Below, in pieces: positions 1 to 39,355 of a stretch of DNA of 39,355 nt; position 1 is the first letter of the stretch; the number at the start of each line of letters is the position of its first letter. A program made the position numbers and the translations under genes. The notes below the pieces were generated by a model. The model was not told where the DNA came from, did no database searches, and was given only the letters and a program-made list of their open reading frames with translations. Source of the stretch: Pseudomonadota bacterium (GTDB taxonomy: Bacteria > Vulcanimicrobiota > Vulcanimicrobiia > Eremiobacterales > Eremiobacteraceae); NCBI GenBank assembly GCA_021325335.1, contig JAJPHJ010000036.1, positions 1 through 39,355 on the forward strand, read 5' to 3'.

Positions 1-1784
1 CCGAGGCGGTCGAGGACCATGCCCGAGAAGAGCAGCGCGAGATAGAGCATCGAGAACTTGTACATGCCGAGCTCGCTCTTCTTCGTGCCCGCGGCCGCGA
101 CCCAGAAAGCCCCCGCAAGGAAGAGCACGTCTAAGACGACGGCGATGGCGAGATATTCAAGTCCCATGAGGTGCATCGGCACCATGACGAGCGTGAGCGC
201 GATGAGCACGAAGGAGTAGACGATGATCTGGCGTTTCGTCACGGCCTCCCCGCGCACGGACGGCAGCATGGGAACCCCGACCCGCGCGTACTCGTCTTTC
301 TTCATGAGCGCGAGGCTCCAGAAATGCGGCGGCGTCCACACGAAGACGATGAGGAAGAGCAAGTAGGCGGTCATGTCCAGATGGTGCGCGACCGCGGCCC
401 AACCGACGAGCGGCGGGATGGAGCCGGCAGCGCCGCCGATGACGATGTTCTGCGGGGTCGTGCGCTTCAGCCACATGGTATAGATGACGACGTAGTAGAG
501 GATGCCAAGGGTCGACAATCCCGCTGCGAGCGGGTTGACGGCGATCCACAATTCGAAGAAGGCCAGCACGCCCAAAGCGATGCCGAACCAAAGCGCGTTG
601 CGCGCGGGCACCCGCCCGCTCGGGATCGGGCGCAGGCGGGTGCGCGACATCTGCGCGTCGAGATCGCGGTCGAGGTACATATTGATCGCGGCGGCCGACG
701 CGGAGGCAAGCGCGCCGCCGAGCAGCGTCCACATGACAAGGGAAAGCGACGGAAGGCCGCCCGCGGCAATCATCATCGCGGCGAACGTGGTGAAGAGCAA
801 CAACGACATGACGTTCGGCTTGGTCAACTGCACGTAGCTCTTCGTGACCGACCATGGCGCTTGCGCCGCCACTCCGCGGCCCAGTTGCGCGCGATAGGTC
901 GCGAGGGCAAGGGCGGCGACGAGCAGCACCCCGGTCCCTTCGTGGACCGACCGCAAGGCAGGAGCCAATTTCGAAATGACGGTGAGGACGCCGAGACTCA
1001 CCTGGACGATCACGAGGCCAGACGCGAGCGCCGCCCAGCGGCGGAAATCGCGCGGTGCCTCATGCGCGGTCAGGCTGAACACGCCGAGCGCCATGACGAG
1101 CGCGAAGGTCAGATAGGCGGCGAAACGGTGCCCCATGTGCAGCTGTTGCGGAAGGGTCGTCGCTTTGGACCATCCATTGCACAGCGGAAAGCCGGCGCAG
1201 GCCCCGCCCGCATGCGAAGCGCTCATGTAGCCGCCCGCGATGACGGCCACGAACGCGGCAAGCGTCGCGCCGAGCGCAAGCGCGCCCAAGGCGGCAGGCA
1301 CGGCGGTCCGAAGCTCGCTTGTGCGGCGGTCGCCGAGTTCGAGCCAAGCGCTGTACGCCAGCAGCAACGTGCTGACGAACGTGCCGATGCCGACGACGAG
1401 GTGCGCGGCGACGCTCGGCGGATCGTTCGCATAGCGGATGGTCAGCGCCCCGATGATCACCTGGAGCACCACCATCGAGACCGAGATCCAAGCCAGGCGC
1501 ATCGTTTCGGGCAGCTCGCGCCGAGCGCGATACGCGAGCACGAAGGCCAGAGCGATCAAGATGGTGAGGACGGTAGCCCCGACGCGGTGCAACCATTCGT
1601 ATTTGACGGCGCCTGCGAGGTCCGGAAGCCAGACCCCCTGACAACGCGGCCAATCCGGGCACGTCATGCCGGCGCCGTTGATGCGCACGATGGCGCCGAA
1701 GACGACGAGGGCGAACGCGAACAGCGCTGCCCCCGTGCTCGCGAGCTTGAGGCTCAAAAAGCGCGGATTCGCCGGACGGGCCAT
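1..1784 (-). CDS. ctaA-ctaB: Fused heme A synthase / heme O synthase (CtaA-CtaB), 3' end cut by window edge
   Basis: One uninterrupted minus-strand frame, which I translated end to end, encodes two membrane enzymes of heme A synthesis. Residues 1-310 are CtaA (heme O to heme A oxidation). They show the Cys pair C42/C48 in CPDWPRC, a second pair in CAGFPLC, E63 next to H66, and further candidate heme-ligand histidines at H128, H216/H219 and H281. From about residue 315 (YVQLTKPNVMSLLLFTTF) CtaB begins, the farnesyltransferase that turns protoheme into heme O. Its NxxxDxxxD prenyl-diphosphate motif is at N368/D372/D376, followed later by WTPPHFWSLAL. At least 594 residues lie in the window and only a few C-terminal residues appear to be missing. 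Several hydrophobic segments in both halves indicate an inner-membrane location. The gene diverges from aroA across 90 bp, where I see no clear promoter and only a weak SD. It implies an aa3-type cytochrome oxidase elsewhere. Confidence 0.93.
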   Translation of the reverse strand, partial: MARPANPRFLSLKLASTGAALFAFALVVFGAIVRINGAGMTCPDWPRCQGVWLPDLAGAVKYEWLHRVGATVLTILIALAFVLAYRARRELPETMRLAWISVSMVVLQVIIGALTIRYANDPPSVAAHLVVGIGTFVSTLLLAYSAWLELGDRRTSELRTAVPAALGALALGATLAAFVAVIAGGYMSASHAGGACAGFPLCNGWSKATTLPQQLHMGHRFAAYLTFALVMALGVFSLTAHEAPRDFRRWAALASGLVIVQVSLGVLTVISKLAPALRSVHEGTGVLLVAALALATYRAQLGRGVAAQAPWSVTKSYVQLTKPNVMSLLLFTTFAAMMIAAGGLPSLSLVMWTLLGGALASASAAAINMYLDRDLDAQMSRTRLRPIPSGRVPARNALWFGIALGVLAFFELWIAVNPLAAGLSTLGILYYVVIYTMWLKRTTPQNIVIGGAAGSIPPLVGWAAVAHHLDMTAYLLFLIVFVWTPPHFWSLALMKKDEYARVGVPMLPSVRGEAVTKRQIIVYSFVLIALTLVMVPMHLMGLEYLAIAVVLDVLFLAGAFWVAAAGTKKSELGMYKFSMLYLALLFSGMVLDRL

Positions 1785-1874
1785 TGGACTAACGCGCTTC
1801 CCTGGCGCCCAAAGACTTTACCTCCCCCTTGTGTGCGACAGGTCGCCGTCGCCCGAGGCGCGCAAGCTTTTGCG

Positions 1875-3158
1875 ATGCAGCGCAGCCTGCTCTTGCCCGC
1901 GCCGCGCGCGAAGCGCGCGACTGTCGACCTGCCCGGAGACAAATCCGTCTCGCATCGTGTCTTTCTCTTGAGCGCAATCGCGTCGGGAACCACGCGTATC
2001 TCCGGCGCCAATGACGGCGCGGACGTCCGTGCCACGATCCAAGCCCTGCGCGCTCTCGGCGTTTCCATCGAGCATAGCGGCGATGTCTTCTTGGTGCACG
2101 GCACGGAGCGGCTGCGAGCGCCGAGCCGGCCGATCGACTGCGCGAACTCCGGAACCACCATGCGGCTCCTCGCAGGCCTGCTGGCCGGCCGCGTCAGCGC
2201 GGTGCTCGACGGCGACGCTAGCCTGCGACGACGGCCGATGCGTCGAATCGTCGAACCGCTTCGCCGTTTGGGCGCCGAGGTGGACTGTAGCCCTGCCGGG
2301 ACGCCTCCGCTGCGGGTGCGCGCGGGCGCGCCGCTGCACGGAGGCCGCGTACGGTTGGCGCTGCCCTCGGCGCAAGTCGAATCGGCGCTCATGCTCGCGG
2401 CGCTCCACGCGAGCGCCCCGACGTCGATCCTCATCCGATGGAAGCTACGCGATCACATGCGCCGGCTTTTCCGCGACTTCGGCGCCCACCTCGACGTCCG
2501 CGCCCGCGAGCTTCGTATCGCGCCTGGACCCCTGCGCTCGCCCGGTCGCATCAGGATCGGCGGCGACCTTTCAGCGGCGGTCTATCTCCTGTGCTTGGGC
2601 GCCGTCGTGCCTGGCTCGCATCTCGTGCTGCGCCGCGTCGGCGTGAACCCGACTCGTACGGCGGTCCTGAGGGTGCTGCGTTCGATGGGAGTCGATATCC
2701 GAGTGCGACGCCGCGCGCAAGCGGGGCGCGAGCCGGTCGCAGACCTTGTCGTCCGCGGAGGCAACCCGTTGCGCGGCGCGTCTATCCCAGCCGCGCTCGT
2801 CCCCGAGCTCATCGATGAGATCCCCGCCTTGTGCGCACTCGCGGCAGCGGCTTCGGTGAAGTTGGAGATCCGTGGCGCAAGCGAACTGCGGTATAAGGAA
2901 TCCGATCGGATCGCGACGACCGCAGACTTGCTGCGAGCATTCGGCGTGCGGGTCAAGGTCCGGGCAGACGGGGTCGTCGTCCATGGCGGCCGTCCGCTTG
3001 CGCCGCCGCGGAGCGTGTCCATCAGCGGGGATCACCGGATCGGGATGGCTGCCGCGATCCTCGCGGCCGCGGCGCGTGCCCCGATCCGAATTCTCGACAG
3101 CGCCTGCATAGAGACGTCGTTTCCCGGATTTGCACGGACTTGGGCGATTGCGTTTTGA
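1875..3158 (+). CDS. aroA: 3-phosphoshikimate 1-carboxyvinyltransferase (EPSP synthase)
   Basis: This is the sixth step of the shikimate pathway, a cytoplasmic enzyme that transfers enolpyruvyl from PEP to shikimate-3-phosphate. The 427-residue product has the family's usual length. Visible motifs are GDKSVSHR at residues 21-28 (phosphate-binding Lys), the PEP-loop equivalent CANSGTTMRLLAG, the SAQVESA segment, the catalytic Asp region ELIDEIPALC, ELRYKESDRI and the C-terminal GDHRIGMAAAI. The frame is open far upstream, antisense to the heme synthase gene, but similarity starts at MQRSLLLPA, so the ATG at 1875 was chosen. I see no strong SD there. It lies apart from the trp operon, yet it supplies the chorismate that trpE uses. 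Confidence 0.95.
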   Translation: MQRSLLLPAPRAKRATVDLPGDKSVSHRVFLLSAIASGTTRISGANDGADVRATIQALRALGVSIEHSGDVFLVHGTERLRAPSRPIDCANSGTTMRLLAGLLAGRVSAVLDGDASLRRRPMRRIVEPLRRLGAEVDCSPAGTPPLRVRAGAPLHGGRVRLALPSAQVESALMLAALHASAPTSILIRWKLRDHMRRLFRDFGAHLDVRARELRIAPGPLRSPGRIRIGGDLSAAVYLLCLGAVVPGSHLVLRRVGVNPTRTAVLRVLRSMGVDIRVRRRAQAGREPVADLVVRGGNPLRGASIPAALVPELIDEIPALCALAAAASVKLEIRGASELRYKESDRIATTADLLRAFGVRVKVRADGVVVHGGRPLAPPRSVSISGDHRIGMAAAILAAAARAPIRILDSACIETSFPGFARTWAIAF

Positions 3159-3197
3159 CGCACCGTACATTTGAAAACGGCAAAGGGGTTCTGCTGA

Positions 3198-3926
3198 ATG
3201 GTCGGCAGAACTGAGAACCTAACAATGCGAAGACCCTTAAGAGCTTGTTTGGGGTTAGCGTTATTGCTCCTGATTTCAACACAGTCATGCTCCCGGCTGG
3301 TTTTCCAGTCAGGTCCAACGGTGCATCCCCCGTCAGAGGCTGCGACGACCTTGCGCGCCGCCAATCTTAATCCTCACATATTTACGATCATGGGACTAAT
3401 GTTGGGCATGCGGGCAGATGAGGTATCGGTTACTTTGCGCAGGAGAGGGTTGTCCCCAAAGATTCGTCACACGCCTTGTGTTTCAGACTATCTTAACGCC
3501 GCAAGGGCACATCTCGCTCCGCAAACCAACTGCATAAAACTCATTGAGGTCGATGAGCCCACCCAGGACGTGTTGCTGACTTTTGTTGAGAATTACCCAC
3601 AGCATCCCAATGAGTCAGTGCTGCTCACAATTTCCGTTAACCTAAGAGCACCTTTAGCTTTATCGTCGAAAGCCATGCTTTCCGACCTTGAGGCGCGACT
3701 AGGCCCTCCGATGGTAACTGATGGGCATACCCCGATCGCTCTGGCGTTGTGGTGTAGTGCAGACCCATGTTCTTTTGATGCCTCAGATCATATAGATTCT
3801 GGACCTCACATTCTTTACGATAGCTCGGGTGGCGAGACTTACATTGATCCGCGCTCCTACTTTCGCCATCAGAACGCAATTCGTAATTACCTGGCTTCGC
3901 ATGGGCTTGTGGAACGACAAGACTGA
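3198..3926 (+). CDS. Putative lipoprotein of unknown function, atypical base composition
   Basis: The product has 242 residues. Positive residues are followed by a hydrophobic stretch (LGLALLLLIS) and a cysteine at about residue 31 in STQSC, which is a plausible lipobox and suggests a membrane-anchored lipoprotein. The mature part contains GLMLGMRADEVSVTLRRRG, which resembles the loose LGM..EV...L pattern seen in many uncharacterised envelope proteins. Several cysteines (around CVSD, TNC, WCSADPCSF) could form disulfides. I do not recognise the family. An AAAGGGG element 9 nt upstream supports the ATG at 3198, but the ATG at 3225 would also leave a usable signal peptide. The gene is strikingly AT-richer than its surroundings: I count 27 of 60 G+C in 3361-3420 against 43 of 60 in 2341-2400 within aroA. 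This suggests recent transfer or relaxed selection. Confidence 0.7.
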   Translation: MVGRTENLTMRRPLRACLGLALLLLISTQSCSRLVFQSGPTVHPPSEAATTLRAANLNPHIFTIMGLMLGMRADEVSVTLRRRGLSPKIRHTPCVSDYLNAARAHLAPQTNCIKLIEVDEPTQDVLLTFVENYPQHPNESVLLTISVNLRAPLALSSKAMLSDLEARLGPPMVTDGHTPIALALWCSADPCSFDASDHIDSGPHILYDSSGGETYIDPRSYFRHQNAIRNYLASHGLVERQD

Positions 3927-3940
3927 GAGACAACAGTCTC
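3927..3940. terminator. Weak hairpin between convergent genes
   Basis: GAGAC-AACA-GTCTC forms a 5-bp stem with a 4-base loop just after the lipoprotein stop codon. The next gene converges from the other strand and ends at 3956. No T-run follows, so this is at best a weak or Rho-assisted termination site. Confidence 0.25.
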
Positions 3941-3955
3941 GCTATGACGGAGATC

Positions 3956-4288
3956 CTACGCTACGAAGGTGGAAAGGAAGAGCCGCGTTGCGAAAGCCAC
4001 TCGGTCCACGTTGAGACCGAGGAGTGCCCCGGCAGATGCGATTTGCGCGCTGCTCTCGCCGATGCGCGCTAGCCGATCGCCGGCTATCGCGAATCGTTCG
4101 CCAACACCGTCGAGGCTTGCCGCGACACTTGAGAAGCGACGAGCGGCGGCGAGCGTCGGGTGTGATTCGAGCCTGCGCGCCCGTTTATTGAGAGCGCTGA
4201 TACGCAATCCGGTCACGATAGCGCCGGCGCCGACGAGCGCAAGCGAAAGCACGAACGCGATGAGGGCGAAGATCTCTGCTGGGGTCAC
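3956..4288 (-). CDS. Small single-pass membrane protein, unknown
   Basis: The product has 110 residues. It starts with a hydrophobic helix at residues 5-28 (EIFALIAFVLSLALVGAGAI), followed by a basic stretch and a mostly helical, Ala-rich soluble part that could form a coiled coil. The layout recalls DUF948-type small membrane proteins, but I cannot assign a family. The GTG start at 4288 overlaps the stop codon of the upstream FmdB-family gene (GTGA), so the two are probably translated together. It ends close to the convergent lipoprotein gene. Confidence 0.6.
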   Translation of the reverse strand: MTPAEIFALIAFVLSLALVGAGAIVTGLRISALNKRARRLESHPTLAAARRFSSVAASLDGVGERFAIAGDRLARIGESSAQIASAGALLGLNVDRVAFATRLFLSTFVA

Positions 4289-4632
4289 GGCTTCGCACTC
4301 GAACTGGAATCGGACTTGGCCGGCCCGCTCGACTGCGGCTTCGACTCGCTCGGAGACTTCTTCTCGGGCGAGGCTTTGCCGTCGCCGGCTGCGCCGTCGC
4401 CGGTCTTCGCGGCTGCGCTGTCGGTGGAAGCGGCTGGATCCTTGCGCACGCCCGAGGCGCTGTAGTCCGTCTTATGAAAACCCGAGCCTTTGAACACAAC
4501 ACCGACCGGGTGGAAGACGCGCGCCAGCGGGCCGCCGCAGTTCGGGCACTGCGTAGGGCGTTCATCGTGAAAGCCGTGCTCGATCTCGGACGTGCGGCCA
4601 CACGTTTTGCAACGGTATTCGTAGACAGGCAT
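4285..4632 (-). CDS. FmdB-family zinc-ribbon protein
   Basis: The product has 115 residues. The N-terminal MPVYEYRCKTCG start and the two CxxC pairs (C8/C11 and C29/C32) are the hallmark of the FmdB/CxxC regulatory-protein family, whose exact role is unknown; the four cysteines presumably bind zinc. The conserved GVVFKGSGFHKTDY segment follows. The last 50 residues are a low-complexity Ser/Ala/Lys/Pro tail, probably disordered. The gene overlaps the downstream membrane-protein gene by four bases. The family assignment is firm; its cellular function is not. Confidence 0.88.
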   Translation of the reverse strand: MPVYEYRCKTCGRTSEIEHGFHDERPTQCPNCGGPLARVFHPVGVVFKGSGFHKTDYSASGVRKDPAASTDSAAAKTGDGAAGDGKASPEKKSPSESKPQSSGPAKSDSSSSAKP

Positions 4633-4661
4633 GGGGCTGCGCTCTTCTTCGGCGAGTCGCC

Positions 4662-5198
4662 TTAGCCCACCCGCACCGTCCGCGTCGCCACCGCAGGGCG
4701 CGCTTCCCCGACTCCTTCGAAATCAGCAAAGGTATCCGCGCCGACCAGCTCGGACGCGCGCTCTTCGAGGATATTCTTCAGATGGACGAGCGAACGGCGC
4801 AGCGCGCCGTGCAGGCGCCTCCGGCCGACGAGCGCGTGGTACATCGCCGGTAACGCGCCGCCGTAGACGGGATAGCCGATCGTGCATGCCACGCGTGTCA
4901 GCTGGCCCCTGCGTTCGAAGCGGAAGTCGATGCGACGCGACGCCGAATAGAACGCCTCAAACGAGAGGAACGCGTTGCGGATGAAGCGGGTGATCTCCAG
5001 GCTCTCGTGCCAGCGCCGCCGCCCCGCATGCATGCAGACGTGGATGTCTACGCCGCATTCGAGCGCGCGGTGCTCCGGCTGGACCGCAGACACGACGCAC
5101 CACAGCCACGTCGGCCAGCGCGCCAAGTCGACGACGTACTCGAAGACGGACTCAGCCGGAGCACGGATGTCCGCGTGCTCGCTTGCGAGACACTTCAT
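4662..5198 (-). CDS. SRPBCC (START/polyketide cyclase-like) family protein
   Basis: The product has 178 residues. The opening pattern IRAPAESVFEYVVDLARWPTW is typical of the first strand and helix of SRPBCC (Bet v1-like) ligand-binding folds. The terminal helix RRSLVHLKNILEE matches the long C-terminal helix that closes the pocket. Between them lie alternating strands with many Arg and His residues. No catalytic motif is visible, so substrate or ligand is unknown; such proteins bind lipids, polyketides or other hydrophobic molecules. The gene starts 15 bp after the ftsZ stop on the same strand, so it is likely transcribed with the division genes. The C-terminal 30 residues lie outside the fold. 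Confidence 0.72.
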   Translation of the reverse strand: MKCLASEHADIRAPAESVFEYVVDLARWPTWLWCVVSAVQPEHRALECGVDIHVCMHAGRRRWHESLEITRFIRNAFLSFEAFYSASRRIDFRFERRGQLTRVACTIGYPVYGGALPAMYHALVGRRRLHGALRRSLVHLKNILEERASELVGADTFADFEGVGEARPAVATRTVRVG

Positions 5199-5213
5199 CG
5201 GGCCAGCCTGCCC

Positions 5214-6275
5214 TTACCGATGATAGCGCAAGAAGGCCGGCACTTCGATCTCGTCCATGCTCACCGGCGCGACCTTCTCGATCTCCCCGACGCCGATGAC
5301 GCGTTGGCGGTCGCGTGCCCGCGATCCGAAGCCGGTGGCCAGGACCGTCACGCGCACTTCGTTTTGCAAGCGCTCGTCGATCGTGGCACCGAAGATGACC
5401 TCGGCGTCTGGGTCGACGGCCTTGCTGATGAGCTCCGCTGCCTCGTTGGCCTCGTACATCGAGAGATCCGGACCGCCGTAGATGTTGAAGATCACGCCTT
5501 TGGCCCCGTCGATCGTGGCCTCGAGCAGCGGGCTCGAGATGGCCTTGTGCGCGGCGTCGGCCGCCCGGTGCTCGCCCGTCCCCGTACCGATGCCCATGAG
5601 CGCCGAACCGGCGTCGGTCATGACGCGGCGCACGTCGGCGAAGTCCAAGTTGATGAGACCGGGTTGCGTGATGAGGTCGGTGATGCCCTGAATGCCTTGG
5701 CGCAACACGTCGTCGGCGTAGGAAAACGCTTCGAGCAGCGGCGTGCGCTTCTCGACGACGGTGAGCAGCCGGTCGTTCGGGATGACGATGAGCGTGTCGA
5801 CCTTCTGCTCGAGTTCTGCGATGCCGCGGTCGGCGATCTGCGCGCGGCGGCGCAGCTCGAAACCGAACGGCTTCGTGACGACGCCCACCGTCAGCGCGCC
5901 CGAACCGCGCGCCAGCTCCGCGATGATCGGCGACGCGCCGGTCCCGGTGCCCCCGCCCATGCCGGCGGTGATGAAGACGAGATCCGTGCCCTCGACGAGC
6001 ATGGAAAGATCGTCGCGAGATTCGTCTGCGGCTTGCCTGCCGATCTCAGGGTCTGCGCCTGCCCCGAGTCCGCGCGTCAAGTTTTGGCCGATCTGCACGG
6101 TGTTCTCCGTGCGTGACGACTTCAGCGCTTGGACGTCCGTATTCACGGCGAAGAAATCCGCGCCTTTGATGCCGGAGTCGACCATCCGGTTCACCGCGTT
6201 GCAACCCCCGCCACCGACTCCGATGACTTTGATGGTCGCCATGTGTTCTGGGACGTAACGGCGCTGCTCGGTCAT
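5214..6275 (-). CDS. ftsZ: Cell division GTPase FtsZ
   Basis: This tubulin homologue polymerises into the cytokinetic ring. The product is 353 residues from the ATG at 6275, which has a GGGAG ribosome site a few bases upstream; an upstream in-frame extension lacks homology and was rejected. Motifs are the nucleotide-binding [10 protein letters not shown] (21-30), the tubulin signature GGGTGTG (107-113), and the T7 catalytic loop NLDFAD (209-214) that completes the active site of the next subunit. The C-terminal peptide EIEVPAFLR (343-350) binds FtsA and similar tethers. The globular core ends near residue 317, leaving only about 23 residues as the variable linker, which is unusually short. 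ftsA lies 89 bp upstream and the SRPBCC gene directly downstream. Confidence 0.98.
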
Positions 6276-6364
6276 TTTTTCTCCCTTCAGTTCGCTAGGT
6301 GGACGAGAGGTGGATACATCGTCGGGTTCGTGTTTGCCGCCATCGCGGCGGCGTCCGGCTGGAC

Positions 6365-7642
6365 TCATCCCATGACTTCCGAGAACCAGGAGCTCACCTT
6401 GTGCCACATGCCTTTGCCGTTCGCGCGCATAGGCTGCGCGCCAGCATCCGACTTCGCGCCGAAGATGACGAGGCCGACGACCGCGGCATATGCGGGGTGC
6501 TTGATCGCCTCGGTCAATCCGCCCACGTGCATGGGTGTGCCCACGCGCGCCGGCAGGTCGAACAGGTCCGCGGCAAGCGCGTCGACGCCGCCGAGTTGCG
6601 CGCCGCCACCCGTGAGCACGAGCTCGGCGAGCATCACCTCCGGCGGACAGGTATCCGCGAGATTGGCGCGCACGAGCTTGAAGATCTCCGTCATGCGCGC
6701 GACGATGATCTGCCGCAAGAAGTGCTTGGCAGCCGGGCGTGTCGTGCGGCCCGACAACGCCTTCACCTCGAAGGTATCATCCCCGAGGTCCGCTGCGACG
6801 TCGGCCGTGCCGTACGCCATCTTGATGTTCTCCGCTTCGCCGAAGCTCGTCTTGAGCCCGAGAGCGATGTCGTTGGTCACGATGTCGCCGCCCACCGGAA
6901 CCGTCCAAGTATGGTACACGCCCCCGCCCCAATATACCGCGACGTCAGTCGTGCCGCCGCCGATGTCGAGGAGCACGACTCCCGCGTTGCGCTCGTCGGG
7001 GAGCAGGACCGCTGCGCCCGCGGCAAGAGGGCCGAAGATGACGGCCGACGGTTCGATCCCGGCGCGATGGACGCATTTGAGAACGTTCGCGATGAACGAC
7101 GATCCTGCGGTGACGATATGCGTGTCGACCTCGAGGCGCATCGCGGACATGCCGACGGGATCCGTGATGCCGTTCTGTCCGTCCACCGTATACTCGCGCG
7201 GCAACGTGTGGATGAGCTGGCGCTCCGCGGGCAAGGTGATGATGGTGCTCGCATCGACCACGCGCTTGACGTCGAGCGGCGCGACCTCGCGGTCTTCGCT
7301 TGAAACCGCCACGATGCCATGCGAGTTCAGAGACTTCACGTGCTCGCCCGTCACGCCGACGAACGCCCCGGAAACGTGGAGGCCCGCCATGCGCTCCGCG
7401 CTCTCCATCGCGGCCTCGACGGACTTGACGGTCTCTTCCAAATCGGTGACGACGCCCTTGCGCAGCCCGCAGGACGGGGCCACGCCGAATCCGATGATGT
7501 CGATTGGCCCTTCTCGGTTGATGCTCGCGATGACCGCTGCGGTCTTCGTGGTCCCGATATCGAGCCCGCACACTACGTCGCTACGTGCCAACGCCATCCT
7601 CTCTTCAAACCGGCTGGGCGTCCGCTGTGCCATTCCAAGCAC
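6365..7642 (-). CDS. ftsA: Cell division protein FtsA (actin-like membrane tether)
   Basis: This ATPase of the actin/Hsp70 fold anchors FtsZ to the membrane. The phosphate-1 motif [15 protein letters not shown] is near the N-terminus, the phosphate-2 motif [14 protein letters not shown] in the middle, and [13 protein letters not shown] forms the adenosine motif. The last residues ([14 protein letters not shown]) form the amphipathic helix that inserts in the membrane. The start is not an ATG. The GTG at 7642 has a clean GAGGG element eight bases upstream (7651-7657), giving 425 residues. The later ATGs at 7633 and 7597 have worse-spaced sites. ftsQ ends 45 bp upstream. Confidence 0.96.
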
Positions 7643-7687
7643 GGCGCAACTTCCCTCTTTGCATGCGAATTCCAAAAAGACGCGACG

Positions 7688-8476
7688 TCATCGATAGAGC
7701 ACCGTCGGCGCGCGAACGCTGCGCACGTCGACGTACGCGATGCGTTCGGGTGTGGATATCTTCGCTGCGATGGCCAAGAACAGCGCCGCCTTGCGCGCGA
7801 GGTCGTCGTCATCGCCGAACAAGACGCGCAGATTCCGGTCGGCGGTCGCGCCGATGCCTGTGGATGGCGCCACGCTCACGGCAGAGACCACAAGGCCGAG
7901 GCTGCGCAGCTCGTGGAGCGCGCTCAAGGCTTGCGTCACGTCACCGCGTTCGAGCTGCTGACCCGGCTCGGTGCCGCCCCCGGGCGGCGGCGCCACCGAG
8001 ATCGTTGGAAGATCGGCTCGTTCGCTTGGGTCGGTCGTGACTGCAAGCACGCGGCCGAGCTGGTCGATGACGGCGAACGCGGCGGGAGCCGCCTCGGGGG
8101 GCGCCACGAGTTCGACGCGGGCGACTGGCTCGCGCTCGGTGACGTCGATGTCCACCAGGTTGGGCCAGCTGACCCTCATTTTCGCGCGTGCTACCCACGG
8201 CAAGGCTTCGATTCGGCGCTCGGCCGCTCGGCGGTCGATTAGCCATGCGTTTTGAGCTGGGTCGATCTGCGCAGCCGCCACCACGTCGGCGCTCGTCTCG
8301 TGCGCCAGTCCCGAGACCGAACCGATCCGGGCCGCAAACCGCGGGTCCTGAGCCTCTCGAAAGAGCGCATAGCCGATGGCCGCGGCTGCGATCGCAAGAC
8401 AGACGAGGAGCACGGTGCGCCGGTTGCTGGCAGCGGCCTTGACCTCGGGCCGGCGCACGGACTCAGGCCGGTTCAT
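7688..8476 (-). CDS. ftsQ: Cell division protein FtsQ (POTRA domain, bitopic)
   Basis: The product has 262 residues. A short basic cytoplasmic tail is followed by a transmembrane helix at about 20-38 (VLLVCLAIAAAAIGYALF), then a POTRA domain (about 45-115, ending in PNLVDIDVTEREPVARVEL) and the FtsQ beta domain beginning FAVIDQLGRVLAV. FtsQ/DivIB links the Z-ring to the periplasmic septal synthase complex. The start at 8476 was chosen because GGGAG lies seven bases upstream and the transmembrane helix is then correctly placed. It overlaps the end of the HAD phosphatase gene by 14 bases, suggesting coupled translation. Confidence 0.9.
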   Translation of the reverse strand: MNRPESVRRPEVKAAASNRRTVLLVCLAIAAAAIGYALFREAQDPRFAARIGSVSGLAHETSADVVAAAQIDPAQNAWLIDRRAAERRIEALPWVARAKMRVSWPNLVDIDVTEREPVARVELVAPPEAAPAAFAVIDQLGRVLAVTTDPSERADLPTISVAPPPGGGTEPGQQLERGDVTQALSALHELRSLGLVVSAVSVAPSTGIGATADRNLRVLFGDDDDLARKAALFLAIAAKISTPERIAYVDVRSVRAPTVLYR

Positions 8477-9296
8477 GTGCCACTCCCAGTCCCAGCATTC
8501 CGAGTGCTTGGGCCACGCCCGAGCCGAGCGCCCCGACGACGTGCGACGCGGCGCGTCGCGCCGCGGGCGTGCCGTTGGCGACGGCGAACGAGATCGACGC
8601 GACCGCAAACATGGAGACGTCGTTATCCGAGTCCCCGATCGCAGCGGTGGCCGACATATCGATTCCAAGCGATTCCGCGATGCGCCGCAGCGCTTGGCCT
8701 TTGGTGGCGAGCGGATCCGTGACTTCCAAGAAGACCGGCAAACTGCGAAAGACGTTCGCCCGTTCGCCGAACTTGCGGGTGAGGGCCGGAATCGTGCTCT
8801 CCACCAACGCTGCGGTCGCCACCCCCAAGACTTTCATCGGTCCGGCGTCTTTGGGCGGGTGGTCCGTCAGCAGCTCGCGCAGGTCCGATACGACCACCGG
8901 TTGCACGCGCGCGATCTTCAAATAGTACTGCGCCGCGTCGTTGAGCTCGTCCAGGTAGAGCCGGTCGCCATAGTACAGCTGCAAGTGGAAGCCCCGCTCT
9001 TTGAGATCGTCGTATGCCGCGAGCGCGAGATCCACGGCGAGGGGCGTGCAGAACAGACGGCGCTCGCTTGCGATGTCGTACGCTACCGCGCCCTGCAAAG
9101 CGATGATCGGGCCTTCGAGGTGAAGCGACTGCGCGAAGGGTCGAGCGGCAGCGAAGAGGCGGCCGCTCGCCAAACAGACGACAGTCCCAGCGGCAACGGC
9201 CGCTTCGATCGCACCGCGATCCGCATCGCTGATGGTCAATGATTCCCCGACAAGCGTGCCGTCCACGTCGATGGCGACGAGCATGCGGTCTGTCAT
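8463..9296 (-). CDS. Cof-type HAD-superfamily phosphatase
   Basis: The product has 277 residues. All four HAD motifs are visible: motif I AIDVDGTL (nucleophile D10, acid/base D12), motif II CLASGR (S44), motif III Lys at TKGQALRRI (K199), and motif IV GDSDNDVSMF (D222, D226). The large cap between motifs II and III is the C2B type of the Cof/YidA group, which dephosphorylates sugar phosphates, flavins or PLP. Substrate cannot be read from the sequence. The ATG at 9296 overlaps the dnaE stop (ATGA), and its 3' end overlaps ftsQ, so it sits inside a replication-division transcript. A functional link to division is not evident. Confidence 0.9.
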   Translation of the reverse strand: MTDRMLVAIDVDGTLVGESLTISDADRGAIEAAVAAGTVVCLASGRLFAAARPFAQSLHLEGPIIALQGAVAYDIASERRLFCTPLAVDLALAAYDDLKERGFHLQLYYGDRLYLDELNDAAQYYLKIARVQPVVVSDLRELLTDHPPKDAGPMKVLGVATAALVESTIPALTRKFGERANVFRSLPVFLEVTDPLATKGQALRRIAESLGIDMSATAAIGDSDNDVSMFAVASISFAVANGTPAARRAASHVVGALGSGVAQALGMLGLGVAHEPA

Positions 9297-12200
9297 CGCT
9301 CGCCCACCCACACGTTGTCAGCGCCGAACACGGACGCAAAACCGGCTTGCAGCTCTGCCGTGAGACGGACTGGTTGGCGCAGAGGCCGCGAATCTGGATC
9401 CGATCCCGCATGCAAGAACACGAGGTCTTGGCCTGACTCAGCCTGCCTGATCAGCTCGCGCAGGCGGGCCAGGCGCGAAGCGTCGTCGGCGTCACCCTGC
9501 AAGCGGATGTGAACACCGCCCGTTCCGCCATTGCGCGGCTCCGGCGCACGGGTGGCGCCGTTGACCACGATCTTGGCCTGCGTCCAGGGCCACGCTTCGA
9601 GCGCCTGCAAACTCACCTCAGGGCGCTCTTGGCGTTCTTCTTCTGCCGATTGCGGCTCGACGTACCCCGCTGGCTTGCCTACGGCGCGCCGCTCCTTGAC
9701 CTTGCCCTTCACGACGACGATCGCTTCGTCCAAGAAGAGCGGCGAGAGCTCCAGATACCATTTCGGGAAGACGACGACTTCGATGGTTCCGGTCAAGTCC
9801 TCGAGCTTAGCGACGAGCATCTGTCCGCCCGCCTTCGTCACGACCCGCCTGCTCGCGGTGATCACGCCGCCGACGGTCACGGTCTCGTCTTCGGGAAGCT
9901 CGCGCAGTTTTGCGATCGGGTGGGTCGTCCGCCGGGCAAGCTCGGCGCTCTTATCGGCGAGCGGGTGGCCCGAGATGTACACGCCGATGGCTTCTTTTTC
10001 TTGCGCCAATCGCAGGGCGGAGCTTGGAGGTTCGCGCTTGGGCAAGAGAGGCGGCGGCAATCCATCGGCTTCGCCGCTGCCGAAAAGAGAGGTCTGCCCC
10101 ATTGCCTTTGCGGCCGCACCGTGCTGGCCATATTCGAGCGCCGCATCCAACCCGGCGAGCTGCTCGCTGCGGTTGCCGGCCAGCCCATCGAACGCGCCGG
10201 CTTTGACGAGCGATTCCAGCACCCGCCGGTTCACGATGCGGCAGTCGACGCGCGAACACAGATCTGCGAGCGACAGATAGCCCTCGCCGCGTTTGTCGAG
10301 CAGTTCGTGCACCGCGCCTTCGCCGACGTTCTTCACGGCGGCGAGACCGAACCGGATGGCATCGCCCACGACCGTGAAATCGGGGCCGCTCTCGTTGACG
10401 TCGGGCGGCAAGATGCGCACCTTGCGCTGTGCGCACTCCGCCAGGTACTCGACGAGCTTGTCGGTGTTGTGCTGCACGGACGTGAGCAGCGCGGCCATGA
10501 AGGCCAACGGGTGGTTGGCCTTGAGCCATGCCGTCTGGTATGCGAGCAGGCCGTAGCATACCGCGTGCGCTTTCGGAAAACCATAGCCCGCGAACGGCTC
10601 GATGAACTGCCATATCTTCATGGCGAGCGCGTGATCCATGCCCCCGCGCACGCAGCCCTCGACGAATTTCGTCCGCTCCGCCGGGATCTTCTCTTTGATC
10701 TTCTTGCCGATCACTTTGCGCATCGCATCGGCGTCGGCGAACGAATAGCCGGCCAGATCGCGGCACATCTGCATGACCTGCTCTTGGAACACGGCGACGC
10801 CGTACGTGTCTTCGAGGATGGACTCGAGCTTGGGATGCAGATAGGTCACTTCGCGCCGCCCGTGCTTGCCCGCGATGAAATCGCCGATCCAATCCATCGG
10901 TCCCGGGCGATACAGCGCGACCATCGCGATCACGTCTTCGATGCGCGTCGGACGAAGCTCCGCGATGTAGCGCCGCATACCCGCGCTCTCCAGCTGGAAG
11001 ACCCCCGTCGTCTGGCCGGCCGACAACATCGCGAAGGTCTTCGCGTCGTCGAGCGGGATGCGCTCGAGGGAGAAGTCGGGCATCCCGGTGCGCTGGATCT
11101 GCTCGGCAGCCGCGGCGAGCACGGTGAGCGTCCGCAATCCGAGAAAGTCCATTTTGAGCAAGCCGACCCGCTCGACCCACTCCATCGAGTACTGGGTATT
11201 GAGGTCCGAATCGCCCAACCGCACGAGCGGCGCGTAGTCGGTGAGCGGTCCCGGCGCGATGACGACGCCGGCCGCGTGCGTCGACGCATGGCGCGCCAGG
11301 CCCTCGACCCGCTTGGCGGTGTCAAGCAGGTTGCGCGCTTGGGCATCGCGTTGATAGAGCGAGCCCAACTCCGGCACTGCCTCAATCGCCTGCGCGATCG
11401 TCATGGGATTGGTCGGAATGTTGGGTATGAGCTTGGCGATCTTATCCACGTCGGCCAGCGGCACGCCCATCACCCGGCCCACGTCGCGCACCGCCGCGCG
11501 CGCCGCCATCGTGCCGAAGGTGACGATCTGCGCCACGCGATCGCTACCGTATTTGGCCGTGACGTACTCGATGACTTCGCCGCGACGCTCGAAGCAGAAA
11601 TCGGTGTCGATGTCCGGCATCGAGATGCGTTCCGGATTCAAGAACCGCTCGAAGAACAAATTGTAGCGCAGCGGATCGACATCCGAGATGCGTAGCGCGT
11701 AAGCGACGATGCTGCCCGCGGCGGAGCCGCGCCCGGGGCCCACCGGGATGCCTTGCTCGCGCGCGTACCTGATGAAGTCCCACACGATGAGGAAGTACGA
11801 CGCGTAGCCCATGCGCTCGATGACGCCGAGCTCGTAATCGAGCCGCTCGCGCTGCTCGGACGAGGGTTCCCCGTAACGCTCGCGCAGGCCGCGCTCGCAC
11901 AGGTCCCGCAGGTAACCCTGAGCGCTTGCCTGCCCCTGGGGAACCGGGAAGGCGGGGATTGCGAACGAGGTGGTCTCGAGGTCGAGCTCCACCATCGCCG
12001 CGATATCTAATGTAGCATCGCACGCGTCCGGAGTCTCGGAGAACAGCTCCCGCATCTCTTCTGCCGACTTCAAGTAGAACTGGTCGTTTTCGAAACGCAG
12101 CCTGTCGGCGTCCGCGACCATCCTGCCCGTGCCGATGCACAGCAGGACATCGTGCGCCGAGGCGTCTTGTTGGACGATATAGTGGAAGTCATTGGTCGCG

Positions 12201-12796
12201 ACCGGACGGATACCGAGCTCGCGGGCGATGCCGAACAGTCCGGGGCGGATGCGATCCTCGAGGGGGTGATGGTGATCGTGGATCTCGATGAAATACCGGT
12301 CGCCGAAGATCTGTGCGAACTCTTTGGCTGTCTGGGTGGCGCGATCCACCTCGCCGCGCACGAGCGCCTGCGCGAGCGACCCTCCCAAGCACCCCGAGAG
12401 GACGATGAGACCTTCGGCGTGCTGCGCGAGCAGCTCCATGTCCACGCGCGGCTTGTAGTAATAGCCGTCGGTGAATCCAGCGGAGACGAGCTTGAGCAAG
12501 TTGCGGTAGCCGGCTTTATCGGCGGCAAGAACCGTCAGGTGATGCTCGTCGCGCGCGCTGCGGTCGCGCAGCCCGCGCGGCGCGAGATACATCTCGCAGC
12601 CGACGATCGGGGTGATGCCATGGGCCTTCGCCTCGAAATAGAACTCGAGCGCGCCGTACATGACCCCATGGTCGGTGAGCGCGATTGCGGGCATGCCGAA
12701 CTCGGCCGCCTTGGCGACCATCTCGGTCGTGCGGCAAGCGCCGTCGAGCAGCGAGTATTCGCTGTGGGCGTGCAAGTGGACGAAGCTACCGGGCAT
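9293..12796 (-). CDS. dnaE: DNA polymerase III alpha subunit (DnaE1 type)
   Basis: This is the replicative polymerase, 1,167 residues from the ATG at 12796 (AGGA about eight bases upstream); the longer upstream frame is not homologous. The PHP domain begins HLHAHSEYSLLDG, with TDHGVMYG, SGCLGG, the EIHDHHH segment and NDFHY; the metal-binding His absent in E. coli (which has Arg at that spot) is present here. The polymerase active site is PDIDTDF at 394-400 (D395, D397). A tandem HhH region follows. The OB-fold (VTVGGVITASRR...GTIEVVVFP) and C-terminal tail identify DnaE1 rather than the mutagenic ImuC type. A LexA-like repeat lies 30 bp upstream of the start. The stop overlaps the HAD gene. 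Confidence 0.97.
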   Translation of the reverse strand: MPGSFVHLHAHSEYSLLDGACRTTEMVAKAAEFGMPAIALTDHGVMYGALEFYFEAKAHGITPIVGCEMYLAPRGLRDRSARDEHHLTVLAADKAGYRNLLKLVSAGFTDGYYYKPRVDMELLAQHAEGLIVLSGCLGGSLAQALVRGEVDRATQTAKEFAQIFGDRYFIEIHDHHHPLEDRIRPGLFGIARELGIRPVATNDFHYIVQQDASAHDVLLCIGTGRMVADADRLRFENDQFYLKSAEEMRELFSETPDACDATLDIAAMVELDLETTSFAIPAFPVPQGQASAQGYLRDLCERGLRERYGEPSSEQRERLDYELGVIERMGYASYFLIVWDFIRYAREQGIPVGPGRGSAAGSIVAYALRISDVDPLRYNLFFERFLNPERISMPDIDTDFCFERRGEVIEYVTAKYGSDRVAQIVTFGTMAARAAVRDVGRVMGVPLADVDKIAKLIPNIPTNPMTIAQAIEAVPELGSLYQRDAQARNLLDTAKRVEGLARHASTHAAGVVIAPGPLTDYAPLVRLGDSDLNTQYSMEWVERVGLLKMDFLGLRTLTVLAAAAEQIQRTGMPDFSLERIPLDDAKTFAMLSAGQTTGVFQLESAGMRRYIAELRPTRIEDVIAMVALYRPGPMDWIGDFIAGKHGRREVTYLHPKLESILEDTYGVAVFQEQVMQMCRDLAGYSFADADAMRKVIGKKIKEKIPAERTKFVEGCVRGGMDHALAMKIWQFIEPFAGYGFPKAHAVCYGLLAYQTAWLKANHPLAFMAALLTSVQHNTDKLVEYLAECAQRKVRILPPDVNESGPDFTVVGDAIRFGLAAVKNVGEGAVHELLDKRGEGYLSLADLCSRVDCRIVNRRVLESLVKAGAFDGLAGNRSEQLAGLDAALEYGQHGAAAKAMGQTSLFGSGEADGLPPPLLPKREPPSSALRLAQEKEAIGVYISGHPLADKSAELARRTTHPIAKLRELPEDETVTVGGVITASRRVVTKAGGQMLVAKLEDLTGTIEVVVFPKWYLELSPLFLDEAIVVVKGKVKERRAVGKPAGYVEPQSAEEERQERPEVSLQALEAWPWTQAKIVVNGATRAPEPRNGGTGGVHIRLQGDADDASRLARLRELIRQAESGQDLVFLHAGSDPDSRPLRQPVRLTAELQAGFASVFGADNVWVGER

Positions 12797-12825
12797 GGAA
12801 CCGATCCTACAAGCGCAAGCAGGGC

Positions 12826-12839
12826 CAAACGTATGTTTG
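12826..12839 (-). promoter_or_regulatory. LexA-like inverted repeat upstream of dnaE
   Basis: CAAAC-GTAT-GTTTG is a perfect 5-bp inverted repeat with a 4-base centre. It lies 30-43 bases upstream of the dnaE ATG, in the divergent region shared with the dehydratase gene. It resembles the Gram-positive/actinobacterial SOS box (CGAAC-N4-GTTCG) except at the second position of each arm. Binding by LexA is inference; I see no clear -10/-35 to place it against. Confidence 0.35.
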
Positions 12840-12960
12840 TCTGCCCATCTCCTTTCTCTTCTTCGGGATGCTGTGGACGCACTTGCGAATGGCAGGCGGC
12901 CGCCTGTGGGCAGCCTTGAAAAAGTTGTGGATGACCGCCGCGTCAAAACGCTCTCGACGC

Positions 12961-13914
12961 ATGGAATCGCGCTCGGCGCTCCCCTCTCTTCAGAACCTGC
13001 CGGAGCGGATCGAAGCCGCCGCCGCGCGGATCCGGCCCTTCGTCGCACCGACCGAGCTGCGCCGCTCGCAAGCTCTGAGCGAGGCGAGCGGAGCGAACGT
13101 CTACTGCAAGCTCGAGAACCTCGCGCCAAGCGGGTCCTTCAAGATCCGCGGCGCCCTGAACAAGCTGCTCAGCCTGTCGACCGAGGAGCGCAGGCGCGGC
13201 GTGGTCGCAGCTTCGACCGGTAATCACGGCGCGGCGGTGGCGTACGCCTTGGCCAAGCTCGAGGCGAGCGGTGTCATCTTCGTGCCCGAAGGCGCCTCGC
13301 CGGCGAAGGTGCAGCGCATCCGGTCGCTCGGCGGTGAGGAGCGCTTCGCAGGTGCGGAAAGCGGAGCGACCGAGCGGATCGCCCGGGCCTACGCGCAGGA
13401 GCGCGGCCTCGCGTACATCTCACCCTACAACGATTGGGATGTCGTCGCGGGGCAGGGGACGATCGGTCTTGAGATCGCAGGCGAGCTGCCGTCCGTCGAC
13501 GTGCTCATCGCCTCGCTCGGCGGCGGCGGCCTCGTGGGCGGAGTGGGCGCGTATGTGAAGTCCAAGAATCGTGGGACGCGCGTCATCGGGGCATCGCCGC
13601 GCAACTCGCCTGCGATGGTCGAAAGTCTGCGCGCCGGGCACATCGTCGAGGTCGAACACCTGCCGACGCTGTCCGATGGGACGGCGGGCGGCGTCGAGCC
13701 TGGCGCTTTGACCTTCGAGTTGTGCGGGCAGACGGTCGACCAGTTCGTGCTCATCGACGAGGCGCAGATCGCAGCGGCGATGCAAAGCTTCGCGCAGACG
13801 GACGGGATGAAGGTCGAGGGCGCGGCCGGCGTCGCCCTGGCGGCCCTGGCGCAGATATCGACGCCGGGAGCGAACATCGCGGTCATCATCTGCGGGGGCA
13901 ACGTGGAAGCGTAG
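12961..13914 (+). CDS. PLP-dependent threonine/serine dehydratase (no ACT domain)
   Basis: A fold-type II PLP enzyme of the threonine dehydratase/serine racemase family, 317 residues from the ATG at 12961. The Schiff-base lysine is K61 in SFKIRGALN, the substrate loop is STGNHG (85-90), and the phosphate-binding loop is GGGG at 187-190. The C-terminal cofactor-ring contact is IICGGN. No C-terminal regulatory ACT domain is present, so this is the short catabolic or racemase-like form, not the isoleucine-regulated biosynthetic IlvA. Reactions could be threonine or serine deamination, or a related hydroxyaspartate lyase. The start is uncertain: an in-frame ATG at 12931 adds ten residues and neither has a convincing SD. 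It diverges from dnaE. Confidence 0.85.
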   Translation: MESRSALPSLQNLPERIEAAAARIRPFVAPTELRRSQALSEASGANVYCKLENLAPSGSFKIRGALNKLLSLSTEERRRGVVAASTGNHGAAVAYALAKLEASGVIFVPEGASPAKVQRIRSLGGEERFAGAESGATERIARAYAQERGLAYISPYNDWDVVAGQGTIGLEIAGELPSVDVLIASLGGGGLVGGVGAYVKSKNRGTRVIGASPRNSPAMVESLRAGHIVEVEHLPTLSDGTAGGVEPGALTFELCGQTVDQFVLIDEAQIAAAMQSFAQTDGMKVEGAAGVALAALAQISTPGANIAVIICGGNVEA

Positions 13915-13940
13915 GGCAGCGCCTGAGCGGCCGCTGTCCC
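13914..13940 (+). terminator. Possible terminator after the dehydratase gene
   Basis: GGGCAGCG at the stop codon can pair with CGCTGTCCC (one bulged T) around a 10-base loop, followed about ten bases later by TTTT. The stem is GC-rich but the T-run is short and distant. The rest of the 147-bp gap before pckA holds a TAAAAT element at 14022-14027 that could be a -10 box, with no matching -35. Confidence 0.35.
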
Positions 13941-14061
13941 GGCCCTTGCGTTTTCTCGCAGCGGCGAAAGTCGAACCGCGACTAACCGCCGCAGGAAGCC
14001 CGAAAACGCGGTCCTAAGCGCTAAAATACGCCCCAAACATCTCCAAAGGAGCTTCGATTCC

Positions 14062-15666
14062 ATGGCACTGTTGGCCGGCGACCTCGAGAGCGCGGGTCTG
14101 GACTCATTCGGTATCGGCCACGTCCGCAAAGCCGCTCGCAATCTGACCACCGCTCCCCTCTTTGAAGAAGCGGTCAAACGGGGCGAAGGACTCACCGCAG
14201 CCGGAGGACCCCTCGTCGTCCGCACGGGCAAGCACACGGGGCGATCGCCGAACGACAAGTTCTTCGTCCGCGAACCCGGCAGCGAGTCCAACATCGACTG
14301 GGGCAAGACCAACAAAGCGTTCGAACAGGGGCGCTTCGAGGCGCTGCTGGCGCGGGTCGATCAGTTTCTGCGCGAGCGCGAGGTCTTCGTGCTCGATGCC
14401 TACGCCGGCGCCGACCCGGCGTACCGCCTCCCGATCCGCGTGCTGACCCAACGCGCCTGGCACAACCTCTTCGCACGCAATCTCTTCATTCCGGCGAAGC
14501 CGAGCGAGCTCTCCGGCTTCCGGCCAGAGTTTGCGGTTGTCGACGCCTGCGATTTTCTCGCCGTGCCGGAACGCGATGGAACGCGCTCCGAGACCTTCAT
14601 CATCATCGACTTCTCGCGCCGCCTCGTGCTCATCGGGGGCACGACGTATGCCGGCGAGATCAAAAAATCCGTCTTCACCATCATGAACTACCTGCTCCCG
14701 TTGCGCGACGTGATGCCGATGCACTGCTCGGCCAATGTCGGCCCTCAGGGCGATGTGGCGATATTCTTCGGCCTTTCGGGCACCGGCAAGACGACGCTCT
14801 CCGCGGATCCGACCCGTGCGCTCATCGGCGATGACGAGCATGGGTGGAGCGATCGTGGCGTGTTCAATTTCGAGGGCGGGTGCTACGCGAAAGCGATCCA
14901 TCTCTCGGCAGAACTGGAGCCGCAGATCTTTCCCACGACGCGGACCTTCGGCACGGTTCTCGAGAACGTCGTCATCGATCCGGTTTCGCGGGAGCTCGAT
15001 CTCGACGACGCGTCGCTGACGGAGAACACCCGCGCTGCCTATCCGCTGACGTCGATCGCCAACGTGGCGCCCGGAGGCGTGGGGGGTCATCCCCGGAATA
15101 TCGTCATGCTGACCGCGGATGCGTTTGGCGTCATGCCGCCCATAGCGCGCATGACGTCCGGGCAAGCGATGTATCACTTCCTGTCCGGGTACACGGCCAA
15201 AGTCGCGGGCACGGAAAAGGGCGTGACCGAACCGCAGACGACTTTCTCGCACTGTTTCGGTGCGCCGTTCATGGTGCACCACCCGACCGTCTATGCCCAC
15301 ATGCTGGGCGACCGGATCGCCAAACACGAGGTGCGCTGCTGGCTCGTCAATACGGGCTGGAGCGGCGGCCCGGTCGGCGTCGGCAAACGGATGAGACTGC
15401 CGTACACGCGCGCGATGGTGCAGGCAGCGCTGTCCGGGCAGTTGGACCACGCGACGTTCGTGCCCCATCCCGTCTTCAAGGTGGGCGTCCCCACCCACGT
15501 GCCGGGAGTGCCCGACGAGGTGCTCGACGCTCGCTCGACGTGGTCTGACGGCTCTGCCTACGACGCCAAAGCGCGGGAGCTTGCGGTCAAGTTCGCCGAG
15601 AACTTCGCGCGCTTTGCTGACACGGCGGCTCCAGACGTGCTCGCCGCCGCTCCCCTCGTCGACTAG
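14062..15666 (+). CDS. pckA: Phosphoenolpyruvate carboxykinase (ATP-type)
   Basis: The enzyme converts oxaloacetate and ATP to PEP, the entry step of gluconeogenesis, in the cytoplasm. The 534-residue length is typical of the ATP-dependent class. Motifs are RTGKHTGRSPNDKF (54-67), the P-loop GLSGTGKTTLS (237-247) and the kinase-2 acidic cluster DDEHGWSD (257-264). Substrate residues are in the surrounding HCSAN and YAGEIKKS segments, the latter carrying the metal-site lysine. AAAGGAG lies upstream of the ATG at a slightly long spacing, supporting this start. The gene has its own upstream gap, so it is probably transcribed from a local promoter, and the P-loop protein gene follows 32 bp later. 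Confidence 0.97.
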   Translation: MALLAGDLESAGLDSFGIGHVRKAARNLTTAPLFEEAVKRGEGLTAAGGPLVVRTGKHTGRSPNDKFFVREPGSESNIDWGKTNKAFEQGRFEALLARVDQFLREREVFVLDAYAGADPAYRLPIRVLTQRAWHNLFARNLFIPAKPSELSGFRPEFAVVDACDFLAVPERDGTRSETFIIIDFSRRLVLIGGTTYAGEIKKSVFTIMNYLLPLRDVMPMHCSANVGPQGDVAIFFGLSGTGKTTLSADPTRALIGDDEHGWSDRGVFNFEGGCYAKAIHLSAELEPQIFPTTRTFGTVLENVVIDPVSRELDLDDASLTENTRAAYPLTSIANVAPGGVGGHPRNIVMLTADAFGVMPPIARMTSGQAMYHFLSGYTAKVAGTEKGVTEPQTTFSHCFGAPFMVHHPTVYAHMLGDRIAKHEVRCWLVNTGWSGGPVGVGKRMRLPYTRAMVQAALSGQLDHATFVPHPVFKVGVPTHVPGVPDEVLDARSTWSDGSAYDAKARELAVKFAENFARFADTAAPDVLAAAPLVD

Positions 15667-15698
15667 GACTCGCGTACGCGCCTCGGGCACATCCATCC

Positions 15699-16400
15699 AT
15701 GGAGACGGTCATCGTCGGCGGCCCGCACTCATACGTCGGCAAGACGCTCGCCGCCGAGATCGCGATCCGCGCTCTGCTCCCGCGTCGCATCGGCGCCATC
15801 AAGCTCACGGTCGCCGACGGCGAGCGCGATGCCACCCACGACCATGGTGCTTCGGCGCTCGCGGTGGCGGACGCCGCGGGGATCTGCGGCCGCGGCGCTT
15901 CGTGCGGCGTCTGCGAGACCGTGTCTGCCTCTATCCCCAGCCGCATCATCACGAGCGAGCGTGCCATCCGCAAAAATGGCACCGACACGAGGCGGTTATC
16001 GGACGCCGGGGCGATAGGGGTCGCCTGGATCATCGCGTTGCGCGGCGATGCGCCGCGAGCGGTCGCGGCCGCCACGGATCAGCTCGCCGCGCGTGGAGCG
16101 GAACTTGTGGTCATCGAGGGCACGACGGCTCTCGAATGGCTCGCGCCGGCGGCGTCCGTGCTCGTGGCGACGGAACCTGGGCGGCATTGGAAGCGAGTCG
16201 CGCTAGAACGGGTAGCTAGCTGCGACATCGTGCTGCGCAATCTCGTGCCCAGCCCTTCCGGATCTGAAGCAGCACCTCTTCAATTTTGGGAGGCCCATCC
16301 GGTCGCGTGCGACCTCGCGGAACCGCGCGATCCGGGGAGACTGGCATACGAGGCGAAGCTCCGCGCGCTTTTGGCCGCGCGCGCAGCATCCGCGAATTAA
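15699..16400 (+). CDS. P-loop NTPase-like protein with Cys cluster, unknown function
   Basis: The product has 233 residues. The N-terminus (TVIVGGPHSYVGKTLAAEIAI) looks like a phosphate-binding loop ending in GKT at 14-16, but with Pro where the first Gly of the usual GxxxxGKT stands. A VVIEG segment at 137-141 and a later Asp/Asn-rich DIVLRN (176-181) recall the SIMIBI class (MobB, dethiobiotin synthetase, CobQ-type). Three cysteines, C63-x5-C69-x2-C72, could bind metal or an Fe-S cluster. I do not recognise a named family. It follows pckA by 32 bp on the same strand and may be cotranscribed. Its stop overlaps the stop of the convergent dehydrogenase gene by a few bases. The start lacks a clear SD. 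Confidence 0.65.
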   Translation: METVIVGGPHSYVGKTLAAEIAIRALLPRRIGAIKLTVADGERDATHDHGASALAVADAAGICGRGASCGVCETVSASIPSRIITSERAIRKNGTDTRRLSDAGAIGVAWIIALRGDAPRAVAAATDQLAARGAELVVIEGTTALEWLAPAASVLVATEPGRHWKRVALERVASCDIVLRNLVPSPSGSEAAPLQFWEAHPVACDLAEPRDPGRLAYEAKLRALLAARAASAN

Positions 16401-17398
16401 AATCGCGCCGTCATGACTCCCCGCGGACGCGTCGGGGCATTGACCACGTGCATCGGTTGCTCGCCACGGGCGTAGCGGCGCAGGTTGGCGGCAACCTCGC
16501 GCGCGATGCCGTCGTACGAGACGTCAGTCACCCCGGCGATGTGCGGGGTCACGATCACATTATAGGCCAAAAGTGGGCTTTGCGGATCGATCGGTTCGTC
16601 TGCGATGACGTCGAGACCAGCGCCCGCGATGTGGCCGGAGGCCAACGCCTCCTGTAAGGCCGCCGTTTCGACGAGGCCTCCGCGCGCGACGTTGACGAGG
16701 ACCGCCTTCGGCTTCATCGCTCGCAAGGCTTCGGCATCGATGAGATTGACGTTCGACGCGTCCATCGTCGAACACACGATAACGAAATCCGCTTCGGCCA
16801 GCGCCGTGTGCAGTTGGTTGCTCGGATAGACGCGCATGCCGACACCGCTCGGCGCACCAAGGATAGCCTGCGCGCGCACGCCGCGCAAGCGCATATCGAA
16901 GGCTTGTAGCCGCCGCGCGAGAGCGGCGCCGACGCCGCCCAAGCCGATGATGCACGCGGTCTTGCCGGCCAGCGCGGTGCCCGCGGGTTCTCCGATGACG
17001 CCGTGCCGCACGGACTCCGGCAGTTCGGCTGCTTTTCTCGCGATCGCAAGCATGAGCAGAATCGCATGCTCGGCGACGGATTCTGCATTGCCCGTATGCG
17101 CGCTCGGCACACGGGCCACCCACACGCCGCGTTCGGTCGCCGCGGCCACGTCCACGGTCTCCAGACCTACGCCGAACTGTTGGATGAGGCCGAAGGTTCC
17201 TCGCTCGATGATGTCGCGATCGATCCTTGCGCCGTAGGGCACGACGACGTCGACGTTCGCGAGCGACCACAAAACGCGGTCTTTCGAAGTCGTAACGAGA
17301 TCGAACTCGGGCGCGACGGCTGCCAAGCGCCGGCGGCTTTCCGCATATCCCGTCTCGCAGAAAAGCACTTTGAGCGTGTCGCGAGCATAAGCGCCCAT
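16397..17398 (-). CDS. D-isomer-specific 2-hydroxyacid dehydrogenase (phosphoglycerate dehydrogenase-like)
   Basis: The product has 333 residues. The Rossmann loop is GLGGVG (152-157) and the catalytic triad is complete: R239 in NVARGGLVE, E268 in DEP, and H286 in TPHIAG. The substrate-side segment FGVGLETVDVAAA is typical of the family. There is no ACT or regulatory domain. The residue that usually follows the second Rossmann strand as Asp is replaced by an Arg-containing stretch (RLRGVRAQ), which may favour NADP. The start at 17398 (GAAGGG about ten bases upstream) is 31 bp after trpA on the same strand, so it is probably the last gene of the trp transcript. A role in serine or hydroxypyruvate metabolism is possible but unproven. 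Confidence 0.85.
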   Translation of the reverse strand: MGAYARDTLKVLFCETGYAESRRRLAAVAPEFDLVTTSKDRVLWSLANVDVVVPYGARIDRDIIERGTFGLIQQFGVGLETVDVAAATERGVWVARVPSAHTGNAESVAEHAILLMLAIARKAAELPESVRHGVIGEPAGTALAGKTACIIGLGGVGAALARRLQAFDMRLRGVRAQAILGAPSGVGMRVYPSNQLHTALAEADFVIVCSTMDASNVNLIDAEALRAMKPKAVLVNVARGGLVETAALQEALASGHIAGAGLDVIADEPIDPQSPLLAYNVIVTPHIAGVTDVSYDGIAREVAANLRRYARGEQPMHVVNAPTRPRGVMTARF

Positions 17399-17429
17399 CG
17401 CACCGACCCTTCGCGCATTGCGCCTCGAT

Positions 17430-18284
17430 TCACTCGCTCGCCGCCAAGTTGCCGGCGACCGCCGGTTGACGCAAGCATCCGCGTGCAAGCTCGCGGCAGC
17501 GGCTTGCAACGGCTTCGATAGCCTCGACCGAATCGCGCGCTGCTGCGGCGCACTCCACAAGGGCGCTGCCCACGATCACGCCATCCGCTTGCGCTGCGAG
17601 CTGCCGCACGGCGCGCACGTGAGAAACGCCGAAGCCCACCACGATCGGCGTCGCGGTGGCCCTGCGGAGCAGTTCGATCTGGGCCCGGATCTCGCCGATG
17701 CCGGCGTGCGTTCCGGTGACGCCCGCCCGGCTTACCACATAGACGAAACCGCTCGCCGCTTGGGCGATCCTGACCGCGCGGTCTGGCGGGGTGGTCGGGG
17801 ACACGAGCATGGGCACGACAAGGCCGTACCGGGCGAAGGCCGAGCGCAGCGGTCCCGATTCCTCTAGCGGCACGTCGGGCACGATCACTCCACACAGACC
17901 GCAGGCTGCGAACGATTGCGCCGTGCTCTCAAGACCGTGGGTGAGGAGCACGTTATAGTAGGTGAACCCCAGGACGGGGATCTCACCTAGCCGCTTGCCG
18001 AGATCCCGCACCAGTCGCAACGCCCCGGCAAGCGACATGCCGCCCGCAAGGGCGCGCGCGGAAGCAGACGCGATCGCGGGGCCGTCGGCGAGCGGATCCG
18101 AGAACGGGATGCCGAGCTCGAGCAGGTCCGCTCCACCGCGCGCGACGGCGGCGAGCAGCTCCTTTGAGACGAGCGGATTGGGATCGCCAGCCACGAGGAA
18201 CGGCAAAAACGCGGCGCGTCCTTGCCGCGAACAGCGCGAGAATGCTGCGCTGACCAGCGCCTCGGGACCGAAGCTCGGCCTCAT
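17430..18284 (-). CDS. trpA: Tryptophan synthase alpha chain
   Basis: The product has 284 residues and cleaves indole-3-glycerol phosphate to indole inside the alpha2-beta2 complex with TrpB. The catalytic acids are E56 and D67 within LLELGIPFSDPLADGPA. The TIM-barrel phosphate site is formed by the VVGFGVSHVRAV and GVIVGSALVE segments near the C-terminus. The ATG at 18284 shares one base with the trpB stop (TGATG), so translation is coupled, which suits an obligate complex. A longer upstream frame is non-homologous. Confidence 0.97.
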   Translation of the reverse strand: MRPSFGPEALVSAAFSRCSRQGRAAFLPFLVAGDPNPLVSKELLAAVARGGADLLELGIPFSDPLADGPAIASASARALAGGMSLAGALRLVRDLGKRLGEIPVLGFTYYNVLLTHGLESTAQSFAACGLCGVIVPDVPLEESGPLRSAFARYGLVVPMLVSPTTPPDRAVRIAQAASGFVYVVSRAGVTGTHAGIGEIRAQIELLRRATATPIVVGFGVSHVRAVRQLAAQADGVIVGSALVECAAAARDSVEAIEAVASRCRELARGCLRQPAVAGNLAASE

Positions 18285-19477
18285 CAGCGTAGCGCCGGCG
18301 CACCGAGTGCGAGCCGCGCGACATCCTTGTCGCCCCGACCCGAGCAGATGACGAGGACGAGCGCCTCCGGGTCGAGCTTTTGACGGATCTTCCGGGAGAA
18401 TGCGATGGCGTGCGCCGACTCGAGCGCCGGCACGATGCCTTCGGCGCGCGCCAAGTCGCAAAAGGCGTCGAGCGCCTCGTCGTCGCTCACCGCGCCGTAG
18501 CGCACGCGACCGCTGCTCTTGAGGTGCGCGTGCTCGGGTCCCACTCCCGGATAGTCGAGGCCGGCGGACACGGAGTGCGTCGCCCCGATCTGGCCTTCCT
18601 CGTCCATGAGAACGAACGTCCGAGCACCGTGCAAGACCCCAATTGATCCCGCGCTGAGGCTGGCTGCGTGATCGCCGATGCGATCCAAGCCGACGCCACC
18701 CGCTTCGACGCCCCACAGACCGACCTGCTGGTCCTCGAGAAATGCCGCGAAGGCCCCGATCGCATTGCTGCCCCCGCCGACGCAGGCGACCACGTGCTCC
18801 GGCAGCCGCCCGAACTGCTCGAGGCACTGCGCCCTGGCCTCATCGCCGATGGTCCGCGCGAAGCCGCGCACCAAGGTCGGGTACGGATGTGCTCCGACCG
18901 CAGACCCGACCACGTAGGCTGTGTGCTCGGCGGTTGCGGCATAATCCCGGAACGCTTCGTTCGTCGCATCCTTGAGCGTGCGGGCGCCGGCATCCACCGC
19001 TTTGACCGTCGCGCCGAGCAATCGCATGAGGTACACGTTGAGCGCCTGGCGTTCCATATCGGCGCTTCCCATGTAGACCTCGACGGGCAGCCGTAGGAGC
19101 GCTCCCGCCGTCGCGGTCGCGACGCCATGCTGGCCCGCACCCGTCTCGGCGATCAGGCGCACCTTGTTCATGCGTTTCGCGAGCAAGCCTTGCCCGAGCG
19201 CGTTGAGGATCTTGTGCGCACCGGTATGGTTGCAATCCTCACGTTTGAGCACGAGCCGCGGGCCCGAGCTTTCCGCGTCCAAGTTGCGCAAGGCCGTCAG
19301 CGGCGTGGGGCGTCCGACGTAGTCGCGAAGCACGAGCCGGTACTCTTCCCAAAAAGCTGGATCGCCGAACGCGTCGTCCATAGCCGTCTCGAGCGCGCGC
19401 AAAGGTTCGACGAGGACCTCAGGCACGAACCGGCCGCCGAATTCGCCGAAATAACCGCGCGAAGAGTGGCCGTTCAC
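18284..19477 (-). CDS. trpB: Tryptophan synthase beta chain
   Basis: The product has 397 residues; this PLP enzyme condenses indole with serine to tryptophan. The Schiff-base lysine is K89 in NHTGAHKILNA, the catalytic glutamate E111 is in ETGAGQHGVA, and the PLP phosphate loop is GGGSNAIG. The N-terminal GYFGEFGGRFVPE marks the TrpB1 type that partners TrpA. The start is a GTG at 19477 overlapping the trpF stop (GTGA). Confidence 0.98.
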   Translation of the reverse strand: MNGHSSRGYFGEFGGRFVPEVLVEPLRALETAMDDAFGDPAFWEEYRLVLRDYVGRPTPLTALRNLDAESSGPRLVLKREDCNHTGAHKILNALGQGLLAKRMNKVRLIAETGAGQHGVATATAGALLRLPVEVYMGSADMERQALNVYLMRLLGATVKAVDAGARTLKDATNEAFRDYAATAEHTAYVVGSAVGAHPYPTLVRGFARTIGDEARAQCLEQFGRLPEHVVACVGGGSNAIGAFAAFLEDQQVGLWGVEAGGVGLDRIGDHAASLSAGSIGVLHGARTFVLMDEEGQIGATHSVSAGLDYPGVGPEHAHLKSSGRVRYGAVSDDEALDAFCDLARAEGIVPALESAHAIAFSRKIRQKLDPEALVLVICSGRGDKDVARLALGAPALR

Positions 19478-20118
19478 GCGCTCAACCTTCGCGCAGCCGC
19501 GGCTGCCCGGACGAAACCGCGCACGAGCTCCGCATCCTTGCGACCGCCCCGCTCGACGGCCGATCGCACGTCGACCGCCGCGGGTCCAACGGCAGATATC
19601 GCGTCACCGACGTTCTCGGCCGTCAGACCGCCCGCGAGGATGCACGGCAATGGACTACGCTGCGCGATACGGCTCGCGAGGCGCACGTCGACTCGCAAGC
19701 CCGTGCCCCCGACCCGCTCGCCGTCGCGCGAGTCGATGAGAATAGCGACTGCGCGCGCGTCGCGCAAGAATGCCGCTGTGGGGGGGGTCGCTTCGCGTGC
19801 GCGGTAGTCAATGCCCAGGGTTGCGATCGTCGGCAGCTCGAAAGATCCGCGAAACGCACCGGTCTCGCTTCCGCAGAACTGGAGCATATCCAACCGGCAT
19901 CCGTCGATCGCGCGGTGGACGAACTGCCAAGGTTGGTCGGCGAAAACGCCGACGCGGGTCACGAACGCAGGTATCGCCGTCGCGATCTCCCTAGCGGCCG
20001 CGAGTTCGAGCTTGGCAGGCCCGCCCGCGAAGATAAAGCCCAGCGCATCGGCGCCTTCCGCAACGCAGATCGCGGCATCTTGGGCGGTACGGATCCCGCA
20101 GATCTTCACCGCGAACAT
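19474..20118 (-). CDS. trpF: Phosphoribosylanthranilate isomerase
   Basis: The product has 214 residues and performs the Amadori rearrangement of phosphoribosylanthranilate. It starts VKICGIRT with the catalytic cysteine C7, and later shows LGFIFAGGP, LDMLQFCG and ILAGGLTAENVGDA, the phosphate-binding end of the barrel. The ATG at 20118 lies inside the 3' end of trpC with GGAG seven bases upstream, giving a 13-base overlap. TrpC and TrpF are separate proteins here, not fused as in enteric bacteria. Confidence 0.95.
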   Translation of the reverse strand: MFAVKICGIRTAQDAAICVAEGADALGFIFAGGPAKLELAAAREIATAIPAFVTRVGVFADQPWQFVHRAIDGCRLDMLQFCGSETGAFRGSFELPTIATLGIDYRAREATPPTAAFLRDARAVAILIDSRDGERVGGTGLRVDVRLASRIAQRSPLPCILAGGLTAENVGDAISAVGPAAVDVRSAVERGGRKDAELVRGFVRAAAAARRLSA

Positions 20119-20900
20119 ACGGTGCTCCGCAACGAGCGGACTGCGCCGGCGCGATCGGAAGCGCGCATGAACCACTCTCCGACGAGCACCGCGTGCGCCC
20201 CGCAGGTTGCAATGCGAGCGATGTCCGCGGCGTTGCGATAGCCGCTTTCGGCGACGATCGTGGGGCCCATGGGGATGGACCGGCAGACGCGCGGCGCGAC
20301 TTCGAGGTCGACCGCGAAGGTGGTCAGATCGCGGTTGTTCAGCCCGATGATCCGCGCCCCGGCTTCCAGCGCACGACGCGCTTGCGCCTCGTCGTGCGCC
20401 TCGACCATGGCCGCCATCCCGAGCGCGTGCGCGAGCTCGAGCAGCGAACGCAATGGAGCCGCTTCCAAGATGGCGGCGATGAGCAGCACGGCGTCCGCGC
20501 CGAACGCCGCCGCTTTCCAGACCTGATATTCATCGAGGAAAAAATCTTTGCACAGCACCGGCAGACCGCAGGCTCGGCGCGCCGCGCCCAGATCCCGGAA
20601 GCTGCCGCGAAAACGCCGGGGCTCGGTCAGCACCGACAACGCGGCCGCTCCTGCGCGCTCGAACTCACTCGCGGCGTGCGCGGGATCGCAATGCAAAGCG
20701 ATCGCGCCGGCGGAGGGAGAAGACCGCTTGATCTCGGCGATCACCGCGATGTCGTCCCCGGTGCGCAACGCTCCTGCGAAGTCGCGATGATCCTTCCGAT
20801 CGAGTGCCATCTCCTGGAGCGCGACGAGTGGCAGGAACGTCCGCTCGGCCGCGATATCCTGCCGGCGGTCCGTGACGATCGCCGCAAGAAGGCCGATCAC
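20106..20900 (-). CDS. trpC: Indole-3-glycerol phosphate synthase
   Basis: The product has 264 residues; it is a TIM barrel that closes the indole ring. The signature AEIKRSSPSAG (E56, K58) is present, followed by CKDFFLDEYQV with the catalytic Lys, the EAHDEAQARRAL segment, IGLNNRDLTTF and AESGYRNAADI. The start is a GTG at 20900 overlapping the trpD stop (GTGA), so it is translationally coupled to trpD. The 3' end overlaps trpF. Confidence 0.97.
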   Translation of the reverse strand: MIGLLAAIVTDRRQDIAAERTFLPLVALQEMALDRKDHRDFAGALRTGDDIAVIAEIKRSSPSAGAIALHCDPAHAASEFERAGAAALSVLTEPRRFRGSFRDLGAARRACGLPVLCKDFFLDEYQVWKAAAFGADAVLLIAAILEAAPLRSLLELAHALGMAAMVEAHDEAQARRALEAGARIIGLNNRDLTTFAVDLEVAPRVCRSIPMGPTIVAESGYRNAADIARIATCGAHAVLVGEWFMRASDRAGAVRSLRSTVCSR

Positions 20901-21928
20901 CGGTTCGTCGCCTCGACGAGCGCGTCGAGCTTGGCGCGCGCCGCGCCGCTGTCAATGGACGCCGCGGCGATGGCGAGACCTTCGGCCAGGCCAGCGCTGC
21001 GCCCGGCGAGGGTAAGCCCCAGCGCCGCGTTGAGCAGCACCACATCGCGTCGCGGGCCGGGCTGCCCCTCCAGCACGTCGCAGAGGATCCGCGCATTGGC
21101 GTCGGCGCCGCCCCCCGCGAGCGCCTCGACGGGCGCCTTGCGCAAGCCCCACGCTTCAGGCTCGATCGTGTATTCGGAGAATCCTTTGCCGGTCCACTCG
21201 ATGACGCGTGTCGGCGAACAGACTGAGACTTCATCCATCCCGTCGTCGGACCGCACGACCGCGGCGCGCTCGCAACCTTGCGCGGCGAGCGCTCGAGCCA
21301 TGGTCTTCATGGCAGCCCGCTCGGCGATGCCCACCAGCTGCCGTTTCGGACGCGCCGGATTGATGAGGGGTCCCACCAGGTTGAAGACGGTGCGCACGCC
21401 GATCTCGCTGCGCAGCGCCGCGACGCGGCGCATGGCGGGATGGTACGCTTGAGCGAACAAAAACGCGACCCCGTCGCGTTCCAATCCGGCTGCGCTTTTC
21501 TCCGGACTTGCGTCGATACGCACGCCTAACGCCTGCATCACGTCGGCGCTGCCGCACTGTCCGTGGACCGCGCGGTTGCCATGCTTGGCGACGCTCACCC
21601 CCGCCCCCGCCACGACGAACGCGACGGCGGTCGAGATGTTGAAGGTCCCGGATCCGTCTCCACCGGTGCCGCACACGTCCAGCTCCGGCCGCAGCGCGAC
21701 GGGGATGCTCTTCGCCCGAGCCTGCAAGGCGCGCGCCGCCCCGACGATCTCTTCGAGTGATTCGCCTTTAGCCGCGAGCGCCACGAGCAACGCGGCGGTC
21801 TGCGCGGGCGTGGTCGCGCCATCGGTCATGGCAGCGACGAGCGCTTCGGTTTCCGCGCTCGAGAGCGCGGCGCCGGCGATGCAGCGACGGATGAAGGGAC
21901 GAAGCTCGTACGGCTGGCTCGCGATCAT
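20897..21928 (-). CDS. trpD: Anthranilate phosphoribosyltransferase
   Basis: The product has 343 residues and joins anthranilate to PRPP. The PRPP-binding motif CGTGGDG is at 86-92, followed by FNIST, KHGNR at 115-119 and a second acidic site DDGMDE for magnesium. FNLVGPLINPARP is the family's conserved hinge region. The ATG at 21928 overlaps the trpG stop (ATGA); a longer upstream frame overlaps trpG and is not homologous. TrpD is free and not fused to TrpG. Confidence 0.97.
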   Translation of the reverse strand: MIASQPYELRPFIRRCIAGAALSSAETEALVAAMTDGATTPAQTAALLVALAAKGESLEEIVGAARALQARAKSIPVALRPELDVCGTGGDGSGTFNISTAVAFVVAGAGVSVAKHGNRAVHGQCGSADVMQALGVRIDASPEKSAAGLERDGVAFLFAQAYHPAMRRVAALRSEIGVRTVFNLVGPLINPARPKRQLVGIAERAAMKTMARALAAQGCERAAVVRSDDGMDEVSVCSPTRVIEWTGKGFSEYTIEPEAWGLRKAPVEALAGGGADANARILCDVLEGQPGPRRDVVLLNAALGLTLAGRSAGLAEGLAIAAASIDSGAARAKLDALVEATNR

Positions 21929-22506
21929 GCGGCTGCCGCGATCTCGAGAAAGTTGGCGACGAGACGCATGCCCAAGCGCGTGAGCACCGATTCCGGATGG
22001 AACTGCACGCCGAACGTGGGATGCGTCGCATGACGCACCGCCATGACGCACCCGTCGCGGCTATGCGCCGCGACGCGCAGTTCCGTCCGTCCGATGCTGC
22101 CGCCGTCCACGACGAGCGAGTGATAGCGTGTGGCGACGAACTCGCTCGGAATGCCGGCGAAAAGCGCACTGCCGTCGTGCCGGATGCGCGAAACTTTCCC
22201 GTGGACGAGCGACGGTGCCGCACAGACCGACGCGCCGAACGCCACGCCGACCGCCTGATGCCCGAGACACACGCCCAAAATCGCGAGCCGACCGGAGAAG
22301 CGCTGCACGACCCCGACGCAGCAGCCCGCCTGTTCGGGTCGGCCGGGCCCGGGGGAGATGATGACTGCTGCGGGGGGCCGCAACTCCAGCCTGGGCGCGA
22401 CGCGGCCATCGTTGCGGACGACCTCGATCTGAGCGCCCAGTCCGCCCAACATCTGCACGAGATTGAACGTGAACGAGCCGTAGTTGTCGATGACGAGCAC
22501 GCGCAT
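21925..22506 (-). CDS. trpG: Anthranilate synthase glutamine amidotransferase subunit
   Basis: The product has 193 residues, a class I glutamine amidotransferase delivering ammonia to TrpE. The nucleophile is C80 in GVCLGHQA, with H170 and E172 in QFHPES completing the triad. The N-terminus reads VLVIDNYGSFTFNLVQ and the oxyanion strand is SPGPGRPEQAG. The ATG at 22506 shares one base with the trpE stop (TGATG). In many bacteria this subunit also serves p-aminobenzoate synthase; nothing here decides that. Confidence 0.96.
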   Translation of the reverse strand: MRVLVIDNYGSFTFNLVQMLGGLGAQIEVVRNDGRVAPRLELRPPAAVIISPGPGRPEQAGCCVGVVQRFSGRLAILGVCLGHQAVGVAFGASVCAAPSLVHGKVSRIRHDGSALFAGIPSEFVATRYHSLVVDGGSIGRTELRVAAHSRDGCVMAVRHATHPTFGVQFHPESVLTRLGMRLVANFLEIAAAA

Positions 22507-23909
22507 CACGCGATCTTTTCGAATGCCGTGGCGCCGAGCGCCTGTGCCACGGCGCGCGCCTTCGCGACGCACTCGGCGTGCTCGCGCGCGGCGATAGAGT
22601 CGGCGACCACGCCGGCACCGGCGCGTATCTGAACGCGTCCGTCGCGCATGACCGCGCTGCGCAAGATCAGGCACGTGTCGAGGGAACCGTCGAAGCCCGC
22701 GCGGATGATCGCGCCGCCGTAATACCCGCGACGACATCCCTCGAGTTCGGCGATAAGCTCCATTGCGCGGATCTTCGGAGCTCCGGTCACCGTCCCGGCA
22801 GGGAACGTCGCCGCGAGGAGATCGAAGGCATCCGCATCGGACCGCAGCGACCCGCGCACGTCTGAGACCAGATGCATGACGTGGCTGAAGCGCTCGACGT
22901 CCATGAACGTGTCGAGCCGCACGCTTCCGTAGCGACACACGCGCCCCAGGTCGTTGCGGCCCAAGTCCACGAGCATCACATGCTCCGCGCGTTCCTTCGG
23001 GTCGCTTCGAAGGCCGCGCGCTACCGCCGGTTCGGCCGGAGGAGACGATGGTCGTGCGCGCGTTCCCGCCAGGGGCCGCACGCGTGCGTCTGTGCCTCGC
23101 AACGTGCACAGCATTTCTGGGGAGGCTCCGAAAAGCGTGGCCTCCGGCAACTGCATGAAGAAACGATACGGCGCTGGATTGATCGTGCGAAGACGCCCAT
23201 AGACAGATAACGGGTCGCTCGCGTATGGCGCCTCCCAGCCTTGGGAGAGCACCACCTGATACGCGTCGCCCGCGCGGATCGCTTCCTGGGCGCGCGCCAC
23301 CATCGCGGCGAACGGCATGCGCGCAGGCAGCGCCGCAAGCACGACCACGGGCGCGTCAACGGAGGGCGCGAATCGCGCGCTCGCAAGCGCGGCGACGATC
23401 TGCGCCTCAAAGCCGCTTGCTTCCGCCGTCACAATCGTGGCGGTTCCACTTTCCGCATGGAGATTGACAACGGCTTGGGGCACGACAAGGCGCAGATCGG
23501 GCGGCGCACCGGCTCCCGGCGCGCTTTGTGGGAGCCGCTCGAGATATCCGGCAAACTCGAAGGCCGCGACCCCGAACAAGCCGAGGGGAGAGTCCCGCTC
23601 AAGACGGTCGGGCCGGCCGGCTTGCAACAGAAACCGGCAGGCATCAAGCACGTGCCGCGCCTCGAAGCGCTCTTCGCGCTGCGCCACGGTCACGAGCACG
23701 GAAGCGCCGCTCGCCACGAGTTGGCCTGCGCAGCCGAACGCGAGGATCGACCCGCGTCCAGTCTCACCGTTGGCAAGCGCACCTTCGAAGAGCATTGCCG
23801 GTGCCGGTAAGCGGTTGCGGAGATGACCAAACGCGGCGACCGGGTCGATCGCGCCCATAGCAAGGGTCGTCTGCTTGACGGTGGTGAGCGCGCGAGGGTT
23901 TGCGAGCAC
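22506..23909 (-). CDS. trpE: Anthranilate synthase component I
   Basis: The product has 467 residues and makes anthranilate from chorismate. The C-terminal catalytic domain shows DLGRNDLGRV, MHLVSDVRG, and PAGTVTGAPKIRAMELI, the TrpE-like form rather than the PGGSITGAPK of p-aminobenzoate synthases. The N-terminal domain is less typical: where feedback-regulated enzymes have an LLES-like motif, this one has MLFEGALANGETG. The start is a GTG at 23909 with GGAGG seven bases upstream; that ribosome site begins right after the T-run of the attenuator, so termination and trpE translation are physically coupled. First structural gene of trpEGDCFBA. Confidence 0.94.
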   Translation of the reverse strand: MLANPRALTTVKQTTLAMGAIDPVAAFGHLRNRLPAPAMLFEGALANGETGRGSILAFGCAGQLVASGASVLVTVAQREERFEARHVLDACRFLLQAGRPDRLERDSPLGLFGVAAFEFAGYLERLPQSAPGAGAPPDLRLVVPQAVVNLHAESGTATIVTAEASGFEAQIVAALASARFAPSVDAPVVVLAALPARMPFAAMVARAQEAIRAGDAYQVVLSQGWEAPYASDPLSVYGRLRTINPAPYRFFMQLPEATLFGASPEMLCTLRGTDARVRPLAGTRARPSSPPAEPAVARGLRSDPKERAEHVMLVDLGRNDLGRVCRYGSVRLDTFMDVERFSHVMHLVSDVRGSLRSDADAFDLLAATFPAGTVTGAPKIRAMELIAELEGCRRGYYGGAIIRAGFDGSLDTCLILRSAVMRDGRVQIRAGAGVVADSIAAREHAECVAKARAVAQALGATAFEKIA

Positions 23910-23923
23910 GTGATAGCCTCCAG

Positions 23924-23961
23924 AAAAAAAAAGAAGCGGGCCTCTTTACGAAGAGGCCCGC
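23924..23961 (-). terminator. Intrinsic terminator / trp attenuator hairpin
   Basis: A perfect 11-bp stem (GCGGGCCTCTT at 23961-23951 pairing with AAGAGGCCCGC at 23946-23936, minus-strand order) with a CGTA loop is followed by TTC and nine T residues. It is the strongest intrinsic terminator in the window. It is also the only one between rplQ and trpE, so it can end ribosomal-operon transcripts as well as act as the trp attenuator. Confidence 0.93.
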
Positions 23962-23997
23962 CGTTGCCGGGTGAGTAGTGCTAAGGTCAGCGACGCA

Positions 23998-24063
23998 TCA
24001 GCACTCCACCGCGCGCAGCGGAACGGGCGCGATCTGCCACCAGCACTTCCCAAAACGATGCAT
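23998..24063 (-). CDS. trpL: trp leader peptide with tandem Trp codons
   Basis: The product is a 21-residue peptide, beginning MHRFGKCWWQIAPV and ending in PLRAVEC. The Trp codons are residues 8 and 9 (TGG TGG at 24042-24037). The stop lies 36 bases before the terminator stem. An in-frame ATG at 24096 would extend the N-terminus by 11 residues (including Tyr-Tyr); neither start has a good SD, as is common for weakly translated leaders. Two adjacent codons for a rare amino acid in a 21-codon frame, directly before a terminator and trpE, make chance unlikely. The role is inferred to be regulatory translation, not a functional peptide. Confidence 0.85.
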   Translation of the reverse strand: MHRFGKCWWQIAPVPLRAVEC

Positions 24064-24127
24064 AGGACGAGCGTAGTACGGCGTCGCGGGATGCATTCCT
24101 GCGGATTTTTTCAGCAAGGACTGGGAC

Positions 24128-24481
24128 TTACTGAAGCAGTTCGATCTGAGCCAGCGGCGCCGCATCGCCCTTGCGGATCCGGGTCCGGACGATGCGCGTG
24201 TAGCCGCCGCTGCGCCCGGCCAGGCTGGGCGCGATCACTTCGAAGAGCTTCTTGACGACATCATCTGAGTTCAGATACGAGGCAACCATGCGCCGGCTGT
24301 GCAGATCGCCTTTTTTGGCGCGCGTGATCATCCGCGAGGTCACCTTGGAAACCTCCTTGGCGCGGGTGACCGTCGTTTCGATCGTGCCGTGCAGCAGCAA
24401 CGCGGTGGTCAGATTGCGCAGCATGGAGCGGCGGTGATCGTCGTTGCGACCCAAGCGCTTGGCCGCTTTTTGGTGACGCAT
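24128..24481 (-). CDS. rplQ: 50S ribosomal protein L17
   Basis: The product has 117 residues, the usual length. It begins MRHQKAAKRLGRNDDHRRSM, with the conserved LLLHGTIETTVTRAKEV segment; L17 binds 23S rRNA near the exit tunnel. It is the last gene of the ribosomal superoperon, four bases after rpoA. No terminator follows until the trp attenuator some 170 bases downstream. Confidence 0.98.
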   Translation of the reverse strand: MRHQKAAKRLGRNDDHRRSMLRNLTTALLLHGTIETTVTRAKEVSKVTSRMITRAKKGDLHSRRMVASYLNSDDVVKKLFEVIAPSLAGRSGGYTRIVRTRIRKGDAAPLAQIELLQ

Positions 24482-24485
24482 CCGC

Positions 24486-25421
<936 letters not shown>

Positions 25422-25463
25422 ACCTACCCCATGGGCGCCGCTCGGCCACCCGGTTTGTGTGTT

Positions 25464-25480
25464 GGCAGCGCTAGGCTGCC
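25464..25480. repeat. Short inverted repeat between rpsD and rpoA
   Basis: GGCAGC-GCTAG-GCTGCC is a 6-bp stem with a 5-base loop in the 74-bp gap. It is not followed by T residues. It could be an RNA structure in the rpoA leader or a weak processing site; S4-mediated control is possible but cannot be shown here. Confidence 0.3.
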
Positions 25481-25495
25481 CTATTTGATGCATCA

Positions 25496-26155
25496 TTAGC
25501 GAGAATAATACTCCACTATAAGTTGTTCTTCGACATTCGTGTCGATATCCGCCCGTGTCGGGGCGGCCAAAACCTTTGCCTTGTTGCTTTGTTCGTCGTA
25601 CTCGAGCCAGCCCGGGACGCGCCGCCCCTTCGCGTATTCGAACAGCGCCGCGAACAGATTCGTCTTGGCGCTCGTCTCCACGACCACGATCTCGTCGCCG
25701 GGGCGGACTTGCATGGATGGAATGTTCACGCGCTTGCCGTTGAGCACGAAGTGACGATGGCGGACGAGCTGGCGCGCCTGGGCGCGCGAAGTCGCCAAGT
25801 TGAGCCGGTAGATCACGTTGTCGAGGCGCATCTCCAGCAAGGCGAGCAGCGCCGTGCCGGTTTGGCCCTTGCGGGCGGTCGCCTTCTTGAAGTAGTTCTC
25901 GAATTGCCGCTCGAGCACGCCGTAGATGCGGCGCATCTTCTGCTTCTCGCGCAGCTGCCGCCCAAACTCCGACACTTTGGGGCGGTTCTTCGTATTCGCC
26001 TTTTGTCCGGGCGCTGCCGTGCGCCGTTCGACGGCGCACTTTTTCGAGAGACAGCGCTCGCCCTTAAGGAAGAGCTTCACCTTCTCTCCGGGTTTCGCGC
26101 CGCTCGCGCTTTCGCGCCGGCACATGCGGCAGACCGGACCTGTATAACGGGCCAT
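25496..26155 (-). CDS. rpsD: 30S ribosomal protein S4 (zinc-binding form)
   Basis: The product has 219 residues, slightly longer than usual. Cysteines C9, C12, C35 and C40 at the N-terminus form the C-plus zinc site lost in many bacteria. The S4 RNA-binding domain is clear: [20 protein letters not shown] and [16 protein letters not shown]4 nucleates assembly of the 30S body. The C-terminus ends [12 protein letters not shown] as expected. An extra 10-residue stretch near [11 protein letters not shown] accounts for the added length. Confidence 0.97.
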
Positions 26156-26173
26156 GAACCTTTGCTTTCTCCT

Positions 26174-26569
26174 TTAGACTCGTCGCCGTTTCGGCGGGCG
26201 GCAGCCGTTGTGGGGGATGGGCGTGACATCTTTGATGAGGGTGATCTCAAGGCCGGCTGCTTGGAGCGCGCGGATCGCCGCCTCGCGACCTGCGCCCGGT
26301 CCCTTCACGTACACCTCGACCTGCTTCATGCCGTGCTCCATCGACTTGCGGGCCGCGCTTTCGGCGGCCATCTGCGCCGCGAACGGCGTCGATTTCTTGC
26401 TGCCTTTGAAGCCCATGCCGCCGGCGCTCGCCCAGGCGATGGCGCCGCCGGTCGTGTCGCTAATCGAGACGATCGTGTTGTTGAAGCTCGAGTGGATGTG
26501 CGCGATACCCTGCGAAACGTGTTTGGCTTCGCGCTTTTTCCGGGTCCGGGCTTTCTTCGCTACTGGCAT
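26174..26569 (-). CDS. rpsK: 30S ribosomal protein S11
   Basis: The product has 131 residues. The core [20 protein letters not shown] and the C-terminal [17 protein letters not shown] are diagnostic; S11 forms part of the 30S platform and mRNA exit. It starts with a basic stretch ([13 protein letters not shown]). Neighbours are rpsM upstream and rpsD downstream with short gaps. Confidence 0.98.
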
Positions 26570-26592
26570 TCCGTTGTGTTCTTCCTTTTCGG

Positions 26593-26985
26593 TTATTTGC
26601 CGACGCCGGGGCCTTTGGTCTTCTTGCGCCCGGCGACCGTCTTCTTGGGTCCCTTGCGCGTGCGTGCGTTGGTCTTCGTGCGCTGCCCGCGGACGGGCAG
26701 GCTGCGACGGTGGCGCAGGCCCCGATAGCAGCCGATGTCCATCAGGCGCTTGATCGCGCTCGAGATCTCGCGGCGCAGATCGCCTTCGACCTTGAGGTTT
26801 TTCTCGATCTGCTCGCGCAGCTTTTGGATGTCCGCATCCTTGAGGTCTTTGACCCGGGTATCGGGGTCCACGCGGGTGGCGGCCAACAGCTTGTTGGCGG
26901 TCGGCCTCCCAATGCCAAAGATATAGGTCAATGCGACCTCGACGCGTTTGTCGCGCGGCAAGTCGATTCCAGCGATTCGTGCCAT
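26593..26985 (-). CDS. rpsM: 30S ribosomal protein S13
   Basis: The product has 130 residues. It starts [20 protein letters not shown], followed by [13 protein letters not shown], and has the C-terminal [20 protein letters not shown] that reaches the P-site tRNA. S13 sits in the 30S head and contacts the 50S. It directly follows rpmJ in the conserved infA-rpmJ-rpsM-rpsK order. Confidence 0.98.
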
Positions 26986-26995
26986 CCTGCTCCTC

Positions 26996-27109
26996 TTAGC
27001 CTTGCGCCTGTTTGTGTTTGGGGTTCTCGCAGATCACCCGCGTGCGCCCGGCTCGCTTGATGATCTTGCACTTGGCGCAGATCTTCTTCACACTTGGTCT
27101 GACCTTCAC
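26996..27109 (-). CDS. rpmJ: 50S ribosomal protein L36
   Basis: The product has 37 residues, the standard length, found by translating the gap between infA and rpsM. It begins [20 protein letters not shown] and carries the zinc ligands C11, C14, C27 and H32, so this is the C-plus form. The start is a GTG at 27109 with GGAG about seven bases upstream. L36 binds 23S rRNA domains II, V and VI. Confidence 0.95.
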
Positions 27110-27121
27110 GTTTGTCTCCGT

Positions 27122-27421
27122 TTATTTGTACCGATAGGTGATGCGGCCTTGGGTCAAGTCGTAGGGCGACAACTCCACGAGGACGCGGTCGCCTGGTAGG
27201 ATCCTGATGAAGTTCATCCGGATCTTGCCCGAGACTCGAGCCAGCACGCGGTGACCGTTGCTGAGCTCGACCCGGAAAAACGCGTTGGGCAAGGGTTCCA
27301 CGACGGTCCCCTCGACCTCGATCGCCTCTTCTTTCGTCGACCCTACTGTTTCGGCGCCCTCGGTTTTTTTCTTCTTCTTTTTACCCGGCCGCCGCCCGCC
27401 CGGCCGTCTGCGTGGCGTCAA
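27122..27421 (-). CDS. infA: Translation initiation factor IF-1 with basic N-terminal extension
   Basis: The S1-like OB-fold core runs from about residue 30 ([20 protein letters not shown], then [14 protein letters not shown] and [16 protein letters not shown]) and is canonical. IF-1 is normally about 72 residues, but the only usable start is a TTG at 27421 (AAGGGGG six bases upstream), giving 99 residues. The added N-terminus is Arg/Pro/Gly-rich and then six consecutive lysines. It is encoded within the last 41 bases of map plus some following sequence. No ATG or GTG lies between the extension and the core. IF-1 blocks the A site during initiation. A rarer ATT/ATC start nearer the core cannot be excluded. 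Confidence 0.88.
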
Positions 27422-28226
27422 GTGCTCCCCCTTCCTTCGCCTTCAATTCCATTGGGATCTCGTTGGGCATCGGCGCTTCCTGCGCCAGCGTTAAAATCTC
27501 GAAACCGTCCGGCGTGACGGCAACGGTGTGCTCGAAGTGGGCCGAGCGCTTGCCGTCGGCCGTCACGACGGTCCACTTGTCCGCCAAAGTCTTCACCTGG
27601 TAGCTCCCCGCGTTGACCATCGGCTCCAGGGCGAGCACCATGCCCGGCTTGAGCACAGCACCCATGCCGGGCCGCCCGTAGTTCGGCACCGGCGGGTCTT
27701 CGTGCAGCGCGGTACCGATACCGTGACCCACAAGCGCGCGCACGACCGAAAATCCTTGCCCCTCGACGTACCGCTGCACTGCGTGTCCGACGTCCGAGAT
27801 GTGAGCACCCGGCCGCACGCTTTCGATAGCGATGCCAAGGGCGCGGCGGGTGACGTCGACCAGCCGTCGCGCGGACGGATCCGGCTCGCCGACATAGACG
27901 GTCGTGGCCATGTCCGAAAACCAACCGTCCACGAGCGCCCCGATGTCGATCTTGAAAAGATCGCCTTCGCGCAGCGCACGCGTGCTCGGAATCCCGTGGA
28001 CGATCTCCTCGTTCACGGAGGTGCAGATCGATCCGATAAAGCCGTGATATCCCAAGAAAGCCGGGATTCCGCCTTCCTTGCGGATGAGCTCGTCGGCGAA
28101 CTCGTTCACCTCTTGCGTCGTCACTTTGGGCTGCACGGCGCCGACCAGCCGCTCCAGCACCCGCGCCGTCACTCTGCCGCTGCGTCGCATCTTGTCGAGC
28201 TCGCGCGTGCTCTTGCACGTGATCAT
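27381..28226 (-). CDS. map: Methionine aminopeptidase, type I
   Basis: The product has 281 residues and removes N-terminal methionine. The five metal ligands are D94 and D105 ([14 protein letters not shown]), H168 (GHGIG), E201 (LALEPM) and E232 (HFEHTVAV), with the substrate His H77 in VHGIP. About 30 residues after the catalytic domain (ending DALD-type Ala/Gly-rich sequence) form an extra tail. The ATG at 28226 overlaps the adk stop (ATGA), and the 3' end overlaps infA by 41 bases, an unusually long overlap. Confidence 0.97.
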
Positions 28227-28900
28227 GCCGTCTCTCCGACGGGCGCCTGGAGCGCGGCCATGATGCGAGCGTTCACCGACTCCACGTCGCCGTTGCCGTC
28301 GATCGCCTTGAGCAGGCCCGCGGCGCGATAGTACTCGGTCAGCGGCTTCGTCTTGCGCTCGTACTCGTCCAAGCGCTTGAGCACGGTCGCCTCGTCATCG
28401 TCCGGCCGCTGGACGAGCGGACCGCCGCAGCGGTCGCAGGTGTCGGGCAGCCGGCTGGGCGCCGACTCCAAATGGTAGGGCGTCTGGCACACCGCGCACA
28501 GCCGCCTGCCGGTCAACCGCCGCACGAGTTCGGTCGGGTCGACCGTGATCTCCAGGACCGCGTCGAGGTGCAGCTGGTTGCGGTGCACGAGCGCATCGAG
28601 GGCCGTCGCTTGCTGCGCAGTGCGCGGGAATCCATCGAGGATGAAACCGCCCTTGGTATCGTCCGCGCGCAGCCGCTCTTCGACAAGCCCGATCGTCACG
28701 TCGTCGGGAACCAGCTTGCCCGCGTCCATGAAGGTCTTGGCCGCGACGCCCATGGGCGTGCGTTCCTTGACCGCGTTGCGGAAGATATCGCCGGTCCCGA
28801 TCTCGGGTATGCGAAACGTCTTGGACAGCAAGCGTGCTTGCGTTCCTTTGCCCACGCCCGGCGGCCCGAGCAGGACCATGCGCCACGATCGCTCGGTCAT
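28223..28900 (-). CDS. adk: Adenylate kinase (zinc-lid, long form)
   Basis: The product has 225 residues and equilibrates ATP, ADP and AMP. The P-loop is GPPGVGKGT (12-20); AMP-binding GTGDIFRNAV and DGFPRT follow. The LID domain is the long type with C135/C138 and C155/C158, a structural zinc site more typical of Gram-positives and several deep phyla than of enterics. It overlaps both neighbours by four bases (ATGA at each end) in the conserved secY-adk-map order. Confidence 0.97.
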   Translation of the reverse strand: MTERSWRMVLLGPPGVGKGTQARLLSKTFRIPEIGTGDIFRNAVKERTPMGVAAKTFMDAGKLVPDDVTIGLVEERLRADDTKGGFILDGFPRTAQQATALDALVHRNQLHLDAVLEITVDPTELVRRLTGRRLCAVCQTPYHLESAPSRLPDTCDRCGGPLVQRPDDDEATVLKRLDEYERKTKPLTEYYRAAGLLKAIDGNGDVESVNARIMAALQAPVGETA

Positions 28901-30192
28901 TGCTTGATGAACCCCCGGTAGTCACGCATTGCGAGCCGCGCTTCGATCTGCGTCATCGTATCGAGCGCGACGCCCACGACGATAAGCAACGACGTGCTGC
29001 CCAAGTAGAAGGTCGTGATGTGCGTGAGGCTCTGCGTGACGTTCGGCAAGATGGCGAGCAAGCCGAGGTACACGGCCGCCACAGCGGTGATGCGCACCAA
29101 GATCTTCTGCAGGTAGTCCGTCGTCGGCTTGCCCGGCCGGATGCCGGGGATGAAGCCGCCCTGCTTTTTGAGCGACTCGCCGATATCTTGGATCTGCAGA
29201 ACGACGCTCGAGTAGAAGAACGTGAATGCCACGACCAAGACGAAGTAGACAAGGTTGTAGAGGAGGCTGCCGTAGTTGAAATACAACGCGATCCACTGCA
29301 CCACCGGCTGCATCCACGCGACGCCGCCTTGCTGCGCCCAGGATGAGAGCTGCTGCGGCAACAGCAGGATTGAAATCGCGAAGATGATCGAGATGACGCC
29401 CGCGTTGTTCAGGCGCAACGGGATATAAGTGCTGCGGCCGCCGTAGACTTTGCGCCCTACCACGCGCTTGGCATACTGAACGGGCACGCGGCGCTGGCCC
29501 TGGTACATGAACACGATCGAGATGAGCGACAGCACTGCGATGAGGCCGAAGATGACGAGCCCCAGCACGTTGAGACCGCCTTTTTCGCCAAGTTGCAGCG
29601 TCTGGCTGAAATACGTGGGATAGCGCAAGATGATGCCGACGAAGATGATGAGCGAGACGCCGTTGCCGATGCCCTTGTCCGTGATCTGCTCGCCGAGCCA
29701 CATAAGCCACACGGTTCCCGCCGTGAGCGTCAGCACGACCATGACGAGATAGAACAGGTCCGAGCGCAAGAACACGTGAGCCCGGTTGAGCATGAAGACC
29801 ATGGCCGTCGCTTGTGCGATGGCGAGCACGATCGTCAGCCAGCGCGTGTACAGACCGACGATGCGCCGGCCCTCCTCACCGCCGTGCTGCATCATCTCCT
29901 TGATGTTCGGGAAGACGATCGTCATGAGCTGCATGATGATGCTCGCGTTGATGTAAGGCGTGATACCCATGGCGATGACCGAGAAATGTTGCAACGCGCC
30001 GCCGGACAAGAAGCCGATGAAATTGAGGAACTGCCCGCTCGCCAAAATCGACTGCCATTGCGAGATGTTGACGAACGGCACCTGGACGTACACCATCACG
30101 ACGAATACCGCGAACGCTCCAAACACAAAAAGGACGCGGTTCCGGATTTCCGGGACCACGAGTGCGTTGGCGACGTTACGCCAGATGTTCAT
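28897..30192 (-). CDS. secY: Protein translocase subunit SecY
   Basis: The product has 431 residues with ten predicted transmembrane helices; it is the channel of the Sec translocon in the inner membrane. Conserved parts include the plug-region segment FLSGGALQHFSVIAMGITPYI with MQL after it, WLGEQITDKGIGNGVSLIIF, the cytoplasmic RRVPVQYAKRVVG loop, and GGFIPGIRPGKPT. All are family landmarks. It lies between rplO and adk as usual. Confidence 0.98.
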   Translation of the reverse strand: MNIWRNVANALVVPEIRNRVLFVFGAFAVFVVMVYVQVPFVNISQWQSILASGQFLNFIGFLSGGALQHFSVIAMGITPYINASIIMQLMTIVFPNIKEMMQHGGEEGRRIVGLYTRWLTIVLAIAQATAMVFMLNRAHVFLRSDLFYLVMVVLTLTAGTVWLMWLGEQITDKGIGNGVSLIIFVGIILRYPTYFSQTLQLGEKGGLNVLGLVIFGLIAVLSLISIVFMYQGQRRVPVQYAKRVVGRKVYGGRSTYIPLRLNNAGVISIIFAISILLLPQQLSSWAQQGGVAWMQPVVQWIALYFNYGSLLYNLVYFVLVVAFTFFYSSVVLQIQDIGESLKKQGGFIPGIRPGKPTTDYLQKILVRITAVAAVYLGLLAILPNVTQSLTHITTFYLGSTSLLIVVGVALDTMTQIEARLAMRDYRGFIKQ

Positions 30193-30201
30193 ACGGGATC
30201 G

Positions 30202-30660
30202 TTACTCCTCAAACGCGGCACCGGCCGCCTCGAGCTTGGCCCGCGCCGAGCCGGAAAAACGGATGTTGCGGAAGCGCAGCCCAGCAGGCGCATCGCCGAC
30301 GCCGAGGATCTTCACGCCGTCTTTGGGTTTGCTGACGTAGCCGGCCGCTGCGAGCGCTTCGGGCGTCACGACGGTGTTCGCATCCCAGGCCGCGAGGTCG
30401 GCCAGGTTGAGAACGGCGAACTCGGTCCGGAAGATCTTCGTCGAGCGAGCTTTTTGCGACACGCCGCGGCGCTGCGGCAAACGCCGGAACCAGGGCGTCT
30501 GGCCGCCTTCGAAGTTTGGGCCTTTGCCGCCGCCCGAGCGTGCGGTCTGGCCTTTGCCACCCTTGCCTGAAGTTTTGACCATGCCGCTGCCATGGCCGCG
30601 TCCCACCCGCACCCGCTTGCTCGTCGAGCCGTGCTTCGGCTTAAGTTGCGACAGTTTCAC
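30202..30660 (-). CDS. rplO: 50S ribosomal protein L15
   Basis: The product has 152 residues. It starts [20 protein letters not shown], then the Gly/Lys-rich [19 protein letters not shown] loop that threads into 23S r[20 protein letters not shown], and the C-terminal [16 protein letters not shown]. The GTG start at 30660 lies 20 bases inside rpsE, leaving no room for rpmD, which is normally found between them. Confidence 0.97.
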
Positions 30661-31168
30661 CGTTCACCGTTCTCCCTAATATTTCGTCGACGGTCTTGCC
30701 GCGCGAGGCGGCCACGGCGTCGACCGTGCGCAGCTGGCGCAGACCTTGGACCGTCGCCGCGATCACGTTGATCGGGTTGTTCGAACCGAGCGACTTCGTC
30801 AGGATGTCGTGCACGCCCGCGAGCTCGAGCACCGCGCGCATCGCACCGCCGGCGATGACGCCCGTGCCCTTCATGGCAGGCTTCATGAGCACTTTGCCGG
30901 AGCCGGCGCGCGCCGTGATGGGGTGCGGGATGGTGCGCCCGACCATCGGCACGGTGACGAGGGAGCGGCGCGCGTCCTCCACGCCTTTGCGAATGGCCTC
31001 GGGGACTTCGCGGGCCTTGCCCATGCCGTAGCCGACCCGGCCTTGCCGGTCGCCGACCACGACGAGGGCTGAAAACGAGAAGCGCTTTCCGCCTTTGACC
31101 ACTTTCGCCACCCGGTTGACCCGGACGACCTGCTCTTCAAGCCCCGAGCCGTCGGTGATGCGCGCCAT
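30641..31168 (-). CDS. rpsE: 30S ribosomal protein S5
   Basis: The product has 175 residues. The S5 domain is clear: [20 protein letters not shown], then [20 protein letters not shown]. The C-terminal domain shows [20 protein letters not shown] and [15 protein letters not shown]5 helps translational accuracy and shapes mRNA entry. The stop overlaps the rplO start by 20 bases. Confidence 0.98.
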
Positions 31169-31171
31169 GCG

Positions 31172-31540
31172 CTAGAACTCCAATCCGGCGCCGCGCGCCG
31201 CGTCTGCCAAGGCTTTGATCTTGCCATGGTACTTGTAGCCGCCGCGATCGAACACGACCGCGCTGATGCCTTTGTCCTTGGCGCGCTGCGCGATGGCCGC
31301 GCCGACCTTCTCGGCGGCGCCCACGCTCTTGCACGACGCAAGGCCGGCCGCGAGCTCCTTTTCGCGCGTCGAGGCCGCAGCGATGGTGCGCCCCGTGCTG
31401 TCGTCGATGAGCTGCACGTAGATGTGGTGCAAGCTGCGGAAAACGGAAAGCCGCGGACGCGATGTATCGCCGCTCAGACGCTTGCGCACGCGCGCGTGGC
31501 GCCGGACCCGAAGTGCGTTTCTGCTCGTCGAACGTGCCAT
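31172..31540 (-). CDS. rplR: 50S ribosomal protein L18
   Basis: The product has 122 residues. Basic N-terminus, then [20 protein letters not shown] and the C-terminal [23 protein letters not shown] signature. L18 carries 5S rRNA into the 50S subunit with L5. It is placed between rplF and rpsE with gaps of a few bases. Confidence 0.98.
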
Positions 31541-31549
31541 CGATCTTCC

Positions 31550-32113
31550 TTACTTCTTGCCGCCGGTAGCCCCGGCGGTCTTGCCGGCCTTGCCGAGCTT
31601 GCGCCGGACCCGTTCGCCCTGGTAGCGGATGCCTTTGCCCTTATAGGGCTCGGGTGGCCGGATGCTGCGGATGTGCGCGGCCACTTGGCCCACCTGTTGC
31701 TTGTCGGCGCCGCTGATCTGTATCTTGTTCTGGCCTTCTACTTTTATGTCGATCCCCGTGGGCGGATCGAAGACGACCGGGTGCGAGAAGCCCAGCTGCA
31801 AACCGAGCTTCTTTCCCTGCAGTTGCGCTCGATAGCCGACCCCTTGGATCTCGAGATTCTTTTGAAAGCCGTTGGTCACGCCCTCGACCATGTTCGCGAT
31901 GAGGGTGCGGGTCAGACCGTGGAGCGCGCGGTTGCGCTTCTCGTCGTTCGGGCGCGCGACGTTCACCGTCGCGCCCTCGACCGAGACCGAGATCGGTTCT
32001 GGGTACTCGAGCACGAGCTGGCCCTTGGGCCCTTTCACCGCCACCTGGTGGTCGCTGACCGAAACGGTCACGCCGCTCGGCACGCTCACCGGAAGACGTC
32101 CTATTCTGCTCAT
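31550..32113 (-). CDS. rplF: 50S ribosomal protein L6
   Basis: The product has 187 residues from MSRIGRLPV; the ATG at 32113 was chosen over one five codons upstream because the family starts there. Motifs are the two repeated L6 domains with [32 protein letters not shown] and the C-terminal [20 protein letters not shown]6 lies near the factor-binding region. The start lies four bases after rpsH. Confidence 0.97.
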
Positions 32114-32117
32114 CGCG

Positions 32118-32519
32118 TCACCATACAAACGCCATGACTTCGCCGCCGCATTGAAGCCGCTTGGCCTGCCGCCCGCTCATGATCCCCTTCGACGTCGACA
32201 TGATGACGAGCCCAAGGCCGCCCATGCATTTGGGGATGTCGCCCTTAGGGGTATAGATGCGCAAGCCCGGGCGGCTGATGCGCTGCAGCCCGTTGATCAC
32301 GCGCTCGCGGTGCTGGCCGTACTTGAGCGTGATCCGGATGACTTCGCGCGCGCCCGCTTGCGCGCTTTCAAATGCCTGGATGAAGCCCTCATCCTTGAGG
32401 ACTTTCGCGATTTCTTTCTTCAACCGCGACGAGGGCACGTCCACGCGTTCGTGCTTGGCGATATTCGCGTTGCGGATGCGCGTGAGCATGTCTGCGACGG
32501 GGTCGGTGATCACTGCCAT
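32118..32519 (-). CDS. rpsH: 30S ribosomal protein S8
   Basis: The product has 133 residues. It starts [20 protein letters not shown], followed by [19 protein letters not shown] and the C-terminal [21 protein letters not shown]8 is a primary 16S binder and, in E. coli, the repressor of the spc operon. Located between rpsZ and rplF as expected. The C-terminus ends GGEVMAFVW. Confidence 0.98.
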
Positions 32520-32535
32520 CTGTCTCTTGCTTCCT

Positions 32536-32721
32536 CTACCACGATGCCTTGGTGACGCCCGGAATCTGGCCGCGATGCGCGAGCTCGCGGAAGCAGATCC
32601 GGCACAGGCCGAACTTGCGCAAGTAGCCTCGCGGCCGGCCGCAGCGCTGGCAGCGGTTGTGCTTGCGCACCGGGAACTTCTCTTTGCGCTTCGCTTTTTC
32701 GATCATCGCTCTGGTTGCCAT
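32536..32721 (-). CDS. rpsZ: 30S ribosomal protein S14, type Z (zinc form)
   Basis: The product has 61 residues, the short zinc-binding form. The ligands are C24, C27, C40 and C43 in CQRCGRP and CRIC. The C-terminus is [18 protein letters not shown], diagnostic of the type. The long zinc-free S14 of enterics is replaced here. It lies between rplE and rpsH, as usual; the SD is weak. Confidence 0.97.
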
Positions 32722-32736
32722 GTGGTTGGCCGGGCA

Positions 32737-33297
32737 TTACGCCGCGGCACCCTCCTTCCGCAGCGGCATGCCCATCTCGCTCAAGAACGCCAGCGCGTGC
32801 TCGTCGTTGCGCGCGGTCGTGACGATGACGATGTCCATGCCGCGGACCATATCGATCTTGTCGTAGTTGATCTCGGGGAACACGAGCTGCTCGCGCAGGC
32901 CGAGCGCGTAATTGCCGCGGCCATCGAGCGAGCTGCGCGACATGCCGCGAAAATCGCGGATGCGCGGCAGCACGATGTTCACGAGCTTGTCGAAAAATGC
33001 GTACATGCGCTCCCCGCGCAGCGTGACCTTAGCCCCGATCTGCATGCCGGCGCGCAGCTTGTAGGTGGCCACGGACTTGCCGGCCCGAGTGACCACCGGC
33101 TTTTGGCCGGTGATCGCGAGGAGGTCGGACACGGCTCCATCGATGGCCTTCGGGTTGGCGACCGCCTCGCCCACACCCATGTTGACGACGATCTTCACCA
33201 AACGCGGGACCTCGAGCCGGTTGCGCAGGTTCAGACGCTTGCGCAGCGCGGGCGCGATCGTCTTCTCATAGCGTTCGTGCAGTCTGTTCATGCTCAT
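32737..33297 (-). CDS. rplE: 50S ribosomal protein L5
   Basis: The product has 186 residues. Landmarks are [17 protein letters not shown], the [19 protein letters not shown] segment, [20 protein letters not shown] and [18 protein letters not shown]5 contacts 5S rRNA and the P-site tRNA. The ATG at 33297 overlaps the rplX stop (ATGA); an internal ATG two codons later is also possible. Confidence 0.98.
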
Positions 33298-33623
33298 GCC
33301 TTCACCGGTCTCTCGGCAGCCTCACCGCAGCGCCTGCAGATCCGCTCGCGCGTCTCTCCGCTGCGATGAAAGGCGATCTTCGCAGGCTTATTGCACTTCG
33401 GGCAGACGTACATGAGCTTGCCGACGGGCAACGGCATCTCTTTTTCCACGATGCCGGCCTTGGCTTTGGGCGTGGCCTTGCTGTGGCGCTTGACCACGTT
33501 GACGCCTTCCACTTCGGCGACGCCGCCCTGGCGGATCAGCTTGATCTTGCCGCGCTTGCCCTTGTCTTTGCCGCCCAACACCACCACCGTGTCGCCGGCA
33601 GCGAGCCGCATCTTCACCGCCAC
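33294..33623 (-). CDS. rplX: 50S ribosomal protein L24
   Basis: The product has 109 residues. The KOW motif lies in [18 protein letters not shown], followed by [20 protein letters not shown]. The C-terminal [14 protein letters not shown] and CRRCGE form a zinc-ribbon-like pair. L24 is an assembly initiator near the exit tunnel. Start is a GTG at 33623 just after rplN, with GGAGG in the rplN end serving as SD. Confidence 0.96.
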
Positions 33624-33624
33624 C

Positions 33625-33993
33625 TCAGAGGACCTCCGGCGCGAGCGAGATGATCTTCATGAAGTCCCGATCGCGCAGCTCGCGGGCGACGGGCCCGAAG
33701 ATCCGCGTACCCCGCGGGTTCTTCTGATCGTTGATGAGGACCGCCGCGTTCTCGTCGAAGCGGATGAACGATCCATCCGGCCGGCGCATCTTCTTGCGCT
33801 GGCGCACGATCACGGCCTTGACGACATTGCCTTTCTTGACGGCGGCCCCCGGAATGGCGGCCTTCACCGTCGCGACCACGACGTCGCCGACGAACGCGTA
33901 GGGGTGACGCGAGCCGCCGCTCACGTGGAAGACCATGAGCTCGCGCGCGCCTGAATTGTCTGCGACCTTCAGCCGCGTTTGGGCGCTGATCAT
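33625..33993 (-). CDS. rplN: 50S ribosomal protein L14
   Basis: The product has 122 residues, the standard length, from [39 protein letters not shown] and [20 protein letters not shown] are the conserved RNA-binding parts; the end [18 protein letters not shown] is canonical. The ATG at 33993 overlaps the rpsQ stop (ATGA), so it replaces a start 11 codons upstream. Confidence 0.98.
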
Positions 33994-34256
33994 TGCGCCC
34001 GCTCCAGGATTTCGAGCAGCCGCCAACGCTTGGTCGCCGAGAGCGGCCGCGTCTCCGCGATACGCACGAGATCGCCGACCTTGGCTTCGTTGCGTTCGTC
34101 GTGCGCGGCGAAACGGCGCGAGCCGCGTACGGTCTTGCCGTAGGTCGGATGCGCCGTCCGCGATTCCGTGACGACGATGATCGTCTTGCGCATCGCGTTG
34201 CTCGCGACGCGACCGACCTTCGTCTTGCGCAGATTGCGCGCGCGTGTTTCGTCCAT
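33990..34256 (-). CDS. rpsQ: 30S ribosomal protein S17
   Basis: The product has 88 residues. The OB-fold core shows [20 protein letters not shown], then [20 protein letters not shown] and [21 protein letters not shown]17 is a primary binder of 16S rRNA. It is placed between rpmC and rplN, with a four-base overlap with the latter. Confidence 0.98.
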
Positions 34257-34258
34257 TC

Positions 34259-34471
34259 CTAACCCGCCAGCTTCCGTTCGGCCAAAATGGTGTAGAGCTG
34301 CGCGATCTTGCGTCGCAACTTGCTCACCGTCGCATGGTCCTCGAGGTGCCCCGTGACGAGCTGGAAGCGCAAATTGAAGAGCTCTTCTTTCGTCGCGGCG
34401 AGCTTCTCTTCGAGCTCGCGATTGGTCAGCTCGCGCAAACCGCGCAATTCGCTAGGCTTCAATTGCTTCAC
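34259..34471 (-). CDS. rpmC: 50S ribosomal protein L29
   Basis: The product has 70 residues, forming two long helices: [20 protein letters not shown] then [21 protein letters not shown]29 sits at the tunnel exit where SRP and trigger factor dock. The GTG start at 34471 lies 20 bases inside the end of rplP, a longer overlap than usual, so its translation is probably coupled. Confidence 0.97.
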
Positions 34472-34883
34472 CCGCCCTTTCCCGGCGCAACACCTTCGTG
34501 CGGATCGGCAGCTTGAACGCCGCCAAGCGCAACGCTTGTTTCGCGACGCTTTCTTCCACGCCTGAGAGTTCGAAGAGCACGCGCCCGGGGCGCACCACGG
34601 CGACCCAACCCTCGGGCTGGCCTTTGCCGGATCCCTGGCGCGTCTCCGCCGGCTTCTTCGTGAACGACTTGTCGGGGAAGATCGTGATCCAAACTTTGCC
34701 GCCGCGTTTGATGTGGCGGGTCATCGCGATGCGCGCCGACTCGATCTGCCGGTTGCTAATCCAAGCCGGCTCGAGCGCCTGCAAGCCGTACTCGCCGAAA
34801 TGCAAGTCGTTGCCGGACTGCGCGCGGCCTGTCATCCTGCCCCGTTGCACCTTGCGATGCTTCACACGCTTGGGAAGCAGCAT
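34452..34883 (-). CDS. rplP: 50S ribosomal protein L16
   Basis: The product has 143 residues from [19 protein letters not shown]; a long upstream extension antisense-like to rpsC was rejected. Core motifs are [39 protein letters not shown] and [21 protein letters not shown]16 organises the peptidyl-transferase A site. The ATG shares one base with the rpsC stop (TAATG). Confidence 0.98.
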
Positions 34884-35821
34884 TACTCCTTCGACTCCTC
34901 TGCGGGCTTGGTCTGCGATGGCGCTTCTGTTTCCGAGGCTTGCGGCTGTTCCGCCGGCGTCTCGACGACGAGTGGCGCTTCCGGTTCCACGGCGATCGCC
35001 GTGCTCGGCTCCGCGACGATCGCGGCCCCGGCAGCCGGCGTGGCTTCGGTTGCAGGACCGGTTTCGTTGACGGGTTCTGGCTCGGCGACCGCGGGAGCGC
35101 CCTCCGCACCGCGCGCCGCTCGAGGCGTGCGCCGCGGTATGCGTGGCGTGCGCAACGCAGCCGGCCCGGTTTGACCGTCCGTGCGCGCTTTGGCGTCGGG
35201 CAGCACCTCGCCCAGATAGACCCACACCTTGACGCCGATGCGCCCGAAAGTCGTGTACGCCTCGCTGTGCGCATAGTCGATGTTGGCGCGCAGCGTGTGC
35301 AGCGGAACCTTGCCCTCGAAATTGCGCTCCACGCGCGCTATCTCGGCCCCGCCCAGCCGCCCGCCGACCTGCACCTTGATGCCCTTCGCGCCGGCCTTCA
35401 TCGTGCGCTGGATCGCTTGGCGCATGGCCCGCCGGAACGCGATGCGCTTCTCGAGCTGGTCGACGATGTTGTTGGCGACGAGCTTCGCGTCGAGTTCCGG
35501 ATGCTTGATCTCGACGACGTTGACGTTGACCTGCTTGCCGGACTCGCGTTCCAGCTGCTTGCGCAGCTCCTCGATGCCGGCGCCGCGCTTGCCGATGATG
35601 ATGCCTGGCTTGCCCGTGTTGATGACGATGCGCAGCTGGTTCGCCCGCCGCTCGATCTCGAGCTTGGACACCGCGGCCGAACGGGAGAGGCTGTCCACGA
35701 TTTCCCGGATGCGAAGATCCTCGTGCAAGCGCTCGCGATACTGCTTGCCTTCGAACCAGCGGGAATCCCACGTGCGCGTGATGCCGAGCCGCAGCCCGAC
35801 CGGATTGACTTTTTGGCCCAC
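34883..35821 (-). CDS. rpsC: 30S ribosomal protein S3 with long acidic C-terminal tail
   Basis: The product has 312 residues against about 210-240 for most homologues. The conserved part begins [20 protein letters not shown], has a type II KH domain with the [17 protein letters not shown] loop, and ends around [13 protein letters not shown] near residue 210. The remaining 100 or so residues are rich in Ala, Pro, Glu and Thr, largely acidic and probably disordered. S3 lines the mRNA entry channel. Start is a GTG at 35821 sharing one base with the rplV stop (TAGTG). Confidence 0.97.
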
Positions 35822-36165
35822 TATTGGGCCTCCAGATCCGAGACGATGATGGTCACGTGCGACATCTTCTTTCTTTTGAAACCGGCTTGGCCGCGCGCCC
35901 GCGCCTCGAGCCGCTTGAACGAGGGTCCGCCGTCGACCGAAGCGGAGCTGATGACCAGGTCCGTGGCTTTCATGCCGTGGTTGTTCTCCGCGTTGGCCAC
36001 CGCCGAGCGGACGATCTTGCCGATCGCCTTCGCTGCGGAGACCGGCGTAAATTCCAAGAGCGTCAACGCGCGGTCCACGCGCTGACCTCGGATCACGTCG
36101 ACGACGCGACGTGCTTTGCGCGGCGGCACGCGGAGGAACTTGACGGTAGCGCGGGCTTCCATCAT
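35821..36165 (-). CDS. rplV: 50S ribosomal protein L22
   Basis: The product has 114 residues. The conserved segment [20 protein letters not shown] precedes the extended loop; [27 protein letters not shown] is the tip region lining the exit tunnel, where macrolide-resistance changes occur in other bacteria. The ATG overlaps the rpsS stop; a second ATG follows immediately. Confidence 0.98.
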
Positions 36166-36452
36166 TTCACTTCGACCTTCTCGGCTGAGGCGGCGCCGCT
36201 CCCATGGCCGCGGAACAGCCGCGTCGGCGCGAACTCGCCGAGCTTGTGGCCGACCATATTCTCTTGCACGTAGACCGGCACGTGCTTCTTGCCGTCGTGC
36301 ACGGCGATCGTGTGACCGACCATGGCGGGGATGATCGTCGAGGCACGCGACCAGGTCTTGATCACGCGTTTCTCCCGAGCCGCGTTCATCCGCTCGATGC
36401 GCACGAGCAGGTGATCCGCCACGAACGGTCCTTTTTTGTGCGAGCGGCTCAT
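36162..36452 (-). CDS. rpsS: 30S ribosomal protein S19
   Basis: The product has 96 residues. It starts [15 protein letters not shown], with the core [20 protein letters not shown] and [20 protein letters not shown]19 is in the 30S head and contacts S13. It overlaps rplB by four bases upstream (ATGA) and rplV downstream. Confidence 0.98.
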
Positions 36453-37276
36453 TTCTTACCTCGCCGCTTCACGATGAACTTCGAGGTGCGTTTGTTGCGC
36501 CGGGTCTTTTTGCCCATGGTCATCTCACCCCACGGCGTCGTGGGCGGCCGTCCTGCGGTCGAGCGCGCCTCGCCTCCGCCGTGCGGATGATCGACGGGAT
36601 TCATCGCGACGCCGCGCACGTGCGGCCGCCTGCCGAGCCAGCGCGAACGGCCCGCTTTGCCCACGGCCTGGTTCTCGTGATCCACGTTGCCCAGCTGGCC
36701 GATGGTGGCGCGGCACACGATCGCGACTTTGCGCACTTCGCCCGAGGGCATGCGGACCTGCGCGTAGTCGCCTTCCTTCGCCATGAGCTGCGCCGCGCCG
36801 CCCGCGGAGCGGACGAGCTTTCCACCCTGCCCGGGAGCGAGCTCGATGTTGTGGATGACCGAACCGAGCGGGATGTTCGAGAGCGGCAATGCGTTGCCGG
36901 TCTTGATGTCGGCCGCCGGCCCTGAATGGAGCACGTCCCCCACCGTAAGACCGAGCGGCGCGAGGATGTAGCGCTTCTCGCCGTCGCGGTAATGCAGCAG
37001 CGCCAAGCGCGCCGAGCGGTTGGGATCGTATTCGATCGCCGCCACCTTGGCGGGCACGCCGTCTTTGTCGCGCTTGAAGTCGATGCGCCGGTAGCGCACC
37101 TTGTGGCCGCCCCCGCGGTGGCGCACCGTGATGTGGCCGTTGAAGTTGCGGCCTGCATGCTTTTGCTTGGGCTCGAGCAACGAGGCCTCGGGCTTCTTCT
37201 TCGTCAGCTCTTCGAACGACGCGATCGCCGCGAAGCGGCGCCCGGGCGACGTGGGCTTGAATGTTTTCAGCGCCAT
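36449..37276 (-). CDS. rplB: 50S ribosomal protein L2
   Basis: The product has 275 residues. Landmarks are [20 protein letters not shown], the [20 protein letters not shown] segment, and [17 protein letters not shown], which includes the conserved His needed for peptidyl transfer in E. coli. The C-terminus is basic ([19 protein letters not shown]). Located between rplW and rpsS. Confidence 0.98.
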
Positions 37277-37285
37277 GTGTTCATC

Positions 37286-37600
37286 CTAGGATTCAAAGTA
37301 GTTCACGCCTCCAAGCTCGATCTTGTCGCCTTCGCGCAGCGTGACGACCGCTTTCTTCCAGTCCGAGCGTCGCACCGAAGGTCTGCGCGTGCGCCGGCGC
37401 AAGTCGTTCTTGCGCTTGCCTTTCACCCGCTGGGTGTTGACGCGCAAGACCTTGACCTTGAAGATCTTCTCGATGGCTTCCGCGATCGTGTGCTTGCTCG
37501 CCTGAGGCGAGACCGCAAACGTATACTGCGATCCCGCCGTGTGCGCGATCGATTTTTCGGTCACGACCGGCCTCACGACCGTCCGGCGCACTTCAGCCAC
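37286..37600 (-). CDS. rplW: 50S ribosomal protein L23
   Basis: The product has 104 residues. VVRPVVTEKSIAHTAGSQYT and FAVSPQASKHTIAEAIEKIF are diagnostic, followed by the extended basic loop VNTQRVKGKRKNDLRRRTRR. L23 forms the docking site for trigger factor and SRP at the exit. The GTG start at 37600 overlaps the rplD end by eight bases. Confidence 0.97.
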   Translation of the reverse strand: MAEVRRTVVRPVVTEKSIAHTAGSQYTFAVSPQASKHTIAEAIEKIFKVKVLRVNTQRVKGKRKNDLRRRTRRPSVRRSDWKKAVVTLREGDKIELGGVNYFES

Positions 37601-38225
37601 CGCACACCTCCGCGAGCGCGTCGAGCGCTGCTTGGCTCATGACGAGGCGCTCGTGACGCAGGATCGAGTGCACCGACAGATGGTCGTAGCTTTGCACCTT
37701 TGCGCGGCGCAGGTTGCGTGCCGCGAGCCGCGCCTTGTGGGCGTGTTGGTCCTTTTCAGCGTGGACGGCGACGAGCACCGTGTCCGCTTGACGGTCCAGC
37801 CACAAGAGCGCCTCCAGCTCCTTCGTCTTTGCGACGTCGAGCGCGGCCGCATCGATGATGCTGAGCGCGCCGGCCTGCGCCTTGACGGCGATCGCCATCG
37901 CGAGCGCGCTGCGACGCGCGCTCTTGTTCATCTGCTTGGCAAACGAACGCGGGTGCGGGCCGAACACGACGCCGCCTTTGCGCCACAGCGGCGAACGGAT
38001 GCTGCCTTGCCGGGCTCGCCCCGTGCCCTTCTGGCGCCACGGCTTGCGGCCGCCGCCTGAAACTTCATCGCGCCGTTTGGTGTCCGCAGTGCCCGCGCGC
38101 CGATTGGCGAGATGGCGCACCACTGCTTGATGCAACACCGAGCTCTTCGGCGGACGAGAGAAAACCTCGGGCAGCTCGAGCTTGCCCACGGCCTTTCCCG
38201 CCTTGTCTAGTTGCACGGCGGTCAT
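37593..38225 (-). CDS. rplD: 50S ribosomal protein L4
   Basis: The product has 210 residues. The long loop that reaches into the tunnel is recognised by [20 protein letters not shown] and [18 protein letters not shown]. In E. coli L4 also represses its own operon; no leader is visible here to test that. ATG overlaps the rplC stop (ATGA). Confidence 0.98.
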
Positions 38226-38863
38226 GACGCCTGCACTTTCTTGCGCGGTCGGACCGCCGGGCGCACGACGACGAGACTGCGCCTGCCGCCGGGCACCGCG
38301 CCGCGCACGAGCAGGAGGTTGCGCTCCTTGTCGGTGGCGATGACTTCGAGGTTCAGCGTCGTCACGCGGTCGACGCCCAAGCGCCCGGGGCGGTGCGAGC
38401 CTTTTACCGTCTTCGCGGCGTTGGTATCGCCGTTGCTCGCCGGCTGGCGATGGATCATCGAGCCGTGGCTAGCGCCGCCGCCCGACCCGTTCCAACGCTT
38501 CATGATTCCGGCGAAGCCCTTGCCCTTGGAAAAGCCGGTTACGTCGACGCGGTCGCCGATCTCGAAGCCTTCGACCGTGACCATGTCGCCCGCCTTGAGG
38601 TCGCCAAGCTCGCCGCGCGCCTCGCGCAGCACAGCCTTGGCTCCGACGTTTTGACGCTCAAAGCGCCCGCGCATGGCTTTGCTCACGTTTTTGAATTTCG
38701 CATCTTCAAAGCCGAGCACGACCGCGTCGTAACCGTGCTTGTCCGCGCTCTTGCGCTCCACGACTTGGCACGGGCCTGCGGAGATGACCGTGACCGGCAC
38801 CGTCGCGCCGTCCTGCGCGAAGATGTTCGTCATGCCGAGCTTCCGTCCGATGATGTGTTTCAT
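38222..38863 (-). CDS. rplC: 50S ribosomal protein L3
   Basis: The product has 213 residues from the ATG at 38863; longer upstream frame overlaps rpsJ and was rejected. It begins [20 protein letters not shown], with [33 protein letters not shown] and [17 protein letters not shown]3 initiates 50S assembly near the peptidyl-transferase centre. The start lies four bases after rpsJ. Confidence 0.98.
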
Positions 38864-38867
38864 GTCC

Positions 38868-39173
38868 TCAGGCCTTGAGCTCGATGTCCACGCCCGCGGG
38901 CAGGTCGAGGTGCATGAGCGCATCCATGGTCTTGGCCGACGCCTGGAGGATGTCGATGAGCCGCTTGTGCGTGCGGATCTCGAAATGCTCGCGGCTCTTC
39001 TTGTCCACATGCGGTGAGCGCAGCACGCAGCTGCGCTCGATCTCGGTCGGCAGCGGCACCGGACCGGAGACGAACGCGCCCGTGCGCTTCACCGTCTCGA
39101 CGATGCGCTCGGCCGACTGATCGAGGATCTTGTGATCGTAGGCCCGCAGCCGGATCCGGATTTTTCCTGCCAT
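38868..39173 (-). CDS. rpsJ: 30S ribosomal protein S10
   Basis: The product has 101 residues. It starts [20 protein letters not shown], with [20 protein letters not shown] and [21 protein letters not shown]10 (NusE) works in the 30S head and in antitermination with NusB. First complete gene of the S10 cluster, five bases after the tuf stop; the SD is weak, suggesting coupling to tuf. Confidence 0.98.
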
Positions 39174-39178
39174 GTCGT

Positions 39179-39355
39179 TTAGTCGCTCACCTTGGTGACG
39201 ACGCCGGCGCCCACCGTGCGGCCGCCCTCGCGGATCGCAAAGCGCAGACCTTCCTCGCAGGCGATCGGCGTGATCAGCTCCACTTCCATGCGCACGTTGT
39301 CACCGGGCATCACCATCTCCACCCCTTCGGGCAGCTTGATCGAGCCCGTCACATC
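39179..39355 (-). CDS. tuf: Elongation factor Tu, C-terminal fragment (window edge)
   Basis: Only the last 58 residues are inside the window. They read [20 protein letters not shown], then [20 protein letters not shown] and [13 protein letters not shown], the canonical end of domain 3 of EF-Tu, which contacts aminoacyl-tRNA. The stop at 39179 precedes rpsJ by five bases, the common tuf-rpsJ arrangement. The gene continues beyond the right edge. Confidence 0.97.

Follow-up and report, generated by a model that had tools for sequence, protein, structure and literature searches.

The window, the whole 39,355-nucleotide stretch analysed, carries ahead of its trp operon what we interpret, with a probability of about 0.9, as a ribosome-mediated transcription attenuator of trpEGDCFBA. 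A short ORF with tandem Trp codons precedes an intrinsic terminator, the arrangement is conserved together with the trp genes among relatives, and a segment just 3′ of the Trp codons has an alternative pairing with the terminator 5′ arm. Attenuation had been proposed in the initial annotation, and both the conservation in relatives and the antiterminator pairing in all 11 complete leaders support that interpretation at the sequence level. From these features we infer stalling, folding kinetics and a response to tryptophan. A ribosome would translate the leader peptide behind the advancing RNA polymerase; with charged tRNA-Trp scarce, it would stall at the two TGG codons, so that segment 2, just 3′, could pair with segment 3, the terminator 5′ arm, letting transcription enter trpE. 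With tryptophan plentiful, the ribosome would reach the stop codon, segment 2 would be held in other pairings, which in most relatives involve segment 1, leaving the GC-rich hairpin to form and to end transcription before trpE.

Leader architecture and the trp locus

The window belongs to a metagenome-assembled genome whose nearest named relative, 'Candidatus Eremiobacteria', places it in the phylum Eremiobacterota. The gene order on the minus strand is rpoA-rplQ-leader-trpEGDCFBA. Profile searches place trpE, trpG, trpD, trpC, trpF, trpB and trpA, in this order, downstream of the leader and rpoA and rpsM upstream of it; the genes for ribosomal proteins L16, L2 and L3 lie still further upstream on the same strand, so the S10-spc-alpha cluster runs into the trp region without a change of strand. 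The name rplQ comes from the sequence and from its position after rpoA, not from a profile. Read along the minus strand from 24128 to 23909, the end of rplQ is followed by 64 nt, the leader ORF, 36 nt, the hairpin, TTC, nine T, CT, GGAGG, 7 nt and the GTG of trpE. The features are as follows.

24128..24481, minus strand: rplQ, gene for ribosomal protein L17, which closes the alpha operon and precedes the leader; ORF with homologues in 14 of 14 family genomes
23998..24063, minus strand: trp leader peptide ORF of 21 codons, MHRFGKCWWQIAPVPLRAVEC and stop, ATG at 24063 and TGA at 24000-23998; read directly
24037..24042, minus strand: tandem Trp codons TGG TGG, codons 8-9 (segment 1, regulatory codons); read directly
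24016..24028, minus strand: segment 2, GCCCGTTCCGCTG, within the leader ORF, able to pair with the terminator 5′ arm; pairing computation
23971..24010, minus strand: apical hairpin across the stop codon of the leader, GGTGGAGTGCT...AGCACTACTCAC, which the stalled-state fold places in the predicted antiterminator rod
23951..23966, minus strand: segment 3, CAAC plus the terminator 5′ arm, GGCGGGCCTCTT; direct reading and pairing computation
23936..23961, minus strand: intrinsic terminator hairpin of 11 perfect pairs, GCGGGCCTCTT-CGTA-AAGAGGCCCGC, loop CGTA; read directly
23924..23932, minus strand: run of nine T (U tract); read directly
23917..23921, minus strand: GGAGG, ribosome-binding site of trpE; read directly
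22506..23909, minus strand: trpE, GTG start at 23909, predicted first structural gene controlled; profile match
21925..22506, minus strand: trpG, start approximate; profile match in the C-terminal part of ORF 21925-23109
20897..22051, minus strand: trpD, given by its ORF limits, the actual start probably lying inside them; profile match
20106..20900, minus strand: trpC; profile match
19474..20175, minus strand: trpF, ORF limits; profile match
18284..19477, minus strand: trpB; profile match
17430..18827, minus strand: trpA, start approximate; profile match in the C-terminal part of its ORF

Direct reading confirms to the base the 21-codon ORF with TGG TGG at codons 8-9 that the initial annotation described, together with the 36 nt between its stop and a perfect 11-bp hairpin, the nine T, the GGAGG and the GTG of trpE, whose identity the profile match secures. 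The leader frame stays open further upstream, with an in-frame ATG at 24096, and reaches back into rplQ; no candidate start in the window has a convincing Shine-Dalgarno site. Of the possible starts, the one giving 21 codons is the likeliest, the alternatives lying upstream in frame.

Conservation among relatives

The family set comprised 14 genomes from nine genera; ten of these genomes, the window's own included, have a TrpE match. In all ten, some 130-200 nt upstream of trpE, there is a mini-ORF in which 2-4 Trp codons stand in a row, and a GC-rich hairpin with a U tract comes after it; examples of the peptides are MKTHAQAWWWWASARRLAHVQALT (genome G012), MILAKRVDSWWWAGARLVCHVRALT (G008) and MNPYLARRWWRTCPLRKPAVRR (G001). 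Strict automatic criteria (a W-rich mini-ORF plus an intrinsic terminator) were passed by 7 of 10 family genomes and, applied to dinucleotide shuffles, returned 0 such arrangements in 60 per genome region; the other three genomes fail the strict filter, with the arrangement visible on inspection. Leaders were counted in 12 genomes, as 11 complete ones (the window and ten relatives) and one truncated (G007, where the contig ends inside a WWW leader). In G013 (locus L119), which has no TrpE match anywhere in its assembly, the trp operon starts at trpD, and a WW leader (MIRRTTRCTGLWWRPCLGARLSFR) with its hairpin lies directly before that gene, confirmed there by profile.

The leader moves with the trp genes. 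Three genomes (G004, G009 and G010) have a trp operon unlinked from rplQ; there the leader stays with trp and none lies behind rplQ. Two others (G003 and G005; L118 and L124) have no leader after rplQ and no trpE or trpD match above cut-off; all that the trpD profile picks up there is distant, phosphorylase-like and far below its threshold. Because it accompanies trp where the operon is unlinked and is missing where trp is missing, the leader belongs to the trp operon and not to rplQ. Retention of the hairpin by relatives that had lost the Trp codons or the reading frame, named in the initial annotation as the pattern that would speak against attenuation, was looked for, and the opposite was found. 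As a separate observation, G003 and G005 are near-complete genomes, and the joint absence of leader and operon marks them as possible tryptophan auxotrophs.

Beyond the family, the pattern TGGTGG-GCCCG-GCGGGC was tried as a phylum-wide distribution map and rejected: it found the known leaders amid a flood of chance matches, a reversed-pattern control behaving similarly outside the family. Upstream of trpE in another family of the class we saw occasional Trp-rich mini-ORFs (L052 in G086, L113 in G079, L059 in G085, and L097/L102 in G056/G055), with peptides MRLVLSWWWQVSVRSGR, MQFFAASWWRPADRNNR and MIVR(L/I)AAW(Y/N)RWHWL(L/P)GVQR and with GGCGGCC-like terminators; most genomes of that family have no Trp-rich mini-ORF before trpE. 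A TATTCT or GATAAT box just before the ATG of L052 and L113 suggests leaderless transcripts. Such a start, with a −10 box just before the ATG, is plausible for these two loci and was discarded as inconsistent within the window's family.

Placement behind rplQ

Nine of the 12 leaders lie directly behind rplQ. In G001 and G013 the leader ATG and the rplQ stop share bases (ATGA), and in G011 and G012 the ATG comes 1 nt after the stop (ATGA or TAATATG at L122, L119, L120 and L121), spacings that suggest translational coupling; most family leaders have no clear Shine-Dalgarno site. At these spacings there is no room for a terminator between rplQ and the leader, so ribosomal-protein transcripts not stopped earlier must enter the attenuator. 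The attenuator may serve as the terminator of these transcripts, and ribosomes from rplQ may start the leader. In the window, a second terminator-like hairpin (TCGCGGGATGCATTCCTGCGG ATTTTTT) lies on the plus strand at 24084-24104, over the gap after rplQ; it is weak and may be chance.

A possible further layer, compatible with attenuation, is that the attenuator doubles as the S10-spc-alpha terminator, the only one ending the rplQ operon. The trp genes would then form a Trp-controlled extension having at most a weak promoter to themselves, rplQ ribosomes would translate the leader, and tryptophan synthesis would be a starvation-triggered lengthening of the operon. The frequent position directly after rplQ, the four abutting or overlapping starts and a consensus scan that found no promoter in the rplQ-trpE gap all favour this reading. 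Against it, consensus scanning has little power in this phylum and promoters may lie inside rplQ; moreover, the three genomes with unlinked trp must have a promoter of their own, yet the same scan finds no consensus promoter there either. We regard this extension as tentative, and rather less probable than its absence.

Alternative pairing and the computed switch

Each complete leader has a GCCCG(C/T) segment (GCTCGCC in G013) complementary to GCGGGC of the terminator 5′ arm, and segment 2 starts 5-8 nt 3′ of the last Trp codon in 10 of 11 leaders (15 nt in G013). RNAalifold on a MAFFT alignment recovers the terminator only, because the spacing between segments varies; we therefore tested the pairing by duplex and masked-ribosome folding instead. 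Segment 2 pairs with segment 3 more strongly than shuffled segments do (Stouffer z −4.7 over 11 leaders, an upper bound on significance, since the leaders share ancestry and their independence is overstated); significance belongs to the set, the window's own leader alone giving p 0.56. Each segment also pairs better with the arm of its own genome than with those of other genomes (permutation p about 0.01, row and column effects removed). In some genomes the helix reaches past its core by differing sequences, such as GCAAAC:GTTTGC in G001, GTTTG:CAAGC in G008 and GGCTTGCG:CGCAAGTC in G012, as expected if selection acts on the pairing.

To represent a stalled ribosome, the transcript was ended at the terminator loop and masked from its 5′ end to a point 13 nt beyond where the first Trp codon begins. 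Under these conditions the probability of the segment 2:segment 3 pairing is 0.72-1.00 in 11 of 11 leaders; E. coli trpL, put through the same procedure, gives the antiterminator at 0.62 stalled and 0.06 free, as expected. At equilibrium the full transcript favours the terminator in most leaders, as it does for E. coli trpL, and in several relatives the antiterminator is favoured with no ribosome stalled, as long as segment 4 has yet to be transcribed. We infer that the outcome depends on folding during transcription. Leaders of the WWW and WWWW type show a clear 1:2 hairpin between the Trp codons (GGTGGGC) and segment 2 (GCCCGCC); it is weaker in the WW leaders, the window's among them, whose run ends TGG-C. 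For the window this hairpin is unsupported by folding (0.00-0.11), and the answer varies with the assumed 5′ end of the RNA.

The antiterminator drawn in the initial annotation, TCCGCTG (24022-24016) with CGGCGGG (23963-23957), lies where it was placed and can form, two G-U pairs included. Its logic carries over to all 11 complete leaders, but TCCGCTG overlaps the conserved segment 2 only in part, the conserved centre being GCCCG(T/C) directly 3′ of the Trp codons (24028-24024 and the adjacent CCG). The companion proposal, that AGTGCTGGT over the Trp codons pairs with ACCTTAGCACT (23987-23977), is possible in the window across a 2-nt bulge and appears in the fold of the whole window leader, but it is specific to the window and no family-wide feature. 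Within the same stretch, AGCACT (23977-23982) has two candidate AGTGCT partners, one over the Trp codons and one at the stop codon (24005-24000), the latter pairing giving the apical hairpin of the antiterminator; this choice makes a window-specific switch possible.

Variable peptide ends and weak start signals give some room to a trigger other than stalling for want of charged tRNA-Trp, such as a TnaC-like nascent peptide that senses tryptophan and arrests the ribosome, or a protein or RNA that binds the leader. We consider this improbable. The peptides are not conserved outside the Trp run and share no C-terminal residues of the kind an arrest peptide would need, and the distance from the Trp codons to segment 2 is near-fixed in 10 of 11 leaders. 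At gathering score, no Rfam leader family (trp leader, T-box or others) matches the window or 12 relative loci; a relaxed E-value returns only a sub-threshold sRNA match (BjrC68) over the terminator and chance-level matches. More improbable still is that the hairpin merely terminates the alpha operon and the Trp-rich ORF arose by chance: the hairpin does follow rplQ, with no other same-strand terminator-like site before trpE, yet every family leader has a run of WW to WWWW codons, leader and hairpin go with trp when it leaves rplQ and are absent where trp is absent, and shuffles give 0. A TRAP-regulated leader of the Bacillus type, with an array of GAG/UAG triplets, is unlikely because the Trp-codon run is present.

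Comparison with known systems

The attenuator proposed here resembles E. coli trpL (K-12 MG1655, b1265) in its tandem Trp codons, short leader ORF, U tract and first gene trpE, and in an antiterminator and GC-rich terminator that exclude each other and behave alike in our folding pipeline. It differs in having a dissimilar leader sequence, no clear Shine-Dalgarno site and a position after rplQ. In the complementary triplet the strand sense is reversed: GCCCG / GCGGG / CCCGC here, against ACGGGC / GCCCGCC / GCGGGC in E. coli. The E. coli segment 2 is located beyond the stop codon, whereas the family leaders carry it within the ORF, 8-33 nt ahead of the stop, so in most leaders a ribosome at the stop codon would have segments 1 and 2 uncovered in its wake. 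Sinorhizobium meliloti trpL is likewise a Trp attenuator leader with Trp codons, encoding a WWW leader peptide. That leader peptide (peTrpL) is reported to act in trans (PMC7298713). For Corynebacterium and Streptomyces, PMC1262725 describes classical trp attenuators in which UGG is repeated two or three times, terminators are GC-rich and carry poly-U, and conserved complementary triples lie within antiterminator and terminator; the window is alike in all three respects and differs in phylum and sequence.

Our literature searches returned no report of attenuation in Eremiobacterota, nor of trp genes behind rplQ. What is new is this member and where it sits; the principle is not, because attenuators with UGG repeats and three mutually complementary segments have already been described outside Proteobacteria (PMC1262725). 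Ribosome-mediated trp attenuation would thereby extend to the uncultured phylum Eremiobacterota, in a form that no Rfam model recognises, and the 11 complete leaders can serve as queries for further searching. With leaders placed directly behind rplQ, and in some genomes overlapping it, one can test whether a biosynthetic operon runs as the controlled tail of a ribosomal-protein operon.
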